Part shown: positions 1-53,859 of the stretch, in pieces | Layout: every line of letters starts with the position of its first letter | Numbering within the stretch: position 1 is the first letter of the stretch | Origin: Clostridium sp. | GTDB taxonomy: Bacteria; Bacillota; Dethiobacteria; Dethiobacterales; Dethiobacteraceae | DNA: 53,859 nucleotides | Assembly (NCBI GenBank): GCA_018335695.1 | Contig: JAGXRV010000066.1 | Location: 1-53,859, forward strand | Direction: 5' to 3' | Made by a program: the position numbers and the translations under genes | Notes under the pieces: model-generated | Told to the model about the DNA's origin: nothing | The model's database searches: none | Seen by the model: the letters and a program-made list of their open reading frames with translations, nothing else

Positions 1-450
1 CTTGAGGCGATCTTGCAAGCCCAGCGGCAGCTATTATCTCTCGACCCTGCCGCTTTGCAGTTCGTTGCCCAGCAAGCCACCTGCCGGGTTCCCGCTACCT
101 GCCCGCCAGGGTTTCAGGGAAGGTATACGGTAAGATCTGGAGATACCATGTTTTTTATTGCCCGGCGGTTTGGAGTCACATTGCAGGCTTTAATTAGCGC
201 CAACCCGCACATTTCCAACCCTAATCTGATTTTCCCCTGTGACGTACTTTGTGTGCCTGGGGTGGATATTTGCCGGGTTCCCACTACTTGTCCTTCCGGA
301 TTTCAGGAAAGGTACACAGTAAAGCAGGGAGATACGATGTCTCTAATCGCCCGGCGGTTAGGGATCACACTGCAGGCTTTAATTAGCGCGAACCCGCACA
401 TTCCCGACCCCAATCTGATTTTCCCCTGTGACGTACTCTGTGTACCATAA
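1..450 (+). CDS. LysM repeat protein, 5' end outside window
   Basis: The frame is open to the left edge, so the start is probably outside; an internal TTG at 13 is the first candidate in view. The visible 149 codons hold two LysM modules of about 45 residues (roughly residues 38-82 and 103-147), each with the YTVxxGDTM start and an ISANPHI core. Each is preceded by a short Cys-containing linker (CRVPxTCP) and ends in FPCDVLCVP. The two modules are a recent tandem duplication, near-identical at DNA level. LysM binds peptidoglycan or chitin-like glycans, and the paired cysteines suggest an extracytoplasmic, possibly spore-coat or cell-wall protein. No catalytic domain is visible. The LysM assignment is secure; the specific role is unknown. 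Confidence 0.8.
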   Translation, partial: LEAILQAQRQLLSLDPAALQFVAQQATCRVPATCPPGFQGRYTVRSGDTMFFIARRFGVTLQALISANPHISNPNLIFPCDVLCVPGVDICRVPTTCPSGFQERYTVKQGDTMSLIARRLGITLQALISANPHIPDPNLIFPCDVLCVP

Positions 451-477
451 CCCCCCAAATATGTCCCTTAACCTGGT

Positions 478-521
478 AAGCCCCCGCTTTAGCCGAAAAG
501 TAAAACCGGGGGCTTTACTTT
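478..521 (+). terminator. Rho-independent terminator of the LysM gene
   Basis: An AAGCCCCCG / CGGGGGCTT stem encloses a loop of about 20 nt and is followed by a T-rich tract, beginning 28 nt after the LysM stop. Confidence 0.65.
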
Positions 522-765
522 CTTTGCTCCGGCAAGGTGTCAAGGGGACGGAGTTCTTGACACATATTTATTTTCGTTACTATGTGACAATGAGGTTTTT
601 TTGTGCCAAGACGATTTAGGGAAGAGAGTAATAGTGGAATTTTTTACATTTTAATAATAAGCATCCCTTATCAGGCGCCAGCCGAAAGAGCAGGCAGCGC
701 TGTGACTTGCGGAAAAATGTGTCACCCACCCCGTCCCCTTGTCACGTTCGTCCCCTTGTCACGTT
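522..765. other. Gene-free stretch with GGGGACGG-type remnants
   Basis: No credible gene. At 538-563 TGTCAAG and CTTGACA flank a GGGGACGG core, and CCCCTTGTCACGTT occurs twice at about 734-765. These resemble the GGGGACGG-containing short repeats that litter many clostridial genomes; another copy is at about 37504. The left copy of the tRNA-associated direct repeat starts at 766. Confidence 0.4.
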
Positions 766-953
766 CCAGGTGGATAACCCCCTTGCGTGTGTGGTTCGCC
801 AGTCTCGGATTTTATTCCATCAGGAGACGTGTAAAGCGCACACGTCACCAAAAAGAAAAGAACCGTAGGTTTTTCCTACAGTCCTTTATTTTAGCGGTTT
901 GGTGTCGGGGACGGGACTTGAACCCGTATGTCGTAGACACACGCCCCTCAAAC
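766..953. repeat. Left direct repeat (attachment-site-like) with tRNA-Leu 3' fragment
   Basis: Matches 2496-2684 except for 5 instead of 6 C residues near 778. The segment 900-953 is the 3' part of tRNA-Leu, from CCA back to the anticodon loop, so this copy is a non-functional tRNA fragment. Just beyond it, 980-1001 contains AAACCGCT and GTAGGAAAAA, which are inverted matches to AGCGGTTT and TTTTTCCTAC inside the repeat. The element end therefore partly mirrors the tRNA flank. Confidence 0.85.
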
Positions 954-1196
954 TGATGGCCAATTCAATAAAATTGGCGAAACCGCTGACCGTAGGAAAA
1001 AGATGGATTATTCAATTCGCATTTTTTGCTGATTTCCTTAACGCCTAAAACGTGAATGTGTGTGGTAAAAAGGATTTTTGCGTTACTGGTACACGTCACG
1101 CTTTTTTTGTTGTCGTGTGTTATTTATCCTTTCTGCTCTGTGTCCGTTTCTCCTCCTTCCGCTCACAAAAGATGATCTAATTTTGCACCCACCAAA

Positions 1197-1542
1197 TTAC
1201 CTGACCCTATATGGCAGATTCAGAGTAATTTTTTCTGATTTACTGTACTTTGTCTCACCCATGATACGTTCGTTCGGTGATACAAGAACCGAACGCTTTC
1301 TGGCGAGGACGCCGGAGGGGGCCACCTGCCCCCTCACGGCTGTCCTGCCGCCCAGGTAACAACCGCCGGCGAAGAAGGTTACGCTGTGCTGTGGAAACTG
1401 CCGTTGCTATTCATATTGTGGACAGAGAGCTGCCCACAATCTAAACAGCAACTTGGACAACGCAAGCGTTGACCACAGTTACCACAGCACCCACCGCTGT
1501 TTGACGCTACGCTCAGGAACGGGGAACGGGTAAAAACCCTCA
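1197..1542 (-). ncRNA. Block of consecutive inverted repeats downstream of the recombinase (putative structured RNA or DNA)
   Basis: Dense strong inverted repeats: CGTTCGG/CCGAACG (about 1268-1295), GAGGGGG/CCCCCTC (about 1315-1335), then a nest of TGCTGTGG/CCACAGCA (1387-1394 with 1482-1489) enclosing GTTGCT/AGCAAC (1403-1408 with 1447-1452) and ATTGTGG/CCACAAT (1415-1421 with 1434-1440). A separate CAACGC/GCGTTG hairpin lies at 1458-1471. Read on the minus strand the block directly follows the recombinase and ends in a 21-codon open frame (1262-1197) that includes SEKITLNLP, like the start of a ribbon-helix-helix protein, but without a clear Shine-Dalgarno site. The structure is seen; that it is an RNA is inference. 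It could instead be a recombination or replication site. Confidence 0.4.
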
Positions 1543-2355
1543 TCAATCCCTAAACAAATATTCAACAGGACTAAATTGCCTGTGCATCTTCTGCAAATCA
1601 CTTCCCCATAAGTTAACATAGTTTCTCACCATATCCAAAGTTGAATGGCCTAATATCGCCTGCAGACTAAAGGCATCACCGCCGCGCATGATATACATTT
1701 TGGCGAAGGTATGCCTGAAGGTATGCGGACTGACCCTGACACCCTGCAGACGCGCTTTCTGGCCATAAATGCTTAACCTTTCCTGAACGTTTCGTCTCTG
1801 AATTGGCAAATTATCCGCACCGACAAAAAGAAACTGATTGCCTGGTATCTCTCCCCTAACCCGAATATACTTTTTAAGCGGCTCCTTTGTCCTTGGTGAC
1901 ACAAAAACACGTCTATGCTTACCGCCCTTACTCTCGGTGATTAAAACTTCGTTCTCGGTCAATTTTAAGTCGTATAACTTAATCCCCACCAACTCGGAAA
2001 GCCTTATGCCGGTATCTAGCAGTAAAAGCATAATGACATAATCCCTGAAGCCGACAAAAGTTGCTTTGTTTGGCATCGTAAGCAGTAAAGCCACTTGTTC
2101 CTCGGTGAAAGTTTCGATTATGGTTTTCTTTGTCTTTTGCTTGTCCAATCGGTCAGCAGGATTTTTGGAAACCATGGCTTCCGTTACCAGATAGCTGAAA
2201 AACTGCTTGAGACTTCTTAGCCTATGGTTGATGGTAGTAGGAGAAAGAGAATAATCCATCATACGCCGGATAACGTCCTTAATCATGGCTTCAGTAAGCA
2301 AGGCCGGATTAGTTGTATAATCCAACTCCTTCAAACTCTTGGCAACGGAATGCAA
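1543..2355 (-). CDS. Tyrosine recombinase/integrase, 5' end unclear
   Basis: XerC/D-like phage-integrase family member. All catalytic residues are visible: Arg in TGIRLSE, Lys in ESKGGKHRR, the HxxR box in SPHTFRHTF, His in LGHSTLD and the nucleophilic Tyr in VRNYVNL. Only 270 residues follow the first usual start (TTG at 2355), but the same frame stays open upstream to about 2550. That stretch encodes a typical N-terminal core-binding helix (GELTWEQAAEQFLDSLRLRN), giving a family-normal length of about 310. It has no ATG, GTG or TTG; CTG at 2499 lies at the edge of the right direct repeat. The gene may be truncated at its 5' end by the repeat junction, or use a rare start in a transcript running through tRNA-Leu. 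It probably catalyses integration at the tRNA. Confidence 0.85.
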   Translation of the reverse strand: MHSVAKSLKELDYTTNPALLTEAMIKDVIRRMMDYSLSPTTINHRLRSLKQFFSYLVTEAMVSKNPADRLDKQKTKKTIIETFTEEQVALLLTMPNKATFVGFRDYVIMLLLLDTGIRLSELVGIKLYDLKLTENEVLITESKGGKHRRVFVSPRTKEPLKKYIRVRGEIPGNQFLFVGADNLPIQRRNVQERLSIYGQKARLQGVRVSPHTFRHTFAKMYIMRGGDAFSLQAILGHSTLDMVRNYVNLWGSDLQKMHRQFSPVEYLFRD

Positions 2356-2495
2356 ATTCTCTTTGTGCCAGCGGCGAGTATGATAAGCCAGGTTTCTTAA
2401 CCTGAGACTGTCTAGGAACTGCTCCGCTGCCTGCTCCCAAGTTAATTCCCCTGACCGTTCGTCTATTTCATTTGCGATGGTTGTTCTGCGTTTTG

Positions 2496-2684
2496 CCAGG
2501 TGGATAACCCCCCTTGCGTGTGTGGTTCGCCAGTCTCGGATTTTATTCCATCAGGAGACGTGTAAAGCGCACACGTCACCAAAAAGAAAAGAACCGTAGG
2601 TTTTTCCTACAGTCCTTTATTTTAGCGGTTTGGTGTCGGGGACGGGACTTGAACCCGTATGTCGTAGACACACGCCCCTCAAAC
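2496..2684. repeat. Right direct repeat overlapping tRNA-Leu and the recombinase 5' edge
   Basis: Second copy of the 188-bp repeat. It runs from four bases on the 5' side of the anticodon of the intact tRNA-Leu gene through its 3' end, plus about 135 bp downstream. The boundary in the anticodon loop is a common crossover position for tRNA-targeting recombinases. Confidence 0.85.
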
Positions 2685-2714
2685 GTGCGCGTCTGCCAGT
2701 TCCGCCACCCCGAC
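2631..2714 (-). tRNA. tRNA-Leu (anticodon GAG)
   Basis: A complete cloverleaf can be drawn. The acceptor stem is GTCGGGG/CCCCGAC with an encoded ACCA end, the D arm has TGGCAGA, and the anticodon stem CACGT/GCGTG carries GAG at 2680-2678. There is a class II variable arm, and a T arm with GGGTTCAAGTCCC. The long variable arm and sequence match tRNA-Leu reading CUC/CUU codons. Its 3' part is duplicated at 900-953. Confidence 0.95.
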
Positions 2715-2745
2715 ACGGTGATGGTTTGTTCTGAATCCGTAAATC

Positions 2746-2774
2746 AGTGTAACATAATCAGGGGCAAAATGCAA
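2746..2774 (-). promoter_or_regulatory. Promoter of tRNA-Leu
   Basis: On the minus strand TTGCAT (-35) and TACACT (-10) are separated by 17 bp, ending about 32 bp before the tRNA 5' end. It may also feed the recombinase downstream. Confidence 0.5.
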
Positions 2775-2801
2775 GGCAGATTTTATCGTGTTGTGAACAG
2801 G

Positions 2802-3191
2802 TCAATCTGTTTGCGAACCGGAATCTCCCTCACTATCTTTAATAGCAATAATCTGATTTTTTTCATTGACGACAAGAATTCTAGGCTTAAAATTTCTTGC
2901 CTCGCTTTCAGTTACCTGAACATATGAAATGATAATAATAATATCGCCCGGCTGGACAAGACGGGCAGCAGCGCCATTCAGGCAGATAGTGCCAGTGCCC
3001 CTTTTACCTTTTATGATGTATGTTTCAAAGCGTGCGCCATTATTATTGTTAACAATCTGAACCTGTTCGTAGGGAAGCAGGTCAGCCGCATCCATCAGAT
3101 CCTCGTCAATAGTTATACTGCCGACATAATTCAAGTTTGCGTCGGTAACGGTCGCTCTATGGATTTTTGATTTACACATTGTACGCTGCAT
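2802..3191 (-). CDS. panD: Aspartate 1-decarboxylase
   Basis: Converts L-aspartate to beta-alanine for pantothenate synthesis. The proenzyme self-cleaves at a Gly-Ser bond to create a pyruvoyl cofactor; the expected site is in NYVGSITID (Gly23-Ser24 region). Its length of 129 residues is normal for the family. The GGAGGTTTAAC Shine-Dalgarno site lies in the end of panC and favours the ATG at 3191. It is the last gene of the panB-panC-panD operon, 3 bp after panC. The C-terminal tail of about 15 residues is acidic and probably disordered. No strong terminator is visible before the tRNA promoter. Confidence 0.97.
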
Positions 3192-3194
3192 TAG

Positions 3195-4040
3195 TTAAAC
3201 CTCCAGAATGATGTTGTCAATTAAGCGGGTTTTGCCAAAGCGGACGGCCAAGGCAATAAGTATGCGGCCGCATATTTCTTTTACCGGTCTTATTTCTTCT
3301 GTATCGACTATGGCAACATAATCAATAGTTGCCATAGGTTCAAGTGAAATTTGCTCGACAATAAAGGACTGTATAGCTGCCGCGTCCCTTTGCCCGCCTT
3401 CGATTTTTTCCGCAACTTGCCTGAGTGTTTGGGAGAGAACAAGCGCTGCCTTTCTTTCTGCGGCAGAGAGGTAGCTGTTACGCGAACTCATAGCCAAACC
3501 GTCTGCCTCACGGACGGTAGGCATAATATGAATCAATACATCCATGTTAAGATCCTTAACCATCCTTTGAATCACCAATGCCTGCTGAGCATCTTTTTGT
3601 CCAAAGTAGGCATTATCCGGTGTGGCAATATTAAAAAGTTTTGCTACAACCGTGGTAACGCCGCGAAAGTGATGGGGGCGTGAAGCACCGCAAAGCCCTG
3701 CCGTTAAGCGTTCCACGTCTATAAAAGTGGCATACCCTTCAGGATACATTTCTTTAATGGTGGGTGCAAAGATTATGTGGCCGCCCGCTTTTTCAACCTG
3801 AAGCGCATCGCTTTCGAGGCAACGCGGATATTCTTCATAATCTTCACCGACACCGAACTGAAGAGGGTTTACAAAAATACTAAGGATTGTTAAGCCGTTT
3901 TCTGCTTTAGCTTTGTCGAGGAGAGTCAAATGGCCTTGATGCAGACAGCCCATAGTGGGAACGAGGCCGACCGCTTTGCCCTGAGAACGGGCTTCTTTTA
4001 TGCGCGCTCTCAGGATGCTAATCTCCCGGATTATTTCCAT
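3195..4040 (-). CDS. panC: Pantothenate synthetase (pantoate-beta-alanine ligase)
   Basis: ATP-dependent condensation of pantoate with beta-alanine to give pantothenate. Class I-like nucleotidyl transferase fold: the HIGH-like motif is in MGCLHQGHLTL (residues about 30-40), followed by FVNPLQFG, and the KMSKS-like loop is in LAMSSRNSYL. The 281-residue length is normal. The start ATG overlaps the panB stop by 1 base, indicating translational coupling. A full set of pantoate-to-pantothenate genes lies here, so the cell probably makes its own coenzyme A precursor; coaD is 48 kb further on. Confidence 0.97.
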   Translation of the reverse strand: MEIIREISILRARIKEARSQGKAVGLVPTMGCLHQGHLTLLDKAKAENGLTILSIFVNPLQFGVGEDYEEYPRCLESDALQVEKAGGHIIFAPTIKEMYPEGYATFIDVERLTAGLCGASRPHHFRGVTTVVAKLFNIATPDNAYFGQKDAQQALVIQRMVKDLNMDVLIHIMPTVREADGLAMSSRNSYLSAAERKAALVLSQTLRQVAEKIEGGQRDAAAIQSFIVEQISLEPMATIDYVAIVDTEEIRPVKEICGRILIALAVRFGKTRLIDNIILEV

Positions 4041-4882
4041 TAATACTTCTCCCTTAATTTCTCGATGATGTTTTCATCCATCGTAAAGCTATGTTCCAAA
4101 GCAGGGAAAGAGGCATCTTTTACTTCTTTGGCATAGGCACGCATAGCCTCCAGCATCGGATGATAAAACTGACCGAATTGTTTTACAAACTTTGGACTCA
4201 GTTCTGTTTGCAAGCCAAGAATATCATGATAGACCAGTACCTGCCCGTCACAATATACTCCGGCGCCGATACCAATCGTGGGAATAGTAATTTTTTCGGT
4301 AATCAGCTGGCCTAGTTGCCAGGGGATCCCTTCCAGCACCACCGCACAGGCGCCGGCATCTTCAAGAGCCAGCGCGTCTTTTAATAATTGTCTCGCCATA
4401 CGTTCATTCTTGCCCTGAACGAGAAATCCTCCCATCTGGCCGACCGATTGAGGAGTAAGGCCGATATGACCCACTACGGGAATACCGGCTCGAACAATTT
4501 TCTCTACAGTTTTTGCCATATCTTCTCCGCCTTCTAACTTCACAGCAGGAGCGCCTGTTTCCTGGATTGCCCGGCCGGCACTGCGCAGGGCGTCTTCTTT
4601 TGTGATTTGGTAAGTCATAAAAGGCAAGTCGATAACAACCATTGCCCGTTTGACACCGCGCACTACCGCTTTGCCGTGATGAATCATCTCATCTAGTGTA
4701 ACGCTTAATGTATTTTCATAGCCCAGCACTACCATGCCAAGTGAATCTCCGACCAGAATCATCTCAATCCCAGCCTCGTCCGCAACCTTGGCGGAAGAGT
4801 AATCATAAGCAGTCGCCATAGTTATCTTCTCTTTGTTTTCCTTCATGCCGCCAAGCGTTAGAGTTGTAATCCGTTTAGTCAC
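4040..4882 (-). CDS. panB: 3-methyl-2-oxobutanoate hydroxymethyltransferase
   Basis: Transfers a hydroxymethyl group from 5,10-methylene-THF to 2-oxoisovalerate, forming ketopantoate. TIM-barrel fold with metal-binding Asp residues in VGDSLGMV and VIDLPFM, and the GHIGLTPQS and PTIGIGAG signatures. It has 280 residues. It starts at a GTG that overlaps the TAG stop of the upstream DUF2520 gene by 1 base, with GGAGGTGA at proper spacing. The family assignment is certain. The reductase needed for the next step is not an obvious PanE in this window; see the upstream gene. Confidence 0.97.
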   Translation of the reverse strand: MTKRITTLTLGGMKENKEKITMATAYDYSSAKVADEAGIEMILVGDSLGMVVLGYENTLSVTLDEMIHHGKAVVRGVKRAMVVIDLPFMTYQITKEDALRSAGRAIQETGAPAVKLEGGEDMAKTVEKIVRAGIPVVGHIGLTPQSVGQMGGFLVQGKNERMARQLLKDALALEDAGACAVVLEGIPWQLGQLITEKITIPTIGIGAGVYCDGQVLVYHDILGLQTELSPKFVKQFGQFYHPMLEAMRAYAKEVKDASFPALEHSFTMDENIIEKLREKY

Positions 4883-5751
4883 TATACGTCACCTCCAAGA
4901 TATTCCAAAAGTTTTTGACGCTCCGGTTCGCAAAGTGTTCCTTTGACAGTTGCCAAATCTACAGTTGCCAATCCGAGAACTTTATAGAGAGGTATTACCT
5001 CCGGCAGTTTCCTTTCCAGCGCGGAAAGATGGATTTTTACCGTAGATGCGTCGCCGCGAGCGATAGGTCCTGTAAGAGCCCTGGTTGGTCCCACCCGTTT
5101 AATATTATTTAATGTTCCCTCAATTAGGGGATAGAGAGCCGGCAATCCGTCTTCTCTGCGGACACCGGCAGCTTCCATGACCCGCAGCGCTTCTTCAAGT
5201 AAAGTTGTCAAATAATTGCACGCTATGCAGGCGGCAGCGTGATAAAGCGGCTTTGAGGCGGTAGGTATTTCAAGCGGTTTGCAGCCTAAATCTTCCACCA
5301 GTTGACGGGCAATTGGCAATGCTTCCTCGTGCCCTTCCACGGTTATAAATGAGCCGGGAAGATTCTGAATGCCAGCATCAGGATTAGCAAATGTCTGCAG
5401 CGGATGAAAAGATAGAGGATATGCGCCGTTTAAACTTGCGCTTGCAAGGATATCGGAGCTGTGAGCGCCGCTCGTATGTGCGACGATGGCGCCGGCAGAG
5501 AAACCGTTTTGAGAAGCAATCCGCTCACAGACCTCCGCCACGACTCTGTCGGGAGTTGTAAGAAAAACAACTTCAGCTTGCCTGGTAAATGCCAGAGGAT
5601 CTGTGTCGTAGGCTGCGTTTACACGCTGTGCTGCTAAAGCAGCCGAGGCAGCGCTCTGACTGGCAATTCCGCTGAGCTGATGACCGGCAGCCTGGAAGAG
5701 AACGGCCAAAGCTGTTCCGACGTTGCCGGCGCCGATAATAGCAATACGCAT
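4882..5751 (-). CDS. Rossmann-like/DUF2520 oxidoreductase, first gene of the pantothenate operon
   Basis: The start ATG at 5751 is chosen because GGAGG lies 6 bp upstream and the protein then opens directly with a NAD(P)-binding beta-alpha-beta motif, RIAIIGAGNVGTA. The N-terminal half is Rossmann-like; the C-terminal half is helical (DUF2520), with the dinucleotide-domain HTSGAHSSD region between them, resembling 6-phosphogluconate-dehydrogenase-type reductases. The gene overlaps panB and heads the operon. The usual ketopantoate reductase (PanE) is absent from the operon, and its fold is similar in layout. A role in reducing ketopantoate is therefore an attractive inference, but it is not shown by the sequence. 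About 215 bp of leader precedes the gene. Confidence 0.85.
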   Translation of the reverse strand: MRIAIIGAGNVGTALAVLFQAAGHQLSGIASQSAASAALAAQRVNAAYDTDPLAFTRQAEVVFLTTPDRVVAEVCERIASQNGFSAGAIVAHTSGAHSSDILASASLNGAYPLSFHPLQTFANPDAGIQNLPGSFITVEGHEEALPIARQLVEDLGCKPLEIPTASKPLYHAAACIACNYLTTLLEEALRVMEAAGVRREDGLPALYPLIEGTLNNIKRVGPTRALTGPIARGDASTVKIHLSALERKLPEVIPLYKVLGLATVDLATVKGTLCEPERQKLLEYLGGDV

Positions 5752-5966
5752 AAGCTGCCTCCTTGTGAAAAATTTCCCCGGCAATTAACAATGCCCTCTG
5801 ACTAGGTCAGAAGGCAATTAAATACTTACTCCCGCCCTTTCCGTCCCGGTCCGTGTTTGGATCCAAGCAGTATTTGGGAATCTCTCATTTTGTCTTAACT
5901 GTGTCACTAAACACTAAGGTGCAACTTGTCTAAACAATGCCGCCCGCAGCCCAATTGTAGCATAAG
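5752..5966 (-). promoter_or_regulatory. Leader between M42 genes and pantothenate operon
   Basis: Contains an imperfect hairpin at about 5791-5815 (TGCCTTCTGAC / GTCAGAGGGCA on the minus strand) without a strong T-run. It could be a weak terminator for the M42 genes or part of the pan operon leader. No known riboswitch or T-box motif was recognised. Confidence 0.3.
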
Positions 5967-6983
5967 CTATTCCAGGTGGCAAGGAAAGATTTCTCTCATC
6001 TCAAGGGGGGCAGATAAAAAAGCCTTTAATAATTTAACAGCATGGTCCAAATCGTCTAAGTCTACCATTTCTCCCGGCGTATGAACGTAACGGCAGGGCA
6101 CGGATATAACTCCGGCAGGAATCCCTTCTTTCGTCAGGTGGATAGCGCCAGCATCTGTCCCACCCGCTATAAGCACTTCATACTGGTAGGGGATTTCATT
6201 CTTTTCAGCTATTTCGCTGAGCTTTTCTTTAAGGCGTGGATGACAAATAACCGAAGCGTCCTTAATCTTAACGGTTGGACCCTTTCCCAGGGAAACATCC
6301 ATCGTAGGCGCCTCCGGCGTATCTCCTACCATTGTGATATCAACAGCCAAACCCAAATCTGGATTGATCCGATAGGTAGAAATCCGGGAGCCGCGCAAAC
6401 CTACTTCTTCCTGAGAAGTGAAAACGGCATAAATTTCGTTATCTGTTTTAGCCAAACCCTGAATAGCTTTGATCAGAACTGCGCATCCTGCGCGATTGTC
6501 CATCGCTTTGCCGATGATGCGCCTGCCCGTTACTGTCGCTTCACGATGATAGGTGGCAATATCTCCTACCTTGACGTACTTTCTGGCATCATCTTTACTT
6601 GTGGCTCCAATATCTATATAGAGTTTCTCCAGTGTCAACTTGCCGATTTCTTCAATTTTTTCCATCCCAATGGTTCCTTGGCTGCCATTTGCGAAAACCA
6701 CCCGTTGACCCAGGAGCACATGAGGAGAAAGACCTCCCACATTACTAAATCGCAAAAATCCTTTATCATCAATATGGGTGACAATCATGCCGATTTCATC
6801 CATATGTGCGGCTACCATTATTTTCGTGCCGCTTCCTTTTTTCACCGCATAGAGATTGCCCATGTTGTCAGTGAAAGTCTCGTCAACATAATCTTTGATT
6901 TCTTCACGGATAACCCGGGCGATTTGCTCTTCCCTGCCTGACGGCCCATAAGTCTCACTCAATTTTTTAAGCAGTTCCTGCAA
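5967..6983 (-). CDS. M42 family metallopeptidase (copy 1)
   Basis: Zinc aminopeptidase/deblocking peptidase of the TET/glutamyl-aminopeptidase type. Metal and catalytic residues are in order: His in AAHMDEIG, Asp in KAMDNRAGC, Glu-Glu in TSQEEVGLRG, Asp in AVDIT and His in RYVHTPGE. Its 338 residues are normal. TTG start with AAGGAGGG upstream. It is the last of three tandem M42 genes and overlaps the preceding one by 17 bp. Members usually form dodecameric cytoplasmic particles that trim peptides from the N-terminus. Three different copies suggest division of substrate classes or a mixed particle; this is inference. Confidence 0.93.
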   Translation of the reverse strand: MQELLKKLSETYGPSGREEQIARVIREEIKDYVDETFTDNMGNLYAVKKGSGTKIMVAAHMDEIGMIVTHIDDKGFLRFSNVGGLSPHVLLGQRVVFANGSQGTIGMEKIEEIGKLTLEKLYIDIGATSKDDARKYVKVGDIATYHREATVTGRRIIGKAMDNRAGCAVLIKAIQGLAKTDNEIYAVFTSQEEVGLRGSRISTYRINPDLGLAVDITMVGDTPEAPTMDVSLGKGPTVKIKDASVICHPRLKEKLSEIAEKNEIPYQYEVLIAGGTDAGAIHLTKEGIPAGVISVPCRYVHTPGEMVDLDDLDHAVKLLKAFLSAPLEMREIFPCHLE

Positions 6984-8001
6984 GACGCAACCCTCCTTCT
7001 GCTATACTGTTTAAGATTCCCCTGGTCAAGCGCAGTGTGTTTTGCCAATCTTCCATATTGATGATCGATGCGGGTGAATGAAGATAGCGGCAAGGGACGG
7101 AGATTACAGCGCTAAGTATGCCGGAATGTGTCTGGGAAATAATACCCGCATCGGTTCCGGCTGTAGTAAGTCGCCTAAACTGATAAGGGATAGCCAGATT
7201 TTCAGCCGTTTCGGCCACTAAGTCCACAATTAGTTGCGGTGCCATATATGTTGAATCCATCAGTGTAATGGCAGGGCCGTCACCGAGCTTTGTAACATAG
7301 GAGGCTTCTTTGCTGCCCACCACATCGGCGGCGGCAGTTGTTTCTATCACCAGTGCCAGATCAGGATGAAGACTATAGGCTGCCACACCGGCACCCCGCA
7401 AACCTACTTCCTCTTGGACAGTAAACACGGCGTTTAACTCCAGGTTAAAATCTTCTTTTAGCAGTTCCGCCAGGATTGCACAACCTGCGCGATTGTCAAA
7501 AGCTTTGCCGATTAGGCAGTTATCTCCCGCTTCCCTTACCGTAACAGTAAAAGTCGCATATTCGCCGATTTTTATCAGTTTTTCCGCTTCCTCCTGGCTG
7601 CGCACACCAATGTCAATATAGAGATTGCTAATCTCAATCGCTTTAGTCCGTTCAGTCGGCTTTTGCAAATGAACGGCTTTAGCGCCGATAACTCCCGGGA
7701 CACGATCCTTTCCTACGGCCACCACTTTAGAGGCTAAAACGCGGTCGTCAATACTGCCTACTTTAACGACTCGCAATAAGCCGCTTTTTTCATAACCAAC
7801 CACCATTAGACCGACTTCATCCATATGGGCAGCCACCATTACGCGCGGTTTGCGACCTATCCCCTTTTTTAAATAAAGATTGCCAAGCGCATCAGTTGTA
7901 ACCTGTTCCACGTGAAGAGACAATTCTTCTTTTAAGAGTGAACGCACTTCGGCTTCGTCACCGGAAACGCCGCTCGCTTCAGAGAGTCGTTTTAACAACA
8001 T
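6967..8001 (-). CDS. M42 family metallopeptidase (copy 2)
   Basis: Second paralogue, 344 residues. His in AAHMDEVG, Asp in KAFDNRAGC and Glu-Glu in VQEEVGLRG are retained, as is His in RYLHSPAS. At the position where copies 1 and 3 have Asp (AVDIT, AVDVT) this protein has Glu (VIETT), a substitution also found in part of the family. It may tune metal binding or specificity. The C-terminus is extended by about 10 residues. ATG start with GGAGGG upstream; it overlaps copy 3 by 10 bp, so the three genes are co-translated. Confidence 0.93.
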   Translation of the reverse strand: MLLKRLSEASGVSGDEAEVRSLLKEELSLHVEQVTTDALGNLYLKKGIGRKPRVMVAAHMDEVGLMVVGYEKSGLLRVVKVGSIDDRVLASKVVAVGKDRVPGVIGAKAVHLQKPTERTKAIEISNLYIDIGVRSQEEAEKLIKIGEYATFTVTVREAGDNCLIGKAFDNRAGCAILAELLKEDFNLELNAVFTVQEEVGLRGAGVAAYSLHPDLALVIETTAAADVVGSKEASYVTKLGDGPAITLMDSTYMAPQLIVDLVAETAENLAIPYQFRRLTTAGTDAGIISQTHSGILSAVISVPCRYLHSPASIINMEDWQNTLRLTRGILNSIAEGGLRLAGTA

Positions 8002-9050
8002 GACAATCCCTCCACAAATGACAAATCGACGCCAGCTATGAAATAAGCCAGTAGCCGGCCGGAAAGTTTAAGATCATCCATATCCAAAAGCTCCACAGAT
8101 GTGTGCATATAGCGTAAAGGAATTGAGATTAGTCCGGTTGGGATCCCACCACGTGTCACCTGGATAGCGCGAGCGTCGGTTCCTGTAGGTCCAGGAAAAG
8201 CTTCCAATTGGTACGGCAGTCGGTATTCCTTGGCGACTCGGATGATTTCCTCACTAATTTTTGGGTGGATATTGGGTCCTACAGTGATGCCCGGTCCTTT
8301 GCCGAGCTTGCATGCTTCATGCTCCAGAACGCCGGGCATTTCCGCATGTGTCACATCGACTGCGATGCCAATATCGGGAACTATGCCATATGTTGCCATC
8401 GCCGCGCCGCGGACACCCACCTCTTCTTGCACAGTCGCCACAGCATAAACATCCGCAGCGTGCCGCAAACGTTCCAACTCCTGCAGGCAGGCAAGCAGCA
8501 CAGCCACCCCCGCACGATCATCCATCGCTTTAGCAGCCACAGTGTTGCCGGCAAGCTGAATAAATTCACGGCGAATCAGCGCCAAATCACCTACAGCTAC
8601 CAGCTTTCTCGCTCTTTCTTCCGTCAACGCTATATCAATATGTAAGTCTTCCATTTTATGTCCTTTGCCAAGTTCGTCGGCAGAAGTCAGATGCGGCGGC
8701 TTTACACCAATAACCCCGGGAAGCTTTTCTCTGCCAAAGAGGATTACTTCTTGCCCCACAATGGTACGCGGGTCAATCCCGCCAACGGCGGAAAAGCGCA
8801 AGAAGCCGCCTTCTTCAATTTTGGTAACCATTAAACCAATCTCATCCATGTGAGCAGCTAAAAGAATACGTGGACGCCTCTCACCGCTGCCGCTGCCTTT
8901 TTTAAAGAAAGCCACATTGCCCATCCGGTCTTGTCTTACTTCGTCGACATGCGAACAAAACGCCGCTCTGACTATCTTAGCCACGTATTCCTCGTAGCCG
9001 GATACGCCGGGTGCTTCGCAAATATCTTTTAAAAATCGTTTAAGCTCCAA
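7992..9050 (-). CDS. M42 family metallopeptidase (copy 3, first in operon)
   Basis: 352 residues with the full set of M42 ligands (AAHMDEIG, KAMDDRAGV, TVQEEVGVRG, AVDVTHAE, RYMHTSVE). The start is a TTG preceded by GGGGGGG. As the promoter-proximal gene it probably drives the three-gene operon. It diverges clearly from copies 1 and 2, so the array is not a recent duplication. Cellulase annotations in this family come from misassigned relatives; a peptidase role is more likely. Confidence 0.93.
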   Translation of the reverse strand: MELKRFLKDICEAPGVSGYEEYVAKIVRAAFCSHVDEVRQDRMGNVAFFKKGSGSGERRPRILLAAHMDEIGLMVTKIEEGGFLRFSAVGGIDPRTIVGQEVILFGREKLPGVIGVKPPHLTSADELGKGHKMEDLHIDIALTEERARKLVAVGDLALIRREFIQLAGNTVAAKAMDDRAGVAVLLACLQELERLRHAADVYAVATVQEEVGVRGAAMATYGIVPDIGIAVDVTHAEMPGVLEHEACKLGKGPGITVGPNIHPKISEEIIRVAKEYRLPYQLEAFPGPTGTDARAIQVTRGGIPTGLISIPLRYMHTSVELLDMDDLKLSGRLLAYFIAGVDLSFVEGLSCC

Positions 9051-9149
9051 AAAGACCCCCCCATTCTGTAAACAATGACAACAAACATCTTCCCCGTTCT
9101 TTCCTATTTTCCTCTAATTATATTATCCCTAAAAGAAAAGATCTAACAC

Positions 9150-10916
9150 TTACTGCGTTCTTTGCAAAAGCTCGCGATATAGCCCCGGCAAGCCAGCCAG
9201 CTCCTGATGTGTACCTTCTTGGGTGATACAGCCCTCTTCCAGCACAATAATTTTATCGGCAAACTCCACTGTGGAAAGACGGTGGGCAATGATAATCGAA
9301 GTGCGGTCTTTTAAAAGTATCTTCAGAGCATCCTGGATTTGCGCCTCCGTGCGTGTATCTACACTGGCGGTGGCTTCGTCTAAAATCAGAATAGCCGGGT
9401 CACGTAAAAGCGCTCTGGCAAAAGCAATCAATTGTCGCTGGCCTGCCGAAAGCAGACTGCCCCGTTCATTGACAACAGTATCATACCCCTGGGGCAGGGC
9501 CATAATGAAAGAGTGAGCATGGACAGCTTTAGCCGCCGCAATCACAGCTTCTTCCGCAGCTTCCGGTTTACCGTAGAGAATATTCTCCCGGATAGTGCCA
9601 TTAAATAAAAATGTATCCTGCAAAACCAAGCCCATTTGCCTGCGCAGAGAAGAAATGCTGACATTTGCAATATCATGCCCATCCAGCAAAATGCGCCCGG
9701 AAGTGGCGGTGTAAAAGCGACAGAGCAGATTAACGATGGTGGTCTTGCCTGCGCCGGTCGGACCGACGACCGCCAGCGTTTCACCGGCACGCAACATAAA
9801 ACTGACGCCCTTTAGCACCTCTTGTTCTTTTTCATATGCAAAGCGGACCGCCTCAAATTTCAGCTCCCCTTTAACAGCAGGTAATTCAAGAGCATTTGCG
9901 CGATCCTGTTCCGGTTCTGAGTCTATAATCGCAAAGATTTTTTCGCCGGCTGCCAATGCTGATTGAAGACTGTTGTATACTTGAGACAAATCCCTAATCG
10001 GCGCATAAAAGCGGGCGGTATAATCTAAAAAAAGATAAAGAGTCCCAATGGGTATCGCAGCCTGTATTACCTGGTTGCCACCGTACCAAAGGACAATAGC
10101 AATCCCCAGAGCACCAATAACTTCAATGAAAGGCAGAAAAACGGAAAACAAACGAATGGCATACATATTTGCCGCAAAGCTTTCCATGTTCACTTGGTCA
10201 AAGCGGCTGGAATTTTCCTCCTCCCGGGTAAAAGACTGGGTTACACGCACACCGGAGATGCTCTCCTGTAAATTGCTGTTCACATCGGCTATTTTTTCCC
10301 GCACTGTCCGATAAGCGCGAAGCACCCGGTTGCGAAAATAAGTGGCGGTCAAAAAAAGCAACGGCAGTGTGGTAAAGGTAAGCAGCGCCAGCCGCCAATC
10401 CTCTCTCAACATAATCACAATAATACCAAGCAAAAGCAGCGTGTCACCCACAACGTGTGAGATGCCCCCGGAAATCATTTCCGTCAGTGCTTCCGTGTCA
10501 TTAGTTACACGGGACATTATCCGTCCGGTCGGTTGCTTATCAAAAAAGCCAAACGGCATTTTCTGCAGATGATTAAAAAGCTGCCTCCGCAACGAGTAGA
10601 TGGCGTTGTGCCCCACAAACGCCATTAAGTATTGCTGACCAAACGAAGTAAGCCAATTCAAAAAATGCGCCAAGAGAAACAAAAAGACCAACTGATTAAG
10701 TCGAGACAAATCACCGCCGGCAATTGCGGTATCAATGGCGACTTTAACGATGTAGGGTCCGGCCAACGTGGTCAAAGAGGAAAAGGCCATCAATCCCAGC
10801 GCCAAAACTGCCGTGCCGCGAAAGGGAACGATGTAGGAAAAGAGTCGGCGGAGAATTTTAGGGTCAATGGGGGTAGCTTGGTCCACAGTCTGAGACTGGT
10901 GAATCATGTGATCCAT
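9150..10916 (-). CDS. ABC exporter half-transporter, catalytically complete subunit
   Basis: Type IV ABC exporter half: six-helix membrane domain (residues about 20-320), then an ATPase domain with Walker A GPTGAGKTT (about 384-392), Q-loop VLQDTF, signature LSAGQ, Walker B ILILDEAT with the catalytic Glu, and switch IAHRLST. The signature is LSAGQ rather than LSGGQ. The ATG at 10916 overlaps the stop of the partner gene by one base; a GTG three bases earlier is an alternative. With its neighbour it forms a BmrC/BmrD- or TM287/288-type heterodimer. Its Walker B Glu and switch His serve the working ATP site. Substrate unknown, probably drugs or lipids. Confidence 0.93.
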   Translation of the reverse strand: MDHMIHQSQTVDQATPIDPKILRRLFSYIVPFRGTAVLALGLMAFSSLTTLAGPYIVKVAIDTAIAGGDLSRLNQLVFLFLLAHFLNWLTSFGQQYLMAFVGHNAIYSLRRQLFNHLQKMPFGFFDKQPTGRIMSRVTNDTEALTEMISGGISHVVGDTLLLLGIIVIMLREDWRLALLTFTTLPLLFLTATYFRNRVLRAYRTVREKIADVNSNLQESISGVRVTQSFTREEENSSRFDQVNMESFAANMYAIRLFSVFLPFIEVIGALGIAIVLWYGGNQVIQAAIPIGTLYLFLDYTARFYAPIRDLSQVYNSLQSALAAGEKIFAIIDSEPEQDRANALELPAVKGELKFEAVRFAYEKEQEVLKGVSFMLRAGETLAVVGPTGAGKTTIVNLLCRFYTATSGRILLDGHDIANVSISSLRRQMGLVLQDTFLFNGTIRENILYGKPEAAEEAVIAAAKAVHAHSFIMALPQGYDTVVNERGSLLSAGQRQLIAFARALLRDPAILILDEATASVDTRTEAQIQDALKILLKDRTSIIIAHRLSTVEFADKIIVLEEGCITQEGTHQELAGLPGLYRELLQRTQ

Positions 10917-12664
10917 CACGCATCACTCCTTTCACAAGCCACGCTCTTACCGCCAAGCTGAAGATCATAAATTTCCCTGTAGAGCAAACTTGTCTCCAGT
11001 AGTTCCTTGTGGGTACCCCGAGAGACAATTTCTCCGCCGTCCATCACCAGAATCAAATCAGCTGCTACTACAGTAGCAATCCGTTGGGCAATGACAAACG
11101 ATGTCCTTCCTTTCATCAATGTGGCTAATGCTTGCTTGATTAAATACTCTGTATGCGCGTCCACACTAGAGGTGTAATCATCAAGAATGAGGATCTTCGG
11201 ATTCTTTAACAAGGCGCGGGCGATAGCTAAGCGCTGTTTCTGTCCGCCGGAGAGGTTAACGCCTCTTTCTCCCACCAAAGTATCATAACCTTGAGGAAGA
11301 CTGATAATAAAGTCATGGATCTGTGCCGCCTTGGCGGCTGATTCAATCGCATCGCGCCCGGCTAGAGCATCGCCATAACCGATGTTTTTGGCAATAGTTT
11401 CTGAAAAAAGGAAGGTTTCCTGGGAAACAAAGCCCACGGCACGGCGCAAAGACTGCAAAGTATAGCTGCGGATATCATTATCGTCAATAGCTATTACGCC
11501 AGCGGCAGGCTCATAGAAACGGGGTATCAAGCTGACCAGTGTAGTTTTGCCTGAACCGGTGCTGCCCACAATCGCCACCGTTTGCCCCGGTGCCACACTA
11601 AAGGAAATATTTCTAAGCGCCTCTACACCTTCTCTGTAAGCAAAACTTACCTCATGAAAATCAATTTTGCCGCTCACCGAGGTTAATTCGCACGCAGTGG
11701 GAGCATCGGCAATACCGGGTTCGGTTGCTAACAGCTCAAAGACACGCCGAGCTGCGGTGAGGGCACGTTGCGACAAATTAACCACCCAACCCAGCATGCG
11801 CAGCGGCATCACGAGCATAAAGAGATAACTATTGAAAGCAATTAATTCCCCTAGCAATAAATGACCCAAAACCACCTCACGGCCACCGTACCAAAGAATT
11901 GCGGCAGCAGACAAACCGGTAAGAAAGCTTAAAAAAGGGAAGTAATATGCCCAAATGCGGACAGCAATCAGATTCTTTTTCAATAGCATGAGATTTTGTC
12001 TGTTAAACTTATCGCCTTCCTCTGCTTCCCGTCCAAATGACTTAACCACCCTAATCCCACTGATGTTCTCCTGTAACACAGACGTCATGTTAGCCAATTG
12101 CTCCAAAATAGCCAAGTAAGCCGGCCCCACTTTCTTGCTAAAGCTATAAATAGCCATCACAGTAATGGGCAGCGTCAGCACAGTCAGCGCGGCTAAACGC
12201 CAATGCATCGAAAAAATCACAATAGCCACACCCAAAAAAGTAACTATCCCTTGGAAAAGGTGCATAATGCCAAAGCCATAAAAGCGTTTAAGCATATCGA
12301 CATCAGCAGTAACGCGACTCATTATTTGTCCAGTCGGTGTAGCTTCATAAAAGGAAAAGGGGAGCTGCTGCAGATGGACATACAAACGGTTACGCAAAGC
12401 GTAGATAATCTTTTGCGCAACCTTTTCCATAAGATAACGCTCAAAAAAGGCAAAAATACCTTTAATCAGTGTAACAAGCACAATACCCACGGCAATCCAG
12501 AGCAAAAGAAAAAACCGCCCCCCCAATAAAGCCTCGTCGATCACCACCCGAATAAATTGTGGGATCAGTAAGTTTAGCGCCAGTACCACCAGGGCAGAAA
12601 ATGCGGCGACTAAAACTCGCGGCCAATAAGGGACCAGTTCCATTAGTAAATGTTTAAATCGCAT
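10916..12664 (-). CDS. ABC exporter half-transporter, degenerate-site subunit
   Basis: Partner of the gene downstream. Six-helix membrane domain, then Walker A GSTGSGKTT, a canonical signature LSGGQKQR, Walker B ILILDDYTSSVD and switch IAQRIAT. The Walker B catalytic Glu is Asp and the switch His is Gln. This is the pattern of the degenerate nucleotide site in asymmetric exporters such as BmrC and TM287. The ATG at 12664 is preferred because AAGGTGAG is 7 bp upstream; a GTG at 12676 would overlap that site. About 582 residues, normal. Co-translated with its partner. Confidence 0.93.
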   Translation of the reverse strand: MRFKHLLMELVPYWPRVLVAAFSALVVLALNLLIPQFIRVVIDEALLGGRFFLLLWIAVGIVLVTLIKGIFAFFERYLMEKVAQKIIYALRNRLYVHLQQLPFSFYEATPTGQIMSRVTADVDMLKRFYGFGIMHLFQGIVTFLGVAIVIFSMHWRLAALTVLTLPITVMAIYSFSKKVGPAYLAILEQLANMTSVLQENISGIRVVKSFGREAEEGDKFNRQNLMLLKKNLIAVRIWAYYFPFLSFLTGLSAAAILWYGGREVVLGHLLLGELIAFNSYLFMLVMPLRMLGWVVNLSQRALTAARRVFELLATEPGIADAPTACELTSVSGKIDFHEVSFAYREGVEALRNISFSVAPGQTVAIVGSTGSGKTTLVSLIPRFYEPAAGVIAIDDNDIRSYTLQSLRRAVGFVSQETFLFSETIAKNIGYGDALAGRDAIESAAKAAQIHDFIISLPQGYDTLVGERGVNLSGGQKQRLAIARALLKNPKILILDDYTSSVDAHTEYLIKQALATLMKGRTSFVIAQRIATVVAADLILVMDGGEIVSRGTHKELLETSLLYREIYDLQLGGKSVACERSDA

Positions 12665-12693
12665 CGTAGCACTCACCTTCGGTTCGCTGCCGC

Positions 12694-13749
12694 TTATCCT
12701 CGATATTTTTTGCTGATTTGCTCCAAAAGGTCATAAACCTTTTCCGCTTGCTGTTCAGAAAGGGTACCGGTGCCGCAACTTGGAGTAAAAAGCAATTGTT
12801 TTCGCATTAACTCAGAGTCTACGCCTTTTTTCTCCAGGAGAGAAAAATATCCTGCCAAACGGTCAAGCAGCGTTTCGGCCGTCTCTTGTTCTATCTGCTC
12901 GGAGGTGGGAACCAGACCCCAGGCTAAAGCGCCGCCGCGGGAGAGAAACCGGTTAAACTCTGAAGCGTATAAAAGCAGTGAGGTAAAGTAATGGTAAACA
13001 TCTATGTTTACAATATCAAAAGGCAACTCAAAAAGTAATGACCAATCTAAACCGGCGCAGGCATGAACACCAACAGACACTCCTTCATCGTGGGCAGCTT
13101 CAATCAACGGCTGCAAACTCTCCTGAATGGCTTCGCGGGAGAGACCAACAAAAGCAGATTGGCCGTAACCGCAAATCCCGGGGTCATCAATAAAAAGCAA
13201 AACCGGCAAACCATGTGTTTTTAAGGTACGCGCCTGCCAACGAAGCTGTAATGCCAACGTCCTTACGAGTACATCGCGCAGCTCATCCAGATAAAACGCC
13301 GGCTGTAATTTGTCGTCTGTCACCTGGAAACCCATGGTTACAGGGCCTACCAGTTGCCCTTTAAGATAACGGGTTGATGGCTGGCGAAGGTGGTGAGAGA
13401 GAAATGAGTAAAAGCCTGCTGCCGCAGATTCTGATAAGCCAAAGTCTGCTGACGCGTCCGGATTTATTTCAGTCAAGACTTCACTGTAAAAGGCGGTAAG
13501 ACGATCCAGCCAGTCGGCAGCATCGGTAGCGAAATAGGGTGAGCGAGACGGAGTTTCCACCACCAACTGCCGTTCCAACAACGGCCGCAAATACTGACGG
13601 ATAAAACCTTCCTCCTCACCGGCCGCAGGCAGCTGTGGCCAATGGGGTATCTCCGGCAGATGGCTGAAGATAACATCCAGAGCCGGTTTCACATCTTTAT
13701 GCGGCAGACTGCCAATACCTGTAGCTAACCCCCGTAAACCACTATCCAT
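12694..13749 (-). CDS. MetE-like (cobalamin-independent methionine synthase-type) protein
   Basis: 351 residues, about the size of the C-terminal catalytic half of MetE, with a TIM-barrel start GLATGIGSLPH typical of UROD/MetE-like proteins. Two parts of the MetE zinc site are visible: HxC in VGVHACAGLD and the distal Cys in TPSCGTGTL near the C-terminus. No N-terminal folate-binding duplicate is present. It could transfer methyl groups to homocysteine from a corrinoid protein or another donor, as proposed for short archaeal and anaerobe MetE proteins; this is inference. ATG with GAAGGG upstream, 3 bp after cimA, so probably co-transcribed. Confidence 0.8.
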   Translation of the reverse strand: MDSGLRGLATGIGSLPHKDVKPALDVIFSHLPEIPHWPQLPAAGEEEGFIRQYLRPLLERQLVVETPSRSPYFATDAADWLDRLTAFYSEVLTEINPDASADFGLSESAAAGFYSFLSHHLRQPSTRYLKGQLVGPVTMGFQVTDDKLQPAFYLDELRDVLVRTLALQLRWQARTLKTHGLPVLLFIDDPGICGYGQSAFVGLSREAIQESLQPLIEAAHDEGVSVGVHACAGLDWSLLFELPFDIVNIDVYHYFTSLLLYASEFNRFLSRGGALAWGLVPTSEQIEQETAETLLDRLAGYFSLLEKKGVDSELMRKQLLFTPSCGTGTLSEQQAEKVYDLLEQISKKYRG

Positions 13750-13752
13750 GAA

Positions 13753-15378
13753 CTACCCTTCCGTTCTAAACTGCTGCACCGCTTTGCGCAGTTCTTTCAT
13801 TTTTGTTTTATTGGAAATCAACAAACCATACTCGACACTTTCTACTAAGGCATGCCAACTGGCTTCGATAATATTTGGCGAAACGCCCACAGTGCCCCAA
13901 GACCTTTTTTTACGTTCATCGCGCGTTTCAATCAACACACGCACTTTGGCACCGGTACCGTCTTTGCCGTCTAAAACACGCACTTTGTAGTCGACTAACT
14001 GAAAATGTTTAATCTCCGGGTACACTTGCTCCAACGCTTTGCGCAGCGCTTGGTCAAGTGCGTTCACCGGACCGTTTCCTTCCCCTGCCGTGAGAAACTC
14101 CTGGTTACCAATACGAACTTTTACAGTAGCTTCAGAGAGAATATCACCATTCTCGCCCCTTTTCTCCACAATGGTTCGGACACCGAGTGATTCAAAAAGC
14201 GGCTGATGTACCTTAAATGCTTTCCAAATTAGCAACTCGAAAGAAGCCTCCGCTGCCTCGAACTGATAACCAAGATATTCGAGCTCCTTTACCTTGTCCA
14301 GGACGGCTTTCGTCTGCGGTGTGTCTTTTGAAAGATCTAAATCTTTCTTCTTTGCTTTATAGAGCACGCTGCTTTTGCCGGAGAGCTCCGATACCAAGAT
14401 GCGCCGACTATTGCCCACGAGCTGTGGCTGAATATGCTCATAAGTATGTGCATGCTTTAACACCGCATCCACATGAATGCCACCTTTATGAGCAAAAGCA
14501 TTTTCTCCTACGTAGGGCTGCTGCTCCTGTGGAGCAAGGTTGGCAAGTTCCGCTACAAAACGAGATAAAGAGGTAAGTTCCTCTAGTTGAGCCGGATGAA
14601 TTATCACCATATTCAATTTCAACTGTAGGTTGGGGATAATAGTACAAAGATTAGCGTTTCCGCAACGCTCGCCATAGCCGTTTATAGTGCCTTGAACCTG
14701 TTTAATCCCCATTTCAGACGCGACTACAGAGTTGGCAACCGCCATCCCGGCATCATCATGAGTGTGAATACCTAACTTTACACCAATTTCAGCTTTTACC
14801 TGACGAAGCACTCGCTGGAGCGTAAAAGGCATGAGCCCGCCATTTGTGTCGCACAGCACCACAATATCAGCTCCTGCTTCCTCCGCCGCCTTAATGGTAT
14901 CCATGGCATACTCCGGATTAAAATGGAAGCCGTCAAAAAAATGCTCCGCATCATAAATTACTTCCCGTCCCAAAGATTTTAAATAGCCGACGGAGTCACG
15001 GATCATATTCAGATTTTCTGCCAGCGTCGTCCCGATAGCGTCTGTCACATGAAAGTCCCAAGATTTGCCGAAGATAGTTACTACTTCTGTTTCCGCAGCC
15101 AGCAACCCACGAATATTTATGTCGTCTTGCACGCGAACATCGGCGCGGCGCGTGCTGCCAAACGCAGAAATTTTACTATGTTTTAGTTCATATTGCCTAA
15201 TTTTATTAAAATACTCTATATCCTTCGGGTTGGAACCAGGCCAGCCTCCTTCGATATAGTCTATCCCGAAAACATCCAGTCTTTGTGTAATTTTTATTTT
15301 GTCACTGACGGAGAAAGAAATCCCTTCCCGTTGCGACCCGTCCCGCAGGGTAGTATCATACAATGTCAGTCTGCTCAA
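13753..15378 (-). CDS. cimA: (R)-citramalate synthase
   Basis: Condenses pyruvate with acetyl-CoA to citramalate, the first step of the threonine-independent isoleucine route. HMGL-like TIM barrel (residues about 4-280) with the DTTLRDGSQ opening, metal-binding HTHDDAG, and [12 protein letters not shown]-terminal regulatory LeuA dimer domain (about 390-530) would bind isoleucine. The 541-residue length and [13 protein letters not shown] place it in the CimA group rather than LeuA. TTG start after AGAGG. The following MetE-like gene is 3 bp downstream. About 125 bp without genes separate it from fixX. Confidence 0.93.
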
Positions 15379-15503
15379 CCTCTTTCCCCCCCAAAAACAA
15401 ATAAAACAGCTTAATATTTCTAGTTAGCCGCTTAAATAATAGCCTAATTATACACTACGTCCGTTTGTGTGTCTAGAAAAAGAGGTACTGCTAAACGATC
15501 CAT

Positions 15504-15776
15504 TCAAAGAAAATAAACGACACCAAAACCTCCCCGAGGATGTCTATATTCCACGTTTTCCGGACATGTAGGCTCACACGCTCCGCATTCCAGGCAACGC
15601 CGCCAAAGAACATCCGGTTTTTGCCGCTCTTCATCCCAAACAAAGACGGCAGAAGGACAGACAAACAAACAGTCCTTTGAAACACAAATTTTACAACGAT
15701 CCGTATCTTTGATGATTATATGGCTTTTACAATCCGGGGTAATTTTGAGCAACCGCAAATAATCCTCTCCGCCCAT
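15504..15776 (-). CDS. fixX: FixX-like ferredoxin
   Basis: Ninety-residue ferredoxin with CxxCx4CxxxCP (CKICVSKDCLFVCP, about residues 28-41) and CxxCGxCxxxCP (CLECGACEPTCP, about 61-72), followed by the YRHPRGGFG tail typical of FixX. In FixABCX complexes FixX takes electrons from FixC. The ATG overlaps the fixC stop by one base. The four-residue gap in the first motif differs from a standard 4Fe-4S pattern, so the number of clusters is uncertain. No FixA/FixB (ETF) genes are adjacent. Confidence 0.9.
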   Translation of the reverse strand: MGGEDYLRLLKITPDCKSHIIIKDTDRCKICVSKDCLFVCPSAVFVWDEERQKPDVLWRRCLECGACEPTCPENVEYRHPRGGFGVVYFL

Positions 15777-17080
15777 TACATCACACCCCAGTTTCTTAAG
15801 CCCGCATAAAGATCAAACATTGTTTTAGCCTGTGATTGTTTATTTAACACAAGATTAGCCATTTTAGCGATTTTTTCTTCGTCGGTATCCATTCCGGCGC
15901 GGAAAAATTCGTAAGCCAGCTCGTTGATTGTCGTATTGATAAGATAATCTGAATCGCTCTTTTCAGCATAATAACTGACTGTATCGGCAGCTTTTTTAAT
16001 ATTTTTCATATAAAAACTGCCTGCCAACCTTTTTTCATATCCCTTTAAAATATTAGCGGAAAAATCATGCTTTGAACGTGCGTGGATGGCTGTTTCAGCC
16101 GCGGCCTTGCCGGAAAGCATAGCCAAGTCACTGCCGCGGCGGCCGCTAATCATTACGGCCGCATCACCGGCTACCAGCAAACCATCCGCATAAAATTTTG
16201 GCTGAGCCGATTTGCCTCCCAGAGGAATCAGATGCGCGGCATAAGATTCGCTTTTACCACCGGCAATCAGTCGGCGGATGTAGGGGTGATTTTTAAGACG
16301 CGTTAGTAAATCAGGCAAAATTAAGCGGTTTTGAGCGATTTTATCAAGCGACACTCCAAGCGATAAGGATATAGACTCACGATTTGTAAAGATACCCGCC
16401 AGCCCGATGGTTTGAGTTGTCGGATGCCCAAGCATTGCTAAGACCGCCCCTTCGTTATTTTCCAAATGAAAGCGATCTTCGATTTTTTCTTTGGGCAAAG
16501 AAATAACCTCACGCACCCAAAGACTTAGCTGCTTGGCAGAAATAGCTTTGGCAAGGCCGGCTTCTTTTGTCAAAAAGGCTGACACTCCTTCGGCTAGAAT
16601 CACCAAATCAGCCTGCACACTTGAGCCGTCATCAAGGGTAACACCGCAGACAGCTCCCCGTCCGATAGTTTTCTTTTCATAAAGAAGCCGGCGTACCAAA
16701 GTGCCGGTTTGCAGCACGACACCGGCCTCGACTGCTTTTTTTGCCAGCCATCTGTCAAAATGAGGACGCATGGCAGTAATCTTATTAAAAGGAGCCTTGC
16801 CGAAACGCAAGCCTGTAAAACCAAGTTCGACCGCCGAATCATAATCTAGGAAAAAGAGCGTATCGCGGGTGACAATTCGTTCAAGCGGCGCTTCGTTCCA
16901 GAACTCCGGCACAATTTGCGCTGTAGATTCAGTATACAATACTCCACCAAACATATTCTTACTGCCTGGATAACTACCGCGCTCAAAAAGAGCCACGCGC
17001 AAACCGTTTCTTGCCATTTGCAAAGCTGCTGTTGAGCCGGCCGGACCTGCTCCCACCACCACAGCGTCAAAATAACTCAC
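15776..17080 (-). CDS. fixC: FixC-like flavoprotein (ETF-quinone oxidoreductase family)
   Basis: 434 residues. N-terminal FAD motif DAVVVGAGPAGSTAALQMA, the GSKNMFGG segment, and a second FAD contact around LLVAGDAAVMIS (about residue 295) place it in the FixC/ETF-QO family. It passes electrons between ETF, the quinone pool and ferredoxin FixX. The GTG start has GGGGTGA upstream. It is coupled to fixX by a 1-base overlap. The usual fixA and fixB are missing here, so it either works with a remote ETF or has another electron donor. The start region faces a pair of repeat elements at 17.2 kb. Confidence 0.92.
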   Translation of the reverse strand: MSYFDAVVVGAGPAGSTAALQMARNGLRVALFERGSYPGSKNMFGGVLYTESTAQIVPEFWNEAPLERIVTRDTLFFLDYDSAVELGFTGLRFGKAPFNKITAMRPHFDRWLAKKAVEAGVVLQTGTLVRRLLYEKKTIGRGAVCGVTLDDGSSVQADLVILAEGVSAFLTKEAGLAKAISAKQLSLWVREVISLPKEKIEDRFHLENNEGAVLAMLGHPTTQTIGLAGIFTNRESISLSLGVSLDKIAQNRLILPDLLTRLKNHPYIRRLIAGGKSESYAAHLIPLGGKSAQPKFYADGLLVAGDAAVMISGRRGSDLAMLSGKAAAETAIHARSKHDFSANILKGYEKRLAGSFYMKNIKKAADTVSYYAEKSDSDYLINTTINELAYEFFRAGMDTDEEKIAKMANLVLNKQSQAKTMFDLYAGLRNWGVM

Positions 17081-17189
17081 ATTTGTTCACCCCGTCTCGC
17101 TGCTAGTTTTTGCACTAAATGCAAAGAGCATACCTTAATTAAGCTCAGACGCGGGCAGAACATTATCCGAGTTATTCCAGGACTATTTC

Positions 17190-17249
17190 AAGACCCTCTC
17201 CCCTCACCCTCCCCTCTCCCCCTGGGAGAGGGTTAGGGTGAGGGGTCTT
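17190..17249. repeat. Dispersed C-rich inverted repeat (locus A, unit 1)
   Basis: Imperfect palindrome of about 60 bp, with arms AAGACC..CTCACCCT and AGGGTGAGGGGTCTT around CTCTCCC/GGGAGAG. It belongs to the same family as repeats at 17278, 21182, 24254 and 37590. It sits between divergent fixC and the DUF2975 gene. Confidence 0.8.
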
Positions 17250-17277
17250 TTGTGCTGCCGCAGCCGCGTGAACTATT

Positions 17278-17311
17278 CCCCTCTCCCTCTGGGAGAGGGT
17301 TAGGGTGAGGG
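17278..17311. repeat. Dispersed C-rich inverted repeat (locus A, unit 2)
   Basis: A 34-bp copy made of the CTCTCCC/GGGAGAG hairpin followed by GGTTAGGGTGAGGG. Same family as the unit at 21182, which has GCTAGGG instead of GTTAGGG. Confidence 0.8.
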
Positions 17312-17323
17312 CAAGCGTGCTAA

Positions 17324-17380
17324 ATATTTATCGTTATTCGATAAAAAAGCATTGCTTTACGATAAATATGATGCTATGCT
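17324..17380 (+). promoter_or_regulatory. Promoter with overlapping TTATCG/CGATAA operator
   Basis: An 11-bp perfect inverted repeat, ATATTTATCGT (17324-17334) and ACGATAAATAT (17359-17369), with a third half-site CGATAAA at 17339. It overlaps a promoter TTGCTT (17352-17357), 17 bp, TATGCT (17375-17380) that would start the DUF2975-HTH-DUF4173 genes. The second gene encodes a small HTH protein, so autoregulation is a natural guess. Confidence 0.55.
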
Positions 17381-17420
17381 GTTATTGGATCAAGTAATCT
17401 AATTTAGGGAGGAGTTTAGC

Positions 17421-17870
17421 ATGTGGAATAACAGAAGATCAGTTTTGCTCAGCCAGTTTTGTGTCATGCTCTTTTCGGCAGCGCTCCTGGCTGTTGTTGT
17501 TTTTGCCAACTCACTTGTTAAATGGTTAATTGGCTTTTCCCAGGCGGAATTGCATGGAACAGAAACGTATTTTTTTTCAACTATTTACAGCGGCAGCTTA
17601 CCGGCAGCGCTGCTGCTATACAGTTTGTTTCGTCTGCTGCGGCACATATCGGCGAGGCAGATGTTTCTGCCGGAAAATGTTGACCTCCTGCGCCGTATCT
17701 CCTGGAGCTGCTTTGCCGGCTCTGCCGTTTGCTTTATCTCTACCCTCTACTACTTCCCCTGGTTATTAGTAGCGATACCGGCTGGATTTATGGGTTTAAT
17801 TGTGCGGGTAATAAAGAATGTGGTCGCGCTGGGCGTGGAGCTTCAGCGCGAAGCCGACTATACTGTGTAG
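17421..17870 (+). CDS. DUF2975-type membrane protein
   Basis: 149 residues with four predicted membrane segments (about residues 10-35, 50-70, 90-112 and 117-137), and GGAGG 9 bp before the ATG. Size, topology and a small YozG-type HTH gene immediately downstream match the DUF2975 family, which is almost always paired with such a regulator. Function unknown. A role as a membrane sensor or antagonist of the HTH protein is only inference. Confidence 0.75.
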   Translation: MWNNRRSVLLSQFCVMLFSAALLAVVVFANSLVKWLIGFSQAELHGTETYFFSTIYSGSLPAALLLYSLFRLLRHISARQMFLPENVDLLRRISWSCFAGSAVCFISTLYYFPWLLVAIPAGFMGLIVRVIKNVVALGVELQREADYTV

Positions 17871-17881
17871 GAGTGAACAGC

Positions 17882-18097
17882 GTGCCAATTATCGTTAATC
17901 TGGACGTGGTCATGGCCAAGCGCAAAATCTCCTCAGGCGACCTTGCCGAAAAAATCGGGATCAGCCAAGCCAATCTGTCTATTCTCAAAACGGGCAAAGC
18001 GAAAGCTGTTCGCTTCTCTACACTTGAGGCCATCTGCCGTGAGCTTGACTGCCAGCCAGGCGACATTCTCGAGTATAGTTCTGAAAAATTCGAGTAG
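17882..18097 (+). CDS. Small XRE/YozG-type HTH regulator
   Basis: 71 residues from a GTG (17882) preceded by TAGGAG at good spacing. It is nearly all one Cro/CI-type helix-turn-helix: MAKRKISSGDLAEKIGISQ, then NLSILKTGKAKAVRFSTLEA, and CRELDCQPGDILEY. This is the typical YozG-like partner of DUF2975 proteins. It lies 11 bp after that gene and 11 bp before the next, so the three form one operon. It probably binds the inverted repeat around 17324-17369. Confidence 0.9.
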   Translation: MPIIVNLDVVMAKRKISSGDLAEKIGISQANLSILKTGKAKAVRFSTLEAICRELDCQPGDILEYSSEKFE

Positions 18098-18108
18098 GAG
18101 GTCCTAAA

Positions 18109-19701
18109 ATGAAGATTCACGAAGAAGTTCCTGCTAATGATTTAACAAATTTAACAAAATCATCACTTAAAGGCAAGTCATTTCAACCGGACAGAGCTGA
18201 TGAGTTACTGGCTTATGCAGTTTTTTTGCTGGCGTTTCTGTTTATCCGCTGGGTCTTTTTCTACTTTCAAGGCTGGGGTGTGTCGCTTTATACAGCTCTG
18301 TTCGTAGCAGTCGTGCTGTTCTACCTGCGGCATAAAAGAAAAAGCATAACCGGCGAAAGCTGGTTCTGGTTTGCTATCCTGCTGTTTACCGCGCTCAGTT
18401 TCTCGCTATGGCCGGCGCAAAGCGTCTTTGGTTTGCGTTCCCTGCTGTTGCTCGGTGTTGCTATCTACTGGGTGTGGACAGCCGCGGACGCGACTTTGCG
18501 CGGCAAAACAAGCGATTGGCTGCCGCTTGATCTGTTATACGGCATCGTTTACACCCCATTTAAATATTTCTCCGCTCAATATTATAGTCTGGCGGCAGCA
18601 GGTAAAAAGCAAAAAAAAATAACAAGCGAACATTTGCCGATAATACTTGGTGTATTATTAGCCGCAGTAATCATCTCTGTCGTCGGACCACTGCTCATGC
18701 GAGCCGATGCCGGAGGTTTTACGGCTCTGCTGCGCTACCTGCAACCACAACTGGATCGTCTGGGGGAAATAGATACTGAGCTGCTTATACAAATGATCCT
18801 TTCTATCCCCGCCGCAGCATATATTTTTGGCTTATTGACAGGCAGCATCTATGACAGGAGTTATAATCTTCAAATCGCAGAAGCTTCCGTAAACAATTTG
18901 CGCAAGCTTCCGTCAGACACTGTCATTACTTTGCTGCTATTATTAAATGCGCTTTACATTACCTTTATCTTAAGTCAACTGCCCTACTTATTCTCTGCCT
19001 TCCGAGGTGTCGTGCCGCCCGGCTGGGAGTCGTATGCCGAATTTGCCCGCCGCGGTTTTTTTGAATTATGCACTATCGCCGTAATTAATTTATTTGTTAT
19101 AAGCAGTACGCAGTTAGGCATTAAAATATCTAAACGTCAAAGCATGGCGCCCCAAGTGCTAAACGCCTTGCTTGCAGCACTTACGCTCGTGCTAATCGCT
19201 ACCGCCTTCAGCAAATTGGCGTTATATATCGCCATCTTCGGACTGACAGTGCAGCGACTGCTGCCGGGTGTCTTTCTTATCTTTCTTGCCATAGTGTTCG
19301 GAGCGATAGCAGTACGGCAAAGAAGACAGTTTTCCGTCATGCGCCTTGCTGCGTTTACCGGCACAGCGCTGCTTTGCCTGCTCTGCATTATTAATACTGA
19401 CGCTCTGGTCGTTAACTACAACGCAAACCGCTATCTTTCAGGCACACTTGACGAATTTGATACGATTGTGCTTTATCGCTCAGGCAGCGCCGGCTTAAGC
19501 GCAGCTTTATTGCTGTATGAAGAAAGCGACAATCAACAATTGCAAGATGAGCTCAACAAATATTTTCGATTTATCTACCAGAAAAGCAAATCAAACTCCG
19601 GCACGCTGCGCGACACATGGCAAGATGCTTTTGTTCGCAGAGAAATGGCAAAACGCAAATTTATATTTCGACCGTACCCCTATTCTTTAACTCCCAATTG
19701 A
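18109..19701 (+). CDS. DUF4173/DUF4153 polytopic membrane protein
   Basis: 530 residues with about ten to twelve hydrophobic segments from residue 30 to 440 and a soluble C-terminal part with NADALVVNYNANRYLSG-like and tetratricopeptide-like helical sequence. The NYNxxRY segment and topology match DUF4173 (DUF4153-related) proteins often found with DUF2975/HTH genes. GGAGG 9 bp before the ATG, 11 bp after the HTH gene. No enzymatic motif was recognised. It may be the effector of the cassette at the membrane. Family assignment moderate, function unknown. Confidence 0.75.
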   Translation: MKIHEEVPANDLTNLTKSSLKGKSFQPDRADELLAYAVFLLAFLFIRWVFFYFQGWGVSLYTALFVAVVLFYLRHKRKSITGESWFWFAILLFTALSFSLWPAQSVFGLRSLLLLGVAIYWVWTAADATLRGKTSDWLPLDLLYGIVYTPFKYFSAQYYSLAAAGKKQKKITSEHLPIILGVLLAAVIISVVGPLLMRADAGGFTALLRYLQPQLDRLGEIDTELLIQMILSIPAAAYIFGLLTGSIYDRSYNLQIAEASVNNLRKLPSDTVITLLLLLNALYITFILSQLPYLFSAFRGVVPPGWESYAEFARRGFFELCTIAVINLFVISSTQLGIKISKRQSMAPQVLNALLAALTLVLIATAFSKLALYIAIFGLTVQRLLPGVFLIFLAIVFGAIAVRQRRQFSVMRLAAFTGTALLCLLCIINTDALVVNYNANRYLSGTLDEFDTIVLYRSGSAGLSAALLLYEESDNQQLQDELNKYFRFIYQKSKSNSGTLRDTWQDAFVRREMAKRKFIFRPYPYSLTPN

Positions 19702-19722
19702 AGATATAGCTGAAATGCAAAA

Positions 19723-21138
19723 TTAATGCGCTTTCAGCAAACCGGACAGCTTTTTGTGGATTGCTTCATCTTTGGCAACTAAAATTCTTGCATCTTCAAA
19801 GAGGTGTGTATGTTCTTCAACAAACTTGGTATTTATTTGTCCGCGCATAAAGACTGCGCTATCCATCACTGCCCTTAAATAAGGAATATTCGTTTTAGGC
19901 CCGATAATAATGTACTCACGCAAAGCGCGCCTCATCCGTGCGATGGCTTCGTCCCTGTCGTTTCCCCAAGCTAAGAGCTTAGAAATCATAGAATCATAGT
20001 GAGTCGGTATTTCATAGTTAAGATGTACACCGGAGTCGATACGGATACCGAAACCGCCAGGGGAACGATAACCCTTTATTCTATGGGGAGAAGGCGAAAA
20101 ACCATTTAAAGGATCTTCCGCGCATATACGGCACTCGATGGTATGACCGTTAAACCTGATATCCTCTTGCCCGAAAGACAGCGGATGACCGGCAGCTATC
20201 CTGATTTGCGACTTGACCAAATCAACGCCTGTCAACATTTCCGTCACAGGATGCTCTACTTGGATGCGTGTGTTCATTTCCAGAAAATAGAAATCTCCGT
20301 TACTGTAAATAAATTCAATTGTTCCTGCGCCTGTATAATTGACGGCACGGCCGGCAGCCAATGCTACTTCTCCCATTTTCTGCCTTATTTCCGGCGTAAG
20401 AGCGGTTGACGGTGACTCTTCGATAATTTTTTGGTAGCGACGCTGAATAGAACACTCTCTTTCTCCAAGATGGACCATGTTACCGTAGTTATCGGCAAGC
20501 AACTGGAATTCAATATGGCGGGGCTGGTCCATATATTTTTCTATAAAAACAGAGGCATCCCCAAAAACAGAACCTGCTTGCTGTTGTGCTCTCTCAAGCA
20601 TAGCGGGGAAATCCTCTTCTTTATGTACCGCCCGCATCCCTACCCCCCCGCCGCCGGCAGCAGCTTTAATCAAGACGGGATAACCGATTTCTCCGGCAAT
20701 TTTCCACGCTTTTTCCGGATCGGAAACGGCCTCTTCCGTGCCGGGAACAACAGGCACTCCGGAAGCAATCATTAACTTTCTGGCCGCGATTTTGTTGCCC
20801 ATCAAGCCGATTACCTTACTTTTTGGCCCGATGAAAACGATGCCGGCCTCCTCACAAGCCTTCGCAAACTCTTCTTTCTCAGACAAAAACCCATAACCGG
20901 GATGAATCGCATCAGCACCTACATTCTTTGCCAATCTAATAATTTTTTCGATATCCATATACGTTTCTATTTCCCTATCTCCAAATAACGGATAGGCTAA
21001 ATCGGCATAGAGGACATGCAAACTGTCTTTGTCCGAATCAGAGTAAACAGCCACAGAAGTGATTTCCATCTCCCGCAGTGCGCGGATAATGCGAATAGCA
21101 ATTTCGCCTCTATTAGCAATTAAAACTTTTTTAAACAT
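19723..21138 (-). CDS. accC: Biotin carboxylase subunit
   Basis: 471 residues. Biotin-carboxylase N domain (KVLIANRGEIAIRIIRAL), ATP-grasp domain with glycine-rich loop AAAGGGGVGM, HIEFQLL, the FLEMNTRIQVEHPVTE active-site block and a C-terminal domain. It carboxylates biotin on a carrier protein using ATP and bicarbonate. No accB, accA/accD or pycB is adjacent, so the product may serve acetyl-CoA carboxylase or a two-subunit pyruvate carboxylase (PycA). The sequence alone does not decide. A repeat element lies 44 bp before the start, so the promoter is either in that gap or upstream of the repeat. Confidence 0.9.
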   Translation of the reverse strand: MFKKVLIANRGEIAIRIIRALREMEITSVAVYSDSDKDSLHVLYADLAYPLFGDREIETYMDIEKIIRLAKNVGADAIHPGYGFLSEKEEFAKACEEAGIVFIGPKSKVIGLMGNKIAARKLMIASGVPVVPGTEEAVSDPEKAWKIAGEIGYPVLIKAAAGGGGVGMRAVHKEEDFPAMLERAQQQAGSVFGDASVFIEKYMDQPRHIEFQLLADNYGNMVHLGERECSIQRRYQKIIEESPSTALTPEIRQKMGEVALAAGRAVNYTGAGTIEFIYSNGDFYFLEMNTRIQVEHPVTEMLTGVDLVKSQIRIAAGHPLSFGQEDIRFNGHTIECRICAEDPLNGFSPSPHRIKGYRSPGGFGIRIDSGVHLNYEIPTHYDSMISKLLAWGNDRDEAIARMRRALREYIIIGPKTNIPYLRAVMDSAVFMRGQINTKFVEEHTHLFEDARILVAKDEAIHKKLSGLLKAH

Positions 21139-21441
21139 AATTTAATCCTCCTCGTCTTTGATTTATCACACGCTTAAAAATCCCCTCTCCCTCTGGGAGA
21201 GGGCTAGGGTGAGGGATATTTTCGTCCCTCTAATGATACCTCCGTCTTATATAGGGGGCATCTACGTCAATTTCTATTGTTTTTGATTTTATCATTGAGC
21301 AGCGCTAAAGAAAAGGCGTGTTATGCAAAAATGATTAGTTGCTTAGATGATTTTTTCCAGTTATAGTAGAACTTAGAAATTTAGTATGCCAATATTTACG
21401 CTGCCTAAGCATTTCAGTTTTTTAAAGGGGAGTGATCCGCC
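21139..21441. other. Divergent intergenic region accC / NUDIX
   Basis: Contains the single repeat copy at 21182-21215. The rest is AT-rich, with a TTGACG element on the minus strand near 21268. No further gene seen. Confidence 0.5.
21182..21215. repeat. Dispersed C-rich inverted repeat (locus B)
   Basis: A single 34-bp copy identical to the core of the 24254 array units (CTCTCCC/GGGAGAG hairpin, GCTAGGGTGAGGG). It lies 44 bp upstream of accC. Confidence 0.85.
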
Positions 21442-21459
21442 CTGACAAGACGTTGCATC

Positions 21460-21867
21460 ATGGTCTTCATATATCAATGGGATAAGAGTGAACCAAAATA
21501 TCTCTTACTGAAAAGAAACCGGAAACTCGGCGGCTATTGGCAGCCTGTTACCGGCTTTATTGAAGAAGCGGAAAATAACCGTGAAGCTGCTCTGCGAGAA
21601 ATAGGCGAAGAAACAGGTCTGAAGATGTATGTGCGTCTGATAGACCTAAACCACGTCTTTTGCTTTGAAATGCAAGGTATTGCTTACTCTGTTTCAGTGC
21701 TGGCAATGGAAGTTGCCGACCCGCCGGCAATAAACATCTCTCTTGAACATACAGATCACCAGTGGTTGACATATCAAGAGGCAAGACGAACTTTGTACTG
21801 GGATAACAATGTCTCAAGCTTGGACAAACTGCATAAACGACTGATTGATAAAAAGAAAGACTATTGA
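21460..21867 (+). CDS. NUDIX hydrolase
   Basis: Nudix box GFIEEAENNREAALREIGEETGL (Gx5Ex7REUxEExGU) around residues 31-53, in a 135-residue single-domain protein. Members hydrolyse nucleoside diphosphates linked to other groups; dihydroneopterin triphosphate or an 8-oxo-dNTP are possible but unproven substrates. The ATG at 21460 has no Shine-Dalgarno site at normal spacing. The good site AAAGGGGAGTG points to an in-frame CTG at 21442, which would add six residues (start LTRRCI) and complete the first beta strand. The gene is convergent with the DUF1847 gene, stops touching. Confidence 0.88.
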   Translation: MVFIYQWDKSEPKYLLLKRNRKLGGYWQPVTGFIEEAENNREAALREIGEETGLKMYVRLIDLNHVFCFEMQGIAYSVSVLAMEVADPPAINISLEHTDHQWLTYQEARRTLYWDNNVSSLDKLHKRLIDKKKDY

Positions 21868-21884
21868 CTAGTCTTTCTTTTTTA
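21849..21884. terminator. Bidirectional terminator between NUDIX and DUF1847 genes
   Basis: The GAAAGACT / AGTCTTTC stem with A-rich and T-rich flanks overlaps both stop codons, so it can serve both convergent genes. Confidence 0.85.
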
Positions 21885-22494
21885 TTACTCCTCTTAATTT
21901 ATTGCCGTAAAAATTGCTGGCATAAATTGCACCCAGTGGGTTATGGGCAAGCACCCGGTCTTTGACTGCCAGTACAGTTACCGGCTTTTTAGCATGTTTA
22001 ATAAACAATGTGTCATGACCAACACAAAGACCCAAAATAATATGCAATTGACACCCGGCTTCTTCTAATAAAGCTGCCTGCGCAATCGGGTTGCACATCG
22101 GATCGTACTTTTCAGGATTGAGTTGATTATTTATGCCAATAGCTTTCTTCTCAACAGATCCTGTTTTGCAGATGGCTGAACTAACTTCAAAACCATTGCT
22201 TTTAAGAATTTTTGTACAAACGCGTGCTTCCTCCCGTAATCCCACACAAAAAGCAAGACCGATTCTCCGATAACTAAGTCGCGCGGCAAACTCCATAATT
22301 TCGCGCAGCCGCGGCCAACAGCTCTGCCCTTCCATTTCTACCACAGCAGCCACCCTGGCAATTTCCAAATCTTCAGTATGATAACAGTCAAATGCTTTAC
22401 TCAACGCAGCCGTTTCACTCACAACCGGACAATTGGTCGGAAAGTTTTCCCCTTGGCAGCATTTGTACACTTTACAATCTGCACATTCGCTCAT
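21868..22494 (-). CDS. DUF1847 cysteine-rich protein
   Basis: 208 residues. The N-terminus has a cysteine cluster (CADCKVYKCC, then NCPV), and more Cys residues occur in CNPIAQA, CQLHIILGLCVGHD. This is the pattern of DUF1847 proteins, thought to bind metal. The GLCVGHDxxF motif is characteristic. Reaction unknown. ATG after GAGGTGTAGG. The protein is common in anaerobes. It is monocistronic and convergent with the NUDIX gene. Confidence 0.88.
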   Translation of the reverse strand: MSECADCKVYKCCQGENFPTNCPVVSETAALSKAFDCYHTEDLEIARVAAVVEMEGQSCWPRLREIMEFAARLSYRRIGLAFCVGLREEARVCTKILKSNGFEVSSAICKTGSVEKKAIGINNQLNPEKYDPMCNPIAQAALLEEAGCQLHIILGLCVGHDTLFIKHAKKPVTVLAVKDRVLAHNPLGAIYASNFYGNKLRGVIKKKD

Positions 22495-22652
22495 GCCTAC
22501 ACCTCTGTTTCGAAGAATGTAAAATATATTCTTCGGCTAAAGAGAGAATCCTCCGCCACTATAGGTAAATTTTAATCTTTGCCGTCATAGTTATTTAGTA
22601 AACTAAAGTTACAGGCAACACTCTTTGCGCAGAGAGGCGGTCAGATAAAGCA

Positions 22653-23417
22653 TTGATTTTAAATAGTGGCGAATTAATGACAAAAATTTTGCACACTTTG
22701 GAACACCATCTTCCCTGCTCTGTAGTTTCGCTTGGAACTACCGAAACCTTTGTCTTAGCCCAGGAAACAGTTTTAACACAAAGACAAATAATGACACACG
22801 CTGAAGCTAAGGTTGCAAATTTAGGAATCAGAAGAGGTCATCAACACCGTGGTATCCGTTTCCCGAATCTTACCGCAAGAGACGCTTTGGCTAAAGCATT
22901 GCGCGAGGCAGATGTTCTCGGCCGCAATTTACTGATCAATACTCCGGATTCAGGGCAAATCACAAAAAGAGTCATGAAATATCACAAGATAGAGCCACAA
23001 TATATTTTTGAGGCTTATATCAGGCGAGTAATCATGTTTTCTCAAAAGCAAAAATTTGAACACATGCTTAAAGGCAGAAAAATTCTCATTATTTGCGGCT
23101 ATGCAGATGAAGTTGCTGCCGCGATGAACAAGAATCTAAAAAAGTTACTAGATTTTGAAATAGTGGGTGCTATCAAAATTCACGAATTTGAAGAGATTCC
23201 CCGCGCCAAAAAAGAAATCGATTTGCTTGATTTTGACCTGGCACTGCTTGCTGCGGGGCTGAACGCGATTATTTTAGCTGCCTATATTGCAAAGTTCAAA
23301 GGGAAAGTAGCCTTCGATCTCGGACAGGGAATGGAGTCATTAATCACAGGTCAAATCGTTGACGAATACAACTTTCTTAGCGAATCGATCGGTATCGTGA
23401 ATTTATTCGATCTGTAA
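22653..23417 (+). CDS. GT-D fold glycosyltransferase-like protein
   Basis: 254 residues. The N-terminal part VSLGTTETFVLAQETVL, followed by IRFPNLTARDAL and ADVLG, matches the GT-D fold glycosyltransferase group, and the C-terminal half has a second Rossmann-like unit (KILIICGYADEVAAAM; DLALLAAGLNAIILA; VAFDLGQGMESL). In the family the first motif is usually G-D-x-E; here it reads GTTE, so the Asp is lost. The start is uncertain: TTG at 22653 has only a weak Shine-Dalgarno site, and ATG at 22677 is possible. It immediately precedes a GT2 gene, suggesting surface glycan synthesis. Confidence 0.65.
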   Translation: MILNSGELMTKILHTLEHHLPCSVVSLGTTETFVLAQETVLTQRQIMTHAEAKVANLGIRRGHQHRGIRFPNLTARDALAKALREADVLGRNLLINTPDSGQITKRVMKYHKIEPQYIFEAYIRRVIMFSQKQKFEHMLKGRKILIICGYADEVAAAMNKNLKKLLDFEIVGAIKIHEFEEIPRAKKEIDLLDFDLALLAAGLNAIILAAYIAKFKGKVAFDLGQGMESLITGQIVDEYNFLSESIGIVNLFDL

Positions 23418-23433
23418 AGTGAGGTCGGAAAAG

Positions 23434-24279
23434 TTGAGCGCAACCATAACAGTTCTTCTTCCTACCTTCAATGGAGGCAGCTATCTGGCGGAAGCGCTTG
23501 TCAGTGTCTTTCAGCAGACATATCCATACTGGCGGATAATTGTGATTGACGACGCTTCAACAGATAACAGCATCAGTGCCGCCAAAAGCTTTTTTGCAGA
23601 CAAACGGGTTACGCTGATTGCAAATCAAGAAAACCTCGGACAGTCAAAAAGTCTAAACAAGGGCTTGGCCTTAGTCAAAACGGCGTATACTATCCAACTT
23701 GACAGTGATGATTGGTTTCACCCCCATACATTTGCGCTGCTTCAGGCCGCGGCTGAAAAACTGCCTGTAAAGGTGGCATTAATCAGCGCTAATCTCCAAA
23801 TGGTAATCCAAAATAATGACGGCAGCATTATTAGAGGTGAAATCTGGCGGAACCGCTCATTTTCTGATCGCTATGAATTTATGCTTGCTGACTGCTCGCA
23901 GTGGCCACGCTTTTATCGAACTTCTGCCTTAAGAGATGTCGGTGGCTGGCCGATCAATGACCCGTACGAAGGCCGTTATATGGAAGACAAACAAATCCTT
24001 TTTCGTTTAATCGAAAGTTATGAATTCTACTGGATTAACGAAGTGTTATATTATCACAGGCGGCACAGCCAAAACCAGACAAATCTGAAGCAAATTTATA
24101 ATGAGCTGACAGAATGGGTTATCAGAGATACTTTGAAACGCTGGGGCAATCGTTATGAACCGGTTTTTAAAGAAGATATTTTTGGCCGCAAGCGCCTACT
24201 GCGGCTAATGCCTGTCCCTTCCTCAAGCTCATCACCTCTCCCTCCACAACATTCCCCTCTCCCTCTGGGAGAGGGCTAG
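23434..24279 (+). CDS. Family 2 glycosyltransferase
   Basis: GT-A fold: start ITVLLPTFNGG, VIDDASTDNS, and the metal-binding DxD-like LDSDDW (about residue 90). The TTG at 23434 is preferred (AAGTGAGG upstream, and the protein opens at the first beta strand); a GTG at 23419 is also in frame. The last residues (about SPLPPQHSPLPLGEG) and the stop codon come from the first unit of the 51-bp repeat array, so the original C-terminus has been replaced or extended by repeat DNA. It follows the GT-D gene with no gap and probably acts on the same glycan. Confidence 0.9.
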   Translation: MSATITVLLPTFNGGSYLAEALVSVFQQTYPYWRIIVIDDASTDNSISAAKSFFADKRVTLIANQENLGQSKSLNKGLALVKTAYTIQLDSDDWFHPHTFALLQAAAEKLPVKVALISANLQMVIQNNDGSIIRGEIWRNRSFSDRYEFMLADCSQWPRFYRTSALRDVGGWPINDPYEGRYMEDKQILFRLIESYEFYWINEVLYYHRRHSQNQTNLKQIYNELTEWVIRDTLKRWGNRYEPVFKEDIFGRKRLLRLMPVPSSSSSPLPPQHSPLPLGEG

Positions 24280-24439
24280 GGTGAGGGCTTCTCCTTCATC
24301 TCATCCCCTCTCCCTCTGGGAGAGGGCTAGGGTGAGGGCTTCTCCTTCATCTCATCCCCTCTCCCTCTGGGAGAGGGCTAGGGTGAGGGCTTCTCCTTCA
24401 TCTCATCCCCTCTCCCTCTGGGAGGGCTAGGGTGAGGGC
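24254..24439. repeat. Tandem array of four 51-bp units of the C-rich inverted repeat (locus C)
   Basis: Units start at 24254, 24305, 24356 and 24407. Each has the CCCCTCTCCC/GGGAGAGGG hairpin, GCTAGGGTGAGGG and a constant 17-bp linker (CTTCTCCTTCATCTCAT). The last is truncated by 4 bp in the stem. It lies between the convergent GT2 and nucleotide-sugar dehydrogenase genes, where it may act as a transcription barrier. Constant linkers rule out a CRISPR. Confidence 0.9.
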
Positions 24440-24446
24440 GACATAA

Positions 24447-25739
24447 CTAGAGTTTTTTAATTTTCTCATGCGGGAATTTTGCCATACAATTTGTCAGGTC
24501 AAAAATTAGCGGACTAACCTCAGACAACCACGCAAGATTATATGCGCTATGCGCCACAGCTAAAACAACACAGTCCTGCCCCGAAACTTCCTCTTCATGC
24601 AAGGAAATCCTCTCTAACTGTATCGAATCTATACTGATTTCCGATACATAAGGATCGTGAAAACAGACGATACAGCCCTTTCTGCGAAGCTCTTTAATTA
24701 GTTCGACACTGGGAGACTCGCGAAGATCAGCTATATTTTGCTTATAAGTCACACCTAAAATCAATATATTGCTTCCAGAGAGCATTTTTCCGATAGACTG
24801 CAATATTTCCCTGATTCTGCCTGCCAGATACTTTGGCATCGCGGCATTAACCAGTCGGGCGTGTTCCGCAAGCTTTGCGGGAACTCCGTTAGCCCTAGCC
24901 CAACAGGAATAGTAAATACTATCTACGGGGATACAATGTCCGCCCACTCCAGGCCCGGGGTAAAACGCCTGAAAACCAAACGGCTTAGTTGCCGCCGCTT
25001 CGATCACTTCCCAGATATTAACATTGCCAGCATGACAAACTTGAGCCACCTCGTTTATTAAGGCGATATTTATATCTCTATACGTATTCTCCAGGAGTTT
25101 TGCCATTTCTGCAACCGCAAAGCTACTAACAGGAACTACTTCAATGCCAAGAGCCTGATACATTTGCAGCGCAGCATACCGGCATATGGCAGTCAGGCCG
25201 GCAACTAGTTTGGCAGAATTTTGCAAACCAAAAGTTTCGTTGCCAGGGTCAATCCGCTCCGGCGAATAAGCAAGGAAAAAATCTTTTCCGCCTATTTGCC
25301 CCTCAGCCTCCAGTAACGGCAAAACAGTAGTTTCAGTTATGCCAGGAGCTACAGTGCTTTCCAAAATCACCAACTGACCTTGACGAAGAACGGCGGCAAT
25401 TCCCTTTGCCGCTCCTATCAGGCTTGAATAATCAGGCTTTTTCTCTTCTGTTAAAGGCGTAGGGACACAAATCACTATCACATCACAACCTGAAAGTTCA
25501 CGATAGTCAGATTGTATCCGCATATTGCCGGCGGAGAGCAGTGCCTGCAAATCCTGATCAGACACATCAGAGATATATGAATTGCCGGCAAGAAGAGTGG
25601 CAACCTTCTGCTTATTCAAGTCTATCCCTAAAACGTCATAACCTTTGATGCCGGCTAGAATTGCCAACGGCAGACCCACATAACCTAAACCCACCACTCC
25701 GATTTTCCTCGACTGCTGAACACAGCTTATCTCATGCAA
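24447..25739 (-). CDS. Nucleotide-sugar 6-dehydrogenase (UDP-glucose/GDP-mannose dehydrogenase family)
   Basis: 430 residues. N-terminal NAD motif VVGLGYVGLPLAILA, central helix region with LLENTYRDINIALINE, catalytic Cys in GPGVGGHCIPVDS (about residue 262), and a C-terminal UDP-binding domain with GVTYKQNIADLRESP. It oxidises the C6 hydroxyl of a UDP-sugar to a carboxylate. The sequence is nearer to the WbpA/TviB-like group (UDP-GlcNAc or GalNAc dehydrogenases) than to UDP-glucose dehydrogenases, but the substrate is inferred. TTG start, weak Shine-Dalgarno. Divergent from the epimerase gene; both probably supply sugars for a surface polymer. Confidence 0.92.
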   Translation of the reverse strand: MHEISCVQQSRKIGVVGLGYVGLPLAILAGIKGYDVLGIDLNKQKVATLLAGNSYISDVSDQDLQALLSAGNMRIQSDYRELSGCDVIVICVPTPLTEEKKPDYSSLIGAAKGIAAVLRQGQLVILESTVAPGITETTVLPLLEAEGQIGGKDFFLAYSPERIDPGNETFGLQNSAKLVAGLTAICRYAALQMYQALGIEVVPVSSFAVAEMAKLLENTYRDINIALINEVAQVCHAGNVNIWEVIEAAATKPFGFQAFYPGPGVGGHCIPVDSIYYSCWARANGVPAKLAEHARLVNAAMPKYLAGRIREILQSIGKMLSGSNILILGVTYKQNIADLRESPSVELIKELRRKGCIVCFHDPYVSEISIDSIQLERISLHEEEVSGQDCVVLAVAHSAYNLAWLSEVSPLIFDLTNCMAKFPHEKIKKL

Positions 25740-25872
25740 AGCCGTACCACTCCGTTTCTGATGGTCTCTTTACATGATATGAGCCGGACAATTATTTGCT
25801 CCACAGCGCTAAGCACCATGCTCTTCGCCTGTTAATAAAATATACAAGAGCATTTTGAAAGGAGCCTCGAGC

Positions 25873-26823
25873 ATGCATTATCTTATAACAGGCGGAGCGG
25901 GATTTATAGGTTCGCATTTGACAGAACGCCTCCTAAAGAAAGGGCATCAAATAAGCATCCTTGACAATCTTACTACAGGGCAGGCAAAACAACTAAAAGA
26001 AAAAAATGTACAGCTTATAGTCGGTTGTGTGACCGACCGGGAATTAGTCTCGCGTTTGGTCACTACTGCCGACTATCTTATTCACCTGGCGTGCGTAGTA
26101 GGTGTTCGCCAAGCGATGCGCAAAGGAATTGAGACCTTAAAAATCAGTTACCTGGGCACTGAAAATTTACTGGAAGCAGCAACCATCCAGCAAAAAGAAA
26201 TATTTATCGCTTCTTCATCAGCAGTTTACGGAAAGATCAAGCGCTCATCAGTCGCGGAAGAAGATGACTCTCTGCTCGGTGCCAGCGATAAAGCAAGTTG
26301 GCTTTATTCAGTAGGTAAACTTGTGGAAGACCACTTATCTCTGGCTTATTTCCGGGAGCGCGACACAAAAGTTAAAATCGGCCGCTTTTTTAATGTAATC
26401 GGCAGCTACCAGACTGACAGCTACGGGATGGTTGTCCCCAAATTTATCCGGCAAGCTCTAACCGGTTCGGCGCTCACCGTCTACGAGGATGGTTCGCAAA
26501 CGAGAACGTTTGGTTATATAGAAGATATTTTAGACGGTGTGGAACTGATCATCGCAGAAGGTGCAGTCGGTCAAGTTTACAACCTCGGTGGTTTTGAGGA
26601 AATCAGCATTTTAGAGCTGGCAAAAAAAATAATCAGCTTAAGCTCATCTTCTTCGCCAATCGAATTTATTCCTTATCGAGCCGCCTTCGGCTCAAACTTT
26701 GAGGAAACAAGAAAAAGAGTGCCTAATATCAACCGTCTGAGGCAGCTCGGATATAGCCCGCGCTATTCATTAGACGCAGCACTACGCGAAATCATAGCAC
26801 ACCATAAAGCGGTTATCGGCTAA
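25873..26823 (+). CDS. NAD-dependent sugar epimerase/dehydratase
   Basis: Extended SDR: MHYLITGGAGFIGSHL NAD motif, Ser-rich SSSAVYG, and the catalytic Tyr-x-x-x-Lys as YSVGK (about residues 150-154), then a substrate-binding C-terminal part. About 316 residues. The ATG at 25873 has AAAGGAG 8 bp upstream; a TTG at 25855 is the frame's upstream limit. GalE/WbpP-like UDP-sugar 4-epimerase is the likeliest role next to the divergent C6 dehydrogenase; exact substrate unknown. Convergent with yifB. Confidence 0.9.
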   Translation: MHYLITGGAGFIGSHLTERLLKKGHQISILDNLTTGQAKQLKEKNVQLIVGCVTDRELVSRLVTTADYLIHLACVVGVRQAMRKGIETLKISYLGTENLLEAATIQQKEIFIASSSAVYGKIKRSSVAEEDDSLLGASDKASWLYSVGKLVEDHLSLAYFRERDTKVKIGRFFNVIGSYQTDSYGMVVPKFIRQALTGSALTVYEDGSQTRTFGYIEDILDGVELIIAEGAVGQVYNLGGFEEISILELAKKIISLSSSSSPIEFIPYRAAFGSNFEETRKRVPNINRLRQLGYSPRYSLDAALREIIAHHKAVIG

Positions 26824-26850
26824 AGATTGCTATCAAAGCAGCTCCCGATT

Positions 26851-28371
26851 TTATGCTAAACGGGAAAAGCTTTCACTTTGCCGGTAGCCGATTGCTTCCG
26901 CCAGGTGCTTTGCATGGATTTTTTGTTCTTCATCCAGATCCGCAATAGTACGGGCTACTTTGAGAATTCGGTCATAAGCGCGCGCACTGAGGTGCAGCCT
27001 GGAAAACGCCTGGCGGAGCAGATCGCGACCGGCAGTATCAAGTTCGCAGTATAACTGAACATGATGAGTGTTCATCTGCGCGTTGCAAGAAATATTATCT
27101 TTAATAAAACGTCTCCGCTGACGTTCGCGGGCGATTTCGACTCTCAAAGCCATCTCTTTAGAAGATTTAACCTCTTTTCTTGAGGTTAAATCTTCATATC
27201 GGAGGCGTGCCACTTCAATACAAACATCAATCCGGTCTAAAAGCGGCCCGGAAATTTTGTGACGATAGCGGCGAACTTGGCCTTCGCTGCAAACACACTC
27301 CACGCTGGTATCGGAAAACATGCCGCACGGACAAGGATTCATTGACGCTAAAAACAAAAACCTGGCAGGATATGTATAAGCAGCCTGCACTCTTGTCACA
27401 GTCACAAATCCTTCTTCAAGTGGCTGCCGCAACACTTCCAATGTCTCACGGCGAAACTCAGGCAGCTCATCCAAAAAAAGCACACCGTTATGTGCCAGGC
27501 TCACCTCACCTGGACGGGGCATGCTGCCTCCACCGCATAAAGCTGCGGAAGAAATTGTATGGTGAGGACTCCGAAAAGGCGGTCTGGTAATCAAAGTAGC
27601 CGTTTCTCGCAACAGCCCTGCTGCGCTGTATATTTTTGTCGTCTCCAAGCTTTCCTCATCACTTAGAAATGGAAGGATGGTGGGCAAACAACGGGCAAGC
27701 ATAGTTTTTCCCGAACCGGGAGGACCGGACATCATCACACTGTGATTACCGGCTGCCGCCACTTCAAGCGCACGTTTAGCCCCCTCCTGTCCTTTAACCC
27801 TACTAAAATCCGCTCCCGCAGGCGGCAGAGAGCGAGGAGGCATCACTACCGCAGGCGCCTTCGACTTACCGCTAAGGATGGCAATAGCTTCAGCCAGCGA
27901 TGAGCTGCCGAGAATGTCCACGCCGTTCACGAGTGACCCTTCTGCCGCACAGCTAAATGGCAAAAGAACTTTGTTAACCCCCGTGTCCCGGGCTGCCATA
28001 ACCATGGGCAATACGCCGCGCACGGGACGCAGAGAACCATCAAGCGCAAGCTCCCCAAAAACTGCCATTGGCAGATTAGTAAGGTCCAACTGCCCGCTTG
28101 CGGCTAAAATGCCTACAGCCAGTGTCAAATCTAACTGCGGCCCCTCTTTTTTCAGGTCTGCCGGCGCCAAATTTACCACAATCCGCTGCTGCGGAAATTT
28201 ATATCCGCTGTTCTTGATTGCCGCACGCACACGATCACGTGCCTCCCGTACCGCCGCATCCGGCAAACCAACAATATCAAAACTGGGCAGTTGAGCAGAT
28301 AAGTATACTTCCACTTCCACCATCCTGCCTTCAATTCCCATTACAGTACAGCCGGTTACACTGGCAAGCAT
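26851..28371 (-). CDS. comM: YifB/ComM family AAA ATPase (Mg-chelatase-like)
   Basis: 506 residues: N-terminal Lon-like ChlI domain (residues about 20-150), AAA domain with Walker A GPPGSGKTM (about 217-225), Walker B LFLDELPEF, a zinc-type CPCG..C..C cluster (NPCPCGMF) and the C-terminal Mg-chelatase lid. In naturally competent bacteria ComM is a helicase promoting branch migration of incoming DNA; in Firmicutes the role is less clear. It starts at ATG with GAGGGATAGG. It lies downstream of the rnhB/yraN block in many Firmicutes; here sleB and yqeY intervene. Confidence 0.93.
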   Translation of the reverse strand: MLASVTGCTVMGIEGRMVEVEVYLSAQLPSFDIVGLPDAAVREARDRVRAAIKNSGYKFPQQRIVVNLAPADLKKEGPQLDLTLAVGILAASGQLDLTNLPMAVFGELALDGSLRPVRGVLPMVMAARDTGVNKVLLPFSCAAEGSLVNGVDILGSSSLAEAIAILSGKSKAPAVVMPPRSLPPAGADFSRVKGQEGAKRALEVAAAGNHSVMMSGPPGSGKTMLARCLPTILPFLSDEESLETTKIYSAAGLLRETATLITRPPFRSPHHTISSAALCGGGSMPRPGEVSLAHNGVLFLDELPEFRRETLEVLRQPLEEGFVTVTRVQAAYTYPARFLFLASMNPCPCGMFSDTSVECVCSEGQVRRYRHKISGPLLDRIDVCIEVARLRYEDLTSRKEVKSSKEMALRVEIARERQRRRFIKDNISCNAQMNTHHVQLYCELDTAGRDLLRQAFSRLHLSARAYDRILKVARTIADLDEEQKIHAKHLAEAIGYRQSESFSRLA

Positions 28372-28457
28372 CCTATCCCTCTTTTCCTTATTTTCCCTAT
28401 TTTACCACAAACATTTGTTCGTGTAAACGTAAAAAATAAAGCCATTATTTCTAATAT

Positions 28458-28486
28458 TTGCTTTTACCGCCCAACAGCACTATAAT
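28458..28486 (+). promoter_or_regulatory. Promoter of yqeY
   Basis: TTGCTT, 17-bp spacer, perfect TATAAT, ending 35 bp before the ATG. Confidence 0.75.
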
Positions 28487-28521
28487 GGAAACTGAAATAA
28501 CCTCTACGGGAGGCATAACTG

Positions 28522-28962
28522 ATGCTTAAACAAATCCAGGCTGATATGAAACAAGCGCTAAAGGCGGGAGAAAAACAGCAGTTAAGCACTTTACGCATGC
28601 TGCTTGCCGCTCTTCAAAATGAGAGCATAGAAAAACGCGCCGAACTAACTGATGAAGATATCCTCACAGTAATTCAACGCGAAATTAAGCAAAGGAAGAA
28701 TTCTATTATTGAATTCAAAAAAGGCAACCGTAATGATTTAATCCAAGAAAGTGAACTGGAAATTAACATTCTTACTGACTATCTGCCTCAGCAATTAAGC
28801 GATGAAGAACTGGAAACATTAACGAAACAAATTATCGCCGAAACAAACGCCGGCTCTGTAAAAGAATTGGGTCAAGTAATGAGTAAGCTGATGCCTCTGG
28901 TAAAAGGAAAAGCTGACGGCACCCGTGTTCAGGCTGTTGCAAAGAAACTTTTGGAAAGATAA
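28522..28962 (+). CDS. yqeY: YqeY/GatB-like domain protein
   Basis: 146 residues, all helical GatB/YqeY domain: LKAGEKQQLSTLRMLLAAL, then a charged helix around IQREIKQRKNSI, DYLPQQLSDEEL and the C-terminal KADGTRVQ. Homologous to the tail domain of the amidotransferase subunit GatB that contacts tRNA; thought to bind tRNA but without a defined function. GGGAGG before the ATG; a strong promoter and a terminator make it a single-gene unit. Confidence 0.93.
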   Translation: MLKQIQADMKQALKAGEKQQLSTLRMLLAALQNESIEKRAELTDEDILTVIQREIKQRKNSIIEFKKGNRNDLIQESELEINILTDYLPQQLSDEELETLTKQIIAETNAGSVKELGQVMSKLMPLVKGKADGTRVQAVAKKLLER

Positions 28963-28993
28963 TATATTTGATTTTAAGCCGTAAAAATAAGCT

Positions 28994-29030
28994 GTAAAAA
29001 GCGGGAGCTTAAAACTGCTCCCGCTTTTTA
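28994..29030. terminator. Bidirectional terminator between yqeY and sleB
   Basis: AAAAAGCGGGAGC / GCTCCCGCTTTTT, a perfect 13-bp stem with T-runs on both strands. It overlaps the stop codon of the cortex hydrolase gene. Confidence 0.9.
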
Positions 29031-29747
29031 CTTAAAGAAAACATGATTGCCAATAGTTACCGTTACCGGGCGGCTTCGTACCCACTGATTATTGGTCTTA
29101 GCCGGATTGAAAAAACCTGTGGCACCACCTGTAGGGTCAGTGCCGCTTAAAGCTTCCGCTACAGCCAATTTGGCAGTTTCTCCGGCAGGTTGATTAATCC
29201 TTCCGTCTAGAACAGGACTATATTGGTAGCTGCCGCCAACAACCTGAAATACAACGCCGCTCAAACTGTCAGGAAACAACTCACTACGAATTCGGTTCAA
29301 AATCGAGGCAGCGACTGCCACCTGCCCTGCAAATCCTTCTCCTGACGCTTCAGCATACACAATCCTGGCAAATAAATCCAACTCGGCAGCAGTAAAATTG
29401 AATTCACCTGCCGCTGCGGCTGTAACCGCAACTTCTGTTCTTTTGCTGATTATTTCCTTAATCAGCTCCAGCGTTTCTTTCTCTGCCAAGCCATTTGCAG
29501 GCAAACCGCTCTCTTCTTGAAAGCGCATTAAGCCGGCACTCGTCAACGGACCAAAGACACCGTCTATATGCCCTTCGCGATAGCCTTCTTCATTAAGGAA
29601 CATCTGCAACTCCATCACATCTTGACCGCAGGTACCAATCAGAATAGGACGACTTCCAAAACTTACGGCCTCTGCCGTTGCTCCAACAGCAAATAAGACA
29701 ATTAATGTGACAACGATAATATTGCTTAGCTTCATTTTATAGAACAT
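29028..29747 (-). CDS. sleB: Spore cortex-lytic enzyme (SleB-type cell wall hydrolase)
   Basis: 239 residues: N-terminal signal/membrane segment (about 5-28), a peptidoglycan-binding domain (about 38-92; GQDVMELQMFLNEEGY, IDGVFGPLTSAGL), and a C-terminal Hydrolase_2 domain starting LFARIVYAEASGE with its catalytic Glu. SleB is a lytic transglycosylase that opens the spore cortex during germination and needs muramic lactam. The YpeB partner is not adjacent. ATG with AAGGAGG. A 6-bp inverted repeat with CATGTT/AACATG lies at 29816-29835 upstream; a forespore promoter is expected but could not be confirmed. Confidence 0.88.
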   Translation of the reverse strand: MFYKMKLSNIIVVTLIVLFAVGATAEAVSFGSRPILIGTCGQDVMELQMFLNEEGYREGHIDGVFGPLTSAGLMRFQEESGLPANGLAEKETLELIKEIISKRTEVAVTAAAAGEFNFTAAELDLFARIVYAEASGEGFAGQVAVAASILNRIRSELFPDSLSGVVFQVVGGSYQYSPVLDGRINQPAGETAKLAVAEALSGTDPTGGATGFFNPAKTNNQWVRSRPVTVTIGNHVFFK

Positions 29748-29815
29748 ACGTATTCCTCCTTTTCGCCTCCGGGGAAAACTTTCGGGGTTTGGGTTGGGGG
29801 ATTCGGCTTGCTACG

Positions 29816-29835
29816 CATGTTCTAATAATAACATG
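29816..29835. promoter_or_regulatory. Palindrome upstream of sleB
   Basis: CATGTT-8 bp-AACATG inverted repeat, 69 bp before the sleB start. It may be an operator or part of a forespore sigma-factor promoter (minus strand CATGTTA resembles a sigma-G -10 box). Confidence 0.3.
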
Positions 29836-29972
29836 TTATGTAAACTTAGGCAAAGAGGGAGAGCTTGCCCAGTCTGTGCTTAAAAGATGATACTTTACTC
29901 CCGCTCCGATTACCTGCCGGATAACCGGTAATTCGCTCAGACTCTCTCCAATACCAAGACATGCCTCTGATT

Positions 29973-30311
29973 TTAGAATGCATCCTTAATAATGGTAATC
30001 GTATTATCAGTGAGATTGACTGCCACCACGTCAAAACGATACTTTGCGGCACCGGTTCTGTTTTCATAGAGATAATGACGAGCAACAAGACGCACTTTTT
30101 CCTGTTTTTTCGCGTTCACCGCCTCTGCCGGAGTACCACAGAAGGCTGACTGTCTTGTCTTTACTTCGATAAAAACAAGCGTATCACCATCCTTAGCTAC
30201 AATGTCAAGCTCACCGCTTTGACAGCACCAGTTCCGCGCCAAAATCTGATAACCTTGAACTGCAAGATAGGCGGCAGCCAGTTCTTCGCCTTTTTTCCCC
30301 AACGATCTCAT
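29973..30311 (-). CDS. yraN: YraN family (UPF0102) nuclease-like protein
   Basis: 112 residues. Restriction-endonuclease-like fold: GKKGEELAAAYL, ELDIVAKDGDTLVFIEVKTR with the D-ExK motif, and RFDVVAV. The ATG at 30311 has GGAGGAGA at proper spacing and overlaps the rnhB stop (ATGA). A longer version starting 16 codons upstream has no support. Usual neighbour of rnhB in bacteria. Function uncertain; possibly Holliday-junction processing. Confidence 0.93.
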   Translation of the reverse strand: MRSLGKKGEELAAAYLAVQGYQILARNWCCQSGELDIVAKDGDTLVFIEVKTRQSAFCGTPAEAVNAKKQEKVRLVARHYLYENRTGAAKYRFDVVAVNLTDNTITIIKDAF

Positions 30312-31093
30312 CTTCTCTCCTCCGGCAGAAGCAGAAATGATTTGCGATGTATCGTGCACGGACCAAGTTCGGCAATCGCCCGTCGGTGCAAAGCGGTCGG
30401 ATATCCTTTATGTACCGCAAATCCATAGCCCGGGAATAATTTGTCGATTTCACACATTAAGCGATCCCGGGTAACTTTAGCAAGTATTGAAGCGGCAGCA
30501 ATGGAAAGAGAGAGGCTGTCGCCGCCTATAATACCAAGCTGTGAAACAGGCAACCCCTCTAGTTCCAGAGCATCTATCAAAACAAAATCCGGTGCAACGG
30601 TTAAGGAGCTTAACGCCCTGTACATGGCCAATTTGCTTGCTGCAAGAATATTAAATTTATCAATTTCAGCCACCTCACCGACAGCGACAGACCAAGCTCT
30701 TGCATCTTTAGTAATTGACAGGTAAAGTTCTTCCCTTTTTGCGTGACTAACTTTTTTTGAGTCATTCAAGCCGCGCAAAAAATAATTTTCAGGCAGAATT
30801 ACTGCTGCCGCCACGACCGGACCTGCCAGCGGTCCCCTGCCTGCCTCATCAACTCCCGCAACAGCAACATATCCGTTCTCCCTTGCCGCCTGCTCAAAAC
30901 TTAACATGGCATTAAGCCGCTTACTCTCACTTTGTTCACGCTCGCTTCTTGCCAAATAGCGTTCAGCCTCGCGACGCGCGCCGCTGCGCCTATCTCCAGA
31001 GAGATGCAAAAGCTCTTCTCTGCTTGGAGCCGCTTCATTCAGTGAGCGGCAAATCTCCTCGACCGACATTTTGGCAAAGTTCCTCAGCTTCAT
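30308..31093 (-). CDS. rnhB: Ribonuclease HII
   Basis: 261 residues. The catalytic acidic residues are in VAGVDEAGRGPLAGP (Asp-Glu, about residue 81), LIDALE and later. It removes RNA from RNA/DNA hybrids, including misincorporated ribonucleotides. A helical N-terminal extension of about 75 residues, as in Bacillus RnhB, precedes the core. The start overlaps the end of rbgA by 59 bp; ATG at 31069 (GAGGAA upstream) is a possible alternative. 4-bp ATGA overlap with yraN. Confidence 0.95.
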   Translation of the reverse strand: MKLRNFAKMSVEEICRSLNEAAPSREELLHLSGDRRSGARREAERYLARSEREQSESKRLNAMLSFEQAARENGYVAVAGVDEAGRGPLAGPVVAAAVILPENYFLRGLNDSKKVSHAKREELYLSITKDARAWSVAVGEVAEIDKFNILAASKLAMYRALSSLTVAPDFVLIDALELEGLPVSQLGIIGGDSLSLSIAAASILAKVTRDRLMCEIDKLFPGYGFAVHKGYPTALHRRAIAELGPCTIHRKSFLLLPEERR

Positions 31094-31925
31094 CTTCTTG
31101 TTCTCCCGGTTTCTCCAATGTTATCCGTCCAAGTCGTCCTTCGCGCAAATCTTTAACAAGCAACCTTGCCGCCGCTTCAAGGTCCACAACACCACCTTTG
31201 AGCAGACAACCGCGGCGCTTGGCAATCTCAACCAGTATCTCACGGGGATCGTCCAAAGAATGTTCTAAATTATAGCGCTGACGCAATTGTTCCCAAAAAT
31301 GCTGACGCATAAAGAAGACCAGCTCAATTCCCAATTCTACCGGGTCAAGAATTTCATCTTTCACTGCGCCGGCTGCGGCAAGTCTGAAGGCCTGTTGTTT
31401 ACAGTCTATTTTTGGCCAGAGCATACCGGGTGTATCTAACAGCTCAAGGCCGGCCTGCAGACGCACCCATTGCGGCTGCTTAGTAATGCCGGGCTTGTTG
31501 CCGGCTTGGGTAGCGCTGCGGCCAATCAGCCGATTAATCAGCGACGATTTACCCACATTAGGGATACCTATAATAATTAAACGCAAAGGACGTTGCCCGT
31601 GCTTTCGCCTGCGTGGCAAAGTCCTTAAAAGTTGCAGTAATTTTTTTATTCCTTCCCCGGTATTGCCATTTACCACGGCCACAGCAAAATAATCTTTCCG
31701 CAAACTGTGCAACCAAGCTGCCGTCTGAACCGGGTCTGCCAGATCCGGACGTGTCAAAACTGCTACTACCGGACGTTTTTCCAGTAATTCCCGGATATCA
31801 GGATTGCGGCTGGAAGCGGGCAGACGAGCATCCAGTACTTCAATCACAGCGTCCACCAGCTTCAGGTTCTCACGTAATACTCTTTTGGCTTTGGCCATCT
31901 GACCGGGATACCATTGCACATCCAT
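31035..31925 (-). CDS. rbgA: Ribosome biogenesis GTPase RbgA/YlqF (unusual motifs)
   Basis: 296 residues, circularly permuted GTPase involved in late 50S assembly in Firmicutes. G1 is GIPNVGKSS, G3 DTPGMLWPK; the C-terminal part shows KRGCLLKGGVVD, as in YlqF. Two key sites differ from the family: the N-terminal W-[FY]-PGH motif has Gln instead of His9 (QWYPGQMAK), and the G4 motif NKxD reads TRPD (AVLTRPDLAD). His9 is known to matter for GTP hydrolysis, and NKxD for guanine recognition. The rest of the protein is intact and the gene is in the standard place (lepB-rbgA-rnhB), so it is likely functional but altered. ATG with AGGCAGG upstream. Confidence 0.93.
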   Translation of the reverse strand: MDVQWYPGQMAKAKRVLRENLKLVDAVIEVLDARLPASSRNPDIRELLEKRPVVAVLTRPDLADPVQTAAWLHSLRKDYFAVAVVNGNTGEGIKKLLQLLRTLPRRRKHGQRPLRLIIIGIPNVGKSSLINRLIGRSATQAGNKPGITKQPQWVRLQAGLELLDTPGMLWPKIDCKQQAFRLAAAGAVKDEILDPVELGIELVFFMRQHFWEQLRQRYNLEHSLDDPREILVEIAKRRGCLLKGGVVDLEAAARLLVKDLREGRLGRITLEKPGEQEDEAEELCQNVGRGDLPLTE

Positions 31926-31940
31926 GACATAACCTGCCTT

Positions 31941-32465
31941 CTAGCGGTGTTGGATAATACGAATATTTTCCAGCGGCCAGAACACCACCATAGCTTTTCC
32001 TTTGAGCTGATTCAACGAGACAAGACCCACGCTGGGATGTCGGCTGTCCATGCTGTTATTGCGGTTGTCGCCCATGACAAAGACTGAACCATCAGGGATT
32101 ACAACCGGACCGAATGGTTCTCTGGCCCTCTCCAAAACGTATGGCTCCTCAATTAGCTCGCCGTTAACATAGACACCTTCAAGCTCAATGCGCACTTCAT
32201 CGCCGGCGACAGCAATCACGCGCTTGATAAAGTCTCTGTCAGCGGTAGCTTTGAACACCACTATTTCACCGGGTAAAGGCTGACGGAAATAGTACTGAAC
32301 TTTACTGACAATTAGCCGCTCCCGATCGTGAAGTGTAGGCAACATTGACTGACCCTGAACCAGAAATACCTCTACCAGGAATGCCCGGATAACAAGTGCC
32401 AAAATAACTGCCACAAGAACGGATTTTATCCATTCCCACACTTCCTTCTTCTCAGAATCACTCAT
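31941..32465 (-). CDS. lepB: Signal peptidase I
   Basis: 174 residues with one N-terminal membrane anchor (about 14-32). The catalytic Ser is in VQGQSMLPTL (about 39) and Lys in FIKRVIAVAGD (about 78); the GDNRNNSMDSR box is present. Cleaves signal peptides on the outer membrane face. The ATG at 32465 is chosen because GGGAGAGGAAG precedes it; a longer frame starts at 32522 without support. It lies between rplS and rbgA, separated from rplS by a terminator-like hairpin. Confidence 0.95.
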   Translation of the reverse strand: MSDSEKKEVWEWIKSVLVAVILALVIRAFLVEVFLVQGQSMLPTLHDRERLIVSKVQYYFRQPLPGEIVVFKATADRDFIKRVIAVAGDEVRIELEGVYVNGELIEEPYVLERAREPFGPVVIPDGSVFVMGDNRNNSMDSRHPSVGLVSLNQLKGKAMVVFWPLENIRIIQHR

Positions 32466-32500
32466 TTTGTTCTTCCTCTCCCGTTGCAAAACTGATGACT

Positions 32501-32534
32501 GCAAAAAAAGGGACTGTAACACAGTCCATTTTTT
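32501..32534 (-). terminator. Terminator-like hairpin after rplS
   Basis: On the minus strand GGACTGT-4 nt-ACAGTCC is followed by CTTTTTTTGC. It overlaps the rplS end and may partly terminate before lepB. Confidence 0.8.
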
Positions 32535-32878
32535 TAGTAACGTTTTTCCTTAATGCGTGCCGCCTTACCCGTCAACTTTCTCAAATAGTACAGTTTAGCC
32601 CGACGCACAACACCGTGGCGCATTACTTCCAGCTTTTCAATTTTGGGAGAATGAAGCGGGAATGTTCTTTCCACACCAATACCGTAGCTAATCCGGCGTA
32701 CAGTAAATGTCTCTCGCAAACCACCGCCTTGACGTTTAATAATCACGCCCTCAAAGATCTGCGTGCGTTCGCGAGTTCCTTCCACAACCTTTACATGCAC
32801 ACGTACTGTATCACCAGGAGCAATCTGCGGCAAATCATTTTTCATTTGCTCTGCTTCTATTTGACTAATGATATCCAT
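32534..32878 (-). CDS. rplS: 50S ribosomal protein L19
   Basis: 114 residues, normal. Start [11 protein letters not shown] (ATG 32878) has AAAGGAGGAG upstream; the frame extends 7 codons further without need. Motifs [20 protein letters not shown] and [11 protein letters not shown] are typical. Located at the 30S-50S subunit interface. Follows trmD in the standard rpsP-rimM-trmD-rplS order. Confidence 0.97.
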
Positions 32879-32950
32879 TTTTCTCCTCCTTTCGTTCAAG
32901 AACGTTTAATAATCAAGCGCTAAAAAGAATTATACCATAATACTTGCTCT

Positions 32951-33697
32951 TTACAACAGGAGCTCAATCTCAAGACGGGTTGCCTCATCAAGAAGAATTC
33001 GCTTTTCTTCCGCGGAGAGCTTAGCCGCCCGCAAAAGTTCCGGACGACTGTGCAATGTCTTTAAAAGAGCCTGTTCCCGGCGCCAGCGACGAATTCTCTC
33101 ATGGTTCCCGGATAATAGCACCTCAGGCACAGACATGCCGCGAAACTCGGCTGGCCGCGTATACTGCGGGTACTCCAACAGCCCTTCGCTAAAAGATTCC
33201 TGCAACGTTGACTCTGCCGGCAGCACTCCCGGCAAAAGCCTGACCACCGCATCGGCAACAGCCATAGCGGGAATTTCCCCGCCGGTAAGCACAAAATCTC
33301 CCAGAGAAATCTCTTCATCCACCAGCACATCTTGCACCCGTTGGTCAACACCTTCATAATGTCCGCAGAGCAAAAATAAACGTTTGTGTTTTGCGAGTTC
33401 ATAAGCCTTCGCTTGGGTGAACCGTTTGCCCCGGGGAGAGAGAAGAATAACAGGACCCACCCGCTCATCACTGGCATGCAGATATTCCAGTGCCAGAAAA
33501 AACGGTTCGGGCTGCATCACCATGCCCGGGCCACCGCCGTAAGGATAATCATCCACATGCCGATGCTTATTGTTCGCAAAGCAACGCAAATCTGTTATCT
33601 CAATTTCTACCTGTCCCGCTTCTACCGCCCGGCGGACTATACTGGATTCTAAAGCAGCAAACATTCCCGGGAAGATTGTCAGAATATCAATGCGCAA
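32951..33697 (-). CDS. trmD: tRNA (guanine-37-N1)-methyltransferase
   Basis: SPOUT knotted methyltransferase that forms m1G37 in tRNAs reading CNN/CGG codons. The TTG at 33697 is chosen because GAGGTG precedes it and the protein then opens [12 protein letters not shown] as in other TrmD; a GTG at 33706 adds three residues. [11 protein letters not shown] and the knot region [15 protein letters not shown] bind SAM. 248 residues. Between rimM and rplS. Confidence 0.96.
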
Positions 33698-33707
33698 CCG
33701 ATTCACC

Positions 33708-34217
33708 TCACAGTAAACCCTCAGGCGGATCTACCACCATGCGACCGAGAAGAAGGTCAATTTGTACCACCGATTTAAGCGCGGGGATCAGTATTTCACC
33801 CTTTCCCACTTTCTCATTTTTGACCACGTATACATCGTTACTGCCGGTCTGCAGCACTTCCCGTACACGGCCAAGATAAACGCTATTTACAGTGTAGACC
33901 TCCAAGCCAATTATCTGGTCTAAGTAATAGAAATCTGTTGGTAGAGGCATTCTCTCAGAGAGGGGAATGGAAATCAACGCGCCAATCAAGCCTTCCGCAC
34001 TGTCGCAAGCATCAATGCCACTCAGAAACAATACCCAAAAACGACCATGAACAAACGCGTCTGTCACTTCATACTCTTTGACGTTAGCCCCTAGCTCTAA
34101 GAAAACATGCTTAAGAGCTTTTAAACGTTCAGGAAAATCGGAGAGGGGCAGAACTTTTAAACCACCTTTAACCCCGTGAGTGTTAATTACCTTGCCGATA
34201 GCCGCCAATTCAGCCAA
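33708..34217 (-). CDS. rimM: Ribosome maturation factor RimM
   Basis: 169 residues. N-terminal RimM beta-barrel ([17 protein letters not shown]) and C-terminal PRC-barrel ([30 protein letters not shown]). Helps 16S rRNA 3' major domain maturation with S19. TTG start with AGGTGAAG. 10 bp before the trmD start and 14 bp after khpA, one operon. Confidence 0.95.
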
Positions 34218-34231
34218 CCAGCTTCACCTGC

Positions 34232-34462
34232 CTACTGGACGATTTCCACCACGACCCGCTTTTTCTCGTTGGTCGACGCCGCGCTGACCACAGTCCGGAT
34301 GGCTTTGGCAATCCGGCCTTGTTTACCAATTACTTTACCCATATCTGCCGGAGCCACATGCAACTCCAGTGTGATGGTGCGACTGTCTTCCAACTGCTCC
34401 ACACGGACCTGTTCCGGATGGTCCACCAGGGCCTTGGCGATGAATTCAACCAAATCCTTCAT
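34232..34462 (-). CDS. khpA: KH-domain RNA-binding protein KhpA
   Basis: 76 residues, a single KH domain: LVEFIAKALVDHPEQVRV, GKVIGKQGRIAKAIRTVV (GxxG loop G-K-Q-G). With KhpB it binds many RNAs and affects cell elongation in Gram-positive bacteria. Between rpsP and rimM as usual. ATG start. Confidence 0.95.
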   Translation of the reverse strand: MKDLVEFIAKALVDHPEQVRVEQLEDSRTITLELHVAPADMGKVIGKQGRIAKAIRTVVSAASTNEKKRVVVEIVQ

Positions 34463-34482
34463 CGTTCATCACCATCCATACT

Positions 34483-34731
34483 TTACTGTTTGCCGATACC
34501 GGCTTTAACCAAAAGAGCTCTGACCGTATCGGAGGGCTGGGCACCTTTTAGCAACCATTCCTGCGCCTTATCACCGTTTATCTTTAATGTGGTCGGCTCA
34601 GTCGTTGGGTTATAATAACCGATTTCCTCAATAAAAGCACCGTCCCGCGGAGAGCGTGAATCTGTCACAACAATACGGTAAAAAGGCCGCTTCTTAGCGC
34701 CGACCCTCTTCAGACGAATTTTAACTGCCAT
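34483..34731 (-). CDS. rpsP: 30S ribosomal protein S16
   Basis: 82 residues, family start [20 protein letters not shown] and [12 protein letters not shown] with GGAGGTGAAG. First ribosomal gene of the rpsP-khpA-rimM-trmD-rplS cluster, 38 bp after ffh. Confidence 0.97.
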
Positions 34732-34769
34732 CTTTCTTCACCTCCTTGTTTAGGGTATGCCGGTATCCC

Positions 34770-36116
34770 TTAGAAAAAGGGAAACCTGCCTTTCCCCTTC
34801 CCTTTCACTTTTCCTTTTTCCGCCTTGCCAAACTGCTTCATTAATTTTTGCATCATCTCAAACTGTTTAAGCAAATTATTAACATCCTGAACCCTAGTAC
34901 CGCTGCCAAGGGCTATTCTTCGCCGCCGACTACTGTTTAGGATGGACGGAAGCTGACGCTCTTTTTTTGTCATAGAGTTGATGATCGCTTCGACTTTAAC
35001 AAATTCTTTTTCGTCTACCGACATGCCTTTTAATTTTTTTCCCATGCCGCCCATGCCGGGCATCATCTCCAACAACTGATTGATGGGACCCATTTTTTTT
35101 AGTTGCTGCAACTGATCTAAAAAGTCATCCAAGGTAAACTGTTGCGAGCGCAACTTTTTTTCCATTTCGCGCGCTTTTTTTTCGTCGAAGGTGGATTGAG
35201 CTTTCTCAATAAGCGTTAGCACATCCCCCATGCCGAGAATTCGCGAAGCCATCCGCTCCGGGTAGAACGGTTCAAATGCATCTGTTTTTTCACCTAAGCC
35301 GGCAAATTTTACCGGACTGTCCGTCACCGCGCGCACAGAGAGAGCTGCACCGCCGCGTGTATCACCATCCAGCTTTGTTAACACCACGCCGGTCAATCCC
35401 AGTTTGTCGCGGAAAGACTCGGCCACATTAACAGCGTCCTGGCCGGTCATAGCATCAACAACTAAAAGTATCTCCTGGGGATTAACCGCTTTTTCAATGC
35501 GCGCCAACTCATCCATTAACGCTTGGTCAATGTGCAGACGTCCCGCAGTATCAATAACTAAATAATCGTGACGATACTTTTTGGCATGTTCAAGTGCGGC
35601 TTTCGCCGTCAGTACCGGGTCCTGCTGTCCCAGTTGAAAAACAGGTATGCCCAGTTGCTCTCCCAGTATCTGTAGTTGCTTAATCGCTGCCGGTCTGTAA
35701 ATATCTGCCGCCACCAAAAGCGGTGTATTTTGCTTCTTTTTTAATAAATTTGCCAATTTAGCGGCAGACGTTGTTTTCCCTGAGCCTTGCAAGCCTACCA
35801 TCATAATTACAGTTGGCGGATTGGGCGCATGGTTTAACTTGGCCACAGTACCGCCCATCAAAGCGGTCAGCTCATTGTTAACAATTTTTATCACCTGCTG
35901 ACCGGGGGTCAGACTCTCCAGCACGTCGCCGCCAAGACAGAGCTCCTTTACACCGGCCACAAAGTCCTTGACAACTTTATAATTCACATCTGCTTCCAAC
36001 AGAGCCAGCCTGACTTCCCGCAGTGCGGCATCAATATCTTTTTCAGTTAATTTACCTTTCCCCTGCAGACGTTTCAGCGTATTCTGCAGCTTGGTCGAAA
36101 GGCTTTCAAAAAGCAT
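34770..36116 (-). CDS. ffh: Signal recognition particle protein Ffh
   Basis: 448 residues: N domain, G domain with GLQGSGKTT (about 107-115), DTAGRLH, TKLDGDTRGG, and Met-rich M domain (about 300-430; LLEMMPGMGGMGKKLKGM) binding signal peptides and SRP RNA. Lys/Gly-rich tail. GTPase that targets nascent membrane proteins with FtsY. ATG with GGAGGAG. 19 bp after ylxM. Confidence 0.97.
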   Translation of the reverse strand: MLFESLSTKLQNTLKRLQGKGKLTEKDIDAALREVRLALLEADVNYKVVKDFVAGVKELCLGGDVLESLTPGQQVIKIVNNELTALMGGTVAKLNHAPNPPTVIMMVGLQGSGKTTSAAKLANLLKKKQNTPLLVAADIYRPAAIKQLQILGEQLGIPVFQLGQQDPVLTAKAALEHAKKYRHDYLVIDTAGRLHIDQALMDELARIEKAVNPQEILLVVDAMTGQDAVNVAESFRDKLGLTGVVLTKLDGDTRGGAALSVRAVTDSPVKFAGLGEKTDAFEPFYPERMASRILGMGDVLTLIEKAQSTFDEKKAREMEKKLRSQQFTLDDFLDQLQQLKKMGPINQLLEMMPGMGGMGKKLKGMSVDEKEFVKVEAIINSMTKKERQLPSILNSSRRRRIALGSGTRVQDVNNLLKQFEMMQKLMKQFGKAEKGKVKGKGKGRFPFF

Positions 36117-36135
36117 TTATACTCCTCCAACCTGC

Positions 36136-36471
36136 TTAATCCAGCAGTCTTTCCACAATAGCCAATGCCTCTGTGCGAAGAGCATGGGGAATCTCCTCGG
36201 CAGACAGAAGCTCCTGTAGTTTTCGCAAGTCTTTTTCTTGCAGAGCAAAACGAGCAACCAACCCAAGACGCTTTTCTGTTTTTTCCAGCGTCTTGACGGC
36301 TCTTTTAATTAAATCGTGCACACCCTGGCGTGAAATCCCTTTGTTAACGGCAATCTCCGCTAAACTTAAATCATGCTGGTAATATAACTCAAGACACTCC
36401 CGCTGTCTCCCTGTCAGAAAATTACCGTAAAAGTCATAAAGCAGATTGACTCGCGTAGTCTCCTCCAGCAT
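36136..36471 (-). CDS. ylxM: YlxM-family HTH protein
   Basis: 111 residues with a sigma-70 region-4-like HTH: RQRECLELYYQHDLSLAEIA and GISRQGVHDLIKRAV. YlxM is associated with SRP and stimulates its function in Gram-positive bacteria. The ATG at 36471 starts at the conserved MLEETTRVNLLYDFYG; a TTG five codons upstream is less likely. Between ftsY and ffh. Confidence 0.93.
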   Translation of the reverse strand: MLEETTRVNLLYDFYGNFLTGRQRECLELYYQHDLSLAEIAVNKGISRQGVHDLIKRAVKTLEKTEKRLGLVARFALQEKDLRKLQELLSAEEIPHALRTEALAIVERLLD

Positions 36472-36565
36472 TTTACCACATCCCAAACAGGCTGTAAAGG
36501 TTTATTGCTTTACAGCCATAATTTATTTTGCCTCGGGTAAAAGACGATAATTAAGTGACCAGCCG

Positions 36566-37477
36566 TCAATCAGCGTCAAATAAACTGTTGACATACTCTG
36601 CCGGGTCAAAAGGCTGAAGATCCAAAACGCCTTCGCCGACGCCTACAAACTTGACCGGCACTTTCAGCTCTTTAGCGATGGCGATGACAATCCCACCTTT
36701 AGCTGTGCCGTCTAATTTTGTAAGAATAACTCCGGTGAGTGCCGCCGCTTCGTTAAAAACTTTCGCTTGAGCCAAAGCGTTTTGTCCGGTGGTAGCATCC
36801 AGCACCAGCAAAACTTCATGCGGAGCGCCGGGCAGAGCTTTTTCAACTACTCGGCGTATTTTTTTCAATTCTTCCATTAAGTTAGCTTTATTATGTAGCC
36901 GTCCTGCGGTATCACACAACACCACATCCCGCTTTCGCCCAAGAGCAGCAGTAATACCGTCGAAGATCACTGCCGATGGGTCGGCACCATGTTGATGTTT
37001 AATAATTTCACTGCCGGCACGGTCAGCCCAGATTTCCAGCTGCTCTATGGCAGCAGCGCGAAAAGTATCGCCTGCCACAAGCAGCACTTGTTTGCCCTCA
37101 CTTTTAAGGCGGCTTGCCAACTTGCCGATACTGGTTGTTTTACCCACTCCATTTACACCCAGAACGAGAATCACCGCCGGCTTTTCAGAGATATTAAGCT
37201 CGACATGTTCCCGACCCAAAATATCCAGCACAAGACCTTTGAGAAGCTCCATCACCTGATGTGCTTCCCTGACTTTTTCTTCTCTCACTCTCCGGCGCAG
37301 GGCTGCTACCAAATCGAGTGTAGTTGCCACTCCTACATCGGCGGCTACCAAGATTTCTTCTAGCTCTTGATAAAATTCATCGTCAAACGCATTGCGAGCG
37401 AATAAACCTTCCATTCGCCCCATAATGCCGCTGCGCGTTTTTTTTAACCCTTCTTTAATTTTGCTGAAAAAACCCAT
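36566..37477 (-). CDS. ftsY: Signal recognition particle receptor FtsY
   Basis: 303 residues, N and G domains only, without the long acidic A domain of E. coli, as is usual in Firmicutes. GVNGVGKTTSIGKLA (about 109), VAGDTFRAAA, DTAGRLH, TKLDGTAKGG. Receptor for Ffh-ribosome complexes at the membrane. Preceded by a 485-bp gap filled with a repeat array that separates it from smc. Confidence 0.97.
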   Translation of the reverse strand: MGFFSKIKEGLKKTRSGIMGRMEGLFARNAFDDEFYQELEEILVAADVGVATTLDLVAALRRRVREEKVREAHQVMELLKGLVLDILGREHVELNISEKPAVILVLGVNGVGKTTSIGKLASRLKSEGKQVLLVAGDTFRAAAIEQLEIWADRAGSEIIKHQHGADPSAVIFDGITAALGRKRDVVLCDTAGRLHNKANLMEELKKIRRVVEKALPGAPHEVLLVLDATTGQNALAQAKVFNEAAALTGVILTKLDGTAKGGIVIAIAKELKVPVKFVGVGEGVLDLQPFDPAEYVNSLFDAD

Positions 37478-37962
37478 TCTCTCCCATTCCTTTCTGCAAT
37501 TTCAACCAAGGGGACGGTTCTTCTCCTGGTATACTTTGCTAGCTTTTAAAAAAGACGCTTCATTCATCCTTTACGATGCCCTTACCCTGCCCTCACCCTA
37601 ACCCTCTCCCAGAGGGAGAGGGGAGATGATGGTCCTCACCTTGCCCTCACCCTAACCCTCTCCCAGAGGGAGAGGGGAGATGATGGTCCTCACCCTGCCC
37701 TCACCCTAACCCTCTCCCAGAGGGAGAGGGGAAATGATGGTCCTCACCCATACCCTCACCCTAACCCTCTCCCAAAGGGAGAGGGGAAATGATGGTCCTC
37801 ACCCATACCCTCACCCATACCCTCTCCCAGAGGGAGAGGGGAAATGATGATCCTCACCCATACCCTCACCCATACCCTCACCCAGAGGGAGAGGGGATCT
37901 GTTTCCTTACCCAGAGGGAGAGGGGATCTGTTTCTTTACCCAGAGGTAGAGGGGAGATGTTT
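37478..37962. repeat. Degenerate tandem array of the C-rich inverted repeat (locus D)
   Basis: About six units of 54-55 bp begin near 37590, 37644, 37698, 37753, 37808 and 37863, in the opposite orientation to loci A-C. Each has CCCTCACCCTAACCCTCTCCC/GGGAGAGGGG and an AGATGATGGTCCTCAC linker. Decaying copies (CCCAGAGGGAGAGGGGATCT) of about 30 bp period run up to the smc stop. A GGGGACGGTTCTTCT motif lies at 37504. The array sits inside the smc-ftsY interval, so transcripts would carry hairpins. No gene seen. Confidence 0.85.
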
Positions 37963-40900
37963 CTAGGCGGTTGATGCTTGCATTTGCGCTTCCCTCAACC
38001 GGACAGAAATAAGCTTGGAAACGCCTGCTTCTTCCATCGTGACGCCATAAAGAATGTCAGCCAGCTCCATCGTTTTCTTTCGATGGGAAATCAGCACAAA
38101 TTGTGTTTCTCCGCTTAGTTTGCCTAGATATTCAGTAAAACGTGCAAGATTTGCCTCGTCCAAAGAAGCTTCAATTTCATCAAGAATACAAAACGGCGTC
38201 GGCTTAACCTTTAAAAAAGCGAAAAGTAAGGCAATGGCAGTCAGCGCCTTTTCACCACCGGAGAGCAAAGACAAGTGCTGCAGCTTTTTCCCAGGCGGCT
38301 GCGCCATAATTTCAATGCCGGCTTCCAATAGATTATCTTGATCAGTAAGCCTTAACTGTGCACGACCGCCGCCAAACAATTCTTTAAAAACAAGCGCGAA
38401 ATTTTCACTTATAATTGCAAATGCGGCAGCAAATTTTTCACCCATACGACTATCCATTTCCCGAATTACACGCAGTAAATCTTTTTCTCCCTCAAGCAGA
38501 TCATTTTGTTGCCTGATAAGAAAATCTACCCGCTCCCGGACACGTCCGCATTCCTCAATCGCACCTAAATTTACCATTCCCAGAGCACTAATTTGCTCTT
38601 TTAGCTGCAAAACTTCTGCTTGAGCCTGCATACTGTCCGTCACTGGTTGAGCCAATTTTTCTGCTGCCGCAAAGTCAAGCTCCCAGCTCTCCCGCAAGCG
38701 GTCAATTACTGCCTGCAAGTCCATTTCGAGACGTCCTTGCTCCACTTCTAAACGCGCTTGCTTTCGTTCGAGTCCCGCCAAATTCTTTTCAAGTTGCCTG
38801 ATTTGTTCCGCCTCTTCCCGACAGAGCGTATTCTTTTCTTTGAGTTTTGCTTCGCGCTTCAACAATACAGATAAGAACTTCAGCCTTTCCTGCTCCAGCG
38901 CTTTAGCTTGCTCTCTTCCCTTTTCAGCCAGCTCTTCCAATTCCAACCTTTGGCTTTTAATTTCTCTTATTTCAGTCTCTTTCCCCTTTTTTCTTTCCGA
39001 TAAGCGGACACGTTCCCGCTCCAAGCGCTCCAGTTCTTCTTTATCATGCTCCAGTTGTTTTTGAATAGACGCAAAACGGACACGGCTTTCCGTATACTCA
39101 TTCTGCAAGCTGCGCTTTTCGTGCTCCCGAGCCGATAAAACACCGGCCAAGCCGGCAAGCTCGACCCGCAGACTGTTTTCCTGTTCCTGACAGTTCTCAA
39201 GGATCTCCTTAACTTTAGTCAGCGCAATTTCTTTAGCCTCACGCCGCGAAATTATTAGCTCCGCTTCCTGTTTAATCGCCTCCTGCTTTCGTTTCGCCGA
39301 CTCCTCTTGCCGAGCCAAAAAGACTATTTCGTTTTCCTTAACGCTAAGTGACATCTCACCGGCGCGCATTTTAGCCGCCAGTGCCGCCTCCTCGGCAGCC
39401 AAATCATCACTTTGCAGAGTCAAAGCCTTGATACGTTGTTGTTCTGCATCAATTTGGACTGATAATTTTTTCACTGTTACTTGCAACGCTTCCACTTCTC
39501 GGCGGCGGGAAAGCACTCCTGCCTCTTTCTTTTCCCGTCCGCCGGTCATTGCTCCGCCGGGGAGAATCACATCGCCTTCCAGGGTAACTACACGCTCGCG
39601 GAAACGAAGGATGCGGGCTACCGCTAAGGCAACGTCGAGATTAGTTGCCAGATGAACCCGACCTAGCAGCGACTCAGCCACCGGAGCAAAACGGGCTTCA
39701 CAACCAATCAGGTCAGCCGCCACGCCAAGATAACCCTGCTGTTCCGTTAAGGCGGCAGGAATAGAGCCCCTTGCCGGAGCCTCAAGAATATTTAACGGTA
39801 AAAATGTAGCTCTGCCCTCTTTCGTCGCTTTCAGCCAAGCAATAGCCTCTTTAGCGACGATGTCACTATCCGTTACTAAGTTTTGCAGAGCAGCCCCCAA
39901 AGCAGCTTCTAGCGCCGCTACATATTGCGGCGGCACATCAAGCACATCTGCCACTGTCCCAAAAATACCGGCAAACTGTCCGTTGTTCCTCTTGGCTGTC
40001 AGCACAGCTTTGACCCCGCGGTAATACCCGGTCATGCTGTTTTCCAGCTCCGCAAGTAATTGCAGTCTGTTTTGCACAAGCGTAAGCTCTTTAAGCTGCT
40101 GCTCTTTCCTTTCAGTTGCAGCAGACAGCCGGGTTGCATTCTCTGCCCGCTTAGCCTCATTGGCAAGCGCCAAACTGGACAACTGCTTCTGTTCGACCGC
40201 TTGCTTTTCTTTTTGCGCCAACAGCTCTTGTCCGGCTGATAAGAGCGCATTTAATTCCGCCTCTTGTTCCGTATACGCGCTGGAACGAGAGGCCGCTCTT
40301 TCTGTCAATTGTTCCAGCTCCGCCTCAAGACGGCTGTAATCAGACTGCAAGCGGCGAATTTCAGGCGATAGCCTGTCCAGCTCCTTGCGACAGGCAGCGG
40401 AACGCAAAGCCTCCGGAGAAGAATCCATATTTTCCATTGACTGCCTTGCCGTCTGCAGTTCTTTCTCAGCCTTCGCCAGCATTTTATTAGCGGCGCTCAC
40501 CCTGTCAAAGATACTGATTTCCTCGGCTGAAAGATTTTGCTCCTGCCTTTCCAGTTCAGCCAGGAAAGACCTTCCCTCAGAGAGCTGCCACTCCAAATTG
40601 TGAATCTTCTCCTGGTTAACGTCATTGCCGGCCTGAACTTTTTCCAATTGCGAAGAAAGGTGCTGGACTTCACGTTGCATGACAAGCAAAGCATCCTGTT
40701 CTTTATCTAAAGTCAGCCGCATTCCGTTCAATTCTGTTTCCCTGCGCACTACACCCGCTTGCAGTTGTAGCAGCTCATCGGCTGCAGCAGCAGCTTTTCC
40801 GTTCACGTCGTACCATTGAAGCCGCAGCTGCCCTCCTTGATGAACAAGCAGAGACACATCCCGCTCCCTCAGCATCGTCCGTAATTCAAGGTAATGCCGG

Positions 40901-41541
40901 GCAGCAGCAGCTTGTTCGCCCAAGGGAATTAACTGGCCGGTTAGTTCATGGATAATATCGCCCACACGCAATAAATTTTCAGCAGTCTCAGCAAGACGAC
41001 GCTCCGTCTCCCGCTTGCGCGTTTTATATCTAAGAATCCCGGCTGCCTCTTCAAATATTTGGCGTCTTTCTTCCGGACGGGCATGCAGTATTTCGTCAAC
41101 ACGCCCTTGACCGATAAATGAGTAGGCTTCCCTGCCGATGCCTGTATCCATAAATAATTCCTGAATATCTTTTAAGCGGCACTGCCGCTTATTTAATAAA
41201 TATTCGCTCTCGCCGCTGCGATAGAGCCTGCGAGTCACAGTTATCTCCTGGAAGTCAAGACCGAGCGCTCCGTCGGAATGGTCAAACGTTATCGAGACTT
41301 CGGCAAAACTAACCGGTTTGCGGCTGGTCGTGCCGCTAAAAATAATATCATCCATACGCAGCCCCCGTAAATGCTTAGCGCTTTGTTCACCAAGAACCCA
41401 ACGCACCGCATCGGTAACATTACTTTTGCCGCAGCCGTTGGGACCGACAACTACGGTTATGCCACGGGTTAATTCGATTGTGACCTTATCGGCAAAAGAT
41501 TTGAAGCCATGCATTTCCAAACGTTTGACAAACAAGGGCAT
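37963..41541 (-). CDS. smc: Chromosome segregation protein SMC
   Basis: 1192 residues, normal. N-terminal ATPase half with Walker A GPNGCGKSN (about 32-40), a coiled coil (about 165-500), hinge (about 505-660; IFGTVADVLDVPPQY, VTLEGDVILPGGAMTGG), a return coiled coil and C-terminal ATPase half with signature LLSGGEKALTAIALLFA and Walker B FCILDEIEASLD. Forms the condensin that organises the nucleoid with ScpA/ScpB. ATG after GGAGGGGGAG. Its stop codon directly abuts the repeat array. Confidence 0.98.
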   Translation of the reverse strand: MPLFVKRLEMHGFKSFADKVTIELTRGITVVVGPNGCGKSNVTDAVRWVLGEQSAKHLRGLRMDDIIFSGTTSRKPVSFAEVSITFDHSDGALGLDFQEITVTRRLYRSGESEYLLNKRQCRLKDIQELFMDTGIGREAYSFIGQGRVDEILHARPEERRQIFEEAAGILRYKTRKRETERRLAETAENLLRVGDIIHELTGQLIPLGEQAAAARHYLELRTMLRERDVSLLVHQGGQLRLQWYDVNGKAAAAADELLQLQAGVVRRETELNGMRLTLDKEQDALLVMQREVQHLSSQLEKVQAGNDVNQEKIHNLEWQLSEGRSFLAELERQEQNLSAEEISIFDRVSAANKMLAKAEKELQTARQSMENMDSSPEALRSAACRKELDRLSPEIRRLQSDYSRLEAELEQLTERAASRSSAYTEQEAELNALLSAGQELLAQKEKQAVEQKQLSSLALANEAKRAENATRLSAATERKEQQLKELTLVQNRLQLLAELENSMTGYYRGVKAVLTAKRNNGQFAGIFGTVADVLDVPPQYVAALEAALGAALQNLVTDSDIVAKEAIAWLKATKEGRATFLPLNILEAPARGSIPAALTEQQGYLGVAADLIGCEARFAPVAESLLGRVHLATNLDVALAVARILRFRERVVTLEGDVILPGGAMTGGREKKEAGVLSRRREVEALQVTVKKLSVQIDAEQQRIKALTLQSDDLAAEEAALAAKMRAGEMSLSVKENEIVFLARQEESAKRKQEAIKQEAELIISRREAKEIALTKVKEILENCQEQENSLRVELAGLAGVLSAREHEKRSLQNEYTESRVRFASIQKQLEHDKEELERLERERVRLSERKKGKETEIREIKSQRLELEELAEKGREQAKALEQERLKFLSVLLKREAKLKEKNTLCREEAEQIRQLEKNLAGLERKQARLEVEQGRLEMDLQAVIDRLRESWELDFAAAEKLAQPVTDSMQAQAEVLQLKEQISALGMVNLGAIEECGRVRERVDFLIRQQNDLLEGEKDLLRVIREMDSRMGEKFAAAFAIISENFALVFKELFGGGRAQLRLTDQDNLLEAGIEIMAQPPGKKLQHLSLLSGGEKALTAIALLFAFLKVKPTPFCILDEIEASLDEANLARFTEYLGKLSGETQFVLISHRKKTMELADILYGVTMEEAGVSKLISVRLREAQMQASTA

Positions 41542-41575
41542 CTCCCCCTCCAGCTCGACAATTTATGAAATAGCA

Positions 41576-41606
41576 GATAAAAATACCTGCTTGCGTGCAA
41601 GCAGGT
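41576..41606 (-). terminator. Terminator after spoVS
   Basis: Perfect 9-bp stem ACCTGCTTG/CAAGCAGGT with T-rich flank on the minus strand, 16 bp after the spoVS stop. Confidence 0.8.
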
Positions 41607-41621
41607 AAAAAGTTAGCCGCT

Positions 41622-41882
41622 TTACCGAGATTCAACAATAAACTTAATTGCCGTCCGCTCTTCAGAGTCGATGACAATTTCGGCAAAAGCTGGAATAACA
41701 ACAAGGTCAATGCCGTTAGGTGCCACAAAACCTCGACAGATAGCGATAGCCTTTACCGCCTGGTTTACCGCACCGGCACCAACCGCTTGGATCTCGGCTG
41801 AACCCTTCTCCCGGACAACGGCTGCTAAGGCTCCCGCCACTGATTTTGGGTTGGAGTGCGCAGAAACTTTTAACACTTCCAT
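41622..41882 (-). CDS. spoVS: Stage V sporulation protein S
   Basis: 86 residues, an Alba-like SpoVS domain: EVLKVSAHSNPKSVAGALA, the conserved VGAGAVNQAVKAIAI and DLVVIPAFAEI. Needed for completing stage V and for septation control in Bacillus; probably binds nucleic acid. Located between rnc and smc with its own terminator. Near-universal in endospore formers, which supports the lineage. Confidence 0.96.
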   Translation of the reverse strand: MEVLKVSAHSNPKSVAGALAAVVREKGSAEIQAVGAGAVNQAVKAIAICRGFVAPNGIDLVVIPAFAEIVIDSEERTAIKFIVESR

Positions 41883-42032
41883 AGTGCCACAATTCCCCCT
41901 TCATTAGTACGTCTCGAGCTATTGTCGCAAGCGTCCGGCAGAAGATTAGGCTTCTCTGTGCTACTCTTACTTATGTGCTACTCTTACTTATTCGTTATAA
42001 AGTAAATAAATTCCTGCAATTAATGGAGGAAT

Positions 42033-42734
42033 TTATTCCGGTCTCACCAAAGAAACATAGGCTTGGCGGGCAGCTTCCTGTTCTGCTTCTTTTTTGGAGC
42101 GGCCACTCCCTTCACCCAGAACTTTTCCGTGCAAAATCAGTTGTGCCACAAAAATTTTGGAATGATCAGGCCCCTGTTCGGAGACAATCTGATAATCCGG
42201 CGTAGTGGCAAAGGCAGCTTGACTATATTCTTGCATCAAAGTCTTGTAATCATGTCGCAAGCAACCATTAGCCAAGCCTTCGAGCAAAGAAGCAAACTGT
42301 TTTTCCACTACTTTCCGCACAGCATCAAACCCCAAGTCAAGATAAACGGCACCCAACAGCGCCTCAAATGCATCAGCCAATAATGAAGGTCGCTGACGCC
42401 CACCGCTTGCGGCTTCCCCTTTTCCCAGCCGCAAACAAGAGCCAAGACAAAGCTGGTTTGCCAACAAACTCAAAGACTCCTCGCAAACTAAACCGGCACG
42501 AAAGCGAGTAAGTTTTCCTTCGGGAAAATCAGGAAAACGCTGATAAAGCACCTCAGAAATCGCCAGTTCCAAAACCGCATCACCCAAAAACTCGAGCCGT
42601 TCGTTGTGTGCATTACTGCCTAGGTTATGCTCGTGAGCATAGGACGAATGGGTTAGTGCCTGCTGATAATAGTTAAAAGCAACCGGAGCAATCTCTAATT
42701 GATCGGCTAAAGCTTGAAGAAGTTTTCTATCCAT
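42033..42734 (-). CDS. rnc: Ribonuclease III
   Basis: 233 residues: endonuclease domain with signature ERLEFLGDAVLELAISEVLY (about 46-65) and DAFEALLGAVYLD, then a dsRNA-binding domain (about 160-230; DYKTLMQEYSQ, GSGRSKKEAEQEAARQAY). Processes rRNA and other double-stranded RNAs. ATG after GGTGAAAAT. Follows fabF by 14 bp in the classical fab-rnc-smc order. Confidence 0.97.
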   Translation of the reverse strand: MDRKLLQALADQLEIAPVAFNYYQQALTHSSYAHEHNLGSNAHNERLEFLGDAVLELAISEVLYQRFPDFPEGKLTRFRAGLVCEESLSLLANQLCLGSCLRLGKGEAASGGRQRPSLLADAFEALLGAVYLDLGFDAVRKVVEKQFASLLEGLANGCLRHDYKTLMQEYSQAAFATTPDYQIVSEQGPDHSKIFVAQLILHGKVLGEGSGRSKKEAEQEAARQAYVSLVRPE

Positions 42735-42748
42735 ATTTTCACCGAAAG

Positions 42749-43987
42749 TTAAATAAATTTTTTAAAGACTAACGAAGCATTCGTACCGCCAAATCCAAAT
42801 GAATTGGACATTGCTGCAGATACATTCCGTTTTGCCAAAACATTTGGGGTATAATCCAAATCACATTCCGGGTCAGGATTATCGTAGTTTACTGTGGGCG
42901 GAATAATCCCTTCCTGAATAGCCAAAGCGCACACAACGGCCTCAATCCCGCCCGCAGCGCCAAGCAAATGACCGGTCATGGATTTAGTGGAACTGACAGC
43001 CAAGTTGTAAGCGTGACCGGCAAACACCTTTTTAATGGCAGCCGTTTCCGTCTTATCATTCAAATCGGTCGATGTGCCATGGGCATTAATATAGTCAATT
43101 TCCTCCGGAGCCACGACGGCATCATTTATAGCCATCTCCATACAACGCACGGCGCCGGATCCATCGGGATCGGGAGCGGTAACATGATAAGCGTCACCGG
43201 AAAGCCCATAACCGACCACCTCGGCGTAGATGTTTGCACCGCGGGCTAAAGCATGCTCCATTTCTTCCAAGACTACCACCCCTGAACCTTCTCCCATAAC
43301 AAAACCGTCACGGTCAGAGTCAAACGGTCTTGAAGCTTTAAGCGGTTCCTCATTGCGGGTAGACATGGCACGCATGGCACAAAAACCGGCAAAAGACAAA
43401 GGCGAAAAAGCAGCTTCCGAACCGCCTGCCAACATCACGTCTGCTACTCCAAGCTGAATAGCTCTTAATGCCTCGCCGATAGAATGGGTTCCGGTGGCAC
43501 AAGCTGTAACTAAGGTAGTATTTGGTCCTCTGAAGCCAAACTCGATGGAAATATGTCCCGATGCCATATTGGCAATCAGCATCGGCACCAAAAACGGGCT
43601 AATCCTGCGCGGACCTTTTTCTTTTAGCACGGCAATCTGTTCTTCAATAGTTATAATGCCGCCGATACCGGAACCTACAGAAACGCCTGCCCGGTTACTA
43701 TCAATAACACTCAAATTAATTGCGGAGTCTTCCATAGCCAGCTTTGAGGCTGCCAGCGCAAACTGACAAAAGCGATCCATGCGGCGCGCCTCTTTTTTGT
43801 CTAGAAAATCATGAGGATCAAAATCCCGGATTTCGGCACCAATTTGAGTCGGGTAATCATCCACATTAAAGCTGGTAACGCGGGAAATCCCGGATTTACC
43901 GGCGCAAAGGCTGGTCCAGAAAGACTCTTTACCGATTCCAACAGGAGTAACCACACCTAGCCCGGTAATCACCACACGTCTTTTCAT
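42749..43987 (-). CDS. fabF: Beta-ketoacyl-ACP synthase II
   Basis: 412 residues. Catalytic Cys in [10 protein letters not shown] (about 163), His residues in [11 protein letters not shown] and [11 protein letters not shown], Lys in SSTKSMTG. Elongates acyl-ACP with malonyl-ACP. ATG after GGTGAAAAC. Separated from acpP by a strong hairpin at 44019-44049. Confidence 0.97.
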
Positions 43988-44018
43988 GTTTTCACCTCAT
44001 AATATAGCAGTGTCTCTA

Positions 44019-44049
44019 AAGGAAGCCCTGCATAGCGCAGGGCTTCCTT
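44019..44049. terminator. Hairpin between acpP and fabF (partial terminator or processing site)
   Basis: 13-bp stem AAGGAAGCCCTGC/GCAGGGCTTCCTT with a 5-nt loop and only a short T-tract. It probably stabilises the acpP mRNA or attenuates fabF. Confidence 0.6.
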
Positions 44050-44055
44050 AAACTT

Positions 44056-44283
44056 TTAGACATGGGCTTCTATGTATCTTACCACATCTCCCACCGTCTT
44101 AATTTTTTCAACTTCCTCATCGGAAATTTCCAGTTTAAATTCTTCCTCAATGGCCATGACCAATTCGACTATGTCCAAAGAATCGGCGTTAAGCTCCTCA
44201 AAAGAGGTTTCTTTGGTCATCTCGCTTTCGTCCACGCCCAACTGTTCACTGATAAGCCCTTTGACTTTTGCAAAAAAATCCAT
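44056..44283 (-). CDS. acpP: Acyl carrier protein
   Basis: 75 residues. Phosphopantetheine Ser in [20 protein letters not shown] (about 37). Very acidic. GAGGAGGTGAAG before the ATG, the strongest site in the cluster, as expected for an abundant protein. 58 bp after fabG. Confidence 0.97.
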
Positions 44284-44341
44284 TTCTTCACCTCCTCTTC
44301 ATTAATAGTAGAAAAATCGTTCCGAAAAGTCAAATCTTTTC

Positions 44342-45091
44342 CTATTGCATAACCAAGCCGCCGTCTACGGCGATTACTTGGCCAGTAATATAGCCTGCGC
44401 GCTCTGATGCCAGAAAAACTATTGTCTCTGCCACGTCTTCTGCCAAGCCAAATCGACCTAAAGGGATTTGCTTTAAAATGTCTGACTTAACTGCTTCTTG
44501 CAGCACTGAAGTCATCTCTGTCTCAATATAGCCCGGCGCTACAGCATTAACGGTAATTTGCCTGCCGGCTAACTCTTTAGCCAGCGATTTCGTCAAACCG
44601 ATCAACCCCGCTTTAGCAGCAGCGTAGTTAACTTGACCTGCACCACCTGCCTGACCGATGACAGAGGAAAGATTGATAATCCGCCCACCGGACTTTTGTT
44701 TTAAAAGCGGACGCATTACAGCTTTTACACAATTAAAGGCACCGCTTAAATTAGTGTCGATTACCGACTGCCATTCTTCCTGCTTCATCCTGGCAACAAT
44801 ATTGTCTCGGGTAATGCCCGCATTATTAACTAGTATATCAACTTTACCGAATTTATCAAGGGCAGTCCTAATCAGCATTTCACAATCTGCCGCATTTGCC
44901 ACATCTGCCTGAACGACGATGCCTTGTCCACCGGCGGCCTCAACAGCAGCCAGAGTATCTAGCGCCGCTTTTTCATTAGCAGTAAAATTAATGACTACGG
45001 CAGCACCTTCCCGAGCCATGGCCACGGCAACAGCCCGTCCGATTCCGCGCGACGCGCCTGTTATAATCGCTATTTTAGCTTGCAGCAACAC
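44342..45091 (-). CDS. fabG: 3-oxoacyl-ACP reductase
   Basis: 249 residues, SDR with NADPH motif ITGASRGIGRA, NNAGITRDN and the Ser-Tyr-Lys triad (SSVIGQ; YAAAKAGL). GTG start at 45091 chosen because AAGGTG is 6 bp upstream and it follows the fabD stop by one base; a longer frame has no support. C-terminal AVDGGLVMQ. Confidence 0.95.
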   Translation of the reverse strand: MLLQAKIAIITGASRGIGRAVAVAMAREGAAVVINFTANEKAALDTLAAVEAAGGQGIVVQADVANAADCEMLIRTALDKFGKVDILVNNAGITRDNIVARMKQEEWQSVIDTNLSGAFNCVKAVMRPLLKQKSGGRIINLSSVIGQAGGAGQVNYAAAKAGLIGLTKSLAKELAGRQITVNAVAPGYIETEMTSVLQEAVKSDILKQIPLGRFGLAEDVAETIVFLASERAGYITGQVIAVDGGLVMQ

Positions 45092-45092
45092 A

Positions 45093-46040
45093 TTAGGCAC
45101 CTTCTTCCTCAGCAAAAGCTTTCAATGCTTTTTCCAGTGTTTTGGCGTCCTCCACCTGATAAATCGAGACGCTGGGGCTGATTTTCCTCATCAGACCGCT
45201 TAATGATTTGCCCGGTCCCACTTCCACAAACAGCCGGTAACCATCCAAAATCATTCTTTCCATAGAATCCTGCCACATCACAGCGTTACTCACTTGACGA
45301 ACGAGTGCGTCACAAATCTCAGACGGCTGACAAACATAGTCTGCGGAAACATTCGCTACCATCGGCAGAGCGACTGAAGTAACCTGCACATTTTCCAGTT
45401 CCCTTGCCAGAAGCGGTTCCACTCCCTTTAACAAACTACAATGAAAAGAAACACTGACCGGCAGTTCCATCGTCCTCTTAGCCCCTAGTTCTTTAGCAAT
45501 TTCACATGCCTTGCGAATAGCTGCCACTTCGCCGGCCACTACAATTTGCTCGGGAGAATTATAGTTGGCAGGCTCGACTACCCCTACTGCCGAAGCCTCT
45601 TGGCATGCCTGCAGCACTTTTCCCCGCTCTAAGCCGAAAATAGCAGCCATCCCGCCCACGCCGGGCGGCACAGCTTCCTGCATAAACCGACCGCGCTTTT
45701 GCACAAGCGAAAGCGCATCGGCAAAAGGGAGTGAACCAGCCGCAACGAGCGCAGCGTATTCACCAAGACTAAGTCCGGCCACGCCTTGCGGTTCTAAGCC
45801 GTGCTGCTTCAATACTTCCAGGCAGGCTATACTGGTAGCCAAAATGGCTGGCTGAGTAACCTCCGTCAGCTTTAATTCTTCCTCACTGCCTGAGAACATT
45901 TTTGCCGATAATTTCATCCCAAGCGCTTCATCGGCCTCCGCAAAAACACGGTGCGCCACATGGAAATTCTCCGCCATATCGCGGCCCATACCGACATATT
46001 GAGACCCTTGACCAGGGAAAATAAAGGCGATTTTGCCCAT
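45093..46040 (-). CDS. fabD: Malonyl-CoA-ACP transacylase
   Basis: 315 residues. FPGQGSQYVGMG start, Ser nucleophile in GLSLGEYAAL (about 93), Arg in FMQEAV-region and His in VSFHCSLL. Loads malonyl groups onto ACP. GGAGGT before the ATG. Between fabK and fabG. Confidence 0.97.
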   Translation of the reverse strand: MGKIAFIFPGQGSQYVGMGRDMAENFHVAHRVFAEADEALGMKLSAKMFSGSEEELKLTEVTQPAILATSIACLEVLKQHGLEPQGVAGLSLGEYAALVAAGSLPFADALSLVQKRGRFMQEAVPPGVGGMAAIFGLERGKVLQACQEASAVGVVEPANYNSPEQIVVAGEVAAIRKACEIAKELGAKRTMELPVSVSFHCSLLKGVEPLLARELENVQVTSVALPMVANVSADYVCQPSEICDALVRQVSNAVMWQDSMERMILDGYRLFVEVGPGKSLSGLMRKISPSVSIYQVEDAKTLEKALKAFAEEEGA

Positions 46041-46054
46041 GCTTTACCTCCAGC

Positions 46055-47008
46055 TTAATTTTGGCAGAACATTTTCTCCAGATCCCTAATCACACGCAGG
46101 GTGCCGGCAAGCAAATCATCAATAATTTCTCGGCTTGACTCCGCCTTCACTACCATAGCAGCAATTTGACCCGCCATCACCGAACCGTTTTGCACATCTC
46201 CATCGCGTACCGCTGCCGCCAGTTTTCCTGCGCCAAAACGCTCAAGCTCCGCCGGGCTGGCCCCTTCTTTTTCCAGACGAGCAAATTCCCGAGCCAGTTT
46301 ATTATAGAGAACACGTACAGGGTGACCTGTAGATTGGCCTGTCACAAACGTATCACGATCTTTAGCTTTTAAAACGGCTTCTTTATATTTGGGGTGAGCG
46401 ATACATTCATTGGCGACAATAAACCTAGTGCCCAGTTGAACACCTTCCGCTCCCAGCGCTAAGGCAGCCGCAACTCCGCGGCCATCGGCAATTCCTCCGG
46501 CGGCAATCACCGGCACCTTCACCGCATCCACAATCTGGGGGACTAAGACCATGGTAGTCAATTCGCCAATATGACCGCCTGCTTCCAACCCCTCGGCGAT
46601 CATTGCATCGACACCTAAACGCTCTAAACGTTTGGCAAGTGCCACCGATGAAACAACAGGAATAACTTTTATCCCCTTTTCCCTAAACTGATCGACATAC
46701 TTCCCTGGATTGCCGGCACCTGTGGTAACTACCCGTACTTCCTCACGGCAGAGAATATCGACAACTTCATCAACAAAAGGAGATAAAAGCATTATATTTA
46801 CGCCAAACGGCTTTCTCGTCAATTCCTTAGCTTTTTTAATCTCTTTTTCCAAAACAGAAGCAGGCGCATTCCCCGCTCCAATTAACCCTAATCCGCCGGC
46901 CTCAGAGACTGCGGCAGCCAACTCGCCGGTGGCTACCCACGCCATGCCCCCTTGAATAATGGGCACTTCCACACCTAAAATGTCACATAGCCTTGTCCTT
47001 AGAGCCAT
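46055..47008 (-). CDS. fabK: Enoyl-ACP reductase FabK
   Basis: 317 residues, FMN-dependent TIM barrel of the nitronate-monooxygenase superfamily. PIIQGGMAWV start, AEGLEAGGHIG and VIAAGGIADGRG phosphate-binding segments. In this gene context it is FabK, the triclosan-insensitive alternative to FabI. ATG after GAGGGAT. Normal length. Confidence 0.95.
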   Translation of the reverse strand: MALRTRLCDILGVEVPIIQGGMAWVATGELAAAVSEAGGLGLIGAGNAPASVLEKEIKKAKELTRKPFGVNIMLLSPFVDEVVDILCREEVRVVTTGAGNPGKYVDQFREKGIKVIPVVSSVALAKRLERLGVDAMIAEGLEAGGHIGELTTMVLVPQIVDAVKVPVIAAGGIADGRGVAAALALGAEGVQLGTRFIVANECIAHPKYKEAVLKAKDRDTFVTGQSTGHPVRVLYNKLAREFARLEKEGASPAELERFGAGKLAAAVRDGDVQNGSVMAGQIAAMVVKAESSREIIDDLLAGTLRVIRDLEKMFCQN

Positions 47009-47025
47009 GGTTTATCCCTCCAAAA

Positions 47026-48012
47026 CTAGTAACGTAAAATTGCGGCGCCCCACGTCAAACCCGCACCAAAACCTACCAGCGCAAGCAAGTCTCCTCGCTT
47101 AATGCGACCGGCGCTAACAGCCTCATCTAACGCCACGGGGATAGACGCGGAAGACATATTGCCGTAACAGTCAATATTGACAATTACCCGCTCCTCCGGT
47201 AATTCAAAGCGTTTGCGTGCCGCTTCAATAATCCGCCAATTTGCCTGATGAGGAATTAAAAAGTCCAAATCCTCCTTACCGACCTTGGCTTCATCCAACG
47301 CTTGCTGGGTTATCTCACCCATTACGCGCACTGCGAACTTAAACACTTCTTTTCCTGAGAGCATCTTTAAATAATGCAAACGATCGGCAACAGTCTCAAA
47401 AGCGGCCGGCATCCGCACCCCACCAGCCGGAATAGCGAGCAGATCGGCATATGTACCATCAGCGCCCATTTTCAAACTAAGCAGCCCCTCATCTTGCGTA
47501 GGGCCAAGCAATACGGCACCGGCGCCGTCGCCAAACAAAACACAAGTACTACGGTCGCTCCAATCCAACAAACGGGAAAAAACTTCCGCGCCAATTACCA
47601 ATACTCGTTTATACGCACCTGTTTTAACAAACTGGCTGCCGACTGACAACCCATAGATAAACCCGGTGCAACCGGCTGCCAAATCAAATGCAGCCGCATT
47701 TAAAGCCCCCAATTTAGCCTGAACATAACAAGCGGTAGCCGGAATTAGGACATCCGGAGAAGTTGTGGCCACTATGACCAAATCCACTTCATCCGCGGCA
47801 GTACCCGCTTTCCGCAGAGCGGCTTCCGCCGCCTTTACAGCTAAATCTGAAGTTTGTTCGTCTTTTTCTGCAATTCTGCGCTCGCAAATTCCGGTGCGGC
47901 TCCGAATCCACTCATCACTCGTATCAAGTTTTTTCGCTAAGTCGGCATTAGTAACAATTCGGGCAGGCAGAGCCGTGCCTGTACCCAAGATCCCCACATT
48001 TAGCATCCTCAT
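47026..48012 (-). CDS. fabH: Beta-ketoacyl-ACP synthase III
   Basis: 328 residues. Catalytic Cys in DLAAGCTGFIYG (about 112), His in LIPHQANWRI and Asn in YGNMSSASI. Starts chains from acyl-CoA; a branched or acetyl primer preference cannot be read from sequence. Begins MRMLNVGILGTG. Between plsX and fabK. Confidence 0.97.
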   Translation of the reverse strand: MRMLNVGILGTGTALPARIVTNADLAKKLDTSDEWIRSRTGICERRIAEKDEQTSDLAVKAAEAALRKAGTAADEVDLVIVATTSPDVLIPATACYVQAKLGALNAAAFDLAAGCTGFIYGLSVGSQFVKTGAYKRVLVIGAEVFSRLLDWSDRSTCVLFGDGAGAVLLGPTQDEGLLSLKMGADGTYADLLAIPAGGVRMPAAFETVADRLHYLKMLSGKEVFKFAVRVMGEITQQALDEAKVGKEDLDFLIPHQANWRIIEAARKRFELPEERVIVNIDCYGNMSSASIPVALDEAVSAGRIKRGDLLALVGFGAGLTWGAAILRY

Positions 48013-48045
48013 AGGTCATTCCCTTTCCACAAGTGCCTGCCACTG

Positions 48046-49047
48046 TCAGTCCTTTGCTAATTCAGTGAGAATCTGCGCGTTAACATCCTGTCGCGCAAAA
48101 CGGTATGCCTGTGTGACAATGGCGCTGCGTATCGCACGAACATTTGATGAACCATGACTTTTGATAATTATGCCGTCAATTCCAAGTAAAGGGGCACCGC
48201 CATATTCTGCATAGTCAAAACGCTTTTTTAAGCCACGCAATTCAGGCATCAGCAAAGCTGCCGCAATCTTACTTTTGATATTCGATTTAAATGCCTCTTT
48301 TAGCACACTGAAAATCCCTGCAGACAAACCTTCTACCGCTTTTAGCAGGATGTTTCCCACAAACCCGTCACAAACTACTACGTCTGCTGTGCCGCTCAAA
48401 ACATCACGCGCTTCAATATTGCCGTTGAAACTATCAAGGCGATTTTTGAAAAGTTCATAAGCAATCCGCACCTGCTCGTTTCCCTTGCCTTCCTCAGTAC
48501 CCACATTTAACAGTGCCACACGTGGCTCTTTTTTGCCCAGCACTTCCCGAGCATAAATATTACCCATCAGAGCGTAATGGCATAAATGCTCTGCCTTGGC
48601 ATCCATGTTGGCGCCCACATCCAAAATAACTACATTGCCTCCGGTAAAAGTAGGAGCCACAATTGTCAGCGCCGGACGCTCAATTCCCCCCAAGCGCCCC
48701 GCTAACAGAAGACTGCCGGCCATTAGTGCGCCGGTATTGCCGGCGGATACGACAGCATCAGCCTTGCCTTCCTTTACCATCCGGATGGCAACCATCATCG
48801 AAGACTCTTTTTTGCGGCGAACTGCCAATACCGGCGCTTCATCAGCCAAAATAAGCTCCGGAGCATGAATAATCTCCAACCTTTCTTTTGGGTAAGACTT
48901 GCCTGCCAGTTGCTTGGCTATAACATCTTGCTGCCCCACCAAAGTAAGCTGCAAAGAATCCAGTTCGGCTAACGCAGCTAGGCCACCCTGCACCACTTCA
49001 TGGGGCGCATGATCCCCCCCCATCGCATCCAGAGCGACACGGATCAA
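48046..49047 (-). CDS. plsX: Phosphate acyltransferase PlsX
   Basis: 333 residues. Converts acyl-ACP to acyl-phosphate for phospholipid synthesis. IRVALDAMGGDHAP start, SAGNTGALMAGS, DVGANMDAK, GDAxx-type and GIIIKSHGSS motifs. TTG start with GAGGTGAT. No fapR gene is present between rpmF and plsX, in contrast to some Firmicutes. Confidence 0.96.
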   Translation of the reverse strand: MIRVALDAMGGDHAPHEVVQGGLAALAELDSLQLTLVGQQDVIAKQLAGKSYPKERLEIIHAPELILADEAPVLAVRRKKESSMMVAIRMVKEGKADAVVSAGNTGALMAGSLLLAGRLGGIERPALTIVAPTFTGGNVVILDVGANMDAKAEHLCHYALMGNIYAREVLGKKEPRVALLNVGTEEGKGNEQVRIAYELFKNRLDSFNGNIEARDVLSGTADVVVCDGFVGNILLKAVEGLSAGIFSVLKEAFKSNIKSKIAAALLMPELRGLKKRFDYAEYGGAPLLGIDGIIIKSHGSSNVRAIRSAIVTQAYRFARQDVNAQILTELAKD

Positions 49048-49113
49048 AGAATATCACCTCACTGAATATCCTGCTATGAAAACTTTCTTAGTCGAAATAA
49101 TTCTCTCAGATAA

Positions 49114-49142
49114 CAAAAACCCTCCCTATAATTTAGGAGAGT
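49114..49142 (-). terminator. Terminator between rpmF and plsX
   Basis: On the minus strand CTCCTA-AATTA-TAGGGAG (one bulge) then GGTTTTTG. It may split the yceD-rpmF unit from plsX-fab. Confidence 0.65.
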
Positions 49143-49159
49143 AAAAGTTTCCTGCCTTG

Positions 49160-49336
49160 CTACTCTGTCTTAACAGCCTCTCTACCTTTATAATATCCAC
49201 AATGGACACAGACACGATGTGGAAGCTTAGCCTCGTGACACTGCGGACATGCAATCAGACCGGGAACAGCCAATTTCCAGTGTGTTCTCCGTTTATGTTT
49301 TCTCGCTTTTGACGTCTTACGCTTTGGTACCGCCAT
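49160..49336 (-). CDS. rpmF: 50S ribosomal protein L32
   Basis: 58 residues read by hand: [17 protein letters not shown] start, then zinc-type CPQC and CVHC pairs, ending KGREAVKTE. Normal length. AGGAGGTG upstream. In the standard position between yceD and plsX. Confidence 0.96.
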
Positions 49337-49354
49337 AAATTACACCTCCTCATC

Positions 49355-49819
49355 CTACTCTAACAGCAGTTTCTTTAATACTGACAGTTTATCGTTCATT
49401 TGCTCAAAATTACAACCACAATCAACAAGATTACGATCCGCACCGCAGACTGGGCAGAGACCTCTGCAAGCTTCGGCACACAAAGGTTTTAGCGGCAAGG
49501 CCGTATAATACATCTCTCTTGCCAACCCTCTCACATCCAACTCGTATACCTCTTCCGCCGGCAAATCGTCCTCCCATTGACCCTCCAACTGATAAGTGAA
49601 CGGTTGAAGACAACGGCTGCACTCTGAAAGCAAACCTGTGCGCATACTTCCACAAACATGGAATTTACCATCACGGAATACCGCCTCCAGCCTGATTTGT
49701 ACAGGCCCGTCAAAACAGGCTCCGTCTTCTGTCAAATCAAATGCCGCCGCCTCTTGAGTAAACTCGAAAATAAAAGTCTGTCCGGGCGAATTTCGCAGTG
49801 TTTCCAATGAGATCCGCAT
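49355..49819 (-). CDS. yceD: YceD/DUF177 protein
   Basis: 154 residues, with the conserved CSRCLQPF and CxxxCRGLCPVCGADRN cysteine motifs (CAEACRGLCPVCG). Always next to rpmF; linked to 23S rRNA accumulation in plants and bacteria. The ATG at 49819 has no close Shine-Dalgarno site (GAGGTG is 14 nt away), but no better start exists. Follows a perfect consensus promoter. Confidence 0.93.
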   Translation of the reverse strand: MRISLETLRNSPGQTFIFEFTQEAAAFDLTEDGACFDGPVQIRLEAVFRDGKFHVCGSMRTGLLSECSRCLQPFTYQLEGQWEDDLPAEEVYELDVRGLAREMYYTALPLKPLCAEACRGLCPVCGADRNLVDCGCNFEQMNDKLSVLKKLLLE

Positions 49820-49854
49820 AGGAAAATATAAGCACCTCGCTTGCGCTAAGGATT

Positions 49855-49883
49855 ATTATATAAAGGATTAACTTCTTTGTCAA
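49855..49883 (-). promoter_or_regulatory. Consensus sigma-A promoter of yceD-rpmF
   Basis: On the minus strand a perfect TTGACA, 17-bp spacer, perfect TATAAT, about 36 bp before the yceD start. Confidence 0.92.
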
Positions 49884-49936
49884 CATTTTGGAAAATCAGT
49901 GATTTTCGCTTGTATTCTTTTTTTTTCTCTTATTTT

Positions 49937-50938
49937 CTAACGATTGCCCCCGCTGATACCTTCCAGGAAGGCGAGCGCTTCCTCGAGTGTGCCCACAGGC
50001 ACCAGTTCTACGGTACGTGCAACCTTTTTTGCCTCCTCAAAGTTTTCTTTCGGCACCAAAAAATACTGAGCGCCTGCTTTTTCGGCAGCTCGCACCTTCT
50101 GTCGCACACCACCGATCGAGCCTACCTCTTCTTTCAGGTTGATAGTTCCGGTTCCGGCAATCTGTTTGCCGGCAGTTAAATCGGCAGGTTCCAGTTGGTT
50201 TAAAATTTCCAGGACAAACATCAAACCGGCAGACGAACCGGTAATTTGCCCCACCTGAATTTCTATTTCCACCGGCAGTTGAGGCTGCCAGTTAAGCGTC
50301 TGGATAGTAACACGAATCGCCGCTTTATCCTGCTGTTCCGGATGAGTGGTGGTAGGAATGGTGACTGAAACCGTTTCCTTACCGCGCAATACGGTTAACT
50401 CCACCGGTTCACCGACAGCTCGCAGTTGTACCCTGGTCACCAGTTCTTCCGCAAGAGATACCTGCTGCCCATCTACCGCCACAATTACATCTCTCGGCTC
50501 AAGAAGTCCCAGGGCAGGACTTTCTTCTCCTACCGCGACAACTTCTACACCGTCACTTTTAATAGGAACAGCATAGCCAAAACGGCGCAACGCTATAACT
50601 CTGGCAAGATTTTGACTTTCCTGCATCCATTGATTTAGGAGCCGGCTGTGTTCCTCAGGGTCCATCCCCGGTGGAATCACAGTACGCGTCGGCTGCAAAT
50701 CCACAATCGGATCAAGCAAACCATAAAGCATAAGCAGCGGAGAAGCGTTCTGCTGTGTTACTGTAACAAGATAAAAACTACCGGCATGGTCCTTGCGGCC
50801 TTCATCAACTATAATAAAATCAGCGATATCTTCGGCGGAACCTGGTCTGACTACCATGTAGCCCGTACGGGTAAAAAGCAAAAAAATAACGATTAAGATT
50901 ATCACAAATGGTTTACGCAGCTTTTCTATTCTGGCCAT
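49937..50938 (-). CDS. SepM/YlbL-like membrane PDZ-Lon protease
   Basis: 333 residues: one N-terminal membrane helix (about 8-28), a PDZ domain (about 125-190; LGLLEPRDVIVAVDGQQ), and a Lon (S16) protease domain with Ser in TGSSAGLMFVLEI and Lys in GVRQKVRAAEKAGA. Outward-facing protease related to SepM (pheromone processing) and B. subtilis YlbL (DNA-damage checkpoint). ATG after GGGGAATGG. Divergent from ylbJ. Confidence 0.92.
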   Translation of the reverse strand: MARIEKLRKPFVIILIVIFLLFTRTGYMVVRPGSAEDIADFIIVDEGRKDHAGSFYLVTVTQQNASPLLMLYGLLDPIVDLQPTRTVIPPGMDPEEHSRLLNQWMQESQNLARVIALRRFGYAVPIKSDGVEVVAVGEESPALGLLEPRDVIVAVDGQQVSLAEELVTRVQLRAVGEPVELTVLRGKETVSVTIPTTTHPEQQDKAAIRVTIQTLNWQPQLPVEIEIQVGQITGSSAGLMFVLEILNQLEPADLTAGKQIAGTGTINLKEEVGSIGGVRQKVRAAEKAGAQYFLVPKENFEEAKKVARTVELVPVGTLEEALAFLEGISGGNR

Positions 50939-51034
50939 TCCATTCCCCTTTCCCTAATTTTCTCTCGGCATACTCCGGGAATTGCAAATATATATATTAA
51001 TATTCCAAGCCAAATTATACCGCCGGGAGGGACT

Positions 51035-52264
51035 ATGAAAACAAATCCGAGACCAAGACTCTCAACGTACGCGTGGCCTGTAATTGCGGTAGCATTAACT
51101 GTATCAATGGTACTTTATCCGGAAGACGCGTTTGCTGCGGCAGTTAAGGGGCTCGATGTCTGGTGGAATATTGTCTTTCCAGCCCTCTTGCCGTTCTTTA
51201 TCGGCTCTGAACTGTTAATGGGTCTGGGAGTTGTGCATTTTATGGGTGTCCTTTTGGAACCTCTAATGCGCCCTGTTTTCAATGTGCCCGGTGTCGGCTC
51301 TTTTGTCATGGCGATGGGACTTGCTTCAGGTTTTCCCATCGGCTCGATTCTCACTGCAAAGTTAAGACGTGATGAGCTTTGCAGCAAAGTTGAAGGTGAG
51401 CGGCTGATGAGTTTTACTAACACAGCTGATCCGCTTTTCATGTTTGGCGCCGTGGCAGTAGGCATGTTCGGTTATCCCCAGATAGGGATTACGATTGCCA
51501 TCGCCCACTATCTCTCCAGTCTCTCCACCGGAATTATGCTGCGTTTTTACGGCAGAACCCAAGCCAACTCTCCGGAAACTGCCGGCAAGGGACACATTCT
51601 GGTAAGAGCAGTTTCCGCGCTTGACAATGCCCGCCGAAAAGATAACCGTCCCATGGGACAACTGTTGGGAGACGCAATCCGCAACTCGGTCAATACCTTG
51701 CTCCTGATTGGCGGCTTCATTATTCTCTTTTCCGTTATTATCCGGATTATGACTGTGGCAGGAATAGTAGGCATTTTCTCTTCAGCAGTCACATGGCTTT
51801 TGGCACCGTTTGGCATGAACCCTGCGCTTACACCAGCAATTATCAGCGGCATGTTCGAGGTAACACTAGGCAGTCAATTGGCTGGGCAGGCACCGGCCAC
51901 CGTCCCCATGATGCAAAAAGTCATGGTAGCAAGTGCCATCATTGCTTGGAGCGGTCTCTCAGTCCACGCCCAGGTAGCCAGTATTATCAGCGGCACAGAC
52001 ATGAAAATCGCGCCGTTTGTGATCGCGCGCTTTGTCCACGCCATCCAGGCAGCATTTTTTGTTTGGCTCCTAATGGAACCGCTCGCTCCGTTAATCGCTT
52101 TAGGCACACCTGTCTTTGCCCACCTGCAACCCTTTGGCGAGATGCCTGTCTGGCAAAAGACAATCCGGATGGGCTGGCTGTTTATCTGTCTGACTATTGG
52201 CTTGATTGTCCTCGGTCTCTCCCTGGGAGCATTGCGCAAAATAAAAATTATTTTTTGGCGTTAG
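51035..52264 (+). CDS. ylbJ: Sporulation integral membrane protein YlbJ
   Basis: 409 residues, about eight membrane segments, two nucleoside-recognition (gate) domains: PALLPFFIGSELLMG and SGLSVHAQVASIISG. YlbJ is required for spore formation and was implicated in dipicolinate-related transport. ATG after GGGAGGGACT. Its 3' end overlaps the convergent coaD by 17 bp. Confidence 0.93.
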   Translation: MKTNPRPRLSTYAWPVIAVALTVSMVLYPEDAFAAAVKGLDVWWNIVFPALLPFFIGSELLMGLGVVHFMGVLLEPLMRPVFNVPGVGSFVMAMGLASGFPIGSILTAKLRRDELCSKVEGERLMSFTNTADPLFMFGAVAVGMFGYPQIGITIAIAHYLSSLSTGIMLRFYGRTQANSPETAGKGHILVRAVSALDNARRKDNRPMGQLLGDAIRNSVNTLLLIGGFIILFSVIIRIMTVAGIVGIFSSAVTWLLAPFGMNPALTPAIISGMFEVTLGSQLAGQAPATVPMMQKVMVASAIIAWSGLSVHAQVASIISGTDMKIAPFVIARFVHAIQAAFFVWLLMEPLAPLIALGTPVFAHLQPFGEMPVWQKTIRMGWLFICLTIGLIVLGLSLGALRKIKIIFWR

Positions 52265-52751
52265 TTTCTCTTACCTCACGAATTTTACGCATGATAATAT
52301 TATAAATTTCATTTGGCACAAGTTCACTGATATCACCGCCATAAAATCCTATTTCCTTGATAATACTGCTTGAAACATAAGAATAGCGGTTGTTTGTCAT
52401 CATAAACATTGTTTCTAAGCGCGAGTCCAACTTCCGGTTAACAAGTGCCATTTGAAACTCAAACTCAAAGTCACCCATAGCGCGCAACCCTTTTACGATA
52501 ATATTGCAGTTTTTTTTCTTCGCATAATCAATTAACAAACCGTGATAAGCATCTACTTCAACATTATCGTATTTTTTTGCAATCATTTTTATCATTTCCA
52601 CCCGCTCTTCAATAGTAAACAACGGCTCTTTGCGCGGGTTTTCCAAAACTGTGACGATTACCTTCGCAAACACGCGGCTTGCTCTGTCAATAATGTCTCT
52701 GTGCCCATTTGTTAACGGGTCGAAACTCCCGGGATAAATAGCTACATTCAC
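52248..52751 (-). CDS. coaD: Phosphopantetheine adenylyltransferase
   Basis: 167 residues. AIYPGSFDPLTNGH (HxGH-type T/GH) start and SYVSSSIIKEI. Penultimate step of coenzyme A synthesis. GTG at 52751 chosen from GGGAGGATA upstream; the longer frame is inside rsmD. Follows rsmD by 5 bp. Confidence 0.96.
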   Translation of the reverse strand: MNVAIYPGSFDPLTNGHRDIIDRASRVFAKVIVTVLENPRKEPLFTIEERVEMIKMIAKKYDNVEVDAYHGLLIDYAKKKNCNIIVKGLRAMGDFEFEFQMALVNRKLDSRLETMFMMTNNRYSYVSSSIIKEIGFYGGDISELVPNEIYNIIMRKIREVRETNAKK

Positions 52752-52756
52752 AAAAA

Positions 52757-53344
52757 TTATCCTCCCTCTTCTTTCGGCAAACACTCGTCCGCCGTGAAAA
52801 CGACGGGAACAATAAAAGAAAGCGAAGTGTTGCCGTAAGTTTTTTCTCTAAGCTTCAGCCAGCGATCAGCATTAAACCAACTGTAATCCCGGCTGTGATG
52901 TTCAACCACTATCAGCCCGCCAGGCAATAGTAACGGCGCAGCCTTTTGCAGCGCTAGTCCCAATTCATGACTAAAATATGGGGGATCAAAAAAAATCAGA
53001 TTAAAACCAGCCGCCTTTTTATCCAGATGAATCAAAGCAACCTCTGCATCCATTACGAGTACGTCAGCTCTGTCGGCAAGTCCGCTTAACAATAAGTTCT
53101 CTTTGATTATTTTAGCACATAAAGAACTTTTTTCAACAAAAACACAGCTTCTCGCTCCACGGCTAAGCGCCTCAATGCCTATGCCGCCACTTCCGGCAAA
53201 CACATCAAGAAAACTGCAATCGGCAACTCTGGATGCTAAAATATTAAAAAGAGCTTCTTTAATTCGATCTGCAGTCGGGCGGGTCTCCAAGCCTTTTCTT
53301 GTCTTAAGCCGCCTCCCTCGCGCGCAGCCCGCAATGATACGCAT
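52757..53344 (-). CDS. rsmD: 16S rRNA (guanine-966-N2)-methyltransferase
   Basis: 195 residues. RIIAGCARGRRL start, SAM site LDVFAGSGGIGIEALSRGA, catalytic motif FFDPPYF. ATG at 53344 with GAGGTG upstream. Forms an rsmD-coaD unit typical of Firmicutes. Confidence 0.95.
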   Translation of the reverse strand: MRIIAGCARGRRLKTRKGLETRPTADRIKEALFNILASRVADCSFLDVFAGSGGIGIEALSRGARSCVFVEKSSLCAKIIKENLLLSGLADRADVLVMDAEVALIHLDKKAAGFNLIFFDPPYFSHELGLALQKAAPLLLPGGLIVVEHHSRDYSWFNADRWLKLREKTYGNTSLSFIVPVVFTADECLPKEEGG

Positions 53345-53423
53345 CAAAACACCTCGACACAATTAATAGCAATCCGGCAGATTGCATAAAGATTAAGATA
53401 CCATAAATTACCTTAATTTCTTC

Positions 53424-53541
53424 TGCATACTCTGCGCTGATCCGTTTATAATATGAGTACAACATATTCCCCAAAGCTCTTCCTCCGGTTTCTCCTCTCC
53501 CCAAACCCTTCAGGACTCCCCGCCTGAAGGGTGTCTTTTTT
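53424..53541 (+). ncRNA. Candidate small RNA with terminator
   Basis: A perfect TATAAT (53447-53452) with a weak -35 is followed, 50 bp later, by a strong terminator (ACCCTTCAGG/CCTGAAGGGT, 53505-53532, then TTTTTTT). No coding frame fits between. The predicted transcript of about 80 nt has a C/U-rich unpaired stretch (CTTCCTCCGGTTTCTCCTCT) containing CCTCC, complementary to Shine-Dalgarno sites, as in known Firmicutes trans-acting RNAs. Existence is inference. Confidence 0.45.
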
Positions 53542-53624
53542 ACTGCTTCCTTTTTGCTTTTCTAATAATTATTATAACAAGCAACAATTACCTGGGGAAG
53601 TTATTTTCAGCTTAACCCATTTTT

Positions 53625-53650
53625 AAAAAAGGCACGCCTGCGGGCGTGCT
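53625..53650 (-). terminator. Terminator of the zinc-ribbon gene
   Basis: On the minus strand GCACGCC-CGCA-GGCGTGC then CTTTTTT, immediately after the stop. Confidence 0.9.
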
Positions 53651-53856
53651 TACCTTTTGGGTGACATTATACCCTCACATTTTTCACATGAAAACTGATG
53701 AGGCCCACTAAATGGTGACGGTGGGTTCATCAAATCAAAGTATTCGAGAACGTCTTGTGGGATTACTTCTTCATGCTGACACTGCGGGCATATATAACAC
53801 ATCCCAGCTTTGGATGTTTTCGTAGTATTCTTGAATCTGGGCTTCTTCTTTTTCAT
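53650..53856 (-). CDS. Small zinc-ribbon protein
   Basis: 68 residues: Lys-rich N-terminus, two Cys pairs CYICPQC (about 20-26) and CEKC (about 57-60) that would hold one zinc, with an acidic helix between. Not recognised as a named family; a nucleic-acid or protein-binding role is possible. Promoter lies outside the window. Confidence 0.8.
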   Translation of the reverse strand: MKKKKPRFKNTTKTSKAGMCYICPQCQHEEVIPQDVLEYFDLMNPPSPFSGPHQFSCEKCEGIMSPKR

Positions 53857-53859
53857 ACG

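Follow-up and report, generated by a model that had tools for sequence, protein, structure and literature searches.

Islands of Islander class 'A' lie in tRNA genes and have their attachment site in the anticodon loop; the search that defined them drops candidates under 2 kb (PMC4383910). Elements can stack at one site: a review describes how an incoming element accretes next to one that has decayed (PMC5704250). At ssrA in Dehalococcoides, several islands also stand in tandem, with repeats of the 3′ end of an RNA gene to mark them (PMC3146451).

The window examined here, a 53,859-nucleotide stretch of a Clostridium sp. contig (JAGXRV010000066.1, family Dethiobacteraceae), contains an element whose kind is already known (tRNA anticodon-loop islands with tandem accretion) and which is unusually small. 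As in class 'A', a tyrosine integrase stands by a rebuilt tRNA, a displaced 3′ fragment lies at the far end and the crossover is placed in the anticodon loop. Unlike those islands, the element spans only 1.73 kb from core to core, carries no cargo and has its far fragment followed by 134 bp of an integrase-side end. Site-specific stacking at one attachment site and a distal member devoid of an integrase are shared with CIMEs (PMC5704250). However, CIMEs keep both attachment sites after integrase loss, whereas the distal member here is a left end only, its far attachment site gone (no third core occurs beyond it ahead of the LysM gene), and would not itself be cis-mobilizable. The Dehalococcoides ssrA islands, some of which likewise have no integration genes, differ in using a serine recombinase and a 20-bp repeat (PMC3146451). 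Closest in position is a 28-kb island in the same tRNA of genome G014, where the gene order matches, the LysM gene again being on the far side, and the integrase is related (35–36% identical). That island is much larger, carries cargo and duplicates only a core of ~61 bp, with an unrelated terminator after its far tRNA fragment; a 188-bp duplication is therefore not inherent to this tRNA. The features of the locus are as follows.

534–765: MITE derived from a RAYT (IS200-like) element, with its 17-bp end present once more, next to A′; a longer relative lies at G000:C20:322-1208
766–899, minus strand: distal A′, 134 bp, ending one base past the integrase start codon; equal to 2496–2630 minus one C
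900–953, minus strand: distal core, the displaced 3′ part of tRNA-Leu(GAG), assigned by repeat identity
954–1260: distal element end 'B', with a putative arm site ACACGTCAC at 1091–1099 and a hairpin GCCAATTCAATAAAATTGGC by the core
1291–1352: strong hairpins, CGTTCGGT to ACCGAACG, plus a long G+C-rich stem, from folding
1386–1491: cruciform-like nested palindrome, from folding; similar palindromes occur in other genomes of the class
1543–2499, minus strand: intact XerC/D-like tyrosine recombinase (int), 318 amino acids, from its domain match and catalytic residues
2496–2630, minus strand: integrase-side end 'A', 135 bp, aligned with G003, Pelotomaculum and G499
2631–2684, minus strand: proximal attachment core, the tRNA 3′ part (anticodon loop to 3′ end) that the element would have supplied; identical to 900–953, with its border as in the G014 island
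2631–2714, minus strand: complete tRNA-Leu(GAG) (ARAGORN; Rfam tRNA, 47.3 bits)
2685–2714, minus strand: 5′ part of that tRNA, belonging to the host

A preliminary description of the window had proposed a mini integrative element at tRNA-Leu(GAG), with 188-bp repeats made of the tRNA 3′ part plus 130 bp around a 1.5-kb core that holds only a tyrosine recombinase and structured DNA. Our repeat search recovered this pair as a 188-bp copy at 766–953 and a 189-bp copy at 2496–2684, which differ by a single C in a homopolymer run (C5 in the left copy, C6 in the right). The run sets a one-base offset between two perfect matches, of 176 nt (778–953 and 2509–2684) and 17 nt (766–782 and 2496–2512), and the length and identity of the repeats far exceed chance. 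The repeat consists of 54 nt of tRNA-Leu(GAG), from the anticodon loop to the 3′ end, and, as measured here, 135 bp further; the block of core plus 135 bp was found at two places only in this genome, both of them repeat copies. The sequence between the repeats (954–2495) is 1,542 bp long with one substantial gene, int, and no relaxase-sized gene besides it, and the structure within it is real (fold z = −8.4 as DNA). The tRNA is complete at one end, where the intact recombinase adjoins it, and the displaced fragment at the opposite end has the same orientation. The integrative-element designation is further supported by the occurrence of the recombinase beside tRNA-Leu(GAG) elsewhere and by relatives' sites that have no recombinase.

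The recombinase contains a Pfam Phage_integrase domain (E = 2e-31) and is closest to XerC/XerD among general models, yet falls far under their cut-offs. All six catalytic residues are kept (R166, K191, H259, R262, H285 and Y294), and the enzyme is presumably active. The first ATG, GTG or TTG of its frame is at position 2355, and starting there would cost the protein part of its N-terminal domain; the frame stays open up to and inside the repeat. There, a CTG at 2499–2497 sits eight bases after the Shine–Dalgarno sequence (SD) AAGGGGGG, and its counterparts in the alignment are a TTG in Pelotomaculum and a GTG in G499. On the basis of this spacing and alignment, the CTG is the probable, non-AUG, start codon. 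The repeat stops one base past it, that is, one base into int codon 2.

The 135-bp segment A contains the tRNA terminator hairpin, an arm palindrome CGTGTGCGCTTTACACG, the motif CACACGC, the SD AAGGGGGG and the CTG. The 9-bp sequence ACACGTCAC occurs three times in 54 kb (at 840 in A′, 1091 in B and 2571 in A) against 0.11 expected, a distribution that would fit putative arm sites on both sides of the core. In relatives from Dethiobacter sp. CROMO_SB3, Pelotomaculum and G499, an A region likewise lies between core and integrase and holds an arm-like palindrome, CGTGTGNNNYTNACACG, at a distance of ~58 bases from the end of the tRNA. Moreover, tRNA, A and int align with Pelotomaculum as a single 1,153-bp block at 67.9% identity. 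Because of this one-block alignment, and because the int SD and start codon lie inside it, A is probably the element's own integrase-side end rather than a captured host flank. Viral contigs searched for the pattern of tRNA end plus arm gave seven matches; no tRNA precedes any of them, and they were taken as chance.

A database scan showed that the integrase has relatives at the same site in other organisms. The relative in Dethiobacter sp. CROMO_SB3 is 97–98% identical, lacks ~145 bp and is split into two frames, and that in Pelotomaculum sp. PtaB.Bin104 is 68% identical; both are beside tRNA-Leu(GAG). A further relative in G499, 58–60% identical, has lost its C-terminal end. These findings answer one check put forward with the preliminary description, a search for the same recombinase near tRNA-Leu elsewhere. 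The other, a search for an empty tRNA-Leu site, was answered in G005, a member of the same family in which the LysM gene and tRNA-Leu lie ~940 bp apart with no element between them. Unoccupied tRNA-Leu(GAG) genes, lacking both A and a distal core, are present in G005, G010, G012, G016 and others; inside the genus, no unoccupied site without A was seen. Integrases of ~42–43% identity were also observed in Bacilli beside a tRNA-Leu 5′ half, in Paenibacillus tuaregi (genome G100; L155 and L158, at C4:1895817 and 1961284) and on Bacillus licheniformis pBL027-2 (L145, position 8586). The other end in P. tuaregi, 65 kb off, holds a complete tRNA-Leu(UAA) whose 5′ half is the same. In these Bacilli it is apparently the 5′ half of the tRNA that the element replaces, a polarity opposite to that in the window; 5′ fragments are a minority in Islander (159 of 3,919; PMC4383910).

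RNA-family searches of the element returned the tRNA only, which leaves the structured region without a match among known families. The hairpin at 1386–1491 was not taken as an origin or attachment site, given its relatedness to palindromes from further genomes of this class. One such palindrome is in an intergenic stretch of G005:C38. Judged from these sequences, the palindrome in the window is probably not specific to the element. At the start of a G003 contig (C98; L054:1-70), six head-to-tail copies of ATGCGCAGGAT, which resembles a stretch of the RAYT gene, are joined to the element's hairpin, and the contig ends there.

We consider it likely that this is an ordinary tRNA-integrating tyrosine-integrase element and that the long repeat arose because a second element copy stood in tandem, of which the distal repeat copy is the truncated left end. 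The circular form would read int, structured DNA, B, core, A and int again. Its integration at the anticodon loop of tRNA-Leu(GAG) would have rebuilt the tRNA from the element's core and pushed the host's own 3′ part to the far end. A second copy, or a very close relative, would formerly have stood in tandem past the far core, and a deletion would have removed most of it; the RAYT-derived MITE now abuts the cut. Accretion presumably came before deletion. A part of an element, A′, is indeed joined at the distal core, and its integrase start signals make it best read as another copy's left end. Beyond A′, nothing is left of a second integrase, and the second copy is deduced only from this left end. 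The near-identity of A and A′ requires a recent duplication or gene conversion. The distal edge of the repeat coincides with the border of the MITE, which looks like an internally deleted RAYT/IS200-like element and has its 17-bp end doubled (732–748 and 749–765); similar MITE ends are scattered across the genome. Between the MITE and the LysM terminator, nothing recognisable as native tRNA flank was found.

Other arrays exist at the same tRNA. Contig L189 of G499 has the order core, A1, int1, cargo, core, A2 and int2, in which int1 is truncated and the cargo, judged by eye, comprises a HicA/HicB-like pair and a DnaD-like protein. On a 4.5-Mb contig of G521, tRNA-Leu is followed by an integrase of 39–41% identity and, 82 kb on, by a core with an int-less A of the window type, after which come further partial cores; the interval from the tRNA to the far core was scanned for tRNA and cores only. 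Ten window-type left ends were compared: the integrase is intact in two, damaged in two and absent from six. In all six int-less ends, unrelated DNA follows the breakpoint, and the match to int ends, as judged from alignment, at +4 nt from the start codon in the window's distal copy, +9 in G001, at most +12 in G009 (where the second core comes after a run of N, which makes the evidence weaker), +9 in G136, about +45 in G585 and about −12 in G521. After the int-less A of G136 (L169:1640-1755), the sequence encodes what, judged by eye, resembles the C-terminal end of a serine recombinase.

More of these breakpoints lie close to the int start than would be expected of random deletion, and some mechanism is missing from the explanation. 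Decay may have erased old pieces of the integrase, with A either retained or refreshed by recombination with incoming elements. That core and A with the int start signals form a recurrently retained unit, with cutting at the int start in several lineages and with the resulting int-less ends acting as long homologous landing sites for whichever element arrives next, strikes us as quite unlikely. Crossover at the int start, at the end of A, was also considered. Within the 188-bp identity its products equal those of an exchange in the anticodon loop. The loop is nevertheless favoured by the G014 island and by the 5′ border of the tRNA, and no fixed stop point is common to the int-less ends.

The preliminary description offered two explanations for the length of the repeats. 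One was that the element carries a captured flank: A would already have stood in the host DNA 3′ of tRNA-Leu, the element's attachment site would carry a matching 188-bp block, and integration would leave the long repeat at both ends. In G001, G136 and G585, A comes after tRNA-Leu(GAG) with no integrase behind it, which would look like such a site, and element and host termini can be related, as the distal flank terminator of G006 resembles that of the G014 element. However, parts of the int-less A still align as the SD and start codon of the integrase, joined in G585 by ~15 integrase codons, so that it looks like an element remnant. Furthermore, A is patchy in the class, carried by 4 of 98 genomes and missing beside the tRNA in most relatives. 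A captured flank is thus disfavoured, the 135 bp containing the int SD, start codon and putative arm sites, and we regard it as unlikely. The other explanation, a tandem duplication followed by insertion, comes closer; in place of a duplicated site, two tandem element copies, the distal one truncated, give the better account.

Duplication need not have been site-specific: unequal crossing-over or a replication error might have doubled a unit of core, A and int, with later deletion of the second copy. The almost complete identity of A and A′ would fit, as would a palindrome-rich MITE at the junction, which could promote rearrangement. Such a process would nevertheless require an initial short repeat at both ends, and tandem arrays of the integrase type are known elsewhere at this tRNA; it is very unlikely in our estimation. 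The least probable account, a long shot, is an assembly artefact in which the 188-bp repeat served to join sequence from two strains, one with the full element and the other with an int-less scar beside the MITE. The draft comprises 101 contigs, has an estimated contamination of 3.7% and possibly represents a mixed population, and the window start shares 369 identical bases with another contig's end. Against this, the one-base difference indicates that the two copies were probably assembled apart, and some reads must contain the junction of A′ and the MITE in any case. The shared bases are window positions 1–369, which are the last 369 of contig C71 of the same genome, and the two contigs probably join.

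The likely tandem origin of the repeat bears on how such loci are read. An intact integrase unit exists below the 2-kb limit of the standard island search (PMC4383910). An over-long attachment repeat can be read as the scar of a tandem integration, and it may serve as a cue to island history in draft genomes. In the relatives of Dethiobacter, the tRNA-Leu(GAG) gene beside the panBCD genes is marked as an integration hotspot.
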